From contig NZ_LWIG01000026.1 in assembly GCF_002068095.1 (NCBI RefSeq), forward strand, positions 187,857 through 251,856: a stretch of 64,000 nt of DNA. Direction: 5' to 3'. A program made the translations under genes and the position numbers. Positions 1 to 64,000 of this stretch are shown here, in pieces. The stretch is from Bradyrhizobium sacchari. Its GTDB lineage: Bacteria; Pseudomonadota; Alphaproteobacteria; Rhizobiales; Xanthobacteraceae. The first letter of the stretch is position 1. The number at the start of each line of letters is the position of its first letter. The notes beneath the pieces were generated by a model, which was not told where the DNA came from, ran no database searches, and worked only from the letters and a program-made list of their open reading frames with translations.

Positions 1-431
1 CCCCGCCGGTCGATCAGGCCAGCCTGGAGATCCCGACGACGCTGACCGAGGCGCAGGTCCGTAACAGCTTTTCCACACCCGAGACTGTGTCCTTTTGGCA
101 ACTACCGAGCTACATCAGCTCTTCCGAAAGCTCGGGCTTCGCGACAGCCGGCTATCGACTCCAGTATCACAAGCTTCTGGCACAGCCGTTTTTGCTGGCC
201 GCCATGGTGATGCTCGCGGCCTCGGTGTCGTTGCGCTTCTTCCGGATGGGCGGCGTGCAGAAGATGGTTTTGAGTGGCGTGGGCGCAGGCTTTCTGCTCT
301 ACGTTCTGTCGAAAGTGACTGAAGACTTGAGCAAGGCTGAGTTGATGCATCCGATCGCTGCGGCGTGGTTGCCCGTGGTGGTGGGCGGCCTGACCGGCTT
401 TTTGGCCTTGTTGTATCAGGAGGACGGTTAG
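1..431 (+). CDS. lptG: LPS export ABC transporter permease LptG (3' end)
   Basis: This is the C-terminal part of an inner-membrane permease; the gene begins before the window. The open frame runs from base 3 to the TAG at 429-431. The visible part contains a soluble stretch (PPVDQASLEIPTTLTEAQVR) followed by SFWQLPSYI and three hydrophobic segments, which is the usual end of LptG/LptF-family permeases. In that family LptG works with LptF and the LptB ATPase to pull lipopolysaccharide out of the inner membrane and push it along the Lpt bridge. The next gene is lptD, the outer-membrane end of the same pathway, and its start codon overlaps this stop by one base, which supports the assignment. 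Confidence 0.88.
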   Translation, partial: PPVDQASLEIPTTLTEAQVRNSFSTPETVSFWQLPSYISSSESSGFATAGYRLQYHKLLAQPFLLAAMVMLAASVSLRFFRMGGVQKMVLSGVGAGFLLYVLSKVTEDLSKAELMHPIAAAWLPVVVGGLTGFLALLYQEDG

Positions 432-2923
432 TGACTGCCGTCCGTCGAGGGCTCGTGTCTCGTTTGACGCGGCGTACCGTGGTGCGCGCGAACGGGGGCG
501 GCTTGTCCGTTGGCAGGCTCCTGCTGGCCGTCATTACGGCTGCCTCGCTCGGCGGGCTGATGGACGCTGCCCTCGTGGCTCCCGCCTCTGCCCAGACCTT
601 CACCTACAATCCGCTGCCGCCGCGCCCCAAGCCGCCGAAGGTCGCCAACGACAACCAGATGCTGGTTCAGGCGACCGAGGTCGATTACGACTACAACAAT
701 TCGCGCGTCTCCGCGGTCGGTAACGTCCAGCTGTTCTACAACGGCACCAGTGTCGAGGCCGACAGGGTCATCTACGACCAGAAGACCAAGCGGCTCCACG
801 CCGAAGGCAACATCCGCATGACGGATGCCGACGGCAAGATCACTTACGCCGAGATCATGGATCTCTCCGACGACTACCGCGACGGTTTCGTCGATTCGCT
901 GCGCGTGGACACCGCCGATCAGACGCGCATGGCCGCGAGCCGCGCCGACCGATCCAGCGGCAACTACACTGTGTTCGAGAACGGCGTCTACACAGCCTGC
1001 GCGCCGTGTAAGGACGATCCGAAGAAGCCGCCGCTGTGGCAGGTCAAGGGTGCCCGCATCATCCACGACCAGCAGGAGAAGATGCTGTACTTCGAGACGG
1101 CGCAGCTCGAGTTCTTCGGCGTGCCGCTCGCCTACATGCCGTATTTCTCGACGCCCGATCCGACCGTGAAGCGCAAGAGCGGCTTCCTGATGCCGGGCTA
1201 CTTCCCCGGCACCTCGGCCACCGGCGTCGGCGCCGAAGCTCCCTATTATTGGGCGATCGCGCCCGACATGGACGCGACCATCACGCCGCGCTTCATGTCG
1301 CGGCAAGGCGCGCTGCTGCAGGGCGAATTCCGCCAGCGCCTGATCGACGGCGCCTACCAGATCCGCGCCTACGGCATCTACCAGCTCGACCCCGGGGCAT
1401 TTGCCGGGCTGCCCGGCGACCGCCAGTTCCGCGGCGGCGTCGACACCAAGGGCCAGTTCGCGCTGAACGACAAATGGGTCTGGGGCTGGGAAGGCGTCCT
1501 GCTGTCCGACTACTACTTCTTCTCGGACTATCGTCTCGCGCAATACCGCGATCCGCTCGGCTCGTTCCTGAACCTGCCGACCGACGCGCTATCGCAGCTC
1601 TATCTGACCGGCGTCGGCAACCGCAGCTTCTTCGACGCACGCACGATGTACTGGCTGAGCTACTCGGGCAACCAGGACAAGGTCCCGGTCGTCTATCCCG
1701 TGATCGACTACTCGAACGTGCTCAACTATCCGGTCTTCGGCGGCGAGTTCAGCTACAAGACCAATTTCGTGAACCTGTCGCGTGAGAACGCGGTGTTCGA
1801 TCCGATCACGACGCTCGCCAACACCAGCAGCCTGTGCACCATCGCCTCGGCCGATCCGCTCGCGCGCACGCCGTCGCAGTGCCTGCTGCGCGGCTTCCCC
1901 GGCACCTACACCCGCCTCACCGCCGAAGCGCAATGGCGCAAGTCCTTCACCGACCCGCTCGGCCAGATCTGGACGCCGTTCGCCAGCGTGCGCGCTGACG
2001 CGATCAACTCGTCGGTCTCCAATCAGCCGGGCGTGTCGAACTATCTGCCGGTCGGCGACACCCAGGCATTCCGCCTGATGCCGACCGTCGGCCTCGAATA
2101 CCGCTATCCCTTCATCAACGTTCAGCCGTGGGGCTCGACCACTGTCGAGCCGATCGCGCAGATCATCATCCGCCCGAACGAGACCTATGCCGGCAAGCTC
2201 CCGAACGAGGATGCGCAGAGCATGGTGTTCGACGCCTCGAACCTGTTCAACGTCGACAAGTTCTCCGGCTACGACCGCGTCGAAGGCGGCGGCCGCGCCA
2301 ATGTCGGCGTGCAGTCCACCACGCAGTTCGACAGAGGCGGCGCCGTCAAGGTGCTGTTCGGTCAGTCCTACCAGCTGTTCGGCTTGAATTCCTTCGCGGT
2401 CCAGGACTCCATCAACACGGGCCTGGATTCCGGCCTCGACAAGCCGCGCTCGGATTACGTGGCAAGCGCCAGCTACTCGCCCAACCGCACCTACACCTTC
2501 AGCGTCCGCTCCCGCATGGACGAGCAAACCTGGAACTTGCAGCGCTTCGAGGCCGAAGGCCGCGCCAATTTCGATCGCTGGTCGATCAGCATGCTCTACG
2601 GCAACTACGCGCCGCAGCCGGAGCTCGGCTATCTGACGCGCCGGGAGGGCATCCTGACCTCGGGCTCGCTGAAGGTTGCGACCAACTGGGTGGTGACGGG
2701 ATCGGCGCGCTGGGACCTCGAGGCCAACAAGATCAACCAGTATGTGCTCGGCGCCGGTTATGTCGACGATTGCTTCGTGCTGGCGGCGAACTATGTAACC
2801 TCGTACAGCTACTCCGCGGGCTCGACCCCGCCCGTGCTGAGCCACGCGTTCATGTTCCAGTTCGGACTGCGCACGCTGGCGACCTCGTCGACGAGCAGCA
2901 GTTCCGCCGGCGGCTTCCAGTGA
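431..2923 (+). CDS. lptD: LPS-assembly protein LptD
   Basis: Outer-membrane beta-barrel protein that inserts lipopolysaccharide into the outer leaflet. I place the start at GTG 431 because it overlaps the lptG stop (TAGTG) and follows an AGGAGG at 418-423; this gives 830 residues. The N-terminus is a signal region ending near APASAQT. An OstA/LptA-like domain follows (around residues 50-200, with GNVQLFYNGTSVEADRVIYD), then a long beta-strand-rich C-terminal barrel. Cysteines occur in ACAPC, SSLC, SQC and DDC contexts, so disulfides as in E. coli LptD are possible, but I have not matched them. It is the second gene of the lptG-lptD-surA-pdxA-rsmA run. Confidence 0.93.
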   Translation: MTAVRRGLVSRLTRRTVVRANGGGLSVGRLLLAVITAASLGGLMDAALVAPASAQTFTYNPLPPRPKPPKVANDNQMLVQATEVDYDYNNSRVSAVGNVQLFYNGTSVEADRVIYDQKTKRLHAEGNIRMTDADGKITYAEIMDLSDDYRDGFVDSLRVDTADQTRMAASRADRSSGNYTVFENGVYTACAPCKDDPKKPPLWQVKGARIIHDQQEKMLYFETAQLEFFGVPLAYMPYFSTPDPTVKRKSGFLMPGYFPGTSATGVGAEAPYYWAIAPDMDATITPRFMSRQGALLQGEFRQRLIDGAYQIRAYGIYQLDPGAFAGLPGDRQFRGGVDTKGQFALNDKWVWGWEGVLLSDYYFFSDYRLAQYRDPLGSFLNLPTDALSQLYLTGVGNRSFFDARTMYWLSYSGNQDKVPVVYPVIDYSNVLNYPVFGGEFSYKTNFVNLSRENAVFDPITTLANTSSLCTIASADPLARTPSQCLLRGFPGTYTRLTAEAQWRKSFTDPLGQIWTPFASVRADAINSSVSNQPGVSNYLPVGDTQAFRLMPTVGLEYRYPFINVQPWGSTTVEPIAQIIIRPNETYAGKLPNEDAQSMVFDASNLFNVDKFSGYDRVEGGGRANVGVQSTTQFDRGGAVKVLFGQSYQLFGLNSFAVQDSINTGLDSGLDKPRSDYVASASYSPNRTYTFSVRSRMDEQTWNLQRFEAEGRANFDRWSISMLYGNYAPQPELGYLTRREGILTSGSLKVATNWVVTGSARWDLEANKINQYVLGAGYVDDCFVLAANYVTSYSYSAGSTPPVLSHAFMFQFGLRTLATSSTSSSSAGGFQ

Positions 2924-2977
2924 ACGGTTTGAAGTGACGGCCGCGCGGTCCCTGATCGCAGGTTCACCGCGGCTGAC

Positions 2978-3928
2978 ATGCGAGCGACAACCATGACCAT
3001 TCCATTGCCTGCCTTCCGCGTCCTCCTCGCCATCAGTGCCGGGCTGATCCTGACCGGCTTGCCCGCGCCGTCGCGCGCGCAGAACATCGTCGTCATGGTC
3101 AACGGCGATCCGATCACCGATTTCGACATCGAGCAGCGCTCCAAGCTCGATCAGCTGACCACGCAGAAGGTCCCGAGCCGGCAGGAGGTCATCAACGAGC
3201 TGATCGACGACAAGGTGAAGATCAAGGAAGGCAAGAAGTACGGCGTCGATCCGGGCGTCTCCGACATCAACCAGTCCTTCGAAGGCATGGCGCAGCGCAT
3301 GCGCATCACGCCGGACCAGCTGACCAAGTCCCTGGAGTCCAAGGGTGTCCGCCCGGAAACCCTGAAGGGCCGCATGAAAGCCGAGATGGTCTGGACCAGC
3401 CTCGTGCGCGGCCGCTACAAGGAGAAGCTGATGGTCGGCGAGCGCGACGTCGCGCAGGCCGTGCAGGCCCAGACCGGCGACAAGCTCCAGATCGAGGGCA
3501 CCGAATACAAGATGCAGCCGATCGTGCTGATCGTGCCGCGCGGCTCGTCCCCGTCCTTCCAGGAGACGCGAATGAAGGAAGCCGAGCAATATCGCTCGCG
3601 CGTCGGGAGCTGCGAGGAAGCCAATTCGCTGTTCCGCTCGACCCCGAACGCCACCATCCGCGAGAGCGTCACCAAGACGACCGCGGAGCTGCCCGAGGCG
3701 CTGCGCAAGGTGCTCGACGACACGCCAATCGGCCATCTGACCGCGCCGGAGGTGACCAAAGCGGGCATCGAGATGGTCGTGCTGTGCTCGCGTAAGCCGA
3801 CCATGATCGACACGCCGAAGAAGCGCGAGGTCCGCGAGAAGATGTACCAGGAGAAGTACGAGAAGACCCAGAAGGCCTATCTCGACGAGCTCCGCAAGGC
3901 GGCGATGATCGAATATCGCAACCGCTGA
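2978..3928 (+). CDS. SurA-like periplasmic chaperone / peptidylprolyl isomerase
   Basis: A 316-residue secreted protein with a signal peptide ending in PAPSRAQ, followed by NIVVMVNGDPITDFDIEQR, the characteristic opening of the SurA N-terminal domain. A long helical region and a parvulin-like C-terminal part follow. SurA proteins escort outer-membrane proteins such as LptD across the periplasm, and the gene lies 54 bases after lptD. The start could be ATG 2978 or ATG 2993 (MTIPLP); neither has a strong ribosome-binding site, and the second gives a more typical signal peptide. The protein is shorter than E. coli SurA (about 430 residues) and probably has one rather than two PPIase-like domains. 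Confidence 0.85.
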   Translation: MRATTMTIPLPAFRVLLAISAGLILTGLPAPSRAQNIVVMVNGDPITDFDIEQRSKLDQLTTQKVPSRQEVINELIDDKVKIKEGKKYGVDPGVSDINQSFEGMAQRMRITPDQLTKSLESKGVRPETLKGRMKAEMVWTSLVRGRYKEKLMVGERDVAQAVQAQTGDKLQIEGTEYKMQPIVLIVPRGSSPSFQETRMKEAEQYRSRVGSCEEANSLFRSTPNATIRESVTKTTAELPEALRKVLDDTPIGHLTAPEVTKAGIEMVVLCSRKPTMIDTPKKREVREKMYQEKYEKTQKAYLDELRKAAMIEYRNR

Positions 3929-4953
3929 TGGCCGACCACGCAGCAAAACCCCTCGCCCTGACCCTGGGAGAGCCCGCCGGCATCGGTCCCGACATCACGA
4001 TTGCGGCCTGGCTCCGGCGCCGCGAGCTGAACCTGCCCGCCTTTTATCTCCTTGGCGACGACGCCTTCGTCGCGCGGCGCGCCAAGGTCATAGGTAAGGC
4101 GCTCGGCGCCGATATCCGGATCGCCCCGGTGAGTGCCAGCGAGGCCGTGGCCACCTTCGCCGAGGCCCTGCCCGTGGTCGCGACCAGAGAGCGCGCGACG
4201 GCCGAGCCCGGCAAGCCCGACGCCACCAGTGCAACGGCAGCGCTCGCCTCGATCCGCCAGGCGGTCGATGATGTACGCAAGGGGCACGCCAGCGCCGTCG
4301 TCACCAATCCGATCGCCAAGAGCGTGCTCTACCGCGCCGGCTTCCGCCATCCCGGCCACACCGAATTCCTCGCCGAGCTGGCGGCCGAGGGCGGTCCCGT
4401 GCCGCAGCCGGTGATGATGCTGTGGTCGCCGCGGCTTGCCGTGGTGCCGGTGACCATCCATGTCTCCTTGCGCGAGGCGCTGAGCCAGCTCACCAGCGAA
4501 TTGATCGTCTCGACCGTGCGCATCGTCGCGGCTGAGCTGACATCCCGCTTCGGCATCGCGCGGCCGCGCATCGCGATCTCCGGCCTCAACCCGCATGCCG
4601 GCGAAGACGGCTCGCTCGGCCATGAGGAGCAGACGGTGATTGCGCCGGCGCTCAAGGTTCTGCGCAACGGCGGCATCGAGGCGAAGGGACCCCTGCCCGC
4701 CGACACCATGTTCCACGAAGCCGCACGCAACCTCTATGACTGTGCGGTCTGCATGTATCACGACCAGGCCCTGATCCCGATCAAGACGGTTGCGTTCGAC
4801 GACGCAGTCAACGTCACGCTCGGCCTGCCCTTCATCCGCACCTCGCCCGATCACGGCACCGCCTTCGACATCGCTGGCACCGCCAGGGCCAATCCGGCCA
4901 GCCTGATCGCGGCGCTGCAGCTTGCGAGCCGCATGGCGGCTGCGAAAACCTGA
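3928..4953 (+). CDS. pdxA: 4-hydroxythreonine-4-phosphate dehydrogenase
   Basis: Enzyme of DXP-dependent pyridoxal 5'-phosphate synthesis; it oxidises 4-phosphohydroxy-L-threonine. The 341-residue length is normal for PdxA. Recognisable segments are [13 protein letters not shown] near the start, [11 protein letters not shown], the metal/substrate motif [22 protein letters not shown] and [14 protein letters not shown]. The ATG overlaps the stop of the surA-like gene (TGATG at 3926-3930), and its own stop overlaps the rsmA start in the same way, so the three genes are probably translationally coupled. A pdxA-rsmA pairing next to surA and lptD is also the order in E. coli. Confidence 0.95.
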
Positions 4954-5810
4954 TGAGTGCGATCGACGACCTCCCGCCGCTGCGCGAGGTCATTCGCCAG
5001 CACGCGCTGTCGGCTCGCAAATCGCTCGGCCAGAATTTCCTGCTCGATCTCAATCTCACCGCGCGCATCGCACGCGCGGCCGCGCCGCTCGACGATTCCA
5101 CCATCGTCGAGATCGGCCCGGGCCCGGGCGGGCTGACGCGCGCCTTGCTCGCGCTCGGCGCCAAACGCGTCATCGCCATCGAGCATGACGAGCGCGCGAT
5201 CCCGGCGCTCCAGGATATTTCCGCGCGCTATCCCGGCCGGCTCGAGATCGTGCACGGCGATGCCATGACGTTCGACCCGCGCCCGCTCCTCGCGGACGAA
5301 CGCGCAAAGATCGTCGCCAATCTGCCCTACAACATCGCGACCCAGCTTCTCATCAACTGGCTCACGATCGAACCCTGGCCGCCCTGGTACGACATGATGG
5401 TGCTGATGTTCCAGCGCGAGGTCGGCGAGCGCATCGTCGCGCGCGAGGACGAGGAGGCCTATGGCCGGCTCGGCGTGCTCGCCAACTGGCGCTGCGAAAC
5501 CAGGATCCTGTTCGACATTTCGCCGTCCGCCTTCGTGCCGCCGCCGAAGGTCACCTCCTCGGTCGTGCGCCTTAAGCCGCGTGCCGAACCGCTACCCTGC
5601 GATCGCAGGCTGCTCGAGCAGGTCGCCGCCGCCGCCTTCGGCCAGCGCCGCAAGATGCTGCGGCAAAGCCTGAAATCGCTGGGCGTCGATCCCGCGCGAC
5701 TTGCCGCGGCTGCCGGCGTCGACCCGACACGGCGCGCCGAGACCATCCCGATTGCAGGCTTTGTTGCCATGGCCCGTGAATTGGCGGATATACGCAGCGA
5801 AGCTGGATAA
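4953..5810 (+). CDS. rsmA: 16S rRNA (adenine1518/1519-N6) dimethyltransferase
   Basis: RsmA (KsgA) dimethylates two adjacent adenines in the 3' hairpin of 16S rRNA late in 30S assembly. The 285 residues contain [10 protein letters not shown] at the N-terminus, the SAM-binding motif [14 protein letters not shown], the acidic [15 protein letters not shown], and the catalytic [12 protein letters not shown] (NLPY). The C-terminal helical domain follows with [12 protein letters not shown]. The start ATG 4953 overlaps the pdxA stop. It is the last gene of the operon; a separate ribosome-binding site serves the next gene. Confidence 0.95.
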
Positions 5811-5832
5811 CAAGAATTTCGGAGGAAGGAAT

Positions 5833-6891
5833 ATGGCGTTGATGCGTCGGCAGTCCCTTGTCAAGTTCGATGCGCCGCTTTGCGAGACCATCGTCGACAC
5901 GCCGAAGCCGCAGGGACGCGAGGTGCTGGTGCGCATCGAGCGCTGCGGCCTCTGCCATTCCGACCTGCATATCCAGGACGGCTACGCCGATCTCGGCGGC
6001 GGCAAGAAGCTCGACACCACGCGCGGCATGACGCTGCCCTTCACGCTCGGCCACGAGATCGCGGGCGTCGTGGACGAGGTCGGCCCTGACGTTCCCGCGG
6101 GCCTCGTCGGCGCGAAGAAGGCGGTCTTTCCCTGGATCGGTTGCGGCCAGTGCCGCGACTGCGCCAATGGCGACGAGAACCTCTGCGCCAAGCAGCGCTT
6201 CCTCGGCGTCTCCATCGACGGCGGTTTTGCCACCCATGTGCTGGTGCCCGACGCAAAATACCTGCTCGACTACGATCCCCTCCCCGTCAACCAGGCCGCG
6301 ACCCTGATGTGCTCGGGCGTCACCGCCTACGGCGCGCTCAAGCGACTGGTCGACCGTCCGCGCCAGCGCAATCTGCTGCTGATCGGCCTCGGCGGCGTCG
6401 GCATGATGGGCCTGTCGTTCGCGCAGGCGATGTTCAAGCAGCCGATCACAGTCGCCGACCTCTCGCCGGCCGCGCGCGAGACCGCACTGAAGAACGGCGC
6501 GGCTGTCGCCTACGATCCGTCCGAGCCCGACGTGATCAAGCGCATCCTGAAAGAGACCGAGGGCGGCTTCGACGAGGTGGTCGATTTCGCCGGTAACGAG
6601 AAGTCGATGGGCTTTGCGGTGGCGGTCGCTGCGCGCGGCGGCAAGGTGGTGGTCTCCGGCCTGATGGGCGGCCAGTTCACACTGCCGATGGTGCAATGGG
6701 TCTACAAGCGCCTGACCGTCGAAGGCTTCATGGTGGGCACGCTCCCGGAAGGCCACGAGTTGATGGCGCTCGCCCGTGCCGGCAAGATCAAGCCGACGCC
6801 GATGCGCGAGGAGCCAATGGGCGACGTGCAGAAATGGATCGACGAGCTGCGCGCCGGCAAGGTTGTCGGCCGCATCGTGCTGAAGAACTAG
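5833..6891 (+). CDS. Zinc-dependent alcohol dehydrogenase (MDR family)
   Basis: Medium-chain dehydrogenase of 352 residues. Start ATG 5833 is chosen because it follows GGAGGAAGGA at 5821-5830; a longer open frame would run into rsmA. Catalytic-zinc residues are visible in ERCGLCHSD and LGHEIAG, and the structural-zinc cysteines in WIGCGQCRDCANGDENLC. The nucleotide-binding motif GLGGVGMMG and the acidic VADLSP suggest NAD(H). Substrate cannot be told from sequence. It lies 22 bases after rsmA and may be partly co-transcribed with it. Confidence 0.9.
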   Translation: MALMRRQSLVKFDAPLCETIVDTPKPQGREVLVRIERCGLCHSDLHIQDGYADLGGGKKLDTTRGMTLPFTLGHEIAGVVDEVGPDVPAGLVGAKKAVFPWIGCGQCRDCANGDENLCAKQRFLGVSIDGGFATHVLVPDAKYLLDYDPLPVNQAATLMCSGVTAYGALKRLVDRPRQRNLLLIGLGGVGMMGLSFAQAMFKQPITVADLSPAARETALKNGAAVAYDPSEPDVIKRILKETEGGFDEVVDFAGNEKSMGFAVAVAARGGKVVVSGLMGGQFTLPMVQWVYKRLTVEGFMVGTLPEGHELMALARAGKIKPTPMREEPMGDVQKWIDELRAGKVVGRIVLKN

Positions 6892-6966
6892 GAACCAGGC
6901 ACTTCCTCCGGCGAGATCGAAGGTCTCGCCGCAGGAACGCCGACGCCCGCGCTGCGTTGGCAGCAC

Positions 6967-7194
6967 ATGTCCATTCGCTGCACCGTCGAGAGCGCATTCT
7001 TCATCGCCTGGAGCTTCCTGGAGGCAAGCGACGAGCTCGGCCCCCCGGACGAGACGGCCAACGTCATTCTTGATGCGATCGAAGCGCAACTCAGGAATGG
7101 CGAGCGTCGGCAGTTGATGCTCGCGAACCGGGCGATCGACGCCTGGCGCGCGCACGCAGGGAGCCGGCTGCCGGACCGAGCCCGCGTCGGATAA
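6967..7194 (+). CDS. Small conserved-looking hypothetical protein
   Basis: A 75-residue protein beginning MSIRCTVESAFFIAWSFLEA, followed by a helical region (ANVILDAIEAQLRNGERRQLMLANRAIDAWR). No known domain is recognised. The sequence is balanced and protein-like rather than Arg/Pro-biased like the shadow frames in this high-GC DNA. There is no clear ribosome-binding site. Short proteins of this general appearance occur in rhizobia, but I assign no function. Confidence 0.5.
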   Translation: MSIRCTVESAFFIAWSFLEASDELGPPDETANVILDAIEAQLRNGERRQLMLANRAIDAWRAHAGSRLPDRARVG

Positions 7195-7548
7195 CGAGCG
7201 GCAGCCAAGTCCCCCGCCCCGCCGGCTCGGCGACGCCCGAACCAGTACGGGCCGTCGGCCGCCGACCCGGCCGCCCCATTTGGGCATCAGCCGTCGCGCT
7301 TGCGAATGTAAGGTCCCGCCTTCGGCCTTCACGCCTTCATGTGCCGGAGGAACGGGATCCGGCGGCAGCCGGACCGCCGGTCCGCAAGACAGACCAGGCG
7401 ATCGCGAGCCCGGCCTGCCGGATTCCACAGTGATTTCGTGTGTCTTGCGGCCAAAGCTTGCCGCCGGGAAAACCACTATTGCATCGGCCCGTGAATGGCC
7501 GTTCAATGGCGTTTTGGGTCGGCGCTACATTGTTTTCTGGTTTTTTGA
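7195..7548. other. Gene-free spacer
   Basis: About 350 bases between two small genes. It is GC-rich in the first half, with short self-complementary GGCCGTCGGCC-type runs near 7250, and becomes less GC-rich near 7470-7550, just before the next start codon, where a promoter would be expected. I found no convincing gene, RNA or repeat. Frames crossing it are Arg/Pro/Gly-rich and look non-coding. Confidence 0.5.
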
Positions 7549-7956
7549 ATGCGAACTTTTGTCATTATTCTGGGCATCTGGCTGCTGATCAACGTCCTCT
7601 TCGTCGTCGTCATGATGCCGCCGCGCAAGCCGCAGAAGGCGGACCGTCCGCGATCATCGGTCGGCCTCGCCCCGGCGGCCATCGAGCCCAACGCCTATCC
7701 TTTCGACGAGGACGAGAAGGTCTCGCTTCGCCATACCATCATCGCCATTGCGATGGGCACGCTGTTCTCGCTGACGCCGCCATTGCTCCAAGCAGTCGAC
7801 GACATCAAGCGCCTGGTCAGCAAGTACTGCAAGTCCGGACCGCCGCCCCCAGCGGGAGGCGGCGAACCAACGCAGGAGATGGAAGACCTCCGTACGCACG
7901 AGGAGCGCACGGCCGGCGGATCCTCACCCGATGATCGGAACGCGCAGAAGCGCTAG
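7549..7956 (+). CDS. Hypothetical membrane-anchored protein
   Basis: 135 residues. The N-terminus is a strong membrane segment (about residues 4-23, ILGIWLLINVLFVVVMM). A second moderately hydrophobic stretch (HTIIAIAMGTLFSLTPPLL) follows around residues 63-82, and then an amphipathic part (AVDDIKRLVSKYCKSG) and a disordered polar tail. No domain recognised. It begins ATG 7549 without an obvious ribosome-binding site. It sits in a run of small unknown genes between the alcohol dehydrogenase and gmk. Confidence 0.62.
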   Translation: MRTFVIILGIWLLINVLFVVVMMPPRKPQKADRPRSSVGLAPAAIEPNAYPFDEDEKVSLRHTIIAIAMGTLFSLTPPLLQAVDDIKRLVSKYCKSGPPPPAGGGEPTQEMEDLRTHEERTAGGSSPDDRNAQKR

Positions 7957-8182
7957 TACTCGGATTCTCTTCGCAGATTAGACTTCAGGCGGGACGTTGG
8001 AACGTCGCGCGCCTCCTGTGCGTTGGCCTTTCATCAAGGCGGTGACCGATCAGGAGCCGATAACAAGACAGGCGCCGCCTGTTCCGAAAAACACGCAGAA
8101 CAAGCGGAAGCGGGCGCGTGGGATGAGAAATCACGCATGGGGGTGGAAGACGCATGGGGGGTGGAAGAAAGGAGACACGAGC

Positions 8183-8359
8183 TTGGCCAACCTCGGCAAG
8201 TGGTACGATCCCATCTCCGAGCGCTGGATCGCACCGCGCGAACCGCGCCAGCAGACAACAGCATCTCAAGCAAACGAGAACCACGTTCTGGAGTTCGAGA
8301 GGACGGTCGAAGTCCAGCGCATCTGGCGAGCGCTTGTCGATTGCTGTGCACGAGACTGA
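8183..8359 (+). CDS. Possible small protein, TTG start
   Basis: A 58-residue reading beginning at TTG 8183, chosen because AAAGGAG lies at 8168-8174 with an 8-base spacer. It reads LANLGKWYDPISERW at the start (Met in vivo) and ends RIWRALVDCCARD. An upstream ATG in the same frame (7997) would give a longer but less protein-like N-terminus. No family recognised. Real or not is uncertain; the ribosome-binding site is the main support. Confidence 0.4.
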   Translation: MANLGKWYDPISERWIAPREPRQQTTASQANENHVLEFERTVEVQRIWRALVDCCARD

Positions 8360-8410
8360 CGGTCTCGTGCGCACCGGCGGAGAACTAGCCGCCGCACGCC
8401 CTGACGCCGC

Positions 8411-8632
8411 ATGACCGATCCCGCATCATACGCAAAACCGGTCGCCATCGCGATCCGATATTTCGCGATCGTCGTCGGCTGCGGCTGCCTGCTGCTCACC
8501 GCCGCCTGCTTCGCGATCGCATGCCAGGTCTTCATTCAGACCGGCGTGTTTGCGCGGTCCTATGCCATGGTGGGGCTCATCAGTGCAGTACTGGGGTATC
8601 TGGCGCTGATGCTGGCACGTGCGTGGAGGTAA
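8411..8632 (+). CDS. Small two-helix membrane protein
   Basis: 73 residues with two predicted membrane helices, about residues 16-41 (IRYFAIVVGCGCLLLTAACF) and 49-69 (AMVGLISAVLGYLALMLA), joined by a short loop. No functional motif. It lacks a clear ribosome-binding site. The hydrophobic pattern makes a chance frame unlikely, but the function is unknown. Confidence 0.55.
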   Translation: MTDPASYAKPVAIAIRYFAIVVGCGCLLLTAACFAIACQVFIQTGVFARSYAMVGLISAVLGYLALMLARAWR

Positions 8633-8810
8633 ATGGGAACCTGGACCTCAGCTGAGCAATAACGCGAAAAGGCTGGCGGCGCGGTGGAACGAGTGCGCCG
8701 CAGGCCCAATTCAAGCCACATCCTCTCCGGATTTGCGGCTCATTGCCACCCAACTCTTTGACGAGAAAGGGATGGTTAAGAGTTGCGTTGTGCGTAACCG
8801 GGAGACCAGG

Positions 8811-9980
8811 ATGGGCAACCGAACCGCGAAATTCGTATCTGCGCTTGTTGGCAGCATCATTGCCGGCGCGCCCCTCGCCGCCGTCTCGCAGAACGCGCCG
8901 GGCGCATCGAGCACCGCCGGTAGCGCGGGTGACTGCCTCGCCTCGCCGAAGGGTTCCGCGCCGCAGGGGCAGCACTGGCACTACCGGGTCGAGCGCGGAA
9001 CCAAGCGGCAATGCTGGTACCTGCGCGCCGAAGGCAGCAAGGAGAGTGCGAAGCCCGTGCAGACTGCGCAGGCCACGAGCGATACGCCGGCGACAGATTT
9101 GCCGTCGCCGGCACCACAGCAGCACGCAGCTACCGATGCACGCGCCGAATATCTGACACCTCGGAGCGCTGCCGCCATCAAGACGCCGGCCCCGGTTGCG
9201 CAAGCCGCGACACAGCCGCAACAATCCGCGGACCAGACCGCGACGAGCGATGCGCAGCAGCCCGCAAGCGCCGCACCCTGGCCCGATGTCGCCGCTACGT
9301 CCAACCCACCCGCGCCGGAGCCGGCACCGGCCGCGCAGGCGAGCGCAAAGCCGTCAAAATCCTCGCTGCCCATGGCACTTGCGGCAGCAGACAGCAGCGC
9401 CGACAAGCCGACCGGCTCGCTCCAGATGCTGCTGCTCGTCGTCGGCGGCGCGCTGGCGCTTGCCGGCATCCTCGCCAGCGTCATCTACCGCTTCGCCGGT
9501 GCACGCGTCCGCGCAAGCAACCACCGCCGCGTGAATTGGGACGATCGTGAGCCGCAACAGCAGGACCGTGCGCCGTGGCTCAATGCGATGCCCGCCACAC
9601 CGCGCGCGCGGCAGCCGCGCCCGATCGACTTCGATGCCGTGCGTCCGCAGGCCGCGCACCTTGCCGCGATCGACCACGAGATCGACGTGATCGAAGCGCA
9701 CGAACCGCCGGCCGCCGCCGAAGCCGCGCAGCATGGTGCGGACGAAATCCCGGTGTTCGACAGGGAGTTCGAGATCGCGACCCGTGCGCCCCGACTGGCC
9801 GCGAACGAGGCCGCTGAACAACATGACGACCGCAATCGGGATGCTGTCGACATCGATATCATCACGACGATGCTGGAACGGCTGCTGAATGAAGGGCCGC
9901 GGCTGTCGCCGGCTAGCCCTGAAGCTGAGCTTGCAGCCCTCGCACAAAGCCGACGAGGCCAGTCCGCCGCTCGCGCTTGA
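8811..9980 (+). CDS. Single-pass membrane protein with N-terminal Cys/Trp motif
   Basis: 389 residues from ATG 8811, which follows GGAG at 8801-8804; longer frames lack a ribosome-binding site. Order: signal-like N-terminus (1-28); a compact motif at about 42-71 with C42, QHWHYRVERGTKRQCWYL and C68; a Pro/Ala/Gln-rich disordered stretch (72-200); a membrane helix (about 204-228); and a polar tail with an acidic, Ala-rich end. From memory, motifs of the CL..PKG..P.G.HW.YR....R.CWYL type recur in other Bradyrhizobium proteins; function is unknown. Its last 68 bases overlap the end of gmk on the other strand. Confidence 0.72.
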   Translation: MGNRTAKFVSALVGSIIAGAPLAAVSQNAPGASSTAGSAGDCLASPKGSAPQGQHWHYRVERGTKRQCWYLRAEGSKESAKPVQTAQATSDTPATDLPSPAPQQHAATDARAEYLTPRSAAAIKTPAPVAQAATQPQQSADQTATSDAQQPASAAPWPDVAATSNPPAPEPAPAAQASAKPSKSSLPMALAAADSSADKPTGSLQMLLLVVGGALALAGILASVIYRFAGARVRASNHRRVNWDDREPQQQDRAPWLNAMPATPRARQPRPIDFDAVRPQAAHLAAIDHEIDVIEAHEPPAAAEAAQHGADEIPVFDREFEIATRAPRLAANEAAEQHDDRNRDAVDIDIITTMLERLLNEGPRLSPASPEAELAALAQSRRGQSAARA

Positions 9981-10572
9981 GGCGTTCGGCCTTCAGGATC
10001 GATTGCACCTCGGCAAAGGCCTCATCGACGTTGTGGTTGATGACGATGTAGTCGTACTCGGCCCAGTGGCTCATCTCGTGGCTGGCGCGGCTCATGCGCT
10101 TGCGGATCACCTCGTCGGAATCCTGCGCGCGCGAGTGCAGTCGCTTCTCGAGATCTGCCGCCGACGGCGGCAGGATGAAGACGCGAACCACGTCGACGCT
10201 CGCCTTCTGGTGCAGTTGCTGCGTGCCCTGCCAGTCGATGTCGAAAAGCACGTCCTGCCCGGCCGACAGTGCCGCCTCCACTGGAGCACGCGGCGTCCCG
10301 TAGAGATTGTCAAATACGGTGGCCCATTCGAGCAGTTCGCCCTGTTCCACCATCGTCTCGAATTTGGGCTTGCTGACGAAGAAATAGTCGCGCCCCTCGA
10401 CCTCTCCCGGCCGCATCTGACGCGTGGTCGCCGACACCGACATTTTCAGGCCGGGCTCTCGCTCGAGCAGCATCCGCGACAGCGTTGTCTTGCCCGCGCC
10501 CGACGGCGAGGACAGCACGAACATCAATCCACGCCGCTCGACACCGTCAGTTCCGTGACCGCCCGTCGTCAT
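9913..10572 (-). CDS. gmk: Guanylate kinase
   Basis: Phosphorylates GMP to GDP. The 219 residues contain the P-loop LSSPSGAGKTTLSRMLL, the GMP-binding SVSATTRQMRPGEVEGRDYFF, GTPRAPVEAAL, LFDIDWQGTQQL and the lid region RLHSRAQDSDEVIRKRM. It starts three bases after the yicC stop (TGATCGATG), so the two are probably one transcript, an arrangement common in proteobacteria. The 3' end overlaps the convergent membrane-protein gene by 68 bases. Confidence 0.95.
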   Translation of the reverse strand: MTTGGHGTDGVERRGLMFVLSSPSGAGKTTLSRMLLEREPGLKMSVSATTRQMRPGEVEGRDYFFVSKPKFETMVEQGELLEWATVFDNLYGTPRAPVEAALSAGQDVLFDIDWQGTQQLHQKASVDVVRVFILPPSAADLEKRLHSRAQDSDEVIRKRMSRASHEMSHWAEYDYIVINHNVDEAFAEVQSILKAERLKRERRTGLVGFVRGLQAQLQG

Positions 10573-10575
10573 CGA

Positions 10576-11463
10576 TCACTCCAGATTCTGGACCTGCTCG
10601 CGGAACTGCTCGACCACGTTCTTCATGGCGAGTCCCGTGTTGGTCAGCTCGATGTCGTTCGACTTCGAGCAGCAGGTGTTGACCTCGCGGTGAAATTCCT
10701 GCGCGAGGAAGTCGAGCTTGCGCCCGATCGGGCCGCCCTTGCCGATCAGCTCGCGCGCCTGCGCGATGTGCGAGGCGATACGGTCGAGCTCCTCGCGGAT
10801 GTCGGCCTTGGTCGCGATCAGGATCGCCTCCTGCATCAGGCGATCGGAATCGAAACGGTCGGACGTCTCGAGCAGGGTTGCGATCTGCTCGGCGAGCCTC
10901 GCCTTGATCGCCTCAGGCTTGCGGCCGGGCGAGCCTTCCGCCTTCTTCGCCAGCTGCTCGATCTCGTCGACCCGCTGGGTCAGGATCTGTCCGAGCGAAG
11001 TCCCCTCGCGCTTGCGCATCGCGACGAGCTCGTCGAGCGCCTTGTCGAAGGCTTCCGCGGCAGCGGCACGGGCCGCCTTGTCCTCCTCCTCGTCGCCCTC
11101 GGGTTCGGCGACCTCGACGACGCCCTTGATGGCGAGCAGGCCGTCGATGCTGGGCGCCACGGCGTCGACCTTGCCGGAGATCAGCGCGGCGGCCTTCAGC
11201 ACCGCGTTGAGCACGTCCTCGTTGACGCGGACCGTGGCGGCCGCATTGGTGCGCTTGACGTTGAGATTGGCGTAGACCGTGCCGCGCGAGAGCAACTCGC
11301 CGGCGCGCTTCTTGGCATGGGCCTCGAGTTCGTCGAACCCTTGCGGCAGCCGCACCCTGAGGTCAAAGCCCTTGGCGTTGACCGACTTCAATTCCCATTC
11401 AAAGGTGTACGGCCCGCTCGCGCCGTGGCTTCGGGCAAAGCCGGTCATGGACGACAGCGCCAT
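10576..11463 (-). CDS. YicC/YloC family endoribonuclease
   Basis: 295 residues beginning MALSSMTGFARSHG, the standard YicC-family opening (SMTGFaR). The C-terminus, AREFHREVNT-type sequence with LDFLAQEFHREVNTCCSKS and LTNTGLAMKNVVEQFREQVQNLE, is equally typical. Members of this family have been described as endoribonucleases acting on structured RNA. It is immediately upstream of gmk. A strong hairpin stands just before the start codon (11490-11518). Confidence 0.92.
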   Translation of the reverse strand: MALSSMTGFARSHGASGPYTFEWELKSVNAKGFDLRVRLPQGFDELEAHAKKRAGELLSRGTVYANLNVKRTNAAATVRVNEDVLNAVLKAAALISGKVDAVAPSIDGLLAIKGVVEVAEPEGDEEEDKAARAAAAEAFDKALDELVAMRKREGTSLGQILTQRVDEIEQLAKKAEGSPGRKPEAIKARLAEQIATLLETSDRFDSDRLMQEAILIATKADIREELDRIASHIAQARELIGKGGPIGRKLDFLAQEFHREVNTCCSKSNDIELTNTGLAMKNVVEQFREQVQNLE

Positions 11464-11484
11464 CAGGTCAGATTCTCCAGGAAC

Positions 11485-11518
11485 AAAAGGATTCGCGAGG
11501 CATCAAGCCACGCGAATC
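11485..11518 (-). terminator. Hairpin with T-run between mltG and yicC
   Basis: Read on the minus strand, GATTCGCG (11518-11511) pairs with CGCGAATC (11497-11490) around a 13-base loop and is followed by CCTTTTG. This looks like a rho-independent terminator for mltG, yet it ends only about 22 bases before the yicC start, so it may instead be an attenuator or a structured 5' leader for yicC-gmk. Confidence 0.5.
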
Positions 11519-11577
11519 TTAAGACTATTTTGCCGGAAAGTGGAATCCGCAAAGTCCCGTAGGCAGGTCTGCACTGC

Positions 11578-12864
11578 CTAGCGCTGGACCACAGGCGGCG
11601 AGGACTGCACCGCGCCCTGCCGGGCCGGAGGCGCGGGATTGGCTGGATTGGCCGGGCGCACCGCCGGCGGCTTTTTCTGCTGGTTGGGGCGCGCCGGCGT
11701 GGTCGCGGTCGGCGCGTCGCCAGCGCCGGGCGCGGCGGCGGCCGGGGGCTGCGCATCCTCGGCCGGCTCGACCGTGTCGTTCTGGATCTGCTTCTCCATC
11801 GCGCGCAGCTTGGCGACGTTCTTCTGGTGCGCGTCGTAGGTCTCGGTGAAGGCATGCCCGCCGGTGCCGTCGGCGACGAAATAGAGGTCGCGGGTGCGGG
11901 CCGGGTTGGCGGCGGCTTCGAGCGAGGCGCGGCCGGGATTGGAGATCGGGCCCGGCGGCAGGCCCTCGATCACATAGGTGTTGTAGGGCGAGGGCTGCGT
12001 GATCTCGCTGCGCTTGATCGGACGGCCCAGCGTGCCCTTGCCGCCGACGAGACCGTAGATGATCGTGGGATCAGACTGCAGCTTGATCCTCTGCTTCAGG
12101 CGATTGGCGAACACCGCCGCGACGCGGCTGCGCTCGTCGGGCTTGCCGGTCTCCTTCTCGACGATCGAGGCCAGCGTCACCAGCTGCTCAGGAGTCTTGA
12201 CCGGAACGTCCTGGCTGCGCCGTTCCCAGATCTCCGCCAGCACGCGCTTGTGCGCCTGCTGCATGCGCTGGATCACCTGGTCGCGCGGAGTGCCACGCGG
12301 GAATTTGTAGGTCTCGGGCAGCAGCGTGCCTTCGCGCGGCAGCTCGCGCACGCTGCCGGTGAAGATGTCGTTGTCGGACAGCCGCGCCACGATCTGCTCT
12401 GAGGTCAGGCCTTCCGGTATCGTGACCGCATGCTGCACCACCTTGCCCTCGACGATGGTGGCGATGACGTCGCGCAGCGACGCGTTCTTCTGGAACGCGT
12501 ATTCACCCGGCTTGAGGTCCGAGCTCGCCTTCAGCGCCGCAACGCTGGCGATGAACACCCATGGATTGACGTCGGTGACGCCTTCCTTGTTCAACGTCTC
12601 GGCGATGTCGCGCTTGCCGGCACGCTGCGGGATGTTGACGATCTTGTCTTCCCTCAGCGGCCCGGGTGCTTCCAACACCTGCCGGCCGTAATAATACACC
12701 CCGCCTGCGCCGAGCATGGCGATCAGCAGCAGGGTGATGATGGCGTTGCCGACGACCACGAAGGGGTTGCGCGCGCGCTCCGATCGCTTCGGCGGCGGCG
12801 GAACCTGCTCGGGCTCGAGCGCTGCCCGCGGACTCCGGGGCGAAATGGGCGGCCTTTCACTCAT
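11578..12864 (-). CDS. mltG: Endolytic murein transglycosylase MltG
   Basis: Inner-membrane enzyme that cuts nascent peptidoglycan strands. 428 residues: cytoplasmic N-tail rich in Arg/Pro, one membrane helix (about residues 34-56, FVVVGNAIITLLLIAMLGAG), then the YceG-like domain. The catalytic glutamate is in LASIVEKETG, followed by FANRLKQRIKLQSDPTIIYG and SPYNTYVIEGLPPGPISNPG. The C-terminal roughly 80 residues are a Pro/Ala/Gln-rich extension. It lies 125 bases downstream of fabF, as in many alphaproteobacteria. Confidence 0.93.
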   Translation of the reverse strand: MSERPPISPRSPRAALEPEQVPPPPKRSERARNPFVVVGNAIITLLLIAMLGAGGVYYYGRQVLEAPGPLREDKIVNIPQRAGKRDIAETLNKEGVTDVNPWVFIASVAALKASSDLKPGEYAFQKNASLRDVIATIVEGKVVQHAVTIPEGLTSEQIVARLSDNDIFTGSVRELPREGTLLPETYKFPRGTPRDQVIQRMQQAHKRVLAEIWERRSQDVPVKTPEQLVTLASIVEKETGKPDERSRVAAVFANRLKQRIKLQSDPTIIYGLVGGKGTLGRPIKRSEITQPSPYNTYVIEGLPPGPISNPGRASLEAAANPARTRDLYFVADGTGGHAFTETYDAHQKNVAKLRAMEKQIQNDTVEPAEDAQPPAAAAPGAGDAPTATTPARPNQQKKPPAVRPANPANPAPPARQGAVQSSPPVVQR

Positions 12865-12989
12865 CGAAGCAACCTGAATCCTGCCGGTTCAATCGCGGCC
12901 TGACAATCGCTTGCCCTGCCAAATGCACGCGCCCACTTCTATGACTATCGCCGAATACGGCAAAACGGTGGATTCGTTTCAAACACAAA

Positions 12990-14255
12990 CTAGCTGGCCA
13001 AACGCCGGACGATCACCGACGCATTGGTGCCGCCAAAACCAAAAGAGTTCGACAAGGCGACATTGACCTCACGCTTCTTCGCCGTATGCGGCACCAGATC
13101 GATCGCCGTCTCGACCGACGGATTGTCGAGGTTGATGGTCGGCGGCACGACATTATCGCGAATCGCGAGAACCGCGAAAATCGCCTCGATCGCGCCGGCC
13201 GCGCCGAGGAGATGGCCGGTCGACGACTTGGTCGACGACATCGCAACCCTGGAGGCGGCATTGCCGAGCAGACGCTCGACCGCGCCGAGCTCGATCTCGT
13301 CGCCGAGCGGCGTCGAGGTGCCGTGCGCATTGATGTAGTCGAGATCGGACGGCGTCAGGCCGGCACGCTTCAGCGCCGCCGACATGCTGCGGAAACCGCC
13401 ATCGCCGTCGGGCGACGGCGACGTGATGTGATAGGCATCGCCCGACAGGCCGTAGCCGATCACCTCGGCGTAGATCTTGGCACCGCGGCGCTTGGCGTGA
13501 TCGAGCTCCTCGAGCACCAGGACTCCGGCGCCCTCGCCCATGACAAAACCGTCGCGGTCCTTGTCGTAGGGACGCGAGGCTTTCTCGGGAGTCTCGTTGA
13601 AGCCGGTCGAGAGTGCGCGCGCGGCATTGAAGCCGGCAATGCCGATGCGGCTGATGGGCGATTCGGCGCCGCCGGCGACCATGACGTCGGCATCGCCGAG
13701 GGCGATCAGGCGGGCGGCATCGCCGACCGCATGCGCGCCGGTCGAGCAGGCCGTGACCACCGAATGGTTCGGTCCCTTCAGCCCGTGCGCGATCGAGACG
13801 TAGCCGGAGGCGAGATTGATCAGGCGACCCGGAATGAAGAACGGCGAGACCCGGCGCGGTCCGCGCTCCTTCAGCAGGATCGCGGTGTCGGCGATGCCGT
13901 TGAGGCCGCCAATGCCCGACCCGATCATGGTGCCGGTCGCGCACTTGTCCTCTTCGGATTCGGGATGCCAGTTGGCATCGTCGAGCGCCTGGCCTGCGGC
14001 GGCCATGGCGAAGATGATGAAGTCGTCGACCTTGCGCTGGTCCTTCGGCTCCATCCACTTGTCGGGATTGAAGGTGTCGTTGCTGCCGTCGCCGCGCACG
14101 ACGGTGCAGGCGTATTTGGTCTGAAGATCGGAGACATCGAAGCTCTCGATCCTGCGCGCACCGCTTTCGCCGCTGAGGATGCGTTTCCAGGTCGGCTCGA
14201 CGCCGCAGCCGAGTGGCGACACCATCCCGAGACCAGTGACGACAACCCGCCTCAT
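12990..14255 (-). CDS. fabF: 3-oxoacyl-ACP synthase II
   Basis: Condensing enzyme of fatty-acid elongation. I start at ATG 14255 (MRRVVVTGLGMVSPLG), giving 421 residues; a 24-residue upstream extension is not family-like. Catalytic residues are visible: the nucleophile in TACSTGAHA, the first His in NAHGTSTPLGDEIE, and STKSSTGHLLGAAGA with the second His. NSFGFGGTNASVI closes the protein. It follows acpP with a 109-base spacer that contains a strong hairpin. Confidence 0.96.
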   Translation of the reverse strand: MRRVVVTGLGMVSPLGCGVEPTWKRILSGESGARRIESFDVSDLQTKYACTVVRGDGSNDTFNPDKWMEPKDQRKVDDFIIFAMAAAGQALDDANWHPESEEDKCATGTMIGSGIGGLNGIADTAILLKERGPRRVSPFFIPGRLINLASGYVSIAHGLKGPNHSVVTACSTGAHAVGDAARLIALGDADVMVAGGAESPISRIGIAGFNAARALSTGFNETPEKASRPYDKDRDGFVMGEGAGVLVLEELDHAKRRGAKIYAEVIGYGLSGDAYHITSPSPDGDGGFRSMSAALKRAGLTPSDLDYINAHGTSTPLGDEIELGAVERLLGNAASRVAMSSTKSSTGHLLGAAGAIEAIFAVLAIRDNVVPPTINLDNPSVETAIDLVPHTAKKREVNVALSNSFGFGGTNASVIVRRLAS

Positions 14256-14296
14256 ATCCGAAAACTCCGCATCGAAAGATTCACGGCCAATAACAA

Positions 14297-14335
14297 GAAA
14301 CCGGCTGGCCGCTGCGAAGCGGCCCATCCGGTTTC
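14297..14335 (-). terminator. Compound hairpin between acpP and fabF
   Basis: Outer arms GAAACCGG (14297-14304) and CCGGTTTC (14328-14335) enclose a second perfect stem, GGCCGCT (14307-14313) with AGCGGCC (14318-14324), over a GCGA tetraloop. On the minus strand the hairpin is followed by a weak T-rich stretch (TTGTTATTG). It may be a partial terminator or an mRNA-stabilising structure that lets acpP be expressed more than fabF. Confidence 0.6.
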
Positions 14336-14364
14336 AATTGTTGTCCCCGCGAAAATGAAGAGCC

Positions 14365-14604
14365 TTAGCTCTTCGCGTTCTTCTCGAGAAACTTCGTGGC
14401 GTCGCCGACGGTGAGAATCGTTTCCGCAGCGTCGTCCGGAATCTCGCAACCGAATTCTTCTTCGAACGCCATCACCAGCTCGACGGTGTCCAGACTGTCG
14501 GCGCCGAGGTCGTCGATGAAGCTCGCAGCGTCGACAACCTTCTCGGGCTCAACACCAAGGTGTTCGACCACGATCTTCTTAACCCGCTCGCCAATGTCAC
14601 TCAT
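14365..14604 (-). CDS. acpP: Acyl carrier protein
   Basis: 79-residue acidic carrier of fatty-acid intermediates. The phosphopantetheine attachment serine is in [20 protein letters not shown] (DSL). The opening [20 protein letters not shown] is standard for this family. It lies between fabG and fabF in the fab cluster. A likely sigma-70-type promoter lies about 155-180 bases upstream of the start, suggesting it is transcribed independently of fabG. Confidence 0.97.
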
Positions 14605-14758
14605 TGCTTAACCTCGTGTTGTTCCCTGTAGACCCGACCCCCCGGGACGATACGAGCCGTCGTGGTCGTGTTACTTGCCTTTGCTTACGAACTTTAGATT
14701 TGGCCCCATCTCAACCGATGCAGGGCCCGGCGAACGACGGCCAAGGCACCGCATCGCC

Positions 14759-14785
14759 AATATACAGGGTTTCAAAAACCTGCAA
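14759..14785 (-). promoter_or_regulatory. Possible promoter for acpP
   Basis: On the minus strand TTGCAG (14785-14780) is followed after 15 bases by TATATT (14764-14759). Spacing is a little short, but the region is much less GC-rich than its surroundings and lies directly upstream of acpP. It would leave a leader of about 150 bases. Confidence 0.4.
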
Positions 14786-14863
14786 TGGCGTTCTTTGCCC
14801 ATCCGTTGAAGGTCCGGTTATCATACTTCAATTGCCTTGACTACAAGCCTCATTTCGCTCCGG

Positions 14864-14907
14864 AAACGGCCGTTTGCCGCATCCGCACCGGCCATGTGGG
14901 CGGTGCG
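14864..14907 (-). terminator. Hairpins after fabG
   Basis: Just beyond the fabG stop on the minus strand are CGCACCG/CGGTGCG arms (14884-14890 and 14901-14907) and a 12-base palindrome AAACGGCCGTTT (14864-14875). There is no clean T-run, so this is a weak terminator prediction. The rest of the 313-base acpP-fabG spacer shows nothing else besides the acpP promoter candidate. Confidence 0.35.
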
Positions 14908-14917
14908 CAATGAGGCG

Positions 14918-15655
14918 TCAGATCATGGCCATGCCGCCATTGACGTGGATGGTCTGGCCGGTGACATAGGCCGCTTCGTTCGAACTCAGGTAGACGGCAG
15001 CCGCCGCAATGTCCTCGGGCGTGCCCAGGCGGGCGGCCGGAACCTTGGTCAGGATCGTCTCGCGCTGCTTGTCGTTCAGCGCATCGGTCATCGGCGTCTT
15101 GATGAAGCCGGGCGCGATGCAATTCGCGGTCACGCCGCGCTTGGCGTATTCGGCACCCAGCGTCTTGATCATGCCGATCAGGCCCGCCTTGGATGCAGTA
15201 TAATTGCCCTGCCCGGGATTGCCGGTGACGCCGACCACCGAGGTGATCGCGATGATGCGGCCGAAGCGCTTGCGCATCATCAATTTGGTGGCGGCGCGCG
15301 CCAGGCGGAAGGTCGCGGTCAGATTGACGTTGATGACCTCCTCCCAGTCCTCGTCGCGGAGCTGGACGAAGAGATTGTCGCGTGTGATGCCGGCGTTGGC
15401 GACGAGAATGTCGACCTGGCCCATCGCCGCTTCCGCGGCGGGCACCAGCGCCTCGACCTCGTCGGCCTTGGACAGATTGCAGGGCAGCACGTGAACGCGC
15501 TCGCCGAGCTTGCCGGCAAGCTCGTCCAGCACCTCTTTGCGCGTTCCCGAGATAGCGATGGTGGCACCCTGCGCATGCAGCGCCTGCGCGATTGCGCCGC
15601 CGATGCCACCGGTCGCGCCGGTGACGAGCGCCTTTCGGCCAGTCAGATCGAACAT
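14918..15655 (-). CDS. fabG: 3-oxoacyl-ACP reductase
   Basis: NADPH-dependent reductase of fatty-acid elongation, 245 residues from ATG 15655, which follows GGAGGAG on the minus strand. The upstream extension of the frame is repeat DNA and is excluded. SDR motifs: TGATGGIGGAIA (cofactor), NAGITRDN, the catalytic Ser in ITSVVGVTGNPGQGNY with YTASKAG (Tyr and Lys), and PGFIKTPMTDAL. It lies 67 bases after fabD, with a short palindromic repeat in between. Confidence 0.96.
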   Translation of the reverse strand: MFDLTGRKALVTGATGGIGGAIAQALHAQGATIAISGTRKEVLDELAGKLGERVHVLPCNLSKADEVEALVPAAEAAMGQVDILVANAGITRDNLFVQLRDEDWEEVINVNLTATFRLARAATKLMMRKRFGRIIAITSVVGVTGNPGQGNYTASKAGLIGMIKTLGAEYAKRGVTANCIAPGFIKTPMTDALNDKQRETILTKVPAARLGTPEDIAAAAVYLSSNEAAYVTGQTIHVNGGMAMI

Positions 15656-15671
15656 CGAAAACTCCTCCAAA

Positions 15672-15716
15672 GCACGATCCGGAAACGTGTGCAGCGGTTT
15701 TCCGGACAGATCGTGC
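15672..15716. repeat. Palindromic repeat, family B copy 1
   Basis: 45-base element with perfect ends GCACGATC (15672-15679) and GATCGTGC (15709-15716) and an internal GGAAA...GCAGCGGTTTTCCGG core. Closely related copies are at 53498-53546 and, half-length, at 57521-57550. All three lie between genes of one operon. It could fold into a hairpin in the fabD-fabG mRNA. Confidence 0.75.
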
Positions 15717-15722
15717 GCAAAC

Positions 15723-16682
15723 TTAGGCCTGCTTCGCAGCGGCCAATGCATCCTTGGCGGCGGCAATGTCGTTCGGCCCGCCCACGGCGACACCGACGGC
15801 ACCGTCAGCGATACGCTTGACGAGTCCCGTCAGCACCTTGCCGGCACCGATTTCGAAGAAGCGGGTCACGCCCTGCCCAGCCATATAGGCAACCGACTCG
15901 CGCCAGCGCACCGTGCCGGTGACCTGCTCGATCAGGCGGCGGCGGATCTCGTCGGGATCGGTGATGGCGCTCGCCAGCACGTTCGACACCAGGGGAGCGG
16001 CCGGCGCCTTGATCGTGACCTTCGCCAGCGCATCGGCCATTGCGTCGGCGGCAGGCTGCATTAATTTGCAATGGAACGGCGCGGACACCGGCAGCAGCAT
16101 GGCGCGCTTGGCGCCCTTGGTCTTGGCAATCTCGACGGCGCGATCGACCGCCGCCTTGTCGCCGGAGACCACCACCTGCCCGCCGCCATTGTCATTGGCG
16201 GCCTGGCAGACCTGCCCCTGCGCCGCCTCGCCAGCGACCTCCATGGCGGCCTCGTAATCGAGGCCGAGCAGCGCGGCCATCGCGCCGGCGCCGACCGGCA
16301 CGGCCTTTTGCATTGCGAGACCGCGGGTGCGAAGCAACCGCGCGGTGTCCGAGATGGTCAGGCTGCCGGCCGCGGCCAGCGCCGAATATTCACCGAGCGA
16401 GTGGCCGGCGACGAAGGCCGCGTCCCGCCCCACGGAAAAACCGGCTTCTGCCTCCAGCACGCGCAGGGTGGCGACGGAAACCGCCATGAGCGCCGGCTGG
16501 GCGTTTTCGGTGAGCTGGAGGGTCTCGGCCGGACCATCCCAGATGGTGGCCGTCAGCTTCTCTCCAAGCGCGGCATCGACCTCGTCGAACACGGTCCGCG
16601 CCACCGGAAAAGCGTCAGCCAGGGCCTTGCCCATGCCGACCGCCTGGGACCCCTGCCCCGGAAATGTGAATGCTGCCGTCAT
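15723..16682 (-). CDS. fabD: Malonyl-CoA:ACP transacylase
   Basis: Loads malonyl groups onto ACP. 319 residues from ATG 16682, preceded by GGGGAG; the longer frame to 16772 has no such site. Motifs: TFPGQGSQAVGMGKAL, the nucleophilic serine in FVAGHSLGEYSALAAAG, and the catalytic His in PVSAPFHCKLMQP. First gene of the minus-strand fabD-fabG pair; acpP and fabF follow. Confidence 0.96.
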   Translation of the reverse strand: MTAAFTFPGQGSQAVGMGKALADAFPVARTVFDEVDAALGEKLTATIWDGPAETLQLTENAQPALMAVSVATLRVLEAEAGFSVGRDAAFVAGHSLGEYSALAAAGSLTISDTARLLRTRGLAMQKAVPVGAGAMAALLGLDYEAAMEVAGEAAQGQVCQAANDNGGGQVVVSGDKAAVDRAVEIAKTKGAKRAMLLPVSAPFHCKLMQPAADAMADALAKVTIKAPAAPLVSNVLASAITDPDEIRRRLIEQVTGTVRWRESVAYMAGQGVTRFFEIGAGKVLTGLVKRIADGAVGVAVGGPNDIAAAKDALAAAKQA

Positions 16683-16854
16683 CGGCGCTCCCCTGGATCG
16701 CTCGAGCCGTTGTATCGAGAACCGGCAGCCGACTACGTCCGGCCCAAGCCTTGGTTCCCGATCACGCTCCAAAGGGGGCCGTAGACACTGTCCAAGGCCG
16801 TAATGTCAAGCCAGGACGGGGAACCCGAGGCGGCCTTCGACCGGAGACGCCCCG

Positions 16855-17880
16855 TCAAAATCCGCCCGCCTTCTGATCGGCACCGACCTCGGCACCGGCT
16901 CGCGCGCGGCGCGCACTGCTCGCCAGTTGGCCCGGCCGGTCGTCACGGTTCGGCTTGGCCGTGGCAAGCCGCAGCACCGCCGCGTAACTCGGCTGCACTT
17001 CCATGCGGCCGGCATGCCGGCTCGCGCTCAGCAGGCGATGCACCTTCGGCAGATTGTAGCAGGGCACGTAGAACAGCAGATGATGCTCGAGGTGGTAGTT
17101 CACGTAATACGGCGCGATGAACAGCCGCTCGAGAAAGCTGGCGTGGGTCGTACGGGTATTGCGGAGGGGATCGCTGCTGTCAGGGACGACAGCATGCTCG
17201 GCGATGTTGCGGATGCGGGTGATGACCATCATCCAGGTGAGCAGCGGCACCAGCCATAGCAGCGGATAGGCCCACCATACGCCGGCCGCGGCCAGCGCAG
17301 CGAACATCGCGGCGTTGACGATGCATTGCGGGCCGAGCTTGTCCCAGAAATGCGCCAGCCGCCGCCGCCACGACCAGTCCATCGGCCCGAGCGCATTGAG
17401 CAGTTGCGCCTTGCGCTGCTGGTAACCGGTCTGCCCGGTGATGTCGCGAATGAACTTGCGGCGATAGCTCAGCTTCGTGATCGGAAACGGCGCGGACAGC
17501 ACCAGATCAGGATCGTCTTCCTGCTGGGTGCGCGCGTGATGCTGCAGATGATAGCGGCGATAGGCGCGCGTCTCCGCGAAGATGGGATAGGCACAGAACC
17601 ATTGGCTCAGCGTCAGATTGATCTTCTCGTCGGCGGACAGGCAGCCATGCGCGCCGTCATGCATCAGGATCGCAAGGCCAAGCTGGCGCGAGCCGATGAT
17701 GGCCACGGCGAGAACATAGGTGATTGGATTGGGCCACCACGCCACCAATGCGACCGCGCCAATGATGAGTGCCCAGGCATGCGCGATCAGCCCGACGCCT
17801 TTCCACGTCACGCGCTGACGCACATCGGCCAGTTGGTCCTCGGTCAGGAAATCACGGGCACGCATGCGTAGCGCGGTCAT
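16855..17880 (-). CDS. Membrane fatty-acid desaturase
   Basis: 341-residue integral membrane di-iron protein. The three histidine boxes are present: HDGAH (about residue 74), HLQHHARTQQEDDPD and HLEHH near the C-terminal third. Two pairs of membrane helices lie between them. The C-terminal 40 residues are Arg/Ala-rich and poorly conserved in appearance. Enzymes of this family introduce double bonds in acyl chains; substrate and position cannot be read from sequence. It starts three bases after the stop of a TetR regulator, so the two are almost certainly one transcript, reminiscent of DesT-controlled desaturases in Pseudomonas. Confidence 0.87.
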   Translation of the reverse strand: MTALRMRARDFLTEDQLADVRQRVTWKGVGLIAHAWALIIGAVALVAWWPNPITYVLAVAIIGSRQLGLAILMHDGAHGCLSADEKINLTLSQWFCAYPIFAETRAYRRYHLQHHARTQQEDDPDLVLSAPFPITKLSYRRKFIRDITGQTGYQQRKAQLLNALGPMDWSWRRRLAHFWDKLGPQCIVNAAMFAALAAAGVWWAYPLLWLVPLLTWMMVITRIRNIAEHAVVPDSSDPLRNTRTTHASFLERLFIAPYYVNYHLEHHLLFYVPCYNLPKVHRLLSASRHAGRMEVQPSYAAVLRLATAKPNRDDRPGQLASSARRARAGAEVGADQKAGGF

Positions 17881-17883
17881 GGC

Positions 17884-18588
17884 CTAGCTCTCCTCGTTCG
17901 AAGGGGGCGATGTGTCGCGGTCGTCGACGAGGCGCAGGCGCGCGGCCTCGCCGGTGGACTTCGCCTGCTCGCCGAGCACACGCAGCATCTCGGCGCAGAG
18001 CTCATCCGGCGAGCGGCCCATGGCATAGCCTTCCAGGACAACGCCGATGGCGATGGCCCAGAAGCGGCGCGAGCTCTCGTCGGGCGCGCGCAGGGAGCGC
18101 CAGCCGTGGCGCGCTACCTGGCCGGCATAGGCCCGCGTGCCCTCGGCGTGCAGGCGCTCGATGGTGCGCTCGACCAGCGGCGCCAAATCCTGGCGCCGGC
18201 GTGTCAGGGTGAGCGCCTCCGCGAAGAAGGCGACCGAATCACTCGCCGTTACCGTCTCGGCCAGCGCATGGGTGTATTCGCGCGGCGTGCGCGCCTTCAG
18301 CGCGGCCTGCTCGGTCGCACGTGCCAGGTACAGGAGGTCGCGGCAGGCGCATTCGACGAACAGCGCCTCCTTGGTGCGGAAATAATAGGTGATCTGGCTC
18401 GGGAAGGCGTTCGCGGCGGCCGCGATGTCGGTGATCGCCGTGCCCGACAGTCCCCGCTCCCGAAACAGCGGGCTCGCCGCATCCAGCAGCAGCGAGCGCA
18501 TCTTGCGGCCGGCCGAGCGCGTGGCACGCGCCGCGTGCTTGGGATCGCCAGCCGCCTCGAACGGCTCATGGACCGACTTTTCCGCCAT
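17884..18588 (-). CDS. TetR-family regulator of the desaturase operon
   Basis: 234 residues from ATG 18588 (MAEKSVHEP). The frame extends to 18624, but that start would lie inside the palindromic operator candidate. The helix-turn-helix is about residues 33-80: LLLDAASPLFRERGLSGTAI, then IAAAANAFPSQITYYFRTKE. The C-terminal part is a helical ligand domain. Because it is directly followed by a desaturase and preceded by a 17-base palindrome, I infer an autoregulated acyl-CoA or membrane-lipid sensor similar in logic to DesT/FabR; the ligand is not known. Confidence 0.85.
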   Translation of the reverse strand: MAEKSVHEPFEAAGDPKHAARATRSAGRKMRSLLLDAASPLFRERGLSGTAITDIAAAANAFPSQITYYFRTKEALFVECACRDLLYLARATEQAALKARTPREYTHALAETVTASDSVAFFAEALTLTRRRQDLAPLVERTIERLHAEGTRAYAGQVARHGWRSLRAPDESSRRFWAIAIGVVLEGYAMGRSPDELCAEMLRVLGEQAKSTGEAARLRLVDDRDTSPPSNEES

Positions 18589-18608
18589 GGGTTCTCTTGT
18601 TCCGACTA

Positions 18609-18625
18609 TTTGTATGTCATACAAA
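18609..18625. promoter_or_regulatory. Operator palindrome upstream of tetR-desaturase
   Basis: TTTGTATGTCATACAAA: two perfect 8-base arms around one central base, 21 bases upstream of the tetR start. Form, length and position are typical of TetR-family operators, so it is the likely autoregulatory site. Confidence 0.72.
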
Positions 18626-18713
18626 CAAAAAGATCAAGGTCGAAGTGGTATGGGAGAACCAGTCCCGGGCCGGGCACCGGCGACGATCGGGGCCGAAACT
18701 TGGCCTCCAAACC

Positions 18714-18741
18714 TTGCAAAGCGGCCCAAAATCCGTATAAG
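18714..18741 (+). promoter_or_regulatory. Possible promoter for rpsF operon
   Basis: TTGCAA (18714-18719), 16-base spacer, TATAAG (18736-18741). It would give a leader of roughly 185 bases before rpsF. The leader contains short inverted stretches near 18870-18905; in several bacteria S6:S18 binds such leaders for autoregulation, but I cannot show the specific motif here. The 18626-18933 spacer holds nothing else I can support. Confidence 0.45.
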
Positions 18742-18933
18742 GCGCGCATCCGCAGACCCCGGCCGGGAGCTGAACGGACGGTCTCAGCAAACTCATTCGT
18801 GATTTTGGTGTGGCAGGGCCAGTCGGCCCGTCGTCCCGTGTTTCCGCCTTCTGAGCTTAATCCCAGAGTCCTTTCCGAAGGCCTCTTAAGGGCTTGACGC
18901 CGGGCGATGCGCCAACATGAGGAAAGGACCACC

Positions 18934-19431
18934 ATGGCTCTCTATGAGCATGTTTTTCTCGCGCGTCAGGACGCGAGCCCGCAGCAGGTCGAAGAGCTGA
19001 CTGCGCAGATGACCGGGATCGTCGAAGGTCTCGGGGGCAAGGTCACCAAGACCGAGAACTGGGGCGTTCGCTCCCTCACCTACCGCATGAATAAGAACCG
19101 CAAGGCGCACTTCGTGCTGCTCAACATCGACGCGCCGTCCGCGGCGATCGCCGAGATCGAGCGCCAGGAGCGCATCAGCGAAGACGTGATCCGCTATCTC
19201 AGCGTCCGCGTCGAGGAGCTCGAGGAGGGCCCGTCCGCGATGATGCGCAAGGCCGACCGCGATCGCGAGCGTGACGATCGTGGCGGCGGCTTCCGCGGCG
19301 AGCGTGAAGGTGGCTTCCGTGGCGACCGCGAGGGCGGTTTCCGTGGCGGCGATCGCGACGGCGGCTTCCGCGGTGATCGCGGCCCGCGTCGTCCGCGCGA
19401 AGAAGCTGAAACCACGACGGATGGGGAGTAA
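18934..19431 (+). CDS. rpsF: 30S ribosomal protein S6 with Gly-Phe-Arg repeat tail
   Basis: 165 residues from ATG 18934 ([13 protein letters not shown]), preceded by GAGGAAAGG. Residues 1-100 are the normal S6 fold ([29 protein letters not shown]). Residues 104-165 form a charged, low-complexity tail with four GGFRG copies separated by (G)E/D-R-(E/D) units at about 118-149, like an RGG-box RNA-binding region. S6 pairs with S18 (next gene) on the 30S platform. E. coli S6 has a tail that is glutamylated, but not of this sequence. Confidence 0.95.
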
Positions 19432-19436
19432 GATCA

Positions 19437-19676
19437 ATGGCTGAAGCTGGTGCACGCCGTCCGTTTTTCCGTCGTCGCAAGAGCTGCCCGTTCACGGGCG
19501 CCAATGCTCCGAAGATCGACTACAAGGACTCCAAGCTGCTGATGCGTTACGTCTCCGAGCGCGGCAAGATCGTGCCGAGCCGCATCACCGCGGTGTCCGC
19601 GAAGAAGCAGCGTGAGCTCGCCCGCGCCATCAAGCGCGCGCGGTTCCTGGGCCTCCTGCCCTACGTCATTCGCTGA
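19437..19676 (+). CDS. rpsR: 30S ribosomal protein S18
   Basis: 79 residues, [20 protein letters not shown] with [19 protein letters not shown] and [20 protein letters not shown], all diagnostic of S18. It starts five bases after rpsF and binds S6 in the 30S subunit. A terminator-like hairpin follows. Confidence 0.97.
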
Positions 19677-19689
19677 TACGACCAATCGG

Positions 19690-19724
19690 CCGGCGGTCGT
19701 TGAACCGCCGGTCGTAACTTTTTT
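19690..19724 (+). terminator. Rho-independent terminator after rpsR
   Basis: CCGGCGG (19690-19696) pairs with CCGCCGG (19705-19711) over an 8-base loop, followed by CTTTTTT ending at 19724. This is the clearest terminator in the window, and it implies that the downstream membrane gene and rplI are at least partly transcribed separately from rpsF-rpsR. Confidence 0.8.
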
Positions 19725-19807
19725 GAACTCATAAGGCTTCCGGGTCGTCCGGTCGCCGATGGTTGGGGCGAGACGCCTCTAACCGCTCGAAGGGAGCGGG
19801 ACAGCTG

Positions 19808-20782
19808 ATGATGGCCTTTGGACTGATAGCCCTGATCGCCGGCGCTGCGTCGGCCCTGATGTTCGCCTCGATCGTCTCGGGCGCGCTGATCTCGCTCGTC
19901 CTGTTTTATCTCGCACCGCTACCCTTGATGGTCGCCTCGATCGGCTGGGGACCGCTCTGCGCGAGCCTTGGCGGCATCAGCGCTGCGATCGGCCTCGGCG
20001 CCCTGTTCGGCCTACCCTACTGCATCGCTTTCGCCGTCACCGTCGCGCTGCCGGCCTGGTGGCTCGGCCACCTCGTGCTGCTCAGCCGGCACGACGGCTC
20101 CGTCGCGCCAGGCGCTTCCGCCACCGAACCGGCGGCCGAGCTCGAATGGTATCCGGTTGGACGATTGCTGCTGTGGATCGCGGGCTTCGCCACGCTGACC
20201 ACGATCGCAGCCCTGCTCACGCTCGGCACCGACGCCGAGACCATCACCGGAACGTTGCAGCGCGGCCTGATGCGCATCCTTCGCGCTACCGATCCGCAGA
20301 CCTCCGGCGAAGCCAGCCAGTTCGTCGACGCGCTGGTGCGCATCGCACCGGCCGCGGCGACCATCGTCGCGATGATGACGCTGACGCTCAACCTCTGGCT
20401 CAGCGCCAAGGTGACGGCGACATCGGGCCGGCTGCGCCGTCCCTGGCCGGATCTGATGACGGCGGAGCTGCCGCCGATGACGCTGGTGGCGCTGTGCATC
20501 GCGCTCGCCTTCTGCTTCACCGGCGGGCTGCTCGCGATCGTCGCGCAGATCACTACGGCGGCGCTGATGATGGGCTACGCGCTCGCCGGCTTTGCCGTGC
20601 TGCATACGCTGACGCTGGCGCTGAAGAGCCGCACGTTCTGGCTCGGCTCGACCTATGCCGTCGTGGTCGTGTTCGGATGGCCCGTCATCGCGATGGTGAT
20701 CCTCGGTCTTGCGGACGCCGTGTTCGGCTTCCGCGAGCGCTTTTTGCGCAACCGGCAGCCGCCGCCGCTGCCGACCTCTTGA
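19808..20782 (+). CDS. DUF2232-type polytopic membrane protein
   Basis: 324 residues with about seven or eight hydrophobic segments; start ATG 19808 follows AGGGAGCGGG. An upstream TTG in frame is not preceded by such a site. The segments [20 protein letters not shown] near the start and [20 protein letters not shown] near the end are typical of DUF2232 proteins, which often stand between rpsR and rplI in alphaproteobacteria. Function unknown; no transporter motif is visible. Confidence 0.78.
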
Positions 20783-20829
20783 GTTCAACCCGAAAACTGA
20801 AACCCACAGCACTTCAAAGGAGAACGAAT

Positions 20830-21429
20830 ATGGAAGTCATTTTGCTGGAACGCGTCAACAAGCTCGGCCAGATGGGCGAAGTCGTAAAGGTTCGCGACGG
20901 CTATGCCCGCAATTTCCTGCTCAAGCGCGGCAAGGCGCTGCGCGCCACCGCCGACAACCGCGCCAAGTATGACGGCATGAAGGCCGACCTCGAGGCCCGC
21001 AACCTCGCCTCCAAGGCCGAGGCGGCCAAGGTCGCCGAGAAGATCGAGGGCAAGAACATCGTCGTAATCCGTCAGGCCTCGGAAGCCGGCCAGCTGTTCG
21101 GCTCGGTCAACGTGCGTGACATCGTCATCGCGTTTGAAGCCGACGGCGTTTCGCTGGCTCGCCCGCAGATCCAGCTCGACGCGCCGATCAAGACCATCGG
21201 CAAGCACACGATCACCGTCGCCGTTCACCCCGAGGTCGAGGTCGAGATCACCGTCACGGTTGCGCGCAGCCAGGACGAGGCCGAGCGCATCAACCGCGGC
21301 GAGGACATCTCGACTCGCAACGAGGACCGCGACGCGGCCGCCGAGGCGATCGCCGCCGCCGGCGAGTTCTTCGATCCGGAAGCCCAACACGACGAGGTCG
21401 AGCCGGCTCCGGCTGCGGAAGAGAAGTAA
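20830..21429 (+). CDS. rplI: 50S ribosomal protein L9
   Basis: 199 residues from ATG 20830, preceded by [26 protein letters not shown] and [20 protein letters not shown] are the L9 N-terminal rRNA-binding domain; a long helix and a C-terminal globular domain follow. The C-terminus has an acidic extension of about 45 residues ([17 protein letters not shown] onward) beyond the length of E. coli L9 (149). A long palindromic repeat lies 10 bases downstream and may serve as the mRNA end. Confidence 0.95.
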
Positions 21430-21439
21430 CTCCAACGTT

Positions 21440-21519
21440 GTCATTCCGGGACGGTCCGAAGGACCAGACCCGGAATCTCGAGATTCCGGGTTCGATGCTT
21501 TGCATCGTCCCGGAATGAC
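21440..21519. repeat. Long palindromic repeat, family A copy 1
   Basis: 80-base element with 14-base perfect terminal inverted repeats (GTCATTCCGGGACG and its complement), a 22-base internal palindrome centred on CTCGAG (21469-21490) and a GATGCTTTGCATC hairpin. A near-identical but longer-armed copy lies at 39501-39582, and a diverged composite one at 28781-28920. It sits between rplI and the convergent thioesterase gene, where it could act as a bidirectional mRNA end. Confidence 0.85.
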
Positions 21520-21544
21520 GAAGATGATCAAATGCCCGGTCGCC

Positions 21545-22012
21545 TCAGGCGGCCGGGCTTTTCGTTTTCGCACCGACGTCCTCGCTCAGCATCGCGATCG
21601 AGGCGAGCGCGGTTGCCGTATGCTTCTCGACGCCGTCGCTGACGCAGAACACGTCGGCAGCGACCACTGAAACCTGGCGGCCCGGCTTGATCACTCTGGC
21701 ACGGCAGATCAGCTTCTCGCCGACCGCGGGCGACAACAGGTTGAGCTTGTACTCCGCCGTCAGCGCCGGCTGGCCACGCGAGGTTGCCGCCGCGATCGTC
21801 GTGGCATTGTCGACCAGGAAGGCGGTGACGCCGCCGTGGAAGAAGCCGTGCTGCTGCAGCAGCTCCGGCCGCCGATCCACCGCGATCGTGCAGGCGCCGC
21901 GCGACAGATCCGACAGCTCGGCGCCGACCAGGTTCATAAAGCCCTGCCGGCCGACATTGGCATGGATGCGCGCGGCGATCGGCTCGAAGTCGGGATCTGC
22001 TTCGACTCGCAT
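21545..22012 (-). CDS. PaaI-like hotdog-fold thioesterase
   Basis: 155 residues from ATG 22012, preceded by AAGGAG. The hotdog-domain signature is QQHGFFHGGVTAFLVDNATT (HGG..A..D), followed by TAEYKLNLLSPAVGEKLICRARV. Family members hydrolyse acyl- or aryl-CoA thioesters; substrate here is unknown. It starts 11 bases after the stop of a TetR gene, so the two form an operon, probably repressed by that regulator. Confidence 0.85.
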   Translation of the reverse strand: MRVEADPDFEPIAARIHANVGRQGFMNLVGAELSDLSRGACTIAVDRRPELLQQHGFFHGGVTAFLVDNATTIAAATSRGQPALTAEYKLNLLSPAVGEKLICRARVIKPGRQVSVVAADVFCVSDGVEKHTATALASIAMLSEDVGAKTKSPAA

Positions 22013-22023
22013 GTGGCGTCTCC

Positions 22024-22620
22024 TTATTGCGTGTTGATGCGATCGGGCGGGCGCAGCGCGCGGTTGGCGCAGGCAATCAGCGTGTCGGCTTCGCCGCGCG
22101 GATCGGCGCGATCGCGTCCCGACAGAAAGGCGCGGCAAAAGATCTGTGCCGGGCCGATCAGCTGGCTGACGAACATCGCCGCCGTCATCGGCAGAAGCTC
22201 TCCATTTGCAACCAGCGGGGCGCGCCAACGCTCGATGCCTTCGGCGAGCCGCACATTCTGCGCGCGCTGGGCATCGCGGAGATCCTCGCCCCATTCGCTG
22301 CGCGAGATCTCGAAGAGATACCGCGCCTCGCGCCGGCTGGTGACGACCCAATCGAGATGAGCCCGGATCAGGCGGTCGATGCCCTGCCCGGCATCGGGAA
22401 TGGGGTCGAGTGCCGCCAGCACCGCGGCGTGATAGAGCCTCAGCACCTCGAGGAACAGCGCACCCGCCAGCTCCTTCTTCGAACCGAACGCATGAAAGAA
22501 GCTGCCGTTGGAGGCGCGCGCTTTGCTGCGGATCGCGGCCACGGTCGCGGCTTCGAAGCCGACGCGGTCGAACACGGCAAGGCCGGCCGCCAACAGGTCA
22601 TCGCGCATGCTCGTCGTCAT
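22024..22620 (-). CDS. TetR-family regulator upstream of thioesterase
   Basis: 198 residues from ATG 22620 (MTTSMRDDLLAAGLAVFDRV), chosen because GGAG stands six bases before it; a start at 22641 would lie next to the operator candidates. Helix-turn-helix about residues 8-55 with FEAATVAAIRSKARASNGSF and FFHAFGSKKELAGALF. The C-terminal domain contains SEWGEDLRDAQRAQNVRLAE. Likely represses its own operon with the thioesterase. Confidence 0.85.
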   Translation of the reverse strand: MTTSMRDDLLAAGLAVFDRVGFEAATVAAIRSKARASNGSFFHAFGSKKELAGALFLEVLRLYHAAVLAALDPIPDAGQGIDRLIRAHLDWVVTSRREARYLFEISRSEWGEDLRDAQRAQNVRLAEGIERWRAPLVANGELLPMTAAMFVSQLIGPAQIFCRAFLSGRDRADPRGEADTLIACANRALRPPDRINTQ

Positions 22621-22631
22621 CGGCATCTCCG

Positions 22632-22659
22632 AGAGCGTCACTCTAGAGCGTTACTCTAG
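22632..22659. promoter_or_regulatory. Tandem operator half-sites for TetR-thioesterase operon
   Basis: CTAGAGCGTTACTCTAG at 22643-22659 has perfect 6-base arms around five bases. An overlapping AGAG-N5-CTCT (22632-22644) repeats the same geometry. The pair lies 12-39 bases upstream of the tetR start and fits TetR binding with two dimers. Confidence 0.62.
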
Positions 22660-22728
22660 TCGCAGTCAAGACGACGCGAGGGCCGCGACGAGCGCGGCCT
22701 TCGCAAGTTCATTGCAAGAATGTGGGGC

Positions 22729-23652
22729 TTACCGCGAGATCGGCGGCGTCGGCGGGCCGGAGGATTCGGCGGGCGCCGGGGCCGCAGCGGTCGCGGGCGC
22801 CGGCTCCTGCGGCCTGGCCGCCGGTTCGGAGCTGGCAGCAGGCGCAGCCGGTTTGGGAGACGTCTCTTCCACCTTGGGCGGGGCCGGCGTCACCTGCGGC
22901 ACCGGATCGGGCCGCAGCTCCGGAGCGTCGCTGCCACGCGGCTCGACCTTGGCGGTATCGGGCTTTGACTCGGCGGGCTTCTCGGACGGCCTGCTGTCGG
23001 ACTTGGCCTCGCCGGAGTCCACCTTCGCAGTCTCGGGCTTGGACTCCGCCTTCGGCTCACTCTTCTTGTCTACGGTGGCCGGCGCGGCGGCATCGAGCTT
23101 CGGCGCCTCTTCGGTCCCGGGCTTGGCGCGGCGCTTGCCTTTGCGTCCTTCCGGCGCCGGCTGGCCCTCGGGCTTTAGGCCCTCCTCGGCCGGCCGCGCG
23201 GCGCGCTTCTGGCGGCCCTCGGCAGGCTGAGCTGCGCCCTCGCCCTCCGGCTTGGCGGCCTCCTGGGAGCGCTGACGGCGGCCCTGATGTTCAGGCGACT
23301 GCGCCGGATTGGTGGCCGCTTCCTTGTCCTTGGCCCCGTCCTTCTTGTCCTTGCCGTCCTTGGCCTGGTAGCGGGTATCGGTGGCACCGTTGGAGACGAG
23401 ATACGAGGCCAGCACGCCGGCCATGTCGGAGCTGGTCGTATAGTGCTGACGCAGGAAGCCCGGCAGCGAGCCCGGCGCGACCGTCTTCAACAGTCCCCGT
23501 GGGCTCTTGTGGCAGGCATTGCAGGTCTGCGCGAAAAGCTGGGATGGGGCCTTGCCGGCTTCGAGGTTGGTCGCCTGCGCAAGGACGGCATCGGTCGCGC
23601 CGAAGCCGATCAGAAGCAGTACCGTCGCGAGGCTAAGCGCTCGGCTCGACAT
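22729..23652 (-). CDS. Secreted cytochrome c-like protein with low-complexity tail
   Basis: 307 residues from ATG 23652 (MSSRALSLATVLLLIGFGA), best spaced from GGAG; ATGs at 23658 and 23661 are alternatives. A signal peptide ends near VLAQA. One haem c motif, CNACHK, is at about residue 45, followed by GSLPGFLRQHYTTSSDMAGV and LASYLVSNG, a small cytochrome c-like domain of roughly 90 residues. The remaining 210 residues are Lys/Glu/Pro/Ala-rich and probably disordered (for example GEAKSDSRPSEKPAESKPD). Divergent from the cyclopropane synthase gene. Confidence 0.75.
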   Translation of the reverse strand: MSSRALSLATVLLLIGFGATDAVLAQATNLEAGKAPSQLFAQTCNACHKSPRGLLKTVAPGSLPGFLRQHYTTSSDMAGVLASYLVSNGATDTRYQAKDGKDKKDGAKDKEAATNPAQSPEHQGRRQRSQEAAKPEGEGAAQPAEGRQKRAARPAEEGLKPEGQPAPEGRKGKRRAKPGTEEAPKLDAAAPATVDKKSEPKAESKPETAKVDSGEAKSDSRPSEKPAESKPDTAKVEPRGSDAPELRPDPVPQVTPAPPKVEETSPKPAAPAASSEPAARPQEPAPATAAAPAPAESSGPPTPPISR

Positions 23653-23934
23653 TCCCATCATCTCCAATTGATTTTCCGCGCACGCGGCCGGCGCTCCGGC
23701 GCGGCAGCGGGTCACCTTTTAGCGGATTGAGCCACGAATGGAAGCAGTGCCACGCTCAAGGATGTGATTAAGCGCTTTTCGAATATCCGCTCTGAACACA
23801 GCGCATTAGCGGGCCCGGAACGCCTCCCTTAGATTTAGATGCAAACGCATAGGAACCTGAGCGGGACCCTCGGCGTCAGATGTGAAGGCCGGGTTAGTCG
23901 CATCTCTTCGGGTTCGCTCGAGAGGAAGGTGTCG

Positions 23935-25185
23935 ATGGACCGTTTGTTGCGTCGATTTTTGTCTCAATTCATCCGCCGCGGGTCGATGACGGTGACCACG
24001 GCGGCGGGATCGAAGTTCACTGTCGGCGACGGCTCCGGCGAGCCGGTGGCAGTGCGCTTCATCACCCCTGAGGCGGAGCGGAAGACCCTCGTCAATCCCG
24101 AACTCGGGCTTGGCGAGGCCTATATGGACGGCGAGTTCGTGGTCGAACGCGGCACCATAGCTGATGCCCTCGCGATCCTGCTCGATCAACCCGACTTGTT
24201 GCCGCAGTGGGCAAAGCCCTGGTGGCATCTGCGCTACCTGACGCGGCACCTGAAGCAATTCAATCCCCGCTCGCGTTCCCGTGCCAATGTCGCCCATCAC
24301 TACGATCTCGACGCCCGGCTCTATTCGCTCTTCCTCGACGCCGACAAGCAATATAGCTGCGCCTATTTCGAGACGCAGGACGCGACGCTCGACGATGCGC
24401 AGCTGGCCAAGAAGCGTCACATCGCGGCGAAGCTGCTCGTCGAGCGCGGCCAGCGTGTGCTCGACATCGGCTCCGGCTGGGGCGGGCTTGGGCTCTATCT
24501 CGCCGAGATCGCCGGTGCCGACGTCACCGGCGTCACGCTGTCGACCGAGCAGCTCCAGATCGCCAACGCGCGCGCGGCCGAAAAGGGACTGACCCGATCG
24601 GCCAGATTCCTGCTCCAGGACTATCGCGACATTGACGGGCCGTTCGACCGCATCGTCTCGGTCGGCATGTTCGAACATGTCGGAGCGAGATTCTATGATG
24701 CCTACTTCCAGCGCTGCGCCGAACTCCTGAACGAGGACGGTGTCATGCTGCTGCATTCGATCGGCCGCTCGCAAGGGCCGGATTCGACCAATCCCTGGAT
24801 CGCCAAATACATCTTCCCGGGCGGCTACATCCCCGCGCTCTCCGAGGTGCTGCCGGCGATCGAGCGTGCGGGCCTTCTGGTCTGCGACATCGAGATCCTG
24901 CGCCTGCATTACGCCGAGACGCTGAAAGCCTGGCGCGAGCGCTTCATGGCCCGACGCGAGGAAGCCGTACAGCTCTACGACGAACGCTTCGCGCTGATGT
25001 GGGAGTTCTATCTGGCGGCCTGCGAGATGACGTTCCGCAAGCAGGACATGATGAACTTCCAGATCCAGCTCGCCAGGCGTCAGGGCGTGGTGCCGATGAC
25101 CCGTGACTACATCGGGCGCAACGAAACCCGCCTCCGGGCGATCGAAGGCGGCGCCAAGACGAGGCTGAAGCTTGCAGGTGAATAG
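23935..25185 (+). CDS. Cyclopropane-fatty-acyl-phospholipid synthase family methyltransferase
   Basis: 416 residues from ATG 23935, preceded by AGAGGAAGG. The N-terminal domain (1-110) includes TLVNPELGLGEAYMDGEFVV. The SAM-binding domain follows with NVAHHYDLDARLYSLFLD, YSCAYFE, LDIGSGWGGLGLYLAE and VSVGMFEHVGARFYDAYF. The family transfers a methylene from SAM to double bonds of membrane lipid acyl chains. Bradyrhizobium carries several paralogues, so I do not name it cfa with certainty. Oriented away from the cytochrome gene. Confidence 0.88.
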   Translation: MDRLLRRFLSQFIRRGSMTVTTAAGSKFTVGDGSGEPVAVRFITPEAERKTLVNPELGLGEAYMDGEFVVERGTIADALAILLDQPDLLPQWAKPWWHLRYLTRHLKQFNPRSRSRANVAHHYDLDARLYSLFLDADKQYSCAYFETQDATLDDAQLAKKRHIAAKLLVERGQRVLDIGSGWGGLGLYLAEIAGADVTGVTLSTEQLQIANARAAEKGLTRSARFLLQDYRDIDGPFDRIVSVGMFEHVGARFYDAYFQRCAELLNEDGVMLLHSIGRSQGPDSTNPWIAKYIFPGGYIPALSEVLPAIERAGLLVCDIEILRLHYAETLKAWRERFMARREEAVQLYDERFALMWEFYLAACEMTFRKQDMMNFQIQLARRQGVVPMTRDYIGRNETRLRAIEGGAKTRLKLAGE

Positions 25186-25188
25186 ATT

Positions 25189-25395
25189 CTAGTGGCGCAG
25201 GATCGATATCGGGGAAGAGCGGAAAGACGCCGTTAACGCCAATCGTGCCCGCAGCTCCACCAGAATCTCGGGCGCGATCGGCTGGCAGCGCACCTCAGGA
25301 CGCTCGGCGTGCTGCATCGCCGCGACCAGCCCGGACAGCCAAAGCCGGCTGCCTGCCTCGCTCCGCCAAATCTGCTGCTGCCGTCCTGGCCGCAT
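25189..25395 (-). CDS. Small hypothetical protein
   Basis: 68 residues from ATG 25395 (MRPGRQQQIWRSEAGSRLWL), preceded by GACGAGG with a 6-base spacer. It contains LSGLVAAMQHAERPEV and IAPEILVELRARL. No family recognised. Convergent with the cyclopropane synthase gene, whose stop is three bases away. The ribosome-binding site and balanced composition favour a real gene. Confidence 0.5.
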   Translation of the reverse strand: MRPGRQQQIWRSEAGSRLWLSGLVAAMQHAERPEVRCQPIAPEILVELRARLALTASFRSSPISILRH

Positions 25396-25531
25396 CGTTT
25401 GCCTCGTCTCCTGTCGGCGGGACTGAGACAATCCCCGTGCCCGCCGCCTGTTCCCGCCCTACCCCGAAAGAATCCTGGCAGATGTGATCTGCTTCACATA
25501 ACTCTCGTCGGGTCTGGCCTAGACCGTCGCC

Positions 25532-25651
25532 ATGAGCAAAGAGCCCCAGACCTCATTCGACGTGCAGGACGACCTCCGCACCGATTACGCCCTGATCGCC
25601 ACGGGCGTTGGGGCGGCGCTGGTTGCGCTGGTCTACCTCCTGCTGGTCTGA
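25532..25651 (+). CDS. 39-residue single-helix membrane peptide
   Basis: ATG 25532 to TGA 25651: a polar N-terminus MSKEPQTSFDVQDDLRTDY followed by one membrane helix (ALIATGVGAALVALVYLLLV). The clean amphipathic-then-hydrophobic layout is typical of small inner-membrane proteins, and it stands alone in a spacer. No clear ribosome-binding site. The following 290 bases before dnaB hold nothing else I can name. Confidence 0.5.
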   Translation: MSKEPQTSFDVQDDLRTDYALIATGVGAALVALVYLLLV

Positions 25652-25942
25652 AACCGAGCCGAAGACGGCCTGCGCACGTCATTTCGCGCGCCTCCAGATA
25701 GGTCTGCGGGCCAATCCATAAGGTTCATGATCGCAGGATTATTCCATGGCGCGGTCCCGGCCGCCCCGGGGCGGGCGAGTTCCGCCAAAATCCGTCAAGC
25801 GCGGCGCATGCTGCGGCTGCTAATCATCCACCATTTTAACTGAGCGGTTGATAGCGGACAGCTTTCGCTTCCGCTTTGGCGTGAGGCGGCGCTTTATCCC
25901 GGCCCCGCATACGCCCAAGAAAATTGCTAAGCACGTCCGACC

Positions 25943-27454
25943 ATGGCCCTGACTGATTCGAACGTTCTCAAACTCGCGCCCGAAGCCGGCACTCCCGCCT
26001 ATCGGAGCGCGCCGCATAATATCGAGGCGGAACAGAGCCTTCTGGGCGCGATCCTGGTCAACAACGATGCCTTCTACCGCGTTTCCGACTTCCTGGAGGC
26101 GAAGCATTTCTTCGAGCCGCTGCACCAAACCATCTTCGAGACTGCCGGCAGCCTGATCCGGATGGGCAAGATCGCCACGCCTGTCACGCTGAAGACGTTC
26201 CTGCCCGCCGATACCGATGTCTGGGGCATGACCATCGGGCAATATCTGGCGCGGCTCGCCGCCGAAGCGACCACCATCATCAACGCCCAGGACTACGGCC
26301 GCACCATCTACGACCTGTCGCTGAGACGCGACCTGATCGGCATCGGCGAGGACATGGTCAACGTGGCCTACGACGCGCCGGTCGACTTCCAGCCGCGGGC
26401 TCAGATCGAGGACGCTGAGCGCAAGCTCTACGAACTCGCCGAGTCCGGCCGTTATGACGGCGGCTTCCAGAAATTCTCGCAGGCGTTGGCGGTCGCCGTC
26501 GACCTCGCGGCAAAGGCGTTCCAGCGCGACGGAAAGCTGTCGGGCATTTCGACGGGCATGCGCGACCTCGACACCAAGATGGGCGGCCTGCAGCATTCCG
26601 ACCTGATCATCGTCGCGGGACGTCCCGGTATGGGCAAGACGTCACTGGCGACCAACATCGCCTACAACGTCGCCAAGGCCTACGTCCCGGAACTCCAGGC
26701 CGACGGCACCACGAAGGCCGCCAATGGCGGCGTCATCGGCTTCTTCTCCTGCGAAATGTCGGCCGACCAGCTCGCCACGCGTATCGTGGCCGAGCGCACC
26801 GGCGTTCCCTCCTCCCACATCCGCCGCGGCGGCATCTCGGAAGCCGATTTCGAAAAGATCCGGGAGGTCTCGATCGAGCTGCAATCGCTGCCGTTCTATG
26901 TCGACGCCACCGGCGGCCTGTCGATCGCACAGCTGATGGCACGCGCGCGCCGGCTGAAGCGTCAGAAGGGCCTCGATCTCCTCGTGATCGACTACATCCA
27001 GCTGCTGTCGGGCTCGGGCAAGCGCGCCAGCGACAGCCGCGTGCAGGAAATCACGGAGATCACCACCAGCCTGAAGGCGCTCGCCAAGGAGCTCAACGTT
27101 CCCGTGATCGCGCTGTCGCAGCTCTCGCGCCAGGTGGAATCGCGCGACGACAAGCGTCCGCAGCTCTCGGACCTGCGTGAATCCGGCTCGATCGAGCAGG
27201 ACGCCGACGTCGTGCTGTTCGTTTACCGCGAGGAATATTACCTCGCGATGAAGGAGCCCCGTCCGGGCACGCCTGAACACGAGAAGTGGCAGCTGGACAT
27301 GAGTCTTGCGCACGGAAAAGCCGAGGTCATTATCGGCAAGCAGCGCCACGGCCCGACGGGTACCGTCGATCTGGCGTTCGAAGCCTCGGTCACGCGGTTC
27401 GGCGACCTCGCGCCGGACAGTCAATTGCCGGCTCGCGGCGGCAACGACTACTGA
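25943..27454 (+). CDS. dnaB: Replicative DNA helicase
   Basis: Hexameric helicase that unwinds DNA at the replication fork. 503 residues: N-terminal DnaB domain with PHNIEAEQSLLGAILVNNDA, then the RecA-like ATPase with Walker A GRPGMGKTSLATNIAYN, GFFSCEMSADQLATRI, Walker B LDLLVIDYIQLL, QEITEITTSLKALAKEL and LSDLRESGSIEQDADVV. Followed 40 bases later by alr, a common pairing. Confidence 0.97.
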   Translation: MALTDSNVLKLAPEAGTPAYRSAPHNIEAEQSLLGAILVNNDAFYRVSDFLEAKHFFEPLHQTIFETAGSLIRMGKIATPVTLKTFLPADTDVWGMTIGQYLARLAAEATTIINAQDYGRTIYDLSLRRDLIGIGEDMVNVAYDAPVDFQPRAQIEDAERKLYELAESGRYDGGFQKFSQALAVAVDLAAKAFQRDGKLSGISTGMRDLDTKMGGLQHSDLIIVAGRPGMGKTSLATNIAYNVAKAYVPELQADGTTKAANGGVIGFFSCEMSADQLATRIVAERTGVPSSHIRRGGISEADFEKIREVSIELQSLPFYVDATGGLSIAQLMARARRLKRQKGLDLLVIDYIQLLSGSGKRASDSRVQEITEITTSLKALAKELNVPVIALSQLSRQVESRDDKRPQLSDLRESGSIEQDADVVLFVYREEYYLAMKEPRPGTPEHEKWQLDMSLAHGKAEVIIGKQRHGPTGTVDLAFEASVTRFGDLAPDSQLPARGGNDY

Positions 27455-27494
27455 GTTCCTTGAACCGGACCGGCCTCTTGCGTAAAACGGCGCC

Positions 27495-28769
27495 ATGACA
27501 ATGGCGTCCGACCCGAAAATGAACCCGCGATCCGGTCTTCTCTCCGCGGAGGCCAATCAGGCCGCCGCGCTCGCGGCCTACGGCGGCGTGCTCACCGTCG
27601 ATCTCGACGCGATCATCGCCAACTGGCGCAAGCTCGAGAAGACGGCGGTGCCGGCCGAATGTTCCGCGGTGATCAAGGCCGACGCCTATGGCTGCGGTGC
27701 CGAGCAGGTCGCACGCGCGCTGAGCAAAGCAGGCTGCAGGACCTTCTTCGTCGCCACCATCGAGGAAGCGCGCAAGGTGCGCGCGGCCGTGCCGGAGCCC
27801 ACGATCTACGTGCTCGGCGGCTATTTCCAGAACACCGGCGAGCATTACGCGCAGATCAACTGCCGGCCTGTGATCGGCGATCTCAACGAGCTCGCCGAAT
27901 GGGACGTGTTCTGTCGCCGCACCGGCTGGAACGGCGGCGCCGCGATCCACATCGACACCGGCATGAACCGGCTCGGCCTGACGCTGTCGGAAGCACAGGC
28001 CATCATTCCCCGCATCAACGCTGGCGATCACGGCATCACGCTGGTGATGAGCCACCTGGTCTCGGCCGAGCAGCTCAACAGCCCCGTCAATGCCAAGCAG
28101 CTCGCTGCCTTCCGCGCCATCGCCAGCGAATTCTCCGGCGTGCCGGCGGCGCTCGCCAATTCCTCCGGCATCTTCCTTGGCGCGCCGTTCCAATTCGACC
28201 TGGTGCGGCCGGGCGCAGCGCTCTATGGCGTCAATCCGACCCCGGAGGCCGACAATCCGATGCAGCCGGTCGTCGACCTCAAGGCGCGCATCGTGCAGAT
28301 CCGCAATGTCGAGCGCGGCGAGAGCGTCGGCTATGGCGGCACCTGGACCGCACGGCGGCCGACCAAGCTCGCGATCATCGCGGTCGGCTATGCCGACGGC
28401 TATTTCCGCGCCGCCAGCTCCAACGACGGCACGCGCGGCGCCGAGGTGATCGTCGCGGGCAAACGTTGCCCGGTCGCGGGCCGCGTCTCCATGGACCTGA
28501 TCGCGATCGACATCACCGACCTGGCCCCGAACGCAGCGCGGCGCGGCCACATGGTGACCCTGCTCGGCGAAGGCATCACCGTCGACGAGCTCGCGCATCA
28601 TTTCGGCACCATCGGCTATGAGGTGCTGACCAGCCTCGGCCATCGCTATGCCCGCGTCTACAAGGGCGGCAACGTGGTCGAGCCGCTGGCAAAGCCGGCG
28701 ACGGCAGCCGAGCAGCCGCCCTCACCGCCGCCGATGGAGCAGCCTGCTCCGCCGCCGCTGCCGAGCTGA
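27495..28769 (+). CDS. alr: Alanine racemase
   Basis: PLP enzyme that makes D-alanine for peptidoglycan. 424 residues. The PLP lysine is K61 in SAVIKADAYGCG, and the opposing catalytic tyrosine is Y280 in GESVGYGGTW. HIDTGMNRLG, NSSGIFLG and GRVSMDLIAID are also family motifs. The last 30 residues are an unusual Pro-rich tail (EQPPSPPPMEQPAPPPLPS) beyond the normal end near VYKGG. Confidence 0.95.
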   Translation: MTMASDPKMNPRSGLLSAEANQAAALAAYGGVLTVDLDAIIANWRKLEKTAVPAECSAVIKADAYGCGAEQVARALSKAGCRTFFVATIEEARKVRAAVPEPTIYVLGGYFQNTGEHYAQINCRPVIGDLNELAEWDVFCRRTGWNGGAAIHIDTGMNRLGLTLSEAQAIIPRINAGDHGITLVMSHLVSAEQLNSPVNAKQLAAFRAIASEFSGVPAALANSSGIFLGAPFQFDLVRPGAALYGVNPTPEADNPMQPVVDLKARIVQIRNVERGESVGYGGTWTARRPTKLAIIAVGYADGYFRAASSNDGTRGAEVIVAGKRCPVAGRVSMDLIAIDITDLAPNAARRGHMVTLLGEGITVDELAHHFGTIGYEVLTSLGHRYARVYKGGNVVEPLAKPATAAEQPPSPPPMEQPAPPPLPS

Positions 28770-28780
28770 GCACGCTCCCA

Positions 28781-28920
28781 TGCCCCGGACGCAGCGCAGC
28801 GCTCCCCCGGCGATGCAAAGCATCGCCCGATTCAGCGATGCGCTGCAGAGCCGGGCCCCCTCTCTACAGCGTACCGTGTCGCCTTCTGGATCCCGGCTCG
28901 CGGCGCGCGTCCGGGACACG
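28781..28920. repeat. Composite palindromic repeat, family A relative
   Basis: About 140 bases flanked by TGCCCCGGACGC at the left and GCGCGTCCGGGACAC at the right. Inside are GCGATGCAAAGCATCGC (a GATGCAAAGCATC hairpin shared with the family A elements) and several GC-rich inverted stretches. It fills the space between the convergent alr and Cys-rich protein genes. Confidence 0.7.
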
Positions 28921-28924
28921 AGGC

Positions 28925-29146
28925 CTACTTCTTCTTCCTGCTGTCCAGCGCCGCCTTGCAGGTCGCGCTGAGCTGATCGCGCTTGGCATTCAGACAGGCG
29001 ACGATGCCGCTGCCCGGCGCGATGCCGGCGCAGAATTTGTCATAGTCCGCCTTGCACGCGCCGCGGGTTTCGGCCGACTGTGCCGAAGTGGCCCCGGAGA
29101 ACGCGACGACGAATGCAATGGCAGCAAAGCTCAACAACTTGGACAT
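28925..29146 (-). CDS. Small secreted cysteine-rich protein
   Basis: 73 residues: signal peptide to about residue 25 (ATSAQSAE), then one copy of a four-cysteine unit, CKADYDKFCAGIAPGSGIVA with CLNAKRDQLSATC, resembling the cysteine-rich repeat of the GLG1 family (PF00839). Such small periplasmic proteins are common in rhizobia; function unknown. Divergent from the exonuclease gene with only 40 bases between starts. Confidence 0.78.
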   Translation of the reverse strand: MSKLLSFAAIAFVVAFSGATSAQSAETRGACKADYDKFCAGIAPGSGIVACLNAKRDQLSATCKAALDSRKKK

Positions 29147-29186
29147 TGTATCTCCGGTGACGGAAGGCGGGAGCCGGTAGCTCTAC

Positions 29187-29963
29187 ATGAAGATCGCGAC
29201 ATTCAACATCAACAACGTCAACCGCCGCCTGCCCAATCTGTTGGCATGGCTGCGCGCGGCAAAGCCCGATGTCGTCGCGCTTCAGGAGTTGAAGGCAAGT
29301 GATGGCGAATTTCCGGCGTCAGCCATCGAAAAGGCCGGCTACGGCGCGGTGTGGCGTGGACAAAAAACATGGAACGGCGTCGCCATCCTCGCCCGCAACG
29401 CCGAGCCGGTGCTCACCCGCGATCGCCTGCCGGGAAAGCCTGATGATCTCGAAGCCCGCTACATCGAGGCCGCCGTACGCGGCGTCATCGTCACCAGCAT
29501 CTACCTGCCCAACGGCAATCCGCAGCCGGGCCCGAAATTCGAGCACAAGCTCGACTGGTTCGCGCGGCTCAGGCGCCACGCCAAAACCTTCATCAAGCAG
29601 GATCTGCCTGTGGTGCTCGCCGGCGACTACAACGTGGCACCGACGGAGATCGACATCTATCCAACGCGCTCATGGGACAAGGATGCCCTGATCCAGCCGA
29701 AGAGCCGCGCGGCCTTTGCCTCGCTGATCGAACAAGGCTGGTGCGATGCGATCCGCACGCTGCATCCGGACAAACGCATCTACACGTTCTGGGATTACAA
29801 GCGGAACCGCTGGCCGCGCGATGCGGGCCTCAGGCTCGATCATCTCCTGCTCAGCCCTGCCCTCGTCTCACGGCTGGCCAAGGCAGGTGTCGACAAGAAG
29901 GAGCGCGGGGAGGACGGCGCGAGCGATCATGCGCCGGCGTGGGTGGTGTTGAAGGACCGATGA
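29187..29963 (+). CDS. Exonuclease III family AP endonuclease
   Basis: 258 residues of the endonuclease/exonuclease/phosphatase fold, acting in base-excision repair. MKIATFNINNVNRRLPNLLAW, LQELK (catalytic Glu), YLPNGNP, VLAGDYNVAP (Asp/Asn), LRLDHLL and SDHAPAWVVL (final His) are the expected XthA motifs in order. More than one xth paralogue is usual in this group. Confidence 0.9.
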   Translation: MKIATFNINNVNRRLPNLLAWLRAAKPDVVALQELKASDGEFPASAIEKAGYGAVWRGQKTWNGVAILARNAEPVLTRDRLPGKPDDLEARYIEAAVRGVIVTSIYLPNGNPQPGPKFEHKLDWFARLRRHAKTFIKQDLPVVLAGDYNVAPTEIDIYPTRSWDKDALIQPKSRAAFASLIEQGWCDAIRTLHPDKRIYTFWDYKRNRWPRDAGLRLDHLLLSPALVSRLAKAGVDKKERGEDGASDHAPAWVVLKDR

Positions 29964-29973
29964 CTACGCCCGA

Positions 29974-30789
29974 TCACCGCCCGTAATAATCCTGCACGGT
30001 GTCCCACGCCGCCTTTTGCAGCAGCTGCGTCGTCTCCGCATCGAGCCCCATGTTGTAGGAATTGCCGACCGGCGAGCGGCCGGTCAGCGCGGCGAACGTC
30101 ACGCAGGCGGACAGATACGTGCCTGCCGGACTCGGATGCCGCTTGTCCGGGGCATACAGGTTGAGCTCGGGCACAAGCTTGCGCACGCGCGCGAAAGCGA
30201 GGCCGGCGGGAATGACGAGCGCGTCATTGGCGTTGCCGGCAATGGTGTAGGCCTCGGCCAATCCTTCCGTCATCTCCGGCTTGTCGGCGTAAGCCCAGGA
30301 CATGAACAGCACCGGCCGCATGCCGTGGGCGCGGACGATGTCGCTGTCCTTTTTCGCGAAGCTCGTGAACGCGTCCTTCAATTGCGGATGGATCGGGCAC
30401 TGGCTGCAATCCATCATGACGACGGCTTCGAACTGCTTGCCCGGCTTGTTGAAGATCACGACGTTCTGCTCGTCGAAGGAATAGGCGCCGATCCCGCCCG
30501 GCCGCAGCAGATTGTCCATGTCGTGCCAGTCGAGGCCGGAGCCGCCGATCGTGACCATGGTGTTGCGATAGGCCGCCTTGTTCTCGGCATCGGCTGCCCG
30601 CTCCATGAAGGTGAGATGCCCGGGCATGCCGTTGTTGTAGTAGAAGAAGCTGTTGCCGACGAACAGCGCCGCCTTGGGGAAGTCAGGTCCGAGCGAAGTG
30701 ACCTTCGGCTTGGTCTGCGCCTGTGCATTGAAGCCGGCTGCAACGGCCAGACACATTGCGAGCATCACTCGCGCAAAAGGACGCATCAT
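29974..30789 (-). CDS. Secreted SGNH-like hydrolase
   Basis: 271 residues with a signal peptide (ending AGFNAQAQ). After it comes LFVGNSFFYYNNGMPGHL, in which GNS probably provides the nucleophile, and near the end APDKRHPSPAGTYLSAC provides the Asp-x-x-His pair of SGNH/GDSL esterases. The middle contains VVMMDCSQCP and VLFMSWAYADKP. Start ATG 30789 follows GGGGAGGAAA. Substrate unknown; extracellular or periplasmic. The assignment is by motif logic. Confidence 0.68.
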   Translation of the reverse strand: MMRPFARVMLAMCLAVAAGFNAQAQTKPKVTSLGPDFPKAALFVGNSFFYYNNGMPGHLTFMERAADAENKAAYRNTMVTIGGSGLDWHDMDNLLRPGGIGAYSFDEQNVVIFNKPGKQFEAVVMMDCSQCPIHPQLKDAFTSFAKKDSDIVRAHGMRPVLFMSWAYADKPEMTEGLAEAYTIAGNANDALVIPAGLAFARVRKLVPELNLYAPDKRHPSPAGTYLSACVTFAALTGRSPVGNSYNMGLDAETTQLLQKAAWDTVQDYYGR

Positions 30790-30888
30790 GGGTTTCCTCC
30801 CCTTTTTCTAGAGGCGGAAACAAACCAGCTTTTCAAGATGGCCTCAAGAGGACGGTAGCGCAGCAGGGGCTGCGCGCGTCTGCGTTGC

Positions 30889-31257
30889 TCACCACAGATT
30901 CTTGCCGTCGATCATGTTCACCGGCACGGCGTCGAGATCGAAATCGTCGAACAGACGCGCGTTCACCGCGACCTTGGGATTCTCGAAGTCGGGCTTGCCG
31001 CTCGACCAGTCCGGCGATTCCGAATAGGTGCCGCAGCCGCAACTGGCGCAGAAATGATGTTTGACTGTGCGGCTGCCCCAGAGATAGGTCGCGACATTGT
31101 CCGCCGGTGACAGCAGGCGAAACTGCGCCGGCGTGTAGTATGCCCACAGCGCGCCGCGCTTGGCGCAGAGCGAACATGTGCAGCGCGTGACGCTCGAGGG
31201 CGCCTCCGTCACCTCGAACACCGTCTCACCGCAATGACAGCTTGCCTCGATCGGCAT
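30889..31257 (-). CDS. GFA/CENP-V family zinc protein
   Basis: 122 residues with the expected zinc-binding cysteines: ASCHCGETVFEV, TRCTCSLCAKRG and HFCASCGCGTYSE. Proteins of this family are annotated as glutathione-dependent formaldehyde-activating enzymes, but that activity is established only for few members. Monocistronic by position. Confidence 0.88.
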   Translation of the reverse strand: MPIEASCHCGETVFEVTEAPSSVTRCTCSLCAKRGALWAYYTPAQFRLLSPADNVATYLWGSRTVKHHFCASCGCGTYSESPDWSSGKPDFENPKVAVNARLFDDFDLDAVPVNMIDGKNLW

Positions 31258-31537
31258 GACCCGCTCTCCCCATTTGTCAGGAGGTGGTCGTAGCCGGCCT
31301 CTGCTGCCAACATGCTGTCAGCAGCAAGTCTTGTCCTCGCACTTCGCGTGGCCCGGGTCAGCGGCCTTCCGGGGCGGGCCAACAAAAACATGAAAAAACA
31401 ACCCCATGCACAGTAGCCGCCCCTAGTTGATTCAATGACTAAGCGCCAGCCTTCGCGGAACAGGTCGAGCGTGCAGCGACCGCATCGCGGATACCGCCTG
31501 CCCCGGCTACACTCATCCGATTCCCGGAGCCCTGCTC

Positions 31538-32263
31538 GTGGCCTTTCTCTTCGTCCTCACCGTCGGCCTCATCGCCGGCACCATTTCCGGCATCGTCGGC
31601 ACCGGCTCATCGATCATGCTGATGCCGGTACTCGTCTATGCCTATGGGCCGAAGGAGGCCGTGCCGATCATGGCGGTGGCCTCCGTGATGGCGAATTTCT
31701 CGCGAATCCTGGCCTGGTGGCGCGAGGTCGACTGGCGGGCCTGCGCAGCCTATTCGGTCACGGGCATTCCGGCCGCCGCCCTCGGCGCGCGGACGCTGCT
31801 GGCCCTGCCCTCGCATGCCGTCGACCTGACCATTGGCATCTTCCTGATCGTGATGGTGCCGGTGCGGCACTGGCTGGCGCGGCACGACCTGAAGGCCAAT
31901 CTCTGGCATCTTGCGATCGGCGGCGCGGTCATCGGCTATCTCACCGGCATCGTGGTCTCGACCGGCCCGCTCAGCGTGCCGCTGTTCCTGTTCTATGGCC
32001 TGTCCAAGGGCGCCTTCCTGGCCACCGAAGCCGCCTCCTCGCTCGGCCTCTATTTCGCGAAATCAGTGACCTTCGAACGTTTCGGCGCGCTGACGGGCGA
32101 GGTGTTCGTCAAGGGCCTGATCGCGGGTGCCTCGCTGATGTCCGGCGCCTTCATCGCAAAACGCTTCGTGCTGCATCTCAAGCCGGAGGTGTTCCGCCTC
32201 TTGATGGACGCGATCATGATTGCGGCCGGGCTCTCGATGCTCTGGAATGCGGCGCAGCCGTAA
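31538..32263 (+). CDS. TauE/SafE family sulfite-type exporter
   Basis: 241-residue membrane protein, about eight helices in two repeats, each with the glycine-rich opening: VGLIAGTISGIVGTGSSIML and GYLTGIVVSTGPLSVPL. Start is GTG 31538 (MAFLFVLTVG). The family exports sulfite, sulfonates or related organic anions; substrate unknown. The 280-base spacer before it contains ATGAAAAAACAACCCCATGC, with an eight-codon start-to-stop frame, of no assigned role. Convergent with the GGDEF-EAL gene. Confidence 0.85.
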   Translation: MAFLFVLTVGLIAGTISGIVGTGSSIMLMPVLVYAYGPKEAVPIMAVASVMANFSRILAWWREVDWRACAAYSVTGIPAAALGARTLLALPSHAVDLTIGIFLIVMVPVRHWLARHDLKANLWHLAIGGAVIGYLTGIVVSTGPLSVPLFLFYGLSKGAFLATEAASSLGLYFAKSVTFERFGALTGEVFVKGLIAGASLMSGAFIAKRFVLHLKPEVFRLLMDAIMIAAGLSMLWNAAQP

Positions 32264-32272
32264 TCGCTGCGC

Positions 32273-34339
32273 TCAGGCGGCGAATTCGGGCGCGATCGAC
32301 GGGCTGTCGACGCGGACGCGATCTTCGGCAACCCGCCGCTGGAGCCCCTGCAGCACCGCCGCGAGCGGCTGCGGCCGCTGATAGAGGAAGCCCTGCCCGA
32401 ACCTCACGCCCATTTCGCGCATGGCCGCGGCTTGCTCGGGCCGCTCGATGCCTTCGGCAACCAGGGTCAATCCCAGCGTGCCCGCGAGCGAGGCAATGAC
32501 GCCGACGATCGCCTTGTCTTCCGCACTGTCGGGAATCTCGCTGATGAAGGCCTTGTCGATCTTGACCTTGTCGAGCGGAAACCGGCGCAGATGCGCGAGC
32601 GAAGAGTAGCCCGTGCCGAAATCGTCGAGTGCGATCGTGGCTCCCAGCCGCCGCAGCCGATGCAACGTCTCGGAGGCGCTGGCGATGTTGTTGATCAGCG
32701 AGCCCTCGGTGATCTCGAGCTCGAGCATCGATGCCGCGATGTCGAAGCGCGCGCACGTCGCGCGCAGCTCGGCGGCGAGCGAATGGTCGGCGAGCTCTGA
32801 CGGCGGCAGATTGATCGCGATCCTGATATCCGGCCTGCCAGCGGCGGCCAGGCGCTGCAGCGCCCGGCAGGCGTCGGTCAGCACATAGCGCGTCAGGCGG
32901 GCATTGTTGCCGCTGCGCTCGATCAGCGGCAGGAATTCGCCGGGACCGATCACGCCATGGTCGGGATGGCGCCAGCGGATGAGCGCCTCCAGGCCGACGA
33001 CGGCCGCGCTCTCGAGGTCGACCTGGCCTTGATACCAGACCTCGAACTGTCCCTCGGCAAAGCCCGCTGGAATGGCGAGCTCGAGATCCCTGCGGCGGCG
33101 ATAGTCGCGCTGGAGCGCTTCGTCCAGCACCGCGACGGTGCCGGGCGCCTTGCTCTTGGCATGGTAGAGCGCGATGTCGGCGAGTGCCGGCAGATGCGAC
33201 AATTCGGGATCGCCGGCGCGACGGACGGCAAGGCCGATGCTGGCGCGCGGCACAACCTGCTTGTCGTGCAGCCGGATCGGCTCGGAAATCGCATCCAGCA
33301 GTTGGCGCGCAAAGGCCTGCGCCGTCGCCTCGTTGCTGACCTCGGGGCGGATCACCACGAATTCGTCGCCGCCGAGACGCGCGACCCAGTCCTGCGGCTC
33401 GACCGCGTCACGAAGACGTTCGGAAATATGGACCAGGAACTTGTCGCCGGCATCATGGCCGAAGGTGTCGTTGATGCCCTTGAAATCGTCGAGATCGATG
33501 AAGCAGAAGGCGATCAGCGAGTCCGGCGAGCCGGCATCGCCACTCAAGGTCACCAGGCGCTCGGAGAGCGAGCGCCGATTGGGCAGTCCCGTGAGCGGAT
33601 CGTGCGATGCCATGTGGCCAAGCCGGTCGAGCGCGCCCGACGTCGTGTGCTGCATGGCGTTGAAGGCCCTCGCAAGCTGGCCGAATTCGTTCGACGATCT
33701 GATTTCGGCCGGATAGGCCCGGCCATCCTGCTTGCTGCGCTGGATCGCCGACATGATCGCGGCGAGCGGCCTGCCGATGAAGACGTTGGCCGAGATGCGT
33801 ATCGCCACCACGGTGGCGAGGGTTGCGAGCAGGCCGACGATGAGCAGCAGCAACAGCCGGCTGCCGGTGTCGGCATACACGGTCGTGTAGGAATAGGCGA
33901 TCGCGATGCGACCGGCCTGCACGGCGATGTTGCCGTTGCTGTACTTGATCGGACGCGAGACTTCCGCGACCGCCTGGTCCGAGGGGCGCGCCACCACGCG
34001 GGCAATCGCAGCGCCGGTGTCGTCATAGACGGCCGCCGCCGCGATGGTCTCGTCGTGCATGATCTCGTTGAGCACGCCCGTGACCTGGTCATAACGCATC
34101 TTCCAGAGGGGCTCGGCGATCAGCTCGGCGCGACTCTCGGCGGTGCGGGCAATGCGGGCGTCGAGCTGGCGGATCTGCGACCAGAAGCTCGTGGCCTCGA
34201 CGCCTGCGGACGCGAGCAATTGCACCAGCAGCAGGACCGGCACGGTGGCCCATATCATCGCACCAACGACCGAGCGCAAGCGCCGCGGCGCGCCTTGCGC
34301 GTTGCGATCCGGACCGGTCATCGCCTCACCCTCGCGCAT
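32273..34339 (-). CDS. Membrane GGDEF-EAL cyclic-di-GMP signalling protein
   Basis: 688 residues from ATG 34339, which overlaps the stop of the upstream binding-protein gene (TGATG); an ATG at 34321 is an alternative. Order: membrane helix 1 (about 28-46), periplasmic region of about 115 residues (47-161), helix 2 (162-183), HAMP-like linker (184-235), GGDEF domain with intact RLGGDEF at 323-327, EAL domain with EALIRWRHPD at 451 and DDFGTGYSSLAHLRRFPLDK. Both catalytic motifs look complete. The usual RxxD inhibitory site is altered: E314 replaces the Arg in EPQD. Whether it makes or degrades c-di-GMP probably depends on the coupled periplasmic protein. Confidence 0.9.
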   Translation of the reverse strand: MREGEAMTGPDRNAQGAPRRLRSVVGAMIWATVPVLLLVQLLASAGVEATSFWSQIRQLDARIARTAESRAELIAEPLWKMRYDQVTGVLNEIMHDETIAAAAVYDDTGAAIARVVARPSDQAVAEVSRPIKYSNGNIAVQAGRIAIAYSYTTVYADTGSRLLLLLIVGLLATLATVVAIRISANVFIGRPLAAIMSAIQRSKQDGRAYPAEIRSSNEFGQLARAFNAMQHTTSGALDRLGHMASHDPLTGLPNRRSLSERLVTLSGDAGSPDSLIAFCFIDLDDFKGINDTFGHDAGDKFLVHISERLRDAVEPQDWVARLGGDEFVVIRPEVSNEATAQAFARQLLDAISEPIRLHDKQVVPRASIGLAVRRAGDPELSHLPALADIALYHAKSKAPGTVAVLDEALQRDYRRRRDLELAIPAGFAEGQFEVWYQGQVDLESAAVVGLEALIRWRHPDHGVIGPGEFLPLIERSGNNARLTRYVLTDACRALQRLAAAGRPDIRIAINLPPSELADHSLAAELRATCARFDIAASMLELEITEGSLINNIASASETLHRLRRLGATIALDDFGTGYSSLAHLRRFPLDKVKIDKAFISEIPDSAEDKAIVGVIASLAGTLGLTLVAEGIERPEQAAAMREMGVRFGQGFLYQRPQPLAAVLQGLQRRVAEDRVRVDSPSIAPEFAA

Positions 34340-35508
34340 CAATCACCGACGCCGTCCGGAAGCGCCAGGGAGGAGATGAGCGCATCGAGGGAAAAGTCAT
34401 ACCGGCCGCACTGTCCCGCCTTCGCCCTGAATCGCGTGAAGTCGATCCGGTCGAAGGCGCGCGTCTTGATGAGGTCGCCGACCGAGCCGAGGTTGTCGCG
34501 CGTGATGGCGGATGTCTTGACCTCGACCCGGGGGGAAGCGTCGGCGAAATCGCAGCCGTCGGCATAGTCTCGGAGCAGGACGATCGACCAGCCGCCGAGC
34601 AGGAAGTGCCCGCCGTCGGTCAGCAGCAGGCGGCCCGCCTTGATCTCGCGCAGCGCGTCATCCGACCAGTTGAGGCCGACCACCTCGATGTTCCGGCCGG
34701 GTATGAGGCCTGCAGCGGCGATCGCGCGGAGCGCGCCGAGCGCCATTGGATCGTTCCCGGCCCATATGCCGGCGGGCCGGATTTCCTTGCGCGCGGCCCA
34801 GCCCAGGTAATTCGCCGTGACGTGTTCGGCCTCGGACTGCGTCCAGTTTGCGAACAGCATCCGGTCCACCACCACGTCGGGCGCGGCGTCCGCGGCAAGC
34901 TTGAGACCGGCATTGCGGGCGATCGAGGCCGGCGTGATCTCGTCGCCGCCGATGCCGAGAATGTGGATCTTGCCGTCCGGGCTCTGCCATTTCTCGGCGC
35001 GCGCCGTGGTGATCAGCGCGTTCGCCATCCGCGCGCCCGCGGTCTGAAGATCGGTCGTGATGTCGCCGAGCCAGGTCCTGAGCTTCTGACGCGGCGGCCC
35101 GAAGCGGGTTGCATCCTCGCCGATCAGCGTGTTCGAGAGCAGCAGCGTCCTGACCCCGGCGGCCTCGGCCGCCTCCAGGATCGGAACGGCGGCGGATTCC
35201 TCGTTCGAGAGGATGAGGAAGTCGGGCTTATCGGCACGCGCCACGACGCCGAAGCCGAGCTCCTGCATGGTGCGGTAATTGCGCTCGCTGGTCAGCACCT
35301 CGACATGCGCATCGAGCTTGCGGCCGGCGGCCCGCATGGTCTGCGCGACCATGTCCCAGTAAACTTCGCCGGTCTTGCCGGGGCTCACGAAGACGATGTC
35401 GAGGGATTTGGCGGCGGCCGCGTCGATACCGCCGGCCGGCGCCAGCGCGCCGCAGGCCATGCCCACAGCGAGCAACATCCGCAAAAATATCGTCATTATT
35501 CGCGCCAT
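34339..35508 (-). CDS. Periplasmic sugar-type substrate-binding protein, coupled to GGDEF-EAL
   Basis: 389 residues with a signal peptide (to about GGIDAAAA) and no lipobox. The mature part is a type I periplasmic binding fold similar to sugar-binding proteins: SLDIVFVSPGKTGEVYWDMV, FLILSNEESAAVPILEAA, ILGIGGDEITPASIARNAG, AGIWAGNDPMALGALRAIAA and VVGLNWSDDALREIKAG. No ABC permease or ATPase gene is nearby. The stop overlaps the start of the GGDEF-EAL gene, so the protein is more likely a ligand-sensing partner than a transporter component. Ligand unknown. Confidence 0.85.
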   Translation of the reverse strand: MARIMTIFLRMLLAVGMACGALAPAGGIDAAAAKSLDIVFVSPGKTGEVYWDMVAQTMRAAGRKLDAHVEVLTSERNYRTMQELGFGVVARADKPDFLILSNEESAAVPILEAAEAAGVRTLLLSNTLIGEDATRFGPPRQKLRTWLGDITTDLQTAGARMANALITTARAEKWQSPDGKIHILGIGGDEITPASIARNAGLKLAADAAPDVVVDRMLFANWTQSEAEHVTANYLGWAARKEIRPAGIWAGNDPMALGALRAIAAAGLIPGRNIEVVGLNWSDDALREIKAGRLLLTDGGHFLLGGWSIVLLRDYADGCDFADASPRVEVKTSAITRDNLGSVGDLIKTRAFDRIDFTRFRAKAGQCGRYDFSLDALISSLALPDGVGD

Positions 35509-35697
35509 CCCGTATCGGTTCCGAAACTGGACCGGCGTCCGCTAACATTTGGCAAAACCAGGCGCGGCGCGATGACCTAGAGCTAACAAAGGGTGTATCG
35601 GTGCGATGAATTCGGTATTGGGCGCCGGGTGAGCGGCCTCAAGGCCCGCCATTCCGTGCTATCAGCAGACCCCGACAGCTCCGACTCAACCATCCAA

Positions 35698-37143
35698 ATG
35701 GCCAAGAACACGCTTTCCTTCGTCTGCCAGAACTGCGGCGCGGCTTATAACCGCTGGCAGGGCAAGTGCGAGTCCTGCGGCGAGTGGAATACGCTCGCCG
35801 AAGAAGACACCAGCGGCAGCGTGCCGGTCTCGATCCGCTCCAAGCGCAAGGGGCGAACGTTTGCGCTGGAGAGCCTTGCCGGCAAGAGCCCGGATGCGCC
35901 GCGGCTGTCCTCCGGCATGACCGAGCTCGACCGCGTCACCGGCGGCGGTTTCGTCCGCGGCTCGGTGCTGCTGGTCGGCGGCGATCCCGGCATCGGCAAA
36001 TCGACATTGCTGACGCAGGCGACCTCCATGCTGGCGCGCGCCGGACATCGCATCGTCTACATCTCCGGCGAAGAAGCGGTCGCCCAGGTGCGCTTACGCG
36101 CCGAGCGGCTCGGCCTGTCGGACGCGCCGGTGCAGCTCGCGGCCGAGACCTCGGTGGAAGACATCGTCTCGACGCTGTCTGAGGGCGCGGTGCCGCGGCT
36201 GATCGTGATCGACTCGATCCAGACGATGTGGACCGACACGGTGGAATCGGCGCCCGGAACGGTGACGCAGGTGCGCGCCTCGGCGCAGGCCCTGATCCGC
36301 TTTGCCAAGAAGACGGGCGCGGCGATCATCCTGGTCGGCCATGTCACCAAGGACGGCCAGATCGCAGGCCCCCGCGTCGTCGAGCACATGGTCGACGCGG
36401 TGCTGTCATTCGAGGGCGAAGGCTCGCAGCAGTTCCGTATCCTTCGCGCCGTCAAGAACCGCTTCGGCCCCACCGACGAGATCGGCGTGTTCGAGATGAC
36501 GGGCCTGGGCCTGCGCGAGGTCACCAATCCCTCCGAGCTGTTCCTTTCCGAGCGCGACCTCGGCACGCCCGGCACCGCGGTCTTTGCGGGGATCGAGGGC
36601 ACACGGCCCGTCCTGGTCGAATTGCAGGCCCTTGTCGCTCCGACCTCGCTCGGTACCCCACGCCGCGCCGTAGTCGGCTGGGATCCAAGCCGGCTCTCGA
36701 TGGTGCTGGCCGTGCTGGAGGCCCATTGCGGGGTCAAGCTGTCCGGCCACGACGTCTATCTGAACGTCGCCGGCGGCCTGCGCATCCACGAGCCGGCGGC
36801 CGATCTCGCCGCCGCCGCCGCACTGGTGTCCTCGCTGGTTAATGCGCAGTTACCCACCGATGCCGTCTATTTCGGCGAAATCTCGCTGTCCGGCGTGGTG
36901 CGCCCGGTGGCGCAGACCCCGGCCCGGCTGAAGGAAGCCGCAAAGCTCGGTTTCCAGCGCGCCGTCCTGCCCGAATCGGCCCGCGGCGATGCCGGTGGTG
37001 ACGCAGGACTGTCCCTGAACGCGGTCAACAGCCTGACCACATTGGTGGCCGAGATCGCCGCCCGGGGCTCGCGCCGGGGCGAATCCGGTGCATCAGCAGA
37101 GAAAAATGCCACACCGGCAAGATTCCGCCGTTCAGAGGGGTAG
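35698..37143 (+). CDS. radA: DNA repair protein RadA
   Basis: 481 residues from ATG 35698 (MAKNTLSFVCQNCG). N-terminal zinc finger CQNCGAAYNRWQGKCESCGE, RecA-like ATPase with Walker A VGGDPGIGKSTLLTQA, the RadA-specific motif KNRFGPTDEIGVFEM, and a C-terminal Lon-like domain with DVYLNVAGGLRIHEPAADLA. RadA promotes branch migration of recombination intermediates. A longer frame upstream (from 35593) has no family similarity. cvpA and purF follow in the same direction. Confidence 0.96.
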   Translation: MAKNTLSFVCQNCGAAYNRWQGKCESCGEWNTLAEEDTSGSVPVSIRSKRKGRTFALESLAGKSPDAPRLSSGMTELDRVTGGGFVRGSVLLVGGDPGIGKSTLLTQATSMLARAGHRIVYISGEEAVAQVRLRAERLGLSDAPVQLAAETSVEDIVSTLSEGAVPRLIVIDSIQTMWTDTVESAPGTVTQVRASAQALIRFAKKTGAAIILVGHVTKDGQIAGPRVVEHMVDAVLSFEGEGSQQFRILRAVKNRFGPTDEIGVFEMTGLGLREVTNPSELFLSERDLGTPGTAVFAGIEGTRPVLVELQALVAPTSLGTPRRAVVGWDPSRLSMVLAVLEAHCGVKLSGHDVYLNVAGGLRIHEPAADLAAAAALVSSLVNAQLPTDAVYFGEISLSGVVRPVAQTPARLKEAAKLGFQRAVLPESARGDAGGDAGLSLNAVNSLTTLVAEIAARGSRRGESGASAEKNATPARFRRSEG

Positions 37144-37309
37144 CCGGAGGTGACGTCGGAGGCCACCGCCGCTATACAGCCGTCACAAAAGCAGCATGGG
37201 ATTGCGTGGTTGCGGCCTTGCCGGGAACGCCGTCTGCCCTTCTTTTAGGGCGGCGGCCAAACACCGATTCGCTGAGCACCTTTGAAGTACGAGCGGACCA
37301 GACCAGCCG

Positions 37310-37939
37310 ATGCCAGTAACACTCCTCGACCTGATCCTGCTCGGTGTGATGCTGATCTCGGGCCTGCTCGCGATGGTCCGCGGCTTCATGCGCGAAATCC
37401 TGTCGATCGCGGCCTGGGGCGCCGCGGCGATCGTGACACTGTACTCGTTCTCGAAGCTGCTGCCGACCGCGAAGACCTATTTCAACAACGACACGGTGGC
37501 GAGCGTGGTCGTGGTGGCCGGCGTGTTCGTCGGCACCCTCGTCGTGGTGTCCGTGATCACGGTCCGGATCTCCGACATGATCCTGGATTCGCGCATCGGC
37601 GCCTTGGACCGCACCCTCGGCTTCCTGTTTGGCCTGGCTCGCGGGCTCTTGATCGTCGTGGTCGCCTTCCTGTTCTTCACCTGGCTGGTGCCGGACAAGC
37701 AGCGCCCGGACTGGGTTACGGGGGCAAAATCCCGTGTTGTGCTCCAGGGAACCGGGGATTGGCTGATGGCCCTCTTGCCTGACGACCCCGAGAACACCAT
37801 CTTGAAGAGATTCAAGAAAAACAAACCAGATGATGATCAAGCTGATTCCGAGCAGCAGCCTTCGGGCAGTGGCGACGGATACAGTAAACCAGCTCGTGAC
37901 AGTTTGAAGAAACTGATCGAGAAACCCGCGGCACGTTGA
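37310..37939 (+). CDS. cvpA: CvpA family membrane protein
   Basis: 209 residues: MPVTLLDLILLGVMLISGLL, then four membrane helices in all with GFMREILSIAAWGAAAIVTL, and RTLGFLFGLARGLLIVVVAF. A polar tail of about 60 residues ends the protein. CvpA proteins are linked to colicin V production and envelope homeostasis. Followed 27 bases later by purF, the same pairing as in E. coli. Confidence 0.92.
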   Translation: MPVTLLDLILLGVMLISGLLAMVRGFMREILSIAAWGAAAIVTLYSFSKLLPTAKTYFNNDTVASVVVVAGVFVGTLVVVSVITVRISDMILDSRIGALDRTLGFLFGLARGLLIVVVAFLFFTWLVPDKQRPDWVTGAKSRVVLQGTGDWLMALLPDDPENTILKRFKKNKPDDDQADSEQQPSGSGDGYSKPARDSLKKLIEKPAAR

Positions 37940-37966
37940 CTTGAGCCAGAGAGAGGCGCGAACGAG

Positions 37967-39490
37967 ATGCGACACCCTGACCAGGACGCTCAACTTGATC
38001 TCGACGCCAAGGCCGGTTTGAGCCCGTCCGCGCTGGAGCTTCAGGACGATCTGGAAGGGGATACGCTGCGCGAGGAATGCGGCGTGTTCGGCATCTACGG
38101 CCACCCCGACGCGGCCGCCATCACGGCGCTCGGCCTCCACGCCCTGCAGCACCGCGGCCAGGAAGCCGCCGGCATCGTCTCCTACGACGGCAGCCGCTTT
38201 CACTCGGAACGCCGCCTCGGCCTCGTCGGCGATACCTTCTCCCGCCGCGAGGTGATCGACCGCCTGCCCGGCAATGTCGCGGTCGGCCATGTCCGCTACT
38301 CCACCACCGGCGCCACCATCCTGCGCAACGTGCAGCCGCTGTTCGCCGAGCTCAATGCCGGCGGCCTCGCGGTCGCCCATAACGGCAACCTCACCAATGG
38401 CCTGACGCTGCGCCGCGAGCTCGTGAAGCACGGCGCGATGATGCAGTCGACCACCGACACCGAGGTGATCCTGCATCTGGTCGCGCGCTCCAAGCGCGCT
38501 CGCTTCATCGAGCGCTATATCGACGCGCTGCGCGAGATCGAAGGCGCGTATGCGCTGGTCTCGCTGACCAACAAGAAGCTGGTCGGCGCGCGCGATCCGC
38601 GCGGCATCCGCCCGCTGGTGCTCGGCGAGCTCGACGGCTGCCCGATCCTGACCTCGGAGACCTGCGCGCTCGACATCATTGGCGCGCGCTTCGTGCGCGA
38701 CATCGAGCCGGGCGAAGTCATCGTGTTCGACGAGAACGGCCAGGACATCCACAAGCCGTTCCCGCCGATGGCGCCGCGCCCCTGCATCTTCGAATACATC
38801 TACTTCTCGCGGCCGGATTCCATCGTCCACGGCCGCTCGGTCTACGAGGTGCGCAAGGCCTTCGGCGCGCAGCTCGCGCGCGAGAGCCACGTGCCGATCG
38901 ACGTGGTGGTGCCGGTGCCGGATTCCGGCGTGCCCGCCGCGGTCGGCTACAGCCAGTATTCCGGCGTGCCGTTCGAGCTCGGCATCATCCGCAACCACTA
39001 TGTCGGCCGCACCTTCATCCAGCCGACGCAGGCGATCCGCGAATCCGGCGTGCGCATGAAGCACTCGGCCAACCGCGCCGCGATCGAAGGCAAGCGCATC
39101 ATCCTGATCGACGACTCCCTGGTGCGCGGCACCACTTCGAAGAAGATCGTGCGCATGATGCGCGATGCCGGCGCCAAGGAAGTGCATTTCCGCCTCGCCT
39201 CGCCCCCGATCCTCTATCCCGACTATTACGGCATCGACCTGCCCGACCGCGGCGGCCTGCTCGCGGCGACGCATTCGCTGGAGGAGATGCGCGAGATCAT
39301 CGGCGCCGACTCGCTCGCCTTCCTGTCGATCGACGGCATGTACCGCGCCATGGGCGAGCCCGGCCGCGACCCCGCCAATCCGAAGTTCTCGGACCACTGT
39401 TTCACCGGGGCCTATCCGACCCACCTCACCGACCAGACCCAGACCGAGCCGCAGCCGCGGCAATTGTCGCTGCTCGCGGAAGCGAGCTGA
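37967..39490 (+). CDS. purF: Amidophosphoribosyltransferase
   Basis: First committed enzyme of purine synthesis (PRPP + glutamine to phosphoribosylamine). 507 residues with an N-terminal propeptide: the catalytic cysteine is C38 in REECGVFGIYGHPD, so residues 1-37 are presumably cleaved. Glutaminase motifs HALQHRGQEAAGI and GHVRYSTTG follow. The PRPP-binding loop is IILIDDSLVRGTTSKKIVRM. A palindromic repeat (39501) lies immediately after the stop. Confidence 0.96.
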   Translation: MRHPDQDAQLDLDAKAGLSPSALELQDDLEGDTLREECGVFGIYGHPDAAAITALGLHALQHRGQEAAGIVSYDGSRFHSERRLGLVGDTFSRREVIDRLPGNVAVGHVRYSTTGATILRNVQPLFAELNAGGLAVAHNGNLTNGLTLRRELVKHGAMMQSTTDTEVILHLVARSKRARFIERYIDALREIEGAYALVSLTNKKLVGARDPRGIRPLVLGELDGCPILTSETCALDIIGARFVRDIEPGEVIVFDENGQDIHKPFPPMAPRPCIFEYIYFSRPDSIVHGRSVYEVRKAFGAQLARESHVPIDVVVPVPDSGVPAAVGYSQYSGVPFELGIIRNHYVGRTFIQPTQAIRESGVRMKHSANRAAIEGKRIILIDDSLVRGTTSKKIVRMMRDAGAKEVHFRLASPPILYPDYYGIDLPDRGGLLAATHSLEEMREIIGADSLAFLSIDGMYRAMGEPGRDPANPKFSDHCFTGAYPTHLTDQTQTEPQPRQLSLLAEAS

Positions 39491-39500
39491 CGGCGCAGCC

Positions 39501-39582
39501 GTCATCCCGGGGCGATGCAAAGCATCGAACCCGGGGATCTCGAGATTCCGGGTTCGATGCTTTGCATCGCCCCCGGAATGAC
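39501..39582. repeat. Long palindromic repeat, family A copy 2
   Basis: 82-base, almost completely palindromic element: GTCATCCCGGGGCGATGCAA at the left is mirrored by TTGCATCGCCCCCGGAATGA at the right, with CTCGAG at the centre (39539-39544 region). The core is shared with the copy at 21440-21519. It lies in the purF-SDR spacer and would form a very stable hairpin in mRNA from either strand. Confidence 0.87.
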
Positions 39583-39630
39583 CGTGTTGCGGGGGCTTGT
39601 CCCGGCCATCCACGCCTGTAAAACCCCGCC

Positions 39631-40371
39631 ATGACAAAATCCCTCGCCAACCGCATCGCTCTCGTCACCGGCGCCTCGCGCGGCATCGGCTTCGCAACGG
39701 CACTCGCGCTGGCCAAAGCCGGCGCGCATATCGTCGCGGTGGCGCGGACGCAGGGCGGGCTGGAAGAGCTCGACGACGAGATCCGCAAAGTCGGCGGCAG
39801 CGCCACGCTGGTGCCGCTGAACCTCACCGATTCCGACGGCATCGCGCGGCTCGGCGCCGGGCTACACGAACGCTACGGCAAGCTCGACATTCTCGTCGGC
39901 AATGCCGGCGTGCTCGGGCCCTCCTCGCCGATCGGACATATCGAGCTGAAGGCCTTCACCGACGTGATGGCCGTCAATGTCTCCGCGAACTTCCAGCTGA
40001 TCCGCTGCATGGAGCCGCTGCTGAGGCAGTCCGATGCCGGCCGCGCCGTGTTCATCACCTCGGGAGCCGCCAACAAGGCGACCGCCTATGTCAGCCCCTA
40101 CGCCGCGTCCAAGGCGGCGCTGGAAACGCTGGCGCGCGCCTGGGCGCAGGAGACCGCGAATACGGCTCTGCGCGTCAATCTGTTCAACCCGGGACCGATC
40201 CGCACCCGCATGCGCGCCACCCTGATGCCGGGGGAAGATCCCGAGACGCTGGATACGCCCGAGCAGGTCGCCGAGTTCATCGTGCCGCTATGCGCGCCGG
40301 GCTGGACCGAGACCGGCAAGTTCTACGACTACAAGAGCCGCAGCCTGATGAGCTTCCGCGCGCCGGCGTGA
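39631..40371 (+). CDS. SDR family oxidoreductase
   Basis: 246-residue short-chain dehydrogenase. TGASRGIGFATALALAKAGA is the nucleotide-binding motif, NAGVLGPSSPI the NAG motif, ITSGAANKATAYVSPYAASK the catalytic Ser/Tyr/Lys, and NLFNPGPIRTRMRATLMPGE the C-terminal PG motif. Substrate unknown. It is close to the YciK-type SDR group. Confidence 0.9.
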   Translation: MTKSLANRIALVTGASRGIGFATALALAKAGAHIVAVARTQGGLEELDDEIRKVGGSATLVPLNLTDSDGIARLGAGLHERYGKLDILVGNAGVLGPSSPIGHIELKAFTDVMAVNVSANFQLIRCMEPLLRQSDAGRAVFITSGAANKATAYVSPYAASKAALETLARAWAQETANTALRVNLFNPGPIRTRMRATLMPGEDPETLDTPEQVAEFIVPLCAPGWTETGKFYDYKSRSLMSFRAPA

Positions 40372-40451
40372 TTGACTAGAGGCCCTCCCCGCGATTGACT
40401 GCCCGCGCTCAGGCGGCAGCAAGCCGCAAGCCAACAAAAAGGGAGGTTGCC

Positions 40452-41600
40452 ATGGCGCCATGGCATGATCGCGCAGGGTTTTCGCGTGCGCTCGTACGTG
40501 TCTTTCACGCCTTCTCCATCCTGATCGCAGCCATCGCATTCGCATTTCCAAGCACGGCGTCCGCCGGCGACGTCCCCACCTTCGCCGTCGAGCCCTCCTG
40601 GCCAAAGCCGCTACCGAACAACTGGATCCTCGGCCAAGTCGGCGGCATCACCGTCGACTGGCAGGGCCACATCTGGGTGATCCATCGCCCGCGCTCGCTC
40701 ACTGATGACGAGAAAGGAGCGACCCTGAATCCGCCGCGCTCGAAATGCTGCGTGTCGGCGCCGCCGGTGCTCGAATTCGACAGCGACGGCAATCTGCTGC
40801 GCTCATGGGGCGGTGCAGGCGAAGGCTATGAATGGGTCGGCCGCGAGCACGGCATCGAGGTCGACGAGCGCGGCTTCGTCTGGGTCGGCGGCAACGCCGA
40901 CAACGACAACGCGATCCTGAAGTTCACGCTCGACGGCAAGTTCGTCGCCCAGATCGGCAAGATCGCGCCGAGCCTCGGCAGCAACGACACGACACAGCTC
41001 GGCAAGCCCGCGGAGACAGCGATCGACAAGGCGGCGAACGAGATCTACGTCGCCGACGGCTACGGCAACCGCCGCGTCATCGTGTTCGACGCGACGACGC
41101 TTGCCTACAAGCGGCACTGGGGCGCTTACGGCAACAAGCCCAACGACGACAAGCAGGCCCCCTACGACCCCAAGGCCCCCGTCGCGCAGCAATTCGGCAA
41201 CCCCGTCCATTGCGTCAAGCTCGCCAATGACGGCCTCGTCTATGTCTGCGACCGCATCAACAACCGCATCCAGGTGTTCAGGAAGGACGGCACCTTCGTG
41301 AAGGAATTTTTCTTCGAGAAGAACACGCTTGGCAACGGCGCGGTGTGGGATATCGCGATCTGGCCCGATCCGAAGCAGACCTATTTGCTCAGCGCCGACG
41401 GGGAGAACAACGAGATCCGGGTCATCAAGCGCGACGACGGCAGCGTGGTCGGCAGTTTCGGGCATAGCGGCCGCAACGCCGGTCAGTTCCACTGGGTGCA
41501 TGCCATGGCCATCGATGCCAAGGGTAACGTCTATACCGCCGAAGTGGACACCGGAAAGCGCATCCAGAAATTCAAGCTGACATCGGACGCGCTCAAATAG
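40452..41600 (+). CDS. Secreted NHL-type beta-propeller protein
   Basis: 382 residues from ATG 40452, preceded by GGGAGG. Signal peptide ends around FPSTASAGD. The rest is a series of NHL-like blades, for example HGIEVDERGFVWVGGNADND, AIDKAANEIYVADGYGNRRV, HCVKLANDGLVYVCDRINNR and HAMAIDAKGNVYTAEVDTGK. No catalytic motif is recognised, so enzyme activity (a lyase or lactonase is possible for this fold) is open. Exported; probably monocistronic. Confidence 0.82.
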   Translation: MAPWHDRAGFSRALVRVFHAFSILIAAIAFAFPSTASAGDVPTFAVEPSWPKPLPNNWILGQVGGITVDWQGHIWVIHRPRSLTDDEKGATLNPPRSKCCVSAPPVLEFDSDGNLLRSWGGAGEGYEWVGREHGIEVDERGFVWVGGNADNDNAILKFTLDGKFVAQIGKIAPSLGSNDTTQLGKPAETAIDKAANEIYVADGYGNRRVIVFDATTLAYKRHWGAYGNKPNDDKQAPYDPKAPVAQQFGNPVHCVKLANDGLVYVCDRINNRIQVFRKDGTFVKEFFFEKNTLGNGAVWDIAIWPDPKQTYLLSADGENNEIRVIKRDDGSVVGSFGHSGRNAGQFHWVHAMAIDAKGNVYTAEVDTGKRIQKFKLTSDALK

Positions 41601-41633
41601 CGTCTCAACGCATTTTGCCCAAAAGTTAACCGA

Positions 41634-41662
41634 CGGATGACGCTACGACGCAGCGTCATCCG
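41634..41662 (+). terminator. Hairpin after beta-propeller gene
   Basis: CGGATGACGCT (41634-41644) and AGCGTCATCCG (41652-41662) form a perfect 11-base stem with a 7-base loop. The following CATTTAGG gives only a weak T-tract. It is 34 bases after the stop and is a probable terminator. Confidence 0.62.
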
Positions 41663-41767
41663 CATTTAGGTGCATTGCCGCCGGCCCTGGGACACGGTAG
41701 AGCCATCGACAGGAACAAGGCTCCGCAAGAGAGCCGTCCGAATATTTGACAATGGAGGAGACCTATT

Positions 41768-42994
41768 ATGACGACGACGTTCGCGCGCCGCACCGCGGCT
41801 TTTCTGGCATGTGCCACTTTCGGTTTTGCAACATCCGCCTACGCGCAGGACAAGACCGTCAAGATCGGCGTGCTCAACGACATGTCGAGCCTCTACGCCG
41901 ACATCGGCGGCCCGAACTCGGTCGCGGCGGTGAAAATGGCGGTCGAGGATTCCGGCCTGAAGGCCAAGGGCTGGACCATCGAGGTCCTCTCGGGGGACCA
42001 CCAGAACAAGCCCGACATCGGCGTCAATATCGCCCGGCAGTGGATCGACAATGACAAGGTCGACGTCATCTCGGACACGCCGAGCTCGGGCGTGGCGCTC
42101 GCGGTGAACAACCTCGTCAAGGAAAAGAATTCGGTGCTGCTCAATTCGGGCGCGGCCACCGCGGATCTCACCGGCAAGGCCTGCACGCCGAACACGATCT
42201 CCTACACCTACGACACCTATATGCTCGCCAATGGCACCGGCAAGGCGCTGACCAAGGCCGGCGGCGACAGCTGGTTCTTCCTGACCGCCGACTACGCCTT
42301 CGGCCATGCGCTCGAGCGCGACACCTCGGCCGTCGTCACCGCCAATGGCGGCAAGGTGCTCGGCGGCGTCAAGCACCCGCTCAACACCGCTGACTTCTCA
42401 TCCTTCCTGCTTCAGGCGCAGTCCTCCAAGGCGAAGATCATCGGCCTTGCCAATGCCGGCGGCGACACCACCAACGCGATCAAGCAGGCCGCCGAGTTCG
42501 GCATCGTCTCCGGCGGTCAGAAGCTCGCCGCGCTGCTGCTGTTCATCAACGACGTGCACTCGCTGGGCCTGAAGACCGCGCAGGGCCTGACCTTCACCGA
42601 GTCCTTCTACTGGGATCTCAACGACCAGACCCGCGAATGGTCGAAGCGCTTCCAGAAGGTCTCGCCCAAGGGCTCGATGCCGTCGATGACGGTCGCGGGG
42701 CTCTATGCCGGCATCCTGCATTACCTGAAGGCGATGGACGCGCTCGGCGGCAATCCGCATGACGGCGCCAAGGTCGTCGCCAAGATGAAGGAGCTGCCGA
42801 CCGACGATCCGCTGTTCGGCAAGGGCCCGCTGCGCGCCGATGGCCGCCGCCTCATCCCGGCCTATCTGTTCGAGGTGAAGAAGCCGGAAGAATCGAAGGG
42901 ACCGTGGGACTATTACAAGCTGGTCGCCACCATCGCGCCCGAGGACGCCGCCAAGCCGCTCGAGGCGAGCGACTGTCCGCTGGTGAAGAAATAA
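41768..42994 (+). CDS. Branched-chain amino-acid-type ABC substrate-binding protein (orphan)
   Basis: 408-residue periplasmic LivK-family protein: signal peptide to about TSAYAQ, then DKTVKIGVLNDMSSLYADIG. It shares long blocks with the LivK at 56251-57474 (SGDHQNKPDIG, GGDSWFFLTADYAFG, GGVKHPLNT, GLANAGGDTTN), so the two are paralogues. No permease or ATPase gene is adjacent; it may feed the liv system 12 kb away. GGAGGAG precedes the start. Ligand unknown. Confidence 0.9.
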   Translation: MTTTFARRTAAFLACATFGFATSAYAQDKTVKIGVLNDMSSLYADIGGPNSVAAVKMAVEDSGLKAKGWTIEVLSGDHQNKPDIGVNIARQWIDNDKVDVISDTPSSGVALAVNNLVKEKNSVLLNSGAATADLTGKACTPNTISYTYDTYMLANGTGKALTKAGGDSWFFLTADYAFGHALERDTSAVVTANGGKVLGGVKHPLNTADFSSFLLQAQSSKAKIIGLANAGGDTTNAIKQAAEFGIVSGGQKLAALLLFINDVHSLGLKTAQGLTFTESFYWDLNDQTREWSKRFQKVSPKGSMPSMTVAGLYAGILHYLKAMDALGGNPHDGAKVVAKMKELPTDDPLFGKGPLRADGRRLIPAYLFEVKKPEESKGPWDYYKLVATIAPEDAAKPLEASDCPLVKK

Positions 42995-43004
42995 GAAAGT
43001 CCTA

Positions 43005-43141
43005 GGGTGGGTTAGCACGCGGCTGTGCGAAGCGCAGTCCGCTGGCGTAACCCACCACGTCTGTCCCTGCGAAAATGAAAGAGGTGGGTTACGCCTCGCG
43101 GTTTGCGCTTTGCGCGATCCGCGAGGCTAACCCACCCTACG
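43005..43141. repeat. Two inverted GGTGGGTTA repeat units
   Basis: Unit 1 (43005-43056): GGGTGGGTTAGC at the left and GTAACCCACC at the right. Unit 2 (43083-43141): GGTGGGTTACGCCTCGCGG mirrored by CCGCGAGGCTAACCCACC. Each forms a hairpin. The pair fills the spacer between the orphan livK-type gene and the convergent MFS gene, and its right end includes the MFS stop codon. Confidence 0.78.
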
Positions 43142-44375
43142 ATTTGGCCGCGCGCAGCGCCCGCAGCGCAATCGCCACGCAGATGACCATCAGCACCGCC
43201 GCGAGCAGGAACGGCGCGCCAGGCAGATGCAGCGGCGCGCTGGCGCCGATGAAGAACGAAAACGTCAGCGTGAACAGGAACGGGCCGACGAGCTGCGATA
43301 CGCTCTGCACGCTCGCGGTCGCGCCCTGCAGCTTTCCCTGCTGATCGGGCGCGACCAGCCGCGTCATCAGCGACTGCATGGCCGCCCCCGAGATGCCCCA
43401 CAGAGACAGCACGGGAATGCCGAGCCAGGACAGCGGTCCGGTCGGCGCAGAGCCCAGGATCACGAAGCCGATCGCGCCACAGCACAAGCCCATCAGCATC
43501 GCGTTCCGCTCGCCGAGCAGGCGCACGAGCGGGCCGATCGCGAGCCCCTGCACCACGATGGTGCAGACGCCGACCATGGCCAGCGTCAGGCCCACGGTCT
43601 TGGAATCCCAACCGTAGCGATAAGTCGCATAGAGCACGAAGGTCGAGGGCAGCACGACATGCGCGACTTGCGCGATGAAATTGACGATCGACAGCCCGGC
43701 CAGCGCCGCGTTGGAACGCAGCAGGTGGAACGCGCCGACCGGATTGGCACTCGTCCAGCGGAACGGCGCACGCTTCTCGGGCGCTAGCGATTCCGGCAGA
43801 ACGAAGAGCCCATAGAGCGCATTAGCAAAGCTCAAGGCCGCCGCGACCCAGAACGGCAGGCGCGGATCGATGTCGCCGAGCAGACCGCCGAGCGCCGGCC
43901 CCAGGACGAAGCCGGCGCCGAACGCCGCGCCGATCCTGCCGAACACCGCCGCCCGCTGTTCCGGCGGCGTGATGTCCGAGATGTAGGCGAAGGCGGTCGA
44001 GATACTCGCCGAGGTGATGCCGGAGATCAGGCGACCGATGAACAGCCACGTCAGCGACGGCGCGAGCGCCATCAGCACATAGTCGGCGGCAAGTCCGAAA
44101 TTCGACAGCAGCACCACCGGCCGCCGTCCGAACCGATCCGACAGCGCGCCAAGCATCGGCGAGAACACGAACTGCATCAGCGCCCAGGCGGTGCCGAACA
44201 GTCCGAAAATGCGCGCCGCATGCGCGGTGTCGTTGCCCACGAAGCTCTCGACCAGCTTTGGCAGGATCGGCATGATCACGCCGATCGCGAGCATGTCGAG
44301 CAGGATGGTGACGAAGATGAACGCGACCGCGCCGCGCCGGACCGGCGGTGCGCCCTGCGTCATCGCGTCGCTCAC
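43137..44375 (-). CDS. MFS drug-type efflux transporter (TetA-like)
   Basis: 412 residues, twelve membrane helices. [20 protein letters not shown] at helix 1 and [18 protein letters not shown] between helices 2 and 3 are typical of the TetA/TCR branch of the major facilitator family. Start GTG 44375 overlaps the der stop by four bases (GTGA), an unusual coupling of an efflux pump to an essential GTPase; ATG 44363 is an alternative. Substrate unknown. Confidence 0.87.
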
Positions 44376-45754
44376 GACGGCCGCTTGCGCTTGTGGGCGA
44401 AGGGATTGGCCTTCTCGCGCAGGGTGATGCGCACCGGCGTGCCCGGCAGCTCGAAGGTCTCGCGCATGGAGTTGGTCAGATAGCGCAGATAGGATTGCGG
44501 CACCGCATCGGCTCGCGAACAGAACAGCACGAAGCTCGGCGGACGCGCCTTGGTCTGCGTGATGTAGTTCAGCTTCAGCCTGCGGCCGGACACCGCGGGC
44601 GGCGGATTGGCCTGGATCGCCTGCTCGAACCAGCGATTGAGCGCCGCGGTCGGCACGCGCCTGTTCCAGACCGCATAGGCGTCCTGGATCGCCTGCATCA
44701 GGCGGTCGATGCCCTCACCCATCAGGCCGGATACCGCGACGATCGGCACGCCCTTGACCTGCGGCAGCCAGTGATCGGCATCGCGGCGCAAGTTCGAGAT
44801 GGCGCCGCCGCCCTTGGTCTCCATCAGGTCCCATTTGTTGGCGGCGAGCACGATCGCGCGGCCCTCGCGCTCGATCAGATCCGCAATGCGCAGGTCCTGC
44901 TCCTCGAAGCGGTTCTGCGTGTCCATCATCAGCACGACGACTTCGGCAAAGCGCACCGCGCGCAGCGCGTCGGCGACCGAGAGCTTTTCCAGCTTCTCCT
45001 CGATGCGCGAACGCCGGCGCAGGCCGGCGGTGTCGAACACGCGAAAATCGCGACCCTTCCAGTTGATCTCGACCGCGATGGAATCGCGCGTGGTGCCGGC
45101 CTCCGGGCTCGTCAACAGGCGCTCCTCGCCGAGCAGATGATTGATCAGCGTCGACTTGCCGGCATTGGGCCGGCCGACGATGGCGACCCGGATCGGGCGC
45201 GTCGCGGCCTCCTCCTCGGAGAGCTGTTCGTCGTCCTCGATCTCGTCGTCCTCGACCGGCTCCGGCATGAGCTTGGCCAGCGCGTCGTAGAGCTCGCCCA
45301 TGCCCTCGCCGTGCTCGGCCGAGATCTGGATGGGATCGCCGAGGCCGAGCGCGAAGGATTCCATCGCGCCGGCATCGCCGTGCTTGCCCTCGCTCTTGTT
45401 GGCGACCAGCAGCACCGGCTTGTTGGCTTTGCGGGCGAAATCGGCGAAGGCGCGATCGGTGGGCGTGAGGCCGATGCGGGCATCGATGACGAAGAACAGC
45501 GCGTCGGCCTGCGCGATCGCGGTCTCGGTCTGCTCCTGCATGCGCGCGGTCAGCGAGCCCCTGGCGCCCTCGTCGAGGCCGGCGGTGTCGATGATGGTGA
45601 ACTGGAGGTCGCCGAGCCTGGCCTCCCCCTCGCGGCGGTCGCGGGTGACGCCCGGCAGGTCATCGACGAGCGCGAGCTTCTGTCCGACCAGGCGGTTGAA
45701 CAGCGTCGATTTGCCGACATTGGGCCGGCCGATGATGGCGATCGTGAAGGACAT
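44372..45754 (-). CDS. der: Ribosome-assembly GTPase Der (EngA)
   Basis: 460 residues with two tandem G domains: [16 protein letters not shown] plus DTAGLDE, and [16 protein letters not shown] plus [17 protein letters not shown], then a KH-like C-terminal domain ([17 protein letters not shown]). Der acts in 50S subunit maturation. An acidic linker ([16 protein letters not shown]) separates the G domains. It follows the YfgM and lipoprotein genes on the minus strand and is overlapped by the MFS gene. Confidence 0.96.
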
Positions 45755-45804
45755 CGGTCATTCGTGCGCTGCCGGGGCTGCGCCTGTCAATGCAGGTGGA
45801 ACTA

Positions 45805-46362
45805 TTAGCGCGAGAAGCTGCCGCTCGGCAGCGGCGCGGGGAAGCCGCCTTGCGATTGCTGCTGCGTGGTCTGGGTCGGCTGCGCCTGCTGAACGGGCTG
45901 ATCCGGCGGCGGCGCGGTGGTGCGCTTGCGCACGATCTTCTGCTTGGGCGGGGGCGCAGCCGTGGGCGGCGCGGCCTCGGGCTGGGCCTCGCCATCGACC
46001 TCGCCGGCGGGTGCATCGGCAGGCGCAGCGGCGGCGACCGGCTGATGGGTCTGCTGTCCAGTCTTCTTCGCCTTGGCACCCTTGGCCGGTTTGGCCGGCT
46101 CCGGCGGCGGCTCGGCGGGCAGAGCCGCGACGGCGGGCGCATTCGGATCCGGCTGCTGCGCGCCCTTGTACATGTCCTTGGGGACACCCTGCTCGAGGCC
46201 CGGAACGCCCTCGGGGAAGACCGGCTTGCGATCGCCCGGCAGCTTCTTCTTGGTGTCGAGGAAGTCGAGCATGTCGCTTGGATCGAAGCTGGAGCAGCCG
46301 CCCAGGACGCCGGTGAAGGCGATCAGGACGGCGGCTGCGATCAAGCGTGGCGTACGGCGCAT
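45805..46362 (-). CDS. Short lipoprotein in the BamB position
   Basis: 185 residues from ATG 46362 (MRRTPRLIAAAVLIAFTGVL). The lipobox GVLGGCSS predicts lipid modification at the Cys. The mature start, DPSDMLDFLDTKKKLPGDRK, is followed by PVFPEGVPGLEQGVPKDM and a Pro/Ala/Gln-rich tail. In E. coli the order is yfgM-bamB-der; here this protein stands where BamB would, but it has no beta-propeller. The KKLPG(D/E)R segment reminds me of the N-terminus of rhizobial BamB proteins, so it may be a reduced derivative; this is inference. Confidence 0.75.
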   Translation of the reverse strand: MRRTPRLIAAAVLIAFTGVLGGCSSFDPSDMLDFLDTKKKLPGDRKPVFPEGVPGLEQGVPKDMYKGAQQPDPNAPAVAALPAEPPPEPAKPAKGAKAKKTGQQTHQPVAAAAPADAPAGEVDGEAQPEAAPPTAAPPPKQKIVRKRTTAPPPDQPVQQAQPTQTTQQQSQGGFPAPLPSGSFSR

Positions 46363-46405
46363 ATCGTATCTCGTCAGGTCAGAGAGCCCGTCGGTCAGCT
46401 CTTGG

Positions 46406-47059
46406 TCAGCTTTTGGCGACGGGCGGCAGCAGGGCCGCCAGCGCCTCGGCACGGGAACGCAGGCCGGGCGGCGTCTCGCCGTCCTCGGCGATCGCGTCGA
46501 GCCATTTGCGGGTCGCGGTCATATCGTTGTTGCGCCAGGCCGACAGCGCCAGCATCTCGCGGGCGGTATGGCGGAAGGTCGATTTGGGGGTGGCGGAGGC
46601 CTCCAGCCGCTGCTGCATGTCGGCGTAGGAGGCGCTGTCAACCAGGAGGCCGGCGGCGCGGATCCTGGCCAGATCCTGCCATTCGCCACCGACACCGCGG
46701 TCGGCGGCGAGGTCGTCATACATCTTGGCAGCCGCCTTGGGATCGCGGCTGGCAGCCTCGGCGGCGGCGCGCAGCCGCGCCAGGGTGCGATAGCCGGAGG
46801 GAGCCTTGGCGGCGAGCTCGGTGAAGGCGGTCTCGGCCTCGGCATGCTTGCCCTGCTCAGACAGCGTGACGGCCTGCTCGAAGGCGGCGCCGGCCTCGGC
46901 GGCCTTCTTGGCCTCCAGATACTGGTAGGCGCGCCACCCGCCGACGGCGGCCACGATCAGCACCATCAGGGCGATGAAGTAGATCGAATACTTGTCCCAC
47001 AGCTTCTTGAACTGTTCGCGACGTACTTCCTCGTCGACTTCGTCAAATAATTCAGACAC
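46406..47059 (-). CDS. YfgM-like tetratricopeptide membrane protein
   Basis: 217 residues: cytoplasmic MSELFDEVDEEVRREQFKKL, one membrane helix (about residues 26-44, YFIALMVLIVAAVGG), then a periplasmic tetratricopeptide-like helical domain (GAAFEQAVTLSEQGKHAEAE; TAFTELAAKAPSGYRTLARL). In E. coli YfgM associates with the SecYEG translocon and PpiD. It heads the YfgM-lipoprotein-Der-MFS run. Confidence 0.86.
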   Translation of the reverse strand: MSELFDEVDEEVRREQFKKLWDKYSIYFIALMVLIVAAVGGWRAYQYLEAKKAAEAGAAFEQAVTLSEQGKHAEAETAFTELAAKAPSGYRTLARLRAAAEAASRDPKAAAKMYDDLAADRGVGGEWQDLARIRAAGLLVDSASYADMQQRLEASATPKSTFRHTAREMLALSAWRNNDMTATRKWLDAIAEDGETPPGLRSRAEALAALLPPVAKS

Positions 47060-47238
47060 TTATGCTAATCCCATGCCCGTCCGGGTACGCGCGCCAAAGC
47101 GTTCGCGTCAGGAATCCCGTCCCCGTGTGGCGGCGAGGTACCCTAACGATATGGCGGTGGCAAGGCAAAGCGAGCCCGATCAAGGCGTTAACCACCCGGC
47201 CGAGCCCGGGAGCCGCCTGCTCGCTCAGGTTCCCAAGC

Positions 47239-48828
47239 TCATCCCAACAACTCGCGCAACTGCCGCTTCAGCACCTTGCCATTGGCGTTGCGCGGCAGCG
47301 GCTCCGATGTGATCGCCATGGTCTCGGGCACCTTGTAGTCGGACAGCCGCTCAGCGCACCAGGCGCGCAAATCGGTGTCGGAAACGGGCGCGCGCGTCAC
47401 CACCACGGCGTGGACGCGCTCGCCCAGCACCGGGCAGGCCCTTGCGATGATCGCGCTCTCGATCACCGCTGGATGGCCCGCCAGCACGGATTCAACCTCG
47501 GCCGAATAGATCTTCAGGCCGCCGCGATTGATCATGTCCTTCTGCCGGTCGAACACGCGGACGAAGCCTTCCGCATCGACCGAGCCGAGATCGCCCGAGT
47601 GCCAGAACCCGGCCGTGAAGCTTTCGGCAGTGGCCTTCGGATTGTTCCAGTAGCCCTTGATGACGGAGGCGCTCTGAATCCAGAGCTCGCCGATCTCGCC
47701 AGGTGGAAGTTCGCGCCCGTCCGCTCCCATCGCGACGATGCGCGCGCCGGGGCACGGCAGGCCGACGCTGTCGAGATGGCTCGCCGTCAATTCGCCGGGC
47801 ATGATGGTCGAGGGCGATGTCGTCTCCGTCGCGCCGTAGCAGTTCATCAGCTTCAGGCCGGGAATCGTCGCCTTGAGCTTCTCGATGGTGGCGACAGGCA
47901 TCGGCGCGCCACCGAAACCGCCGATGCGCCAGCTCGACAGATCATAGCTGTCGAAGTCGGGCTGGAGCAGACAGAGATTGTACATCGCCGGCACCATCAC
48001 GGTGTAGGTGACGCGCTCGCGCGCGGCGAGCTTGAGATAATCGGCCGCCTTGAACTCCGGCATGATGATCAGCGTGCCACCACAGCGGATCATGGTCGTG
48101 ATGTTGGCAACGACGCCGGTGACGTGGCCGAGGGGCACAGCTGCGATCGAACGATCCGCTGCCGTCAATTGCAGGCAGGACACGAACACCATCGAGGAAT
48201 GGACGATGTTGCAATGAGCCAGCATCGCGCCCTTCGGCTTGCCTGTCGTGCCCGAGGTGTAGAGGATCATCGCGGTGTCCTCTTCGCTCGTCTCGACCGG
48301 GGCCGGGGCCAGCGGATTGTCTGCGAGCACCGCAAAGTGCGACAGATGCGGATCGTCGCCGACAGCGATGCGGTGGATCACATCGGGAACGTCGCGGGCA
48401 TCGGGCAGCCGCCCGGCGAGCCCCGCCTCGTGGATCAGGATCTTCGCGCCGCAATCGGCAAGCACATAGGCGATCTCCGGCCTCTGCTGGCGCGTGCTGA
48501 GCAGCACCGTGACCAGGCCCTCATGCGCGGCGGCGAACAGCAGCAGCGGAAATTCGATGCGGTTGCCGAGCAGGATCGCGACGCGATCACCGCGCTGCAG
48601 GCCGAGCTTGCGAAAGCCCGAGGCGATCCGCGCGGCGTGCTCCACCGCCTGCCGCCAGCTCAGGCGGACATTGCCTGCGATCAGCGCTTCGCCATCGCCA
48701 TTGCGCGCGCAGGCTTCCGCGATCATCGCCCAGAGACTCCCCGGCCGGTCGCGGAACGCCGGCACCACCCGGTCGCCAAAGCGCGCCTCGTGCCGCATCG
48801 GCGGGATATTTGATTGTGACCAGTCCAT
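47239..48828 (-). CDS. AMP-forming acyl-CoA ligase / synthetase
   Basis: 529 residues from ATG 48828, which follows GGAGG. ANL-superfamily motifs: ILYTSGTTGKPKGAMLAHCN (AMP-binding P-loop), LMNCYGATETTSP, WHSGDLGSVDAEGFVRVFDR, KDMINRGGLKIYSAEVE and the catalytic Lys region LPRNANGKVLKRQLR. It adenylates a carboxylic acid and transfers it to CoA; the acid (fatty, aromatic or other) is not readable. Confidence 0.9.
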   Translation of the reverse strand: MDWSQSNIPPMRHEARFGDRVVPAFRDRPGSLWAMIAEACARNGDGEALIAGNVRLSWRQAVEHAARIASGFRKLGLQRGDRVAILLGNRIEFPLLLFAAAHEGLVTVLLSTRQQRPEIAYVLADCGAKILIHEAGLAGRLPDARDVPDVIHRIAVGDDPHLSHFAVLADNPLAPAPVETSEEDTAMILYTSGTTGKPKGAMLAHCNIVHSSMVFVSCLQLTAADRSIAAVPLGHVTGVVANITTMIRCGGTLIIMPEFKAADYLKLAARERVTYTVMVPAMYNLCLLQPDFDSYDLSSWRIGGFGGAPMPVATIEKLKATIPGLKLMNCYGATETTSPSTIMPGELTASHLDSVGLPCPGARIVAMGADGRELPPGEIGELWIQSASVIKGYWNNPKATAESFTAGFWHSGDLGSVDAEGFVRVFDRQKDMINRGGLKIYSAEVESVLAGHPAVIESAIIARACPVLGERVHAVVVTRAPVSDTDLRAWCAERLSDYKVPETMAITSEPLPRNANGKVLKRQLRELLG

Positions 48829-48898
48829 CGGAGGGCCTCCGCTTGTTGCTTTGTCACCTTCCGCGCATGGCGACGTGGAGCCGTCTTGCGCCGATCGG

Positions 48899-49483
48899 TT
48901 AGACGCCCACGACGGGAACACCGATCACGACGGGATGGAACGCAAAGGCCAGCGCCAGATAGGCGACGACGCCGACAGCAACCGCGATCAGATCGTTGGT
49001 AACGCCACCCACCGGAATCGGCGGGCCGCCGGCATCCTTGCGATGTTTGAGCGAGATGCGGTCATAAACGGCCCAGCCCAGGAACGAGCCGAACAGGATG
49101 ATGGAGCCGAGATCGCCATTGGCGAGCAGATGCGCGGCCGCCCAGAGCTTGATGCCGGCCAGCATCGGATGCTTCAGCGTCGCATAGATGCGGCCGCGCA
49201 AATAGGAGGCGACCACCAGGATGACGGCGGGCAGCATCAGCGCCAGCGTGATGTGCTTGAGCGCCTTCGGCGGGTACCAGACGTCGATCCAGCCGGAGCT
49301 GCGATAATGGGAAAAGCCCCAGATGATCAGCGCCAGCCCCGCAAGCGAGACCGCCGAATAGAGGAGCTTGTAGGTCCCCTCGCCCAGCCTGGCGATGGCC
49401 TGCGTGCGCGCCTCGCGTTTCGTGGTGAAAACATGGGCCGCGAAAAACAGCACCAGCCCCAGGATCATGACCAGCAGACCCAC
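48899..49483 (-). CDS. NnrU family membrane protein
   Basis: 194 residues from GTG 49483, preceded by GGGGAGG with a 5-base spacer; the longer ATG frame is not family-like. Membrane helices: LLVMILGLVLFFAAHVFT, LLYSAVSLAGLALIIWGF, plus about three more. YPPKALKHITLALMLPAVIL and LKHPMLAGIKLWAAAHLLAN are typical of NnrU proteins, first described in nitric-oxide-related loci. No nitrogen-oxide genes are nearby here. Confidence 0.83.
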   Translation of the reverse strand: MGLLVMILGLVLFFAAHVFTTKREARTQAIARLGEGTYKLLYSAVSLAGLALIIWGFSHYRSSGWIDVWYPPKALKHITLALMLPAVILVVASYLRGRIYATLKHPMLAGIKLWAAAHLLANGDLGSIILFGSFLGWAVYDRISLKHRKDAGGPPIPVGGVTNDLIAVAVGVVAYLALAFAFHPVVIGVPVVGV

Positions 49484-49551
49484 GACATCCTCCCCTTTTG
49501 GCAAGCGCCCCGTCTCTGGCGTATCATCGATTGGCCGGTGGTCGCAACTCT

Positions 49552-49698
49552 CACCCCTCATGGTGAGGAGCGCGCCCTTGCGCGCCGTTGCCGGACGATG
49601 CTGCGCATCGCCAGGCGAACCATGCAGGCCCGGCTGCCGCAACGACCGGGCCTTTCATCCTTCGAGACGCGCGCGAGCGCGCTTCCTCAGGATGAGGG
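49552..49698. repeat. Composite inverted repeat cluster
   Basis: Three short modules: CTCATGGTGAGGAGCGCGC near 49558, a GGCCCGGCTGCC...CGGGCC pair near 49628-49652, and CATCCTTCGAGACGCG (49658) mirrored by CCTCAGGATGAGG near 49697. The last module pairs as CATCCT...AGGATG. It fills the space between the nnrU start and the end of the next gene on the minus strand, and resembles repeats I have seen often in Bradyrhizobium spacers. Confidence 0.65.
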
Positions 49699-49705
49699 GA
49701 TAACG

Positions 49706-50284
49706 CTATTTTCCGGGCTCGCGGTTATCGACATAGCGGATCGCGATCGGCCGGCCGGCCAGTGCGCCGCCGAGACCGCTGGTGAATTTCAGCGGCAGGC
49801 AAGCCTTCAGCGATGAATTGATCGCGTCGAGATAGCTGGTTCGGATATCTGTCGGTGCACTCGCGGTCGCGTATGTGAGGCGCGGCGGGCCAATCAGGCC
49901 GCCAGCCTTGTTGAAGCTGAACCGCACCGACATCTGCATGCCCGCCCGCGCATTGTCGGCTGGCGGCGACCAGCAGCTGCGCAGCTCGGCGAAGAGGTCG
50001 CCGATCGTGTCGAGATCGTGATCCGGCTTCTGGTATTTGGCGCGGTCGGCCTCGGACGGAACGCTCTCGATCGTGAGCTGGAGATTTTGCCCGTAGGGAT
50101 AGTCCATCTCGGGAATGCAGGGGCCGGGCTCGAGCGGGCTGCAATAAGACGGCGTGCAGGGCCGGCCGTCGAGCACGCTGCACGGCTCGTGCGAAAATGG
50201 AATCGGATTGATCTGGCGTCGCTGCGCGTCGGCGGCGCCAGCCGATATCGCCAGCAGGATGAAAACGAGAATGCCGCGCCACAT
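49706..50284 (-). CDS. Secreted hypothetical protein
   Basis: 192 residues from ATG 50284 (MWRGILVFILLAISAGAADA). Signal peptide ends near ADAQ. A cysteine/proline motif, EPCSVLDGRPCTPSYCSP, LEPGPCIPEMDYPYGQNL, is followed by a domain with MQMSVRFSFNKAGGLIGPPR and SSLKACLPLKFTSGLGGAL, reminiscent of TonB/TolA C-terminal domains, though weakly. Function unknown. Confidence 0.7.
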   Translation of the reverse strand: MWRGILVFILLAISAGAADAQRRQINPIPFSHEPCSVLDGRPCTPSYCSPLEPGPCIPEMDYPYGQNLQLTIESVPSEADRAKYQKPDHDLDTIGDLFAELRSCWSPPADNARAGMQMSVRFSFNKAGGLIGPPRLTYATASAPTDIRTSYLDAINSSLKACLPLKFTSGLGGALAGRPIAIRYVDNREPGK

Positions 50285-50381
50285 GATGCGAGCTCGCGAT
50301 GTCACTCGGACAAACGTGGCATCGGCAATGAACACGTCAAGTCCGCGCGCGTTCACATGCTCGCGCGCGAAGGGCGGCGCC

Positions 50382-52004
50382 CTACCCCTTCTTCTTGACG
50401 TCCTTGACGTTCGCGAACTCGATGCCCTCGGCGCGCTCTCGGGTGTAGCCGAGATAGAACTCGTTGCGGGCGAGATACACGGGATCGCCGTCCACGTCGT
50501 CCGCGATGCTCGAGGTGTTGGCCGCGATGAATGTGTCGAGCTTCTTGCGGTCGTCCGAGGAGACCCAGCGCGCCAGCTGGAACTCGCTGACCTCGAATTC
50601 GACCGGCAGCGAATATTCGGCCTCCAGGCGCGCCTTCAGCACGTCAAGCTGCAGCGCGCCGACCACGCCCACCAGCGCCGGGGCGCCGTCGCGCGGGCGG
50701 AACACCTGCACCACGCCCTCTTCGGACATCTGCTGCAGCGCTTCCTTCAGCTTCTTCGCCTTCATCGCGTCGGTGAGACGGACGCGGCGGACGATTTCCG
50801 GCGCGAAGCTCGGCACGCCGACGAAGGTGAAATCCTCGCCCTCGGTCAGCGTGTCGCCGATGCGCAGCGTGCCGTGATTGGGAATGCCGACGACGTCACC
50901 GGCGAAGGCTTCGTCCGCGACCGAACGGTCCTGCGCGAAGAAGAATTGCGGGCTCGACAGCGGCATGCTCTTGCCGGTGCGCACGAGCTTCGCCTTCATG
51001 CCGCGGCTCAGCTTGCCGGAGCAGAGGCGCGCAAAGGCGATACGGTCGCGGTGGTTCGGATCCATGTTGGCCTGGATCTTGAACACGAAGGCGCTCATGC
51101 GCGGATCGGTCGCCTCGACCTTGCGCTGGTCGCTCTCCTGCGCGCGCGGCTCGGGCGCGAACTTGCCGAGACCTTCCAGCAAATCGCCGACGCCGAAATT
51201 GCGCAGCGCGCTGCCGAAATAGACCGGCGTCAGATGGCCTTCGCGGAAGGCGCCGAGCTCGAAGGGTTTTGATGCCTCGGTGACGAGCTCGAGCTCGTCT
51301 TTTACGGCTCCGACGTCGAGGTTGGCGTTGAGCTTGGCGAGCTCGGCGATCTCGATCTGCTGCGCCGCGCCGGTCTTGGCACCGCCGCCTTCGAGCAGGC
51401 GCACGCCGCCATTGACGACGTCGTAGGTGCCGAGGAAGTCGCGGCCGCGCCCGACCGGCCAGGTCATCGGCGTGGTGTCGAGCGCCAGGGTCTTCTCGAT
51501 CTCGTCGAGCAGCTCGAACACGTCGCGGCTCTCGCGGTCCATCTTGTTGATGAAGGTGATGATCGGGATGTCGCGCAGACGGCACACCTCGAACAGCTTT
51601 CGGGTGCGCGCCTCGATGCCCTTGGCGGCGTCGATCACCATCACGGCGGAATCGACCGCCGTCAGCGTGCGATAGGTGTCTTCCGAAAAGTCCTCGTGGC
51701 CCGGCGTGTCCAGCAGGTTGAACACGAGGCCTTCGAACTCGAAGGTCATGACCGAGGTCACGACCGAGATGCCGCGCTCGCGCTCGATCTTCATCCAGTC
51801 CGACCGCGTGTTGCGCCGCTCGCCTTTGGCCTTGACCTGACCGGCGAGATTGATGGCGCCGCCGAACAGCAGCAGCTTCTCGGTCAGCGTGGTCTTGCCG
51901 GCGTCGGGGTGGGAGATGATCGCGAAGGTCCGCCGCCGCGCCACCTCGGTGGCAATCGGGGAACGGGCCGGCGATTCGGCTGCGGTGGTGGCGATGTCGG
52001 ACAT
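50382..52004 (-). CDS. prfC: Peptide chain release factor 3
   Basis: 540-residue translational GTPase that removes RF1/RF2 from terminated ribosomes. Motifs: FAIISHPDAGKTTLTEKLLL (P-loop), ERGISVVTSVMTFE (switch I), LLDTPGHEDFSEDTYRTL (G3) and FINKMDRESRDVFE (NKxD, G4). C-terminal RF3 domain with GALQLDVLKARLEAEYSLP. Divergent from the sugE riboswitch region. Confidence 0.96.
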   Translation of the reverse strand: MSDIATTAAESPARSPIATEVARRRTFAIISHPDAGKTTLTEKLLLFGGAINLAGQVKAKGERRNTRSDWMKIERERGISVVTSVMTFEFEGLVFNLLDTPGHEDFSEDTYRTLTAVDSAVMVIDAAKGIEARTRKLFEVCRLRDIPIITFINKMDRESRDVFELLDEIEKTLALDTTPMTWPVGRGRDFLGTYDVVNGGVRLLEGGGAKTGAAQQIEIAELAKLNANLDVGAVKDELELVTEASKPFELGAFREGHLTPVYFGSALRNFGVGDLLEGLGKFAPEPRAQESDQRKVEATDPRMSAFVFKIQANMDPNHRDRIAFARLCSGKLSRGMKAKLVRTGKSMPLSSPQFFFAQDRSVADEAFAGDVVGIPNHGTLRIGDTLTEGEDFTFVGVPSFAPEIVRRVRLTDAMKAKKLKEALQQMSEEGVVQVFRPRDGAPALVGVVGALQLDVLKARLEAEYSLPVEFEVSEFQLARWVSSDDRKKLDTFIAANTSSIADDVDGDPVYLARNEFYLGYTRERAEGIEFANVKDVKKKG

Positions 52005-52091
52005 GGCGGGAGCGTTTGGCAGGGAAAATGGGCTCGATCAAGCCCGATTTGGCGATTGCGGAGCCCCTCGGCCAGCCCCATATCGCCGCTT

Positions 52092-52159
52092 TGGGAGGGA
52101 CGACCCTCCTATCCCACCAGCATATCTGCCGCGGGGACGACCCTGCCGTGAATGGAGGG
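52092..52159 (+). promoter_or_regulatory. Guanidine-II (mini-ykkC) riboswitch
   Basis: Two tandem hairpins with identical ACGA loops. Hairpin 1: GGAGGG-ACGA-CCCTCC (52094-52109, extendable to 52092-52111). Hairpin 2: GCGGGG-ACGA-CCCTGC (52131-52146, one G-U pair). A 21-base linker separates them. Paired stem-loops with ACGR loops define the mini-ykkC motif, which senses free guanidine. The Shine-Dalgarno GGAGGG at 52154-52159 is perfectly complementary to the 3' arm of hairpin 1, so it can be sequestered when guanidine is absent. The next gene is a sugE/gdx exporter, the usual target. Confidence 0.88.
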
Positions 52160-52164
52160 CCGTC

Positions 52165-52479
52165 ATGGCCTGAAGCATCCTGTTCGTCGCCGGCCTTCTC
52201 GAGGTCACCTGGGCGATCGGCCTGAAATACACTGAGGGCTTTTCCAGGCTTGTTCCCTCCGTCATCACGCTCGCGGCGATGGCGGGCAGCGTGATCCTGC
52301 TCGGGTTCGCGCTCAAATCGCTGCCGGTCGGGACCGCCTATGCGGTCTGGACCGGGATCGGCGCGGTCGGCACCGCAACGCTCGGCATCGTCCTGTTCGG
52401 GGAGCCGGCCACGGCCTTCCGCCTCGCCAGCATCGCCCTGATCGTCGCCGGCATCGTCGGGCTGAAGCTCGTCACCTGA
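52165..52479 (+). pseudogene. sugE: SugE/Gdx guanidinium exporter with stop at codon 3
   Basis: A 105-codon SMR-family frame: from codon 4 it reads [60 protein letters not shown], with the conserved Glu in LLEVTWA and WTGIGAVG, ending VGLKLVT. ATG 52165 is correctly spaced from GGAGGG, but codons 1-3 are ATG GCC TGA; family members normally read MAW, so TGG has become TGA. The rest is intact over four membrane helices. Next in-frame ATG (52279) is past helix 1. Either a nonsense mutation, a sequencing error, or use of a non-standard start. Its 3' end overlaps pit by eight bases. Confidence 0.8.
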
Positions 52480-53479
52480 CGAAGATCTTGACCGCCCACC
52501 AGGTCAGCGCGGCCACGATCGCGGAGGCCGGGATCGTGATCACCCAAGCATAGACGATCGAGCTTGCGACGTTCCAGCGCACCGCCGAAACGCGCCGCGC
52601 CGCGCCGACGCCGACGATGGCGCCGGTGATGGTGTGGGTGGTCGAGACGGGAACCCCGAGGAAGGTCGCCATGAACAGGGTCGCTGCGCCCCCGGTCTCG
52701 GCGCAGAAGCCCTGCATCGGCGTCAGCTTGGTGATGCGCAAGCCCATGGTGCGGACGATGCGCCAGCCGCCCATCAGGGTACCCAGCGCCATCGCCGCCT
52801 GGCAGGACAGCACCACCCAGAACGGCACCGAGAATTCGCTGCCGAGATGGCCCTGCGAATACAGCAGCACAGCGATGATGCCCATTGTCTTCTGCGCGTC
52901 GTTGCCGCCATGGCCGAGCGAATAAAGGGAGGCGGAGGCGAATTGCAGGATGCGGAAGGCGCGATCCACCGCAAAGGGCGTCGAGCGCACCGAGAGCCAG
53001 GACACGATCGCGACCAACAGCATCGCGAGCAGGAAGCCGACCAGCGGCGACAGCACGATCGCGAGCACCGTCTTGGTCAAGCCGCTCCAGACCGCCGCCG
53101 AAATCCCCGCCTTGGCCATGCCGCCGCCGACGAGGCCGCCGATCAGCGCATGCGAGGACGAGGAGGGAATGCCGAGCGCCCAGGTCACGAGGTTCCAGAC
53201 GATCGCGCCGACGAGGGCGGCGAAGATCACCTGGGCATCGACGATCGAGGGATCGATGATGCCGGTGCCGATGGTCTGGGCGACATGCAGCCCGAACACC
53301 ATGAAGGCGACGAAATTGAAGAACGCGGCCCAGAACACCGCGAATTGCGGCCGCAGCACGCGGGTCGACACGATGGTCGCGATCGAATTGGCGGCGTCGT
53401 GCAGGCCGTTCAGGAAATCGAACAGCAGCGCGACGGCGATCAGTCCGAGCAGGACGGGAACACCCAACGCAGCATCCAC
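52472..53479 (-). CDS. pit: Low-affinity inorganic phosphate transporter (PiT family)
   Basis: 335-residue membrane protein. Both halves carry the PiT signature: [20 protein letters not shown] and [20 protein letters not shown]; also [18 protein letters not shown] and [18 protein letters not shown]. It moves metal-phosphate with protons. It follows the PhoU-like gene on the minus strand with a short palindromic repeat in the spacer, and is convergent with sugE, overlapping by eight bases. Confidence 0.93.
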
Positions 53480-53497
53480 GGGCCTGCCCTACCCCTT

Positions 53498-53546
53498 GCG
53501 CATGATCTGAGCGGAAAACCGCTGCACATTTTTCGGGATCATGCGC
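53498..53546. repeat. Palindromic repeat, family B copy 2
   Basis: GCGCATGATC (53498-53507) and GATCATGCGC (53537-53546) flank GCGGAAAACCGCTGCACATT. This is the same element as at 15672-15716 in inverted orientation, and its last base is the first base of the downstream gene's stop codon complement. It sits inside the pap-pit operon spacer. Confidence 0.78.
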
Positions 53547-54190
53547 TACACCTGTTCGATGACGATGCTGTTGATCTCGTTCGCGACGTCGTCGAAGCGG
53601 TCGGCCACCTTCTCCAGGTGGTCGTAGATCTCGACGCCGACGATGAAGTCCATCGCGTTGCCGTCGCGATGCTTGAGGAACAGTTCCTTCAGCCCGATGT
53701 CGTGGAGATCGTCGACGCGGCCCTCGAGCTTGCCGAGTTCCTCCGTGATCGCCGTCAGCATGGCGACGTTCTTGCCGATCTCCTGCATCAGCGGCAGCGC
53801 CCGGCCGACCAGATTGGCGCATTCGATCAGCAGCCCCCCGATCTCCCGCATCGGCGGCTCGAAGGAACGGACCTCGAACAGCATCACGGCCTTGGCCGTC
53901 TGCTGCATCTGGTCGATGGCGTCGTCGAGCGAGGTGATCAGGTTCTTGATGTCACCGCGGTCGAACGGAGTAATGAAGGTACGGCGCACCGCCGTCAGCA
54001 CCTCGCGGGTGATGTTGTCGGCATCGTTCTCGAACTGGTTGACGCGCTGGCAATAGACCGGCGTCTCCTCACCCCCGTTCAGCATCCCCTGGAGTGCGAC
54101 CGCGCCCTGGATCACGGTCTGGGCATGGCGGTCGAACAGGTCGAAGAACCGTTCTTCCTTGGGCAGGAACGCGCGAAACCATCGCATCAT
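53546..54190 (-). CDS. DUF47 / PhoU-like Pit accessory protein
   Basis: 214 residues, almost entirely helical: MMRWFRAFLPKEERFFDLFD, then RVNQFENDADNITREVL, TPFDRGDIKNLITSLDDAID and IYDHLEKVADRFDDVANEIN. The E..AD..T and D..D metal-binding pattern is that of PhoU-like proteins. In other bacteria the gene partners pit and is thought to modulate phosphate uptake. First gene of the pair. Confidence 0.9.
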   Translation of the reverse strand: MMRWFRAFLPKEERFFDLFDRHAQTVIQGAVALQGMLNGGEETPVYCQRVNQFENDADNITREVLTAVRRTFITPFDRGDIKNLITSLDDAIDQMQQTAKAVMLFEVRSFEPPMREIGGLLIECANLVGRALPLMQEIGKNVAMLTAITEELGKLEGRVDDLHDIGLKELFLKHRDGNAMDFIVGVEIYDHLEKVADRFDDVANEINSIVIEQV

Positions 54191-54346
54191 GGGGATAGGC
54201 TACCGGTTGGAAATGGCCCGGCCCGGATGGGCCGTCATGAAACTGTCATAGACCATTTTCGATCCGCGCGCGTGTCGTCTCACGCCCGCGAAGCCGGATC
54301 ATCCACCGCTTTCAAGAGGTGGGTAATTTCAAGTCAAATCAAAGAC

Positions 54347-55315
54347 TTAAAGCGAACGCCGGAAGTAATGCGCGATTTCGCCGATGACGCCGCGGCGGAA
54401 GGTGAGCACGCAGATCACGAAGATCGAGCCCTGGATCACCGTCACCCACTGGCCGAAGCTCGCCAGATATTGCTGCATGGCGATGATCACGAAGGCGCCG
54501 ACCACGGGGCCGAAGATGGTGCCGAGGCCGCCGACCAGCGTCATCAGCACGACCTCGCCCGACATGGTCCAGTGCACGTCGGTGAGCGAAGCGTTCTGTG
54601 CGACGAACACCTTGAGCGATCCGGCAAAGCCTGCCAGCGTGCCGGAGAGGACGAAGGCCAGGAACTTGTAGTGGTCGGTGCGGTAGCCCAGCGAAATGGC
54701 GCGCTGTTCGTTCTCGCGGATCGACTTCAGGACCTCGCCGAACGGCGAGTTGATGATGCGGAAGATCAGCAGGAAGCCGGCGAGGAAGCCGGCGAGCACG
54801 ACGTAATACAGCACCGTCGGCTTGGACAGATCGAGGACGCCGAACATGTGTCCCTGCGGAATACCCTGGATGCCGTCCTCACCATGGGTGAAAGGGGCCT
54901 GGAGGTAGATGAAATACAGCAGCTGCGAGAGCGCCAGCGTGATCATCGAGAAATAGATGCCCTGGCGGCGGATCGAGATGTAGCCGGTCACGATCGAGAG
55001 CGCGAAAGCCGCAGCGACACCGACGAGGATGCCGAGCTCTGGCGGCAGCCCCCACACCTTCAGCGCATGCGCGCTGCAATAGCCGGCGGTCCCCAAGAAC
55101 ATCGCATGGCCGAACGACAACAGGCCGCCATAGCCGATCAGGAGATTGAAGGCGCAGGCAAGCAGCGCAAAGCACAGCGCCTGCATCACGAAGAACGGAT
55201 AGACCCCGGTGAATGGCACCGCCGCCAGCAGCAGCGCCATCACCACGAACACGGTCATCTCGTCGCGCATCGCACGCGGGGTCGTCGGCAGCGTATCGTC
55301 CGTCAGGGTTGTCAT
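54347..55315 (-). CDS. livM: Branched-chain amino-acid-type ABC permease LivM
   Basis: 322-residue membrane protein: ALCFALLACAFNLLIGYGGL, LLSFGHAMFLGTAGYCSAHA, YISIRRQGIYFSMITLALSQ and the EAA-like loop GEVLKSIRENEQRAISLGY are characteristic of LivM permeases; VVLMTLVGGLGTIFGPVVGA near the end. Last gene of the minus-strand livGFKHM run, one base after livH. Confidence 0.93.
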   Translation of the reverse strand: MTTLTDDTLPTTPRAMRDEMTVFVVMALLLAAVPFTGVYPFFVMQALCFALLACAFNLLIGYGGLLSFGHAMFLGTAGYCSAHALKVWGLPPELGILVGVAAAFALSIVTGYISIRRQGIYFSMITLALSQLLYFIYLQAPFTHGEDGIQGIPQGHMFGVLDLSKPTVLYYVVLAGFLAGFLLIFRIINSPFGEVLKSIRENEQRAISLGYRTDHYKFLAFVLSGTLAGFAGSLKVFVAQNASLTDVHWTMSGEVVLMTLVGGLGTIFGPVVGAFVIIAMQQYLASFGQWVTVIQGSIFVICVLTFRRGVIGEIAHYFRRSL

Positions 55316-55316
55316 A

Positions 55317-56180
55317 TCAGGCCGCCCTTCCCGTCAATCCCGTCGGCTTCACCAGCAGCACCAGCACCATCAGCACGAACACGACGGTGTTGGAGGCCTC
55401 GGGGTAGAAATACTTGGTCAGGCCCTCGATCACACCGAGCGCGAAGCCGGTGATGATGGAGCCCATGATCGATCCCATGCCGCCGATCACCACCACGGCG
55501 AACACGACGATGATGAGGTCGGCGCCCATCAGCGGGCGCACCTGGTTGATCGGCGCCGAGAGCACGCCGGCGAGCGCGGCAAGGCCGACGCCGAGACCGT
55601 AGGTCAGCGTGATCATGCGCGGCACGTTGATGCCGAAGGCGCGCACCAGCGTCGGGTTTTCGGTGGCGGCGCGCAGGTAGGCGCCGAGCTGCGTCTTCTC
55701 GATCAGGTACCAGGTGGCAAGACACACCACCAGCGAGAACACGACGACCCAGCCGCGATAGATCGGCAGGAACATGAAGCCGAGATTCATGCCGCCCTTG
55801 AGCTGGTCCGGAATGGCGTAAGGCAGGCCGGAGGAGCCGAAATAGTTCTGGAACACGCCCTGCACGATCAACGCGATGCCGAAGGTGAGGAGCAGGCCGT
55901 AGAGATGGTCGAGACCGGTCAGCCATTGCAGCATGGTCCGTTCCAGGATCATGCCGAAGATGCCGACGATGATCGGCGCCAGCAGCAACGCCCACCAGTA
56001 ATTGATGCCGCCGAGGTTCAGCAGGAAATAGGCGACGAAGGCGCCCATCATGTAGAGCGCGCCATGGGCGAAGTTGATGATGTTGAGCATGCCGAAGATC
56101 ACGGCAAGCCCGAGACTGAGCAGCGCGTAGAACGAGCCGTTGATCAGTCCCACCAGTAGCTGAGCGTAAAGAGCCTGCAT
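55317..56180 (-). CDS. livH: Branched-chain amino-acid-type ABC permease LivH
   Basis: 287 residues: MQALYAQLLVGLINGSFYAL, LSLGLAVIFGMLNIINFAHG, LRAATENPTLVRAFGINVP (cytoplasmic coupling loop) and AVVVIGGMGSIMGSIITGFA are the normal LivH segments. Forms the membrane channel with LivM. It follows livK by 70 bases and is one base before livM. Confidence 0.93.
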   Translation of the reverse strand: MQALYAQLLVGLINGSFYALLSLGLAVIFGMLNIINFAHGALYMMGAFVAYFLLNLGGINYWWALLLAPIIVGIFGMILERTMLQWLTGLDHLYGLLLTFGIALIVQGVFQNYFGSSGLPYAIPDQLKGGMNLGFMFLPIYRGWVVVFSLVVCLATWYLIEKTQLGAYLRAATENPTLVRAFGINVPRMITLTYGLGVGLAALAGVLSAPINQVRPLMGADLIIVVFAVVVIGGMGSIMGSIITGFALGVIEGLTKYFYPEASNTVVFVLMVLVLLVKPTGLTGRAA

Positions 56181-56250
56181 CGATCCCGCACCCGGTCCCT
56201 TCGGCGTTCCCTAGAGCGCCCGCCGGCTCGTAGCCGGCGGGCCGTTGACC

Positions 56251-57474
56251 TTACTTCTTGAGCAGCGCGCACTTGCTTTCGGACAGCGGTGTGAAGGCCT
56301 GATCGCCGGCCACCGTGCCGACCAGCTTGTAGAAGTCCCACGGCCCCTTGGACTCCGAAGGCTTCTTCACCTCGAACAGGTAGGCGTTGTGGATGGTGCG
56401 GCCATTGGGCTGGATCTCGCCCTTGCCGAACAGATCGTCCTCGGTCGGCATCGACTTCATCTTCTCGACGACCTTGACGCCGTCATGAGGATTGCCGCCG
56501 AGGGCTTCCAGGGCCTTGAGATAGTGGCGCACGCCGGCATAGACGCCCGCCTGCACCATGGTCGGCGGAGCGCTGTTCTTCATCTTCCCGGAGAAGCGCT
56601 TGGAGAAGGCCCGGGTCTTGTCGTCCATGTCCCAGTAGAAGGTCTCGGTGAAGTTGAGGCCCTGCGCGGTCTCCAGGCCGATCGCCTTGACGTCGGTGAG
56701 GAACAGCAGCAGCGCGGCGAGCTTCTGGCCGCCCTTGACGATGCCGAACTCGGCCGCCTGCTTGATCGTATTGGTGGTGTCGCCGCCGGCATTGGCAAGG
56801 CCGATGATCTTGGCCTTGGAAGCCTGCGCCTGGAGCAGGAAGGACGAGAAGTCCGGCGTGTTCAGCGGATGCTTGACGCCGCCGACTATCTTGCCGCCAT
56901 TCGCGGTGACGACGGCCGTGGTGTCACGCTCGAGCGCCGCACCGAAGGCGTAGTCCGCAGTCAGGAAGAACCAGCTGTCGCCGCCGGCCTTCACCAGCGC
57001 CTGGCCCGTGGTGTGGGCCAGCATGTAGGTGTCGTAGGTCCAGTGCACGGTGTTGGGCGAGCACTGCGCGTTGGTGAGGTCCGAGGTCGCGGCGCCCGAG
57101 TTGATGTAGACGCCGTTCTTTTCCTTGATGACGTTATTGACGGCGAGCGCCACGCCGGAATTCGGCACGTCGACGATGACGTCGACCTTGTCGACGTCGA
57201 ACCACTGCCGCGCGATCGCGGTGCCGATGTCCGGCTTGTTCTGGTGATCGCCGGAGATGATGTCGATCTTCCAGCCCTTCGCGGCAAGGCCGGAATCCTC
57301 GACTGCCATCTGCGCGGCGAGCGTCGAGCCGGGGCCGCCGAGGTCGGCGTAGAGGCCGGATTGATCGGACAGCGCGCCGATCTTGACGGTCTTGTCCTGC
57401 GCGGACGCGACGCCTGCCGCGGCCAAGCTGAGCGCGGTGGTCAGCAGCAATGACGCAATCGACCTGGTCTTCAT
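56251..57474 (-). CDS. livK: Branched-chain amino-acid-type ABC substrate-binding protein LivK
   Basis: 407 residues from ATG 57474 (MKTRSIASLLLTTALSLAAA), preceded by AAAAAGGAAAG. Signal peptide ends near GVASAQ; the mature protein begins DKTVKIGALSDQSGLYADLG. Very similar to the orphan protein at 41768-42994 along the whole length. It delivers substrate to LivHM/LivFG; homologues bind varied ligands (amino acids, urea, aromatics), so the substrate is not certain. Confidence 0.93.
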   Translation of the reverse strand: MKTRSIASLLLTTALSLAAAGVASAQDKTVKIGALSDQSGLYADLGGPGSTLAAQMAVEDSGLAAKGWKIDIISGDHQNKPDIGTAIARQWFDVDKVDVIVDVPNSGVALAVNNVIKEKNGVYINSGAATSDLTNAQCSPNTVHWTYDTYMLAHTTGQALVKAGGDSWFFLTADYAFGAALERDTTAVVTANGGKIVGGVKHPLNTPDFSSFLLQAQASKAKIIGLANAGGDTTNTIKQAAEFGIVKGGQKLAALLLFLTDVKAIGLETAQGLNFTETFYWDMDDKTRAFSKRFSGKMKNSAPPTMVQAGVYAGVRHYLKALEALGGNPHDGVKVVEKMKSMPTEDDLFGKGEIQPNGRTIHNAYLFEVKKPSESKGPWDFYKLVGTVAGDQAFTPLSESKCALLKK

Positions 57475-57520
57475 GCAACTTTCCTTTTTGAATTTTCTCA
57501 TTGGCAGTTGTTCGGCTTGA

Positions 57521-57550
57521 GCACGATCTGTTCGGAAAACCGCGACATGC
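57521..57550. repeat. Partial palindromic repeat, family B copy 3
   Basis: GCACGATCTGTTCGGAAAAC followed by CGCGACATGC: the left half and core of the family B element (compare 53498-53546), with the right arm lost or changed. In the livF-livK spacer. Confidence 0.6.
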
Positions 57551-57551
57551 T

Positions 57552-58298
57552 CTAGACACCGAGATAGGCGTGGAGCTTGTCCATGTTGGCGGCGAGCTCC
57601 GAATTGGAAAATCCGTCAATGATCTTGCCGTGCTCGACCACATAATAGCGATCGGCGACGGTGGATGCGAAGCGGAAGTTCTGCTCGACCAGGAGGATCG
57701 TAAAGCCCTCCCTCTTGAGCCGCGCAATGGTATGGCCGATCTGCTGGATGATAACGGGCGCAAGACCCTCGGTCGGCTCATCCAGCATCAGGAAGCTCGC
57801 GCCGGTGCGCAGGATGCGTGCGATCGCGAGCATCTGCTGCTCGCCGCCGGACAGCTTCGTGCCCTGGCTGTTGAGTCGCTCTTTCAGGTTCGGAAACAGA
57901 TCGAAGATCTGATCGAGCGGCAGTCCGCCTTCGCGCACGACCGGCGGCAGCATCAGATTCTCGCGGACGTCGAGGCTGGCGAATATCCCCCGCTCTTCCG
58001 GGCAGAACGCGATGCCCATGCGCGCGATCTTGTCGGAGGTGGCGCGGATGATCTCCTGGTTGTTGAACTTCACCGAGCCGGCACGCTTGCCGATGATGCC
58101 CATGATCGACTTCAGCGTGGTGGTCTTGCCGGCGCCGTTGCGCCCGAGCAGGGTGACGACCTCGCCCGCATTCACGTCGAAGTTGATCCCGTGCAGGATG
58201 TGGGACTCGCCATACCACGCTTCGAGGTTGCGAACCTGGAGGATGTTTCCGCCGGTTGCAGCCTTGGCCGGAGCCTCGGCGATCGCAGTGTCAGGCAT
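57552..58298 (-). CDS. livF: ABC transporter ATP-binding protein LivF
   Basis: 248 residues: Walker A LLGRNGAGKTTTLKSIMG, signature LSGGEQQMLAIARIL, Walker B FLMLDEPTEGLAPVIIQQIG and LLVEQNFRFA. The N-terminal 18 residues (MPDTAIAEAPAKAATGGN) are a small extension. Its start overlaps the livG end by eight bases. Confidence 0.95.
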   Translation of the reverse strand: MPDTAIAEAPAKAATGGNILQVRNLEAWYGESHILHGINFDVNAGEVVTLLGRNGAGKTTTLKSIMGIIGKRAGSVKFNNQEIIRATSDKIARMGIAFCPEERGIFASLDVRENLMLPPVVREGGLPLDQIFDLFPNLKERLNSQGTKLSGGEQQMLAIARILRTGASFLMLDEPTEGLAPVIIQQIGHTIARLKREGFTILLVEQNFRFASTVADRYYVVEHGKIIDGFSNSELAANMDKLHAYLGV

Positions 58299-59046
58299 GA
58301 CCGGCTCCCAGGTAGGCTTCCTTGACGCGCTCGTCCTTGGTGAGCTCGCTGTAATGGCCTTGCGCGAGCACCTGCCCGCGCGTCAGCACGGTGATGATGT
58401 CGGAGAGATTGGCCACGACGCTCAAATTATGCTCGACCATGAGGATGGTGTATTTCGCGGAGATGCGCTTGATCAGCGCCGCGATCTTGTCGATGTCCTC
58501 GTGGCCCATGCCGGCCATCGGCTCGTCCAGCAGCATCATCTCGGGGTCGAGCGCGAGCGTGGTTGCGATCTCCAGTGCACGCTTGCGCCCATAGGGCATC
58601 TCGACCGCGGGCGTATTGGCAAACTCGCTGAGGCCGACGTCGTTCAAAAGCTCGCGCGCGCGATCGTTGAAACGGTTGAGCACGGACTTGGAGCGCCAGA
58701 AATCAAAGGAACTGCCGTGCTGGCGCTGCAGCGCGACGCGGACGTTTTCCAGCGCGGTGAGATGCGGAAATACCGCCGAAATCTGGAACGAACGGACAAG
58801 TCCCATGCGGGCGACGTCCGCCGGCGCCATCGCGGTGATGTCCTGCCCCTTGTACAGGATCTTTCCGGCGGACGGTTTGAGGAACTTGGTCAGAAGATTG
58901 AAGCACGTCGTCTTGCCGGCACCGTTCGGGCCGATCAATGCATGAATGCTCCCACGGCGAACCTTGAGCGCAACGTCGCGGACGGCGAAGAAGCCCGCGA
59001 ACTCCTTGGTCAAGCCTTCCGTTTCGAGAATGAACTCATCGGCCAA
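58291..59046 (-). CDS. livG: ABC transporter ATP-binding protein LivG
   Basis: 251 residues. I start at TTG 59046 (reads LADEFILETEGLTKEFAGFF) because GGGGGA stands just upstream and the longer frame to 59277 is not family-like. Walker A LIGPNGAGKTTCFNLLTKFL, then VRSFQISAVFPHLTALENVR. The signature position reads MPYGRKRALEIATTLAL (family consensus LSYGxQR), and Walker B is MLLDEPMAGMGHEDI. First gene of the liv operon on the minus strand. Confidence 0.93.
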   Translation of the reverse strand: MADEFILETEGLTKEFAGFFAVRDVALKVRRGSIHALIGPNGAGKTTCFNLLTKFLKPSAGKILYKGQDITAMAPADVARMGLVRSFQISAVFPHLTALENVRVALQRQHGSSFDFWRSKSVLNRFNDRARELLNDVGLSEFANTPAVEMPYGRKRALEIATTLALDPEMMLLDEPMAGMGHEDIDKIAALIKRISAKYTILMVEHNLSVVANLSDIITVLTRGQVLAQGHYSELTKDERVKEAYLGAGHA

Positions 59047-59387
59047 ACAGATTTCCCCCTGCCCGCGACGCGCGTGGCTGTCCTTGTTGCTTCGGCATTC
59101 CGGAGGTCTTGGAGCCCGTCCGGAACGCCGCCTCCGGGCGCGGAATATGCCGGAGGTGACGGGGGTTAGGCAAGGCGGAAAGCTGAGCAGATCAGGCCTC
59201 CGGCTGGGATACAAATGCTCCCTTAGTCGGAGATGTTTGATGTCGTGCCTGCCCGGCCTCCCGGTTCGCAAAAGCACCGGCCATCAAGCCGTCGTTAACG
59301 GTCTTTCGTCCGGTAGACCAGCCTTCATCAAAAATTTTCCCGCGAGCGGCATCATGCTGCAGGTTTCGATCTGCCGGGAATAGTATT
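59047..59387. other. Spacer between divergent liv operon and PAS gene
   Basis: About 340 bases that must hold the promoters of the minus-strand liv operon and of the plus-strand PAS gene. Several inverted GC-rich runs are present near 59090-59160 (CCGGAGG...CCTCCGG type). I see no convincing promoter hexamers or gene. Confidence 0.45.
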
Positions 59388-60029
59388 TTGGATTTCGCAA
59401 GCGCCGCGCCCTCCGTCGTCAAGTCGATCAGGCAGCGTGATCTGCTGAACACGTGGCTGCGACTCTATGCGCGCCAGCAGATCACACCGGCGATCTGGGA
59501 GTATCAGCCGACACGGCTCGAGGAAGAGCTGTCCGATCTGATCTATTATACGGTGGACAACTCGGCTGCCGTCCCGCGCCTCATCATCCAGAGCGAAGGC
59601 ACGCGCATCTCGCATGCCTACGGGCACACCGGCAAGGGCGTGCCGCTGGACGAGTATATCGGGCCGCGGCTCGTGCCCTCCGTGATGCCCATCTACCATG
59701 AATGCGTCGCGCGCGGGCTTCCGGTCTACAGCGTCGCCGACGTCGACGACATCTATGGGCGCGTCGTCGCCTACGAGCGCCTGCTGCTGCCGTTCCTGAC
59801 CGACGGCAAGGTCTGCCACGTCATCGCCTCGCTCAAGACCTTCTGCGAGGACGGCGGCTTCGAGATCAAGAATCTGATGCGCGGAAATGACGCGCTGCCG
59901 CGTCCCAAATTATCCGCCGTGATCGATCGCGACCTGTTTCATCGCGCTCCCGGCCGCATCGCGCCGGCAGACATCGTCGAGTTCGCCGACCACCCCGGCG
60001 AGGCCATCGAGATCATCGAGCTGAGCTAG
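59388..60029 (+). CDS. PAS-type sensor domain protein (PAS_5-like)
   Basis: 213 residues from TTG 59388, the first usable start (MDFASAAPSVVKSIRQRDLL). WLRLYARQQITPAIWEYQPT, RLEEELSDLIYYTVDN, SHAYGHTGKGVPLDEYIGPR and VAYERLLLPFLTDGKVCHVI follow the pattern of the stand-alone PAS_5 proteins common in alphaproteobacteria. No output domain. Unknown ligand. Convergent with the ArsC/Spx-like gene. Confidence 0.68.
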   Translation: MDFASAAPSVVKSIRQRDLLNTWLRLYARQQITPAIWEYQPTRLEEELSDLIYYTVDNSAAVPRLIIQSEGTRISHAYGHTGKGVPLDEYIGPRLVPSVMPIYHECVARGLPVYSVADVDDIYGRVVAYERLLLPFLTDGKVCHVIASLKTFCEDGGFEIKNLMRGNDALPRPKLSAVIDRDLFHRAPGRIAPADIVEFADHPGEAIEIIELS

Positions 60030-60036
60030 AGCCGGC

Positions 60037-60390
60037 TTACTTGCTCTTGACTTCCTTGGCATAGATGTCGGGCTTGAAGCCGACCAGCAGCTTGCCGCCG
60101 ACTTCCAGCACCGGCCGCTTGATCATCGACGGCTGCGCCAACATCAACGCCAGCGCCTTCTTCTCGGTCAGGCCTTCCTTGTCGGAATCGGGAAGTTTCT
60201 TGAAGGTCGTACCCGCGCGATTGAGCAGCGTCTCCCAGCCGACCTTGTCGCTCCATTGCTTGAGCTTGTCCTTCTCGACGCCGGCTGCCTTGTAGTCGTG
60301 AAACTCGTAAGCCACACCATGACTGTCGAGCCAGGTGCGGGCCTTCTTCATGGTGTCGCAGTTCTTGATGCCGTAGATGATGTTGGGCAA
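60037..60390 (-). CDS. ArsC/Spx-family thioredoxin-fold protein
   Basis: 117 residues from TTG 60390 (LPNIIYGIKNCDTMKKARTW), preceded by GAGGA; a longer frame has no family similarity. Single cysteine in IKNCDTMKKA, then HDYKAAGVEKDKLKQW and SMIKRPVLEVGGKLLVGF. The YffB/Spx-like branch lacks the extra cysteines of true arsenate reductases, so arsenic resistance is not implied. Divergent from csaA. Confidence 0.85.
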   Translation of the reverse strand: MPNIIYGIKNCDTMKKARTWLDSHGVAYEFHDYKAAGVEKDKLKQWSDKVGWETLLNRAGTTFKKLPDSDKEGLTEKKALALMLAQPSMIKRPVLEVGGKLLVGFKPDIYAKEVKSK

Positions 60391-60497
60391 GACGGTCCTC
60401 GCGCATGCGTGCTGCTTCGGCGGCGGCGTTGTACGAAACTCCGCCTGGCGCGACAATATTGAGAGTGAAGCTTTCGAACTCCCCGAGCGAACACATC

Positions 60498-60869
60498 ATG
60501 CACGTCACCCACGATCCCGCCGCGGCCGCCTCGCCGACCATCGATTTCAACAGCTTCCTCAAAGTCGACGTCCGCGTCGGCACGATCATCGACGCCAAGC
60601 CGTTCCCGGAGGCGCGCAAGCCGGCCTGGCGTCTCTGGATCGACTTCGGCCCGGCGATCGGCGTGCGCAAGAGCTCGGCCCAGATCACCGAGAACCATCC
60701 GCTCGAGACGCTGGTGGGACAACAGGTCGCGGCCGTCGTCAACTTTCCCCCGCGCCAGATCGGGCCGGTCGTCTCGGAGGTGCTGACGCTCGGCTTCCCC
60801 GATGCCGACGGCAAGGTCGTCCTGGTGCAGCCGAGCAAGCCCGTGCCGAACGGCGGACGGCTGTTTTAG
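60498..60869 (+). CDS. csaA: CsaA-like tRNA-binding-domain protein
   Basis: 123 residues from ATG 60498 (MHVTHDPAAAASPTIDFNSF). The core VDVRVGTIIDAKPFPEARKP, WRLWIDFGPAIGVRKSSAQI, VAAVVNFPPRQIGPVVSEVL and GFPDADGKVVLVQPSKPVPN is that of CsaA, a tRNA-binding OB-fold protein described as a secretion-related chaperone. Divergent from the ArsC/Spx-like gene with about 107 bases between starts. Confidence 0.88.
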   Translation: MHVTHDPAAAASPTIDFNSFLKVDVRVGTIIDAKPFPEARKPAWRLWIDFGPAIGVRKSSAQITENHPLETLVGQQVAAVVNFPPRQIGPVVSEVLTLGFPDADGKVVLVQPSKPVPNGGRLF

Positions 60870-60980
60870 CCGCGCGCCACCGAGCCGAGCCGCCGTCAGT
60901 CCGGCGCATCGCAACCGATTAATCCTCCTCTTTTTGCGGCTCCGGCGGCCCGGGCTTGACCGAAATCGCCTCTGGCGATA

Positions 60981-61070
60981 AAATGACTGACTGATCGTTT
61001 TTTATTTTGCTCTGCCCAGCTCCGTTGGCTCACCCCGCGACCAGCTAAACGATCGATCTGTCAGTTATTT
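60981..61070. promoter_or_regulatory. Two inverted 17-base sites upstream of tetR-tauE
   Basis: AAATGACTGACTGATCG (60981-60997) and, on the other strand, AAATAACTGACAGATCG (61070-61054) match at 15 of 17 positions in opposite orientation, with 56 bases between. The second lies 14 bases before the tetR start. Likely the TetR binding sites, and the spacing could allow a loop. A TTTTTTATTTTG stretch between them may be part of the promoter. Confidence 0.6.
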
Positions 61071-61083
61071 ACGGACAGCCGCA

Positions 61084-61716
61084 ATGCCCAAGATCAGCGA
61101 CAAGCAGCGTGAAAGCCGGCGGCAGCAGATCCTCGAAGCCGCCCTCGCCTGCTTTGCGGAAGACGGCTTTCACCAGACCGGCATGGCCGACATCGTGAAG
61201 CGATCCGGGCTCAGTCACGGCGCCGTCTATCTCTACTTCCAGAGCAAGGACGATCTGATCGAGGCGCTGGCCGACGACCGGCATCGCCGCGAGGCCGTGC
61301 TCAACTCGGTGGCGCAAGGGTCGGGCGATCCGATCGAGGGGCTGCACGCGTTGGTTCGCGTCTACGCGCAATGGCTCACCGATCCCGCGGGCGAAGCGCG
61401 GCGGCGCGTCGGCATCCATGGCTGGGCCGAAGCGCTGCGCAACCGCCGCGTCCGCAGCAGCGTCGTCGAAGGCATCGACATGCCGCGCGCCCTGATCGTG
61501 GCACTGGTCGAGCGTGGTCAGCATGACGGTCTCATCAGGCAGGGCCCCGGCGCCGAAGCGATCGCGCGCATGCTGATCGCGATCTTCCAGGGCTTCGTGC
61601 TGCAGAAGAGCTGGGGCGAGGATTTCGATGTCGCAACTTGCGTCGCGGCCGTCGATGACGTGATCGATGGCCTGCGCACGACCAAGTCGGACGTCAAGCG
61701 ACGGACCAGGACATGA
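61084..61716 (+). CDS. TetR-family regulator of the TauE/SafE gene
   Basis: 210 residues: MPKISDKQRESRRQQILEAA, helix-turn-helix ACFAEDGFHQTGMADIVKRS and GLSHGAVYLYFQSKDDLIEA, then a helical ligand domain with WAEALRNRRVRSSV and DGLRTTKSDVKRRTRT at the end. It ends three bases before the TauE/SafE start, forming one operon under the inverted sites at 60981-61070. The inducer is presumably the exported anion. Confidence 0.88.
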   Translation: MPKISDKQRESRRQQILEAALACFAEDGFHQTGMADIVKRSGLSHGAVYLYFQSKDDLIEALADDRHRREAVLNSVAQGSGDPIEGLHALVRVYAQWLTDPAGEARRRVGIHGWAEALRNRRVRSSVVEGIDMPRALIVALVERGQHDGLIRQGPGAEAIARMLIAIFQGFVLQKSWGEDFDVATCVAAVDDVIDGLRTTKSDVKRRTRT

Positions 61717-61719
61717 GCG

Positions 61720-62502
61720 ATGAGCTTCATTCATGAACTCCTCGCCGGCGGCGGCGTTGGCCTGGTCGCGGGGTTGGCATCGGGCTTCACGGGCACGAGC
61801 CCGGGTGGCGGCCTCGTCATCTTCTCCGTGCTGCTGCTCGGGGCAGAACAACACGTCGCGCAAGGAACGTCCCTGATCACGCAGATCCCTCCGACCGGCC
61901 TTGCGGGTGCGCGCCGCTACTGGCAGAGCGGTAATCGCAGCCCTCTGGCGTGGATCGTCTGGATCGGCCTCGGATTTCTCGTCGGCGGCGCGGGTGGCGG
62001 CTATGCCGCGGCGGCGGTGTCCGACGCAGTGCTGCAATGGACCTACGTCGTCTATCTCGTCGCACTGATCGCAATGTTGCTTCTGCGCAGCGACCGCAAG
62101 GACGCCGGCGGCGAGGCCGGCACACAGGACGATCTGCCCTGGCTGCCCCTACTCCTCATCGGCACGCTGGCCGGATTTTCCTCCGGCTTCATGGGCATCG
62201 GCGGCGGCCTCGCAATCACCGTCGGCCTCGCGGCGGGCCTACGCGTGCCGCAGCATCAGGCGCAGCTGGTCAGCCTGATCTTCTCGGTGATCCCGACCAA
62301 CATTCCCGCCGCGACGATCTACTGGAGCAAGGGCCTCATGGTCGGCTGGCCGGCCATAACAGGCATTTTGGCCGGCCTGTGGGTCGGCACCGATCTCGGC
62401 GCACGCGCGGCCAACGTCGTCAGCAAATCGGCGCTGCGCCGGGCCATGATCGCCCTCGTCTCGCTGATGGCGCTCTACATGACCTCCAAGGCGCTGAGCT
62501 GA
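61720..62502 (+). CDS. TauE/SafE family exporter
   Basis: 260-residue membrane protein, two repeats of four helices: GLVAGLASGFTGTSPGGGLV and GTLAGFSSGFMGIGGGLAIT are the paired glycine-rich openings of the family. Distinct from the TauE/SafE gene at 31538. Expected to export an organic or inorganic sulfur anion. Co-transcribed with the TetR gene. Confidence 0.88.
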   Translation: MSFIHELLAGGGVGLVAGLASGFTGTSPGGGLVIFSVLLLGAEQHVAQGTSLITQIPPTGLAGARRYWQSGNRSPLAWIVWIGLGFLVGGAGGGYAAAAVSDAVLQWTYVVYLVALIAMLLLRSDRKDAGGEAGTQDDLPWLPLLLIGTLAGFSSGFMGIGGGLAITVGLAAGLRVPQHQAQLVSLIFSVIPTNIPAATIYWSKGLMVGWPAITGILAGLWVGTDLGARAANVVSKSALRRAMIALVSLMALYMTSKALS

Positions 62503-62504
62503 TC

Positions 62505-63209
62505 CTACGGCCGCTTCGGAATGTTCAGCCCGCGCTGCACCGCCGGCCGCGCGAGCCCACGTTCGAGCCAGGCGCCGACGGATTTGAACTGGCTGAACGC
62601 GACGAGATCGCCCGCACCGTAGAAGCCGATGAGATTGCGCACCCAGCCGAGCATGGAGATGTCGGCGATGGTGTAGTCGTCATCCATGAACCATTGCCGG
62701 CCGGCGAGATGCGCCTCCATCACGCCGAGCAGGCGCTTGGCCTCGTCGACGTAGCGGTCGCGGGGCCGCTTGTCCTCAAAATCCTTGCCGGCGAATTTGT
62801 GGAAGAAGCCGACCTGGCCGAACATCGGCCCGATGCCGCCCATCTGGAAATGCAGCCACTGGATGGTCTGGTAGCGGCGCGCGGCATCCCGCGGCAGCAG
62901 CTTGTCGGTCTTCTCCGCGAGGTATTGCAGGATCGCGCCGGATTCGAACAGCGGCAGCGGCCTGCCCCCGGGACCGTTGGGATCGAGGATCGCCGGGATC
63001 TTGCCGTTCGGATTGAGCGAGAGGAATTCCGGCGTCTTCTGGTCGTCCTTGCCGAAATCGACGAGGTGGACTTCGTAGGGCAGTCCGATCTCCTCGAGCA
63101 TGATCGAGACCTTGACGCCGTTCGGGGTCGGTAACGAATAGAGCTGAAGCAGTTCGGGATGTTTGGCAGGCCAGCGCTTGGTGATGGAAAAGGCGAAGAG
63201 ATCGGACAT
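62505..63209 (-). CDS. Glutathione S-transferase family protein
   Basis: 234 residues, thioredoxin-fold N-terminal domain (LQLYSLPTPNGVKVSIMLEE, NPNGKIPAILDPNG, PLFESGAILQYLAEK) and helical C-terminal domain (WFMDDDYTIADISMLGWV). The YfcG/Ure2p-like NGVKVS start of the active-site loop suggests disulfide reductase-type members. Convergent with the TauE/SafE gene with two bases between. Confidence 0.9.
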   Translation of the reverse strand: MSDLFAFSITKRWPAKHPELLQLYSLPTPNGVKVSIMLEEIGLPYEVHLVDFGKDDQKTPEFLSLNPNGKIPAILDPNGPGGRPLPLFESGAILQYLAEKTDKLLPRDAARRYQTIQWLHFQMGGIGPMFGQVGFFHKFAGKDFEDKRPRDRYVDEAKRLLGVMEAHLAGRQWFMDDDYTIADISMLGWVRNLIGFYGAGDLVAFSQFKSVGAWLERGLARPAVQRGLNIPKRP

Positions 63210-63299
63210 CGGAACCTTTGGTGCATGGACTGAGGCGAGCTCAATCTAGGCGAGATGCCGCACCGCGCAAGTCACTATTCGCCCCGGCGATCCCGCAAG

Positions 63300-63446
63300 C
63301 TATCGCGGCAGCGTTGCCATCGCCACGATCGGGGTCATTGCTTCATGTTGCAATCGATACTCGATAAATCTTTGGCCCGAGACCAACAGCAAGGCCGTAA
63401 AGGCAATCGCGAGCATCGCGGTCGCCCATTGGCACACGTCGTACAT
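63300..63446 (-). CDS. 48-residue membrane peptide
   Basis: ATG 63446 to TAG 63300-63302: MYDVCQWATAMLAIAFTALL continuing to a polar tail with IEYRLQHEAMTPIVAMATLP. One membrane helix. GAGGGA precedes the start by about 8 bases. No family recognised; the ribosome-binding site and single-helix layout make it plausible. Confidence 0.5.
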   Translation of the reverse strand: MYDVCQWATAMLAIAFTALLLVSGQRFIEYRLQHEAMTPIVAMATLPR

Positions 63447-63608
63447 GGTATTTGTCCCTCAACAGCCTTTGCGTAAACGTCGGCGCAAGCGCCACGTTCC
63501 GAGGCGACAGGAAAATATTGCCATTTTTTCCCGATCTCCTGCTAAGCCATCGCACTGTTCCGATCAGCCTGCGCAGGGACCAATGGCTTTTTCGCGCGTT
63601 GTTGCGGC

Positions 63609-63782
63609 ATGAACATCGAGAAGCGCGCCCTGCTCGACCATGCTGAACGCTGTCGCCGCGTCGCGAACGAGCTCTCTCATCGCGAAGCCGCGCAACGGTT
63701 GCGAGCGATGGCTGACGAGTATGAAGCGCGAGCAACTAGTCTGGACGACGAGGGCGCCTCCGTCGAATCCGGTTCGCAATAG
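63609..63782 (+). CDS. 57-residue charged helical protein
   Basis: ATG 63609 to TAG 63780-63782: MNIEKRALLDHAERCRRVAN, ELSHREAAQRLRAMADEYEA, ending ASVESGSQ. Highly helical and charged, like small proteins with the LR.MA.EYE.RA ending that I recall from Bradyrhizobium. No function known. It has no strong ribosome-binding site. Confidence 0.55.
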   Translation: MNIEKRALLDHAERCRRVANELSHREAAQRLRAMADEYEARATSLDDEGASVESGSQ

Positions 63783-63827
63783 CCGCGGGCACCGCGAAAG
63801 CCAAGGCGATCGGAAAGCTGATCGGCC

Positions 63828-64000
63828 TCAAAAATTGATCTCCATCCGCAATCCGCGCGGATCGATCTCCTCGCCGCCGACACGCTGCGTGCTGTCACGT
63901 GCCGCGACCGCGCAAGCGCAGGCATCGATGAGATCGTCGCGGCCGATGCCGGTGCCGTGACGCAGCGTCAACCATTTCGACAAACACGTGAAGCCGCGTC
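63828..64000 (-). CDS. C-terminal end of a DUF429-like protein (partial)
   Basis: The frame reads RGFTCLSKWLTLRHGTGIGR, DDLIDACACAVAARDSTQRV, GGEEIDPRGLRMEINF before TGA 63828-63830; the gene continues beyond the window. The DD(L/V)(I/L)DA segment followed by a helix resembles the end of DUF429 (RNase-H-fold) proteins. Only about 57 residues are visible, so the family call is tentative. Confidence 0.5.
   Translation of the reverse strand, partial: RGFTCLSKWLTLRHGTGIGRDDLIDACACAVAARDSTQRVGGEEIDPRGLRMEINF

Follow-up and report, generated by a model that had tools for sequence, protein, structure and literature searches.

A Peripla_BP_4-type binding protein encoded with a GGDEF-EAL receptor in Bradyrhizobium: a putative two-protein sensor controlling c-di-GMP

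The signal is known for few c-di-GMP enzymes. A locus in Bradyrhizobium sacchari, in which a gene for a periplasmic binding protein runs directly into the gene for a membrane GGDEF-EAL protein, raises the question of whether such a binding protein serves a transporter or sets the output of the receptor encoded beside it. The locus lies within a stretch of 64,000 nucleotides that was analysed as a whole (the window), and the initial annotation had read the two genes as a binding-protein-controlled c-di-GMP receptor without transport genes. We uphold this as the best reading, on the strength of the non-ABC homologues of the binding protein and the co-occurrence of the pair, and consider it likely that binding protein and receptor constitute a two-protein transmembrane sensor controlling c-di-GMP.

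Conservation of the gene pair and its junction

Both open reading frames, and the TGATG in which they overlap, lie where they had first been placed (Table 1), and the two-gene observation as a whole was confirmed by ORF calls, Pfam domains and conservation of the locus. The receptor gene is located directly downstream of the binding-protein gene in all 62 related Bradyrhizobium-type loci (which, together with the window, make up the 63 loci counted below). Among 60 genomes of the same genus, both genes are present in the same 22 and are adjacent by coordinates in each, so the conserved pairing for which the initial annotation had proposed to search is indeed found. Pairing of this extent is far beyond chance, and a chance pair of ORFs was rejected; perfect co-occurrence may stem from a single gain of an operon.

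Table 1. Features of the binding-protein and receptor genes in the window
Feature	Coordinates	Strand	Basis
Binding-protein gene, 389 aa	34339..35508	(-)	ORF; Pfam PF13407 (Peripla_BP_4), E 8.3e-16
Peripla_BP_4 domain, residues 38-317 of binding protein	34558..35397	(-)	Pfam
TGATG stop/start overlap of the two genes	34337..34341	(-)	ORFs and junction comparison across loci
Membrane receptor, TM - periplasmic domain - TM - HAMP - GGDEF - EAL	32273..34342	(-)	ORF, Pfam, motif conservation
Periplasmic single-Cache/PAS-like domain (predicted), about residues 44-162	33857..34213	(-)	TM scan, sub-threshold CHASE5, model, fold matches
HAMP linker, receptor residues 190-232	33647..33775	(-)	Pfam
GGDEF domain, residues 245-398; active-site GGDEF intact, inhibitory Arg replaced by Glu	33149..33610	(-)	Pfam, motifs
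EAL domain, residues 426-657; EAL, DDFGTG, LEITE and KIDK intact	32372..33067	(-)	Pfam, motifs

The receptor ORF comprises 689 residues from a TTG codon, or 688 from the ATG within TGATG, and in the window an alternative ATG lies 18 nt downstream of the overlapping one. TGATG is retained in 59 of the 63 loci and its ATG is in the receptor frame in 57 (window included); in 60, a further in-frame ATG or GTG follows 10-30 nt from where the stop codon begins. Two loci, L057 and L092, carry a 1-nt indel that puts the ATG of TGATG out of frame, so that translation there may begin at the downstream ATG. The same junction is also present in a distant GGDEF-EAL pair (L169), whose binding protein is 41% identical. 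Judged from the sequences, translational coupling of the two genes is plausible.

The binding protein and the question of transport

The binding protein has the Peripla_BP_4 fold of type I periplasmic binding proteins, begins with a segment that reads like a signal peptide, and is matched in Pfam by Peripla_BP_4, Peripla_BP_3 and, weakly, Peripla_BP_6. Among solved structures the closest is 3h75, which it matches along almost all of the mature protein and which is deposited in the PDB as a periplasmic sugar-binding domain protein (chain 3h75_A; E 2e-41 with phmmer, 8e-76 with a profile); a search of the open-licence PMC literature for '3h75' together with 'periplasmic' found no paper. Membership of the 3h75-type clade is indicated by tree position, W51/R198/D253, a GGHF motif and a long C-terminal end, with 69-88 residues after the His column in 11 family rows versus 39-67 in nine Peripla_BP_4 matches from the same genome (among them one that looks like a LacI-type regulator). 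Across the family W51, R198 and D253 are invariant (18/18 each) and H301 is present in 17/18, which argues for a working ligand cleft. Several cleft columns, as well as the C-terminal end, differ from the Peripla_BP_4 proteins encoded in ABC-type regions of the same genome; Trp51, His301 and Asn280 are family features at which those proteins mostly differ. The available part of a survey predicts xylose, rhamnose and ribose as Peripla_BP_4 ligands (PMC9602780); since the present family has its own cleft residues, a sugar ligand is unproven here. No model named for TorT, the TMAO-binding partner of TorS, was present among eight NCBIfam matches at E<=1, in a search in which HMMER filters drop weak matches.

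Outside the genus we compared 42 homologues (40 of 41 places, with G851 left out, and two added from another search at E below 1e-20), of which 16 have a signalling partner and five are located with CUT2 ABC genes. The remaining 21 have neither, a class that takes in L167 (a kinase 1038 nt away, with opposite-strand ORFs between) and L170, L172 and L173 (ABC-ATPase-like ORFs 3.3-6.2 kb away) and in which partners may have been missed, several contigs ending near the gene; the family may therefore have other roles as well. The 16 comprise seven GGDEF proteins, one GGDEF-EAL protein, one CHASE5 protein whose C-terminal part reads as a degenerate GGDEF, three histidine kinases (one of them 880 nt off, behind another co-directional ORF), one chemoreceptor (213 nt off) and three fusions. 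In Cupriavidus taiwanensis the gene for the homologue shares 1 nt with that of a histidine kinase. Beyond the 42, a class search gave matches in 6 of 369 genomes and five new neighbourhoods: one fusion (L201), in which a 1779-aa ORF joins the binding protein to hybrid-kinase modules, and four without an adjacent co-directional partner, one of which (L200) has a divergent kinase about 480 nt away. Three of eight plasmid records, likewise outside the count, were opened and held one homologue beside a kinase, one without a partner and one that is unannotated. Homologues are thus not always encoded beside an ABC permease and ATPase, the pattern that the initial annotation had set against its own reading, and by its sequence relationships the binding protein belongs to a Peripla_BP_4 branch mostly untied to transporters.

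It could nevertheless work as a normal substrate-binding protein for an ABC transporter whose genes lie elsewhere, its operon with the receptor being incidental; its Pfam family is that of the CUT2 sugar proteins, five of the 42 homologues sit with a CUT2 ATPase and permease, and CUT2 systems exist in its own genome. We consider this unlikely, since the window shows no ABC match within 20 kb, the CUT2-linked homologues form a separate long branch, other homologues are fused to kinases and GGDEF domains, and the pair is kept in all 62 loci. In the tree this branch has a length of 2.3 and 100/100 support, the deep forks that set the position of the CUT2 group relative to the others being weak (46/19) and four rows long-branched. 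No ABC gene was detected near the pair in the window with two queries for the ATPase and one for the CUT2 permease, the nearest matches being ATPase-like ORFs at 57552-59277, 22 kb away, which bears out the earlier remark that no permease or ATPase is adjacent; in this the operon is unlike those for CUT2 sugar uptake. An ABC-like ORF is found within 6 kb in 22 of the 62 loci; in the single one of these examined (L060), it is encoded on the other strand, some 2 kb beyond the receptor, and next to it are ORFs that by eye read like its own substrate-binding protein and permease. ABC transport as the main role was rejected, given the lack of nearby ABC genes, the kept receptor pairing and the signalling fusions.

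The receptor and its periplasmic domain

Pfam identifies HAMP, GGDEF (6e-41) and EAL (5e-69) domains in the receptor, whose catalytic motifs, previously noted as intact, are upheld across the 63 loci: GGDEF is unaltered in 62, with AGDEF in the other, and EALIRW, LEITEG, DDFGTGYSS and KIDKAF are present in every locus. E314 does replace the Arg of the RxxD inhibitory site, as first observed, and this Arg is missing in 63/63 loci (Glu in 53, Asp in four, other residues in six); the Asp of the site is kept in all. The receptor can probably both make and break c-di-GMP.

Transmembrane segments near residues 25-43 and 163-181 enclose about 119 periplasmic residues by TM scan, in agreement with the roughly 115 estimated at the outset. 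This region carries an invariant EPLWK.RY segment, and its best Pfam match is CHASE5 (PF17149; E 0.001, 19.4 bits against a gathering cut-off of 27); in one paired homologue, L150, the score of 44.5 bits lies above the cut-off. In the predicted model (pLDDT 76.9) the domain is a small Cache/PAS-like fold, with that of LapD among the closest: it matches the LapD ortholog CdgS9 (4u64) with a VIA Z of 11.9 and an rmsd of 2.9 over 117, with WalK, CitA and further Cache/PAS sensors trailing by no more than about 2 Z units. The likeness to the LapD family is one of fold; the domain profile did not match CdgS9 in a search of PDB sequences, which returned no relative and one chance match (E 7). LapD works with a protease, and its periplasmic domain is a protein-docking domain.

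Relatives of the domain adjoin other types of binding protein, so it may be a docking domain for several of them. A profile seeded by 12 rows, all with binding-protein neighbours, located the domain at 38 places in 21 of 190 alphaproteobacterial genomes (window included), and a binding-protein gene lies within 400 nt at 15 of the 38, a fraction that the seeding may bias upward. These 15 are ten SBP_bac_3, one SBP_bac_8, three Phosphonate-bd and the window's Peripla_BP_4, with two places counted though just under the Pfam cut-off (L213, E 3.7e-5, 23.9 bits; L233, 26.8 against 27). Twenty-two places lack a nearby binding-protein gene, look-alikes without Pfam support at L218 and L227 being counted here (neighbours of L218, L223, L226, L227 and L241 were assessed with Pfam, the rest with phmmer and by eye), and one has a YfiR-type protein instead. 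With a single detection method and the window left out, binding-protein ORFs made up 6 of 68 adjacent ORFs versus 2 of 199 among the remaining ORFs of these stretches (Fisher p 0.004), and all four relatives that the window's own domain found outside the genus adjoin SBP_bac_3 genes above the Pfam cut-off. By hhalign, the Bradyrhizobium sensor domains (with L169) match the gamma GGDEF partners (E 4.6e-9) and, moderately, kinase L159 (E 3.6e-6), with no good match to the beta or alpha GGDEF partners or kinase L152 (E 0.16, 0.2 and 0.77), so homology is supported for some of the partner domains. The sensor regions of the kinase partner at L154 and the chemoreceptor partner at L155 are a different domain of about 260-280 residues.

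The fold also matches the direct ligand-binding sensors CitA and DctB, and the receptor might accordingly sense a small molecule in its own Cache-like domain, with the binding protein as a ligand-independent brake. YfiR holds YfiN in this manner, and a YfiR-type gene does lie next to one of the domain's relatives. The working ligand cleft implied by the invariant W51, R198 and D253 and the nearly invariant H301 makes such a brake improbable, and unlike the DUF4154 repressor YfiR the partner here is Peripla_BP_4, with no DUF4154 match in Pfam.

A proposed mechanism and its relation to known systems

What we infer instead for the two-protein sensor is that the secreted binding protein would close in the periplasm around a small molecule and, once loaded, dock on the small Cache-like domain of the receptor; docking would move the transmembrane helices and HAMP, and this movement would shift the balance between the GGDEF cyclase and the EAL phosphodiesterase. 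By analogy with NspS-MbaA, we would guess that the receptor acts chiefly as a phosphodiesterase until docked and that the ligand-loaded binding protein raises c-di-GMP, a sign to which we give about even odds because PruR-DcpA has the opposite one. A fusion model of the complex, in which the L057 stop codon was read through as Gly to join both proteins in one frame, folded with 37 further rows (12 binding-protein, 25 receptor), gave pLDDT 58.1 and pTM 0.36 and is uninformative on the interface. For adjacent substrate-binding protein and kinase genes, the available text of one report describes a functional link that is not universal (PMC11113362). That the two proteins share an operon but have different partners, the binding protein signalling to another receptor such as a kinase or chemoreceptor, would fit the 21 of 42 homologues without an adjacent partner and the kinase and chemoreceptor pairings elsewhere, but is very improbable given the strict co-inheritance of exactly these two genes in the same order and close spacing.

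We rate the pair as a variant, apparently new, of the known binding-protein-controlled c-di-GMP switch; among the matches listed in open-licence PMC, no title or opening of an abstract described a c-di-GMP enzyme with a partner of the Peripla_BP_4 type. The part available of a 2022 review names SBP_bac_3 alone of the binding-protein clan as studied in c-di-GMP networks, with reference to domains inside the enzymes (PMC8846402). The pair may let an outside chemical set c-di-GMP in Bradyrhizobium, a nitrogen-fixing genus of soil bacteria. It provides an enzyme that is apparently bifunctional with a soluble component that binds ligands, so that ligand screens could lead to the signal. More tentatively, the 3h75-type proteins might together be a transport-free signalling family with its own ligand class, repeatedly plugged into varied outputs (c-di-GMP enzymes, kinases, a chemoreceptor), often via one small docking domain of Cache-like fold, to which binding proteins of unrelated families could dock as well. 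If so, Bradyrhizobium would have a channel from a plant or kin signal to c-di-GMP; a testable idea arising from the wider pattern is that binding proteins of several kinds share the small Cache-like domain as their docking port.

The initial annotation had likened the architecture to NspS-MbaA and PruR-DcpA, a comparison that holds for mechanism and fails for family, as the binding proteins differ and the WX7E of DcpA is absent. In the available accounts of NspS-MbaA from Vibrio cholerae and Sinorhizobium meliloti, the binding-protein gene is upstream of and overlaps the GGDEF-EAL gene (PMC8079147; PMC9993111), as here. NspS, a homologue of PotD, senses polyamines (PMC9993111) and V. cholerae MbaA has SGDEF/EVL motifs (PMC8079147), unlike the Peripla_BP_4 protein and GGDEF/EAL receptor of the present pair; membership of this system was rejected, no SBP_bac_1, 6 or 8 match being found in Pfam at E<=1. 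PruR-DcpA and PruR-DTB, described for Agrobacterium and others, are likewise two-gene operons in which a periplasmic ligand protein controls a bifunctional c-di-GMP enzyme, and a kinase-output version exists; PruR is a SUOX-like pterin protein of about 170 aa and the periplasmic region of DcpA is about 190 aa with WX7E (available text of PMC13259868). Membership of PruR-DcpA was also rejected: the partner here is Peripla_BP_4 with no oxidoreductase domain found in Pfam, the periplasmic region is shorter (see above), and WX7E occurs at the conserved PLWK Trp in none of the 63 loci and anywhere in residues 41-165 in one. A type I (sugar-type) binding protein acts on a membrane receptor in LuxP-LuxQ, TorT-TorS and ChvE-VirA, as those systems are generally described. 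Their outputs are histidine kinases, unlike the c-di-GMP turnover expected of the Bradyrhizobium pair.

Layout and inheritance of the gene pair

The two genes lie between radA and a TauE/SafE-like gene with nothing else intervening (neighbours named by ORF reading), and the ORFs of the window confirm that the binding-protein stop codon overlaps the start of the membrane GGDEF-EAL receptor within TGATG, as the initial annotation had it. The reported absence of an adjacent ABC permease or ATPase also holds: queried with a CUT2 permease and two ABC ATPases, the window gives no match nearer than 22 kb. Scanning of a named genome collection, in which Bradyrhizobium supplied the nearest named relatives of the window, identified 62 related loci, mostly from named Bradyrhizobium, the rest being metagenome bins and a single record that carries the name Frankia. 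The receptor gene is directly downstream in all 62 (64-95% identity), so the pairing that the initial annotation proposed to look for does recur in other genomes. Since radA is present in 61/62 loci and the TauE-like gene in 60/62, the pair occupies a conserved place. With the window included, 59 of 63 loci retain TGATG, 57 of them in the receptor frame, whilst the remaining four have ATGA (two) or neither (two). Loci L057 and L092 carry a 1-nt indel between two candidate starts of the receptor, an indication that the downstream ATG serves as start codon at least there; at L057, a single stop codon parts the two coding sequences, which share one frame.

The receptor and binding-protein genes are acquired or lost together: in a sample of 60 same-genus genomes, they occur in exactly the same 22 (E < 1e-90 and E < 1e-180, respectively), adjacent by coordinates in each, and neither was found at these thresholds in the other 38.

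Coordinates of the gene pair and of features at loci in other genomes (L213, own genome)
Feature	Location	Coordinates	Strand	Description
Binding-protein gene	window	34339-35508	-	389 aa, signal-peptide-like start (by reading), Peripla_BP_4 domain
Receptor gene	window	32273-34342	-	TM, ~119 periplasmic residues, TM, HAMP, GGDEF, EAL
CHASE5 receptor	L150	8042-9658	+	C-terminal part read as degenerate GGDEF, unrecognised by Pfam
Natural single-protein fusion	L165	6929-9394		Peripla_BP_4, SBP_bac_3, GGDEF
Natural fusion	L162	2674-7779		Peripla_BP_4, dCache-like match, hybrid kinase
Histidine kinase	L213 (C4)	5165-7576	+	second receptor of own genome with this kind of periplasmic domain
SBP_bac_3-like gene	L213 (C4)	4115-5050	-	just under Pfam cut-off
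YHS-domain protein	L241	5590-6111	-	directly upstream of kinase with this sensor domain
YfiR-type protein	L245	4336-4962	+	directly upstream of kinase with this sensor domain

Predicted activity and the proposed switch

The catalytic motifs, originally judged intact, are so across the related loci (GGDEF in 62/63 receptors, the checked EAL motifs in 63/63), and the Glu noticed in place of the inhibitory-site Arg recurs in 53 receptors, with Arg absent in all 63. The expected enzyme is bifunctional and lacks canonical product inhibition. Among NCBIfam models, that of the phosphodiesterase DibA matches best, though far under its cut-off.

The simplest reading of the pair is a binding-protein-controlled c-di-GMP switch, with docking, ligand and sign proposed. 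The ligand-bound (or ligand-free) binding protein would dock on the Cache-like domain of the receptor and so tilt the receptor between cyclase and phosphodiesterase activity. What is observed is adjacency, co-inheritance, fusions and repeated use. A binding protein-receptor fusion model gave no interface, and one study warns that side-by-side SBP and kinase genes are not always functionally linked (PMC11113362), which applies to this pair.

The literature on NspS-MbaA (PMC8079147, PMC9993111) and PruR-DcpA (PMC13259868) describes periplasmic ligand proteins that control same-operon GGDEF-EAL receptors. The likeness to both initially drawn stands for the two-gene architecture but not for family features, since the binding protein is neither PotD-like nor SUOX-like and WX7E is missing at the conserved Trp of the receptor. 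For PruR, too, exchange between c-di-GMP and kinase outputs is already known. A survey (PMC9602780) presents SBP binding as a general means of receptor activation that extends to c-di-GMP enzymes, and a 2022 review (PMC8846402) names only SBP_bac_3 as studied within the binding-protein clan. Our search of open-licence PMC papers, by title and opening of the abstract, turned up none on a Peripla_BP_4 partner of a c-di-GMP enzyme. Binding-protein-controlled GGDEF-EAL receptors are known; new here, as far as that search goes, is the predicted Peripla_BP_4-type partner, without the NspS or PruR family features.

The binding-protein family and its ligand cleft

Profile searches of 398 phylum genomes (30 matching at E 1e-30) and 397 order genomes (17) found 41 places outside the genus; 40 neighbourhoods were fetched which, with two homologues from another search, gave 42. 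A co-directional GGDEF gene is next to 7/42 homologues; L169 (1/42) has a GGDEF-EAL gene next with the same TGATG overlap, and L150 (1/42) a CHASE5 receptor. Kinase genes partner two homologues, a chemoreceptor lies at 213 nt from one, and a hybrid kinase lies 880 nt from another, with another co-directional ORF between. Three are fusions, two with hybrid kinases and one with SBP_bac_3 and GGDEF, and a further search outside the 42 found another hybrid-kinase fusion (L201). CUT2 ATPase and permease genes adjoin five homologues, and the other 21 lack both a signalling and an ABC partner. The five CUT2-linked proteins form a separate branch (length 2.3, support 100/100) in a 48-protein tree, where the forks that join this branch to the rest are weak. 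A homologue carried on a plasmid of Cupriavidus taiwanensis shares a one-base overlap with a histidine kinase gene, beside a response regulator gene on the other strand. Loci L143-L146, L148, L149, L151 and L153, all from one genus (g157), form one group in the tree, and none has a signalling or ABC gene as its neighbour; any receptor for these homologues must be encoded elsewhere. The window's own genome has 18 genes above the Peripla_BP_4 cut-off; in the 12 stretches holding the other 17, a CUT2 permease occurs in eight and a GGDEF gene in none.

W51, R198 and D253 of the binding protein are invariant among 18 family members, with H301 in 17, N280 in 15 (D in three) and N126 in 14. The comparison set comprised nine Peripla_BP_4 matches that lie in ABC-type regions of the own genome, one of them reading as a LacI-type regulator; in an alignment of such distant sequences, on which the comparison depends, His is missing from the H301 column in all nine, Asp takes the N280 position in seven, and eight have a gap opposite W51. 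The His column is followed by 69-88 residues in eleven family rows versus 39-67 in the own-genome matches. Sugar contacts in ribose-binding protein are aspartates and a glutamine. Xylose, rhamnose and ribose are predicted as ligands for the whole Pfam family in the survey (PMC9602780). Because the family has its own cleft columns and a longer C-terminal end, and the sugar prediction is only family-wide, the 'sugar-binding type' of the initial annotation is retained as a label for the Peripla_BP_4 fold family and reaches no further; a sugar is a possible candidate ligand.

The periplasmic domain of the receptor

The receptor-domain profile found no sequence relative among solved structures. The domain model (pLDDT 76.9) comprises a long helix, a short helix, four strands and an outgoing helix. 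Foldseek ranks an integrative WalK model first, in an alignment also spanning helices; at domain size, a LapD ortholog's periplasmic domain (4u64; Foldseek E 8e-4; VIA Z 11.9, rmsd 2.9 over 117) matches best, and many Cache/PAS sensors score nearly as well. Among Pfam models CHASE5 fits best, though the window's domain scores under its cut-off.

Four relatives outside the genus, found with the window's own domain, all lie beside SBP_bac_3 genes. A domain profile, in which all 12 seed rows had binding-protein neighbours, located 38 places in 21/190 alphaproteobacterial genomes. A binding-protein gene lies within 400 nt at 15 of these, the window included (10 SBP_bac_3, one SBP_bac_8, three Phosphonate-bd and one Peripla_BP_4, two of the 15 matches being just under the Pfam cut-off); one place has a YfiR-type gene instead, and at 22 no binding-protein gene was seen within 400 nt. 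By a single method, binding proteins make up 6/68 neighbouring ORFs versus 2/199 others in the same stretches (p 0.004). Outputs of the domain relatives include kinases, chemoreceptors and GGDEF-EAL. In the own genome, the kinase at L213 is divergent from the SBP_bac_3-like gene, 114 nt away. The kinases at L241 and L245 have the YHS-domain and YfiR-type proteins, respectively, and no binding protein; L243 resembles L241 by eye.
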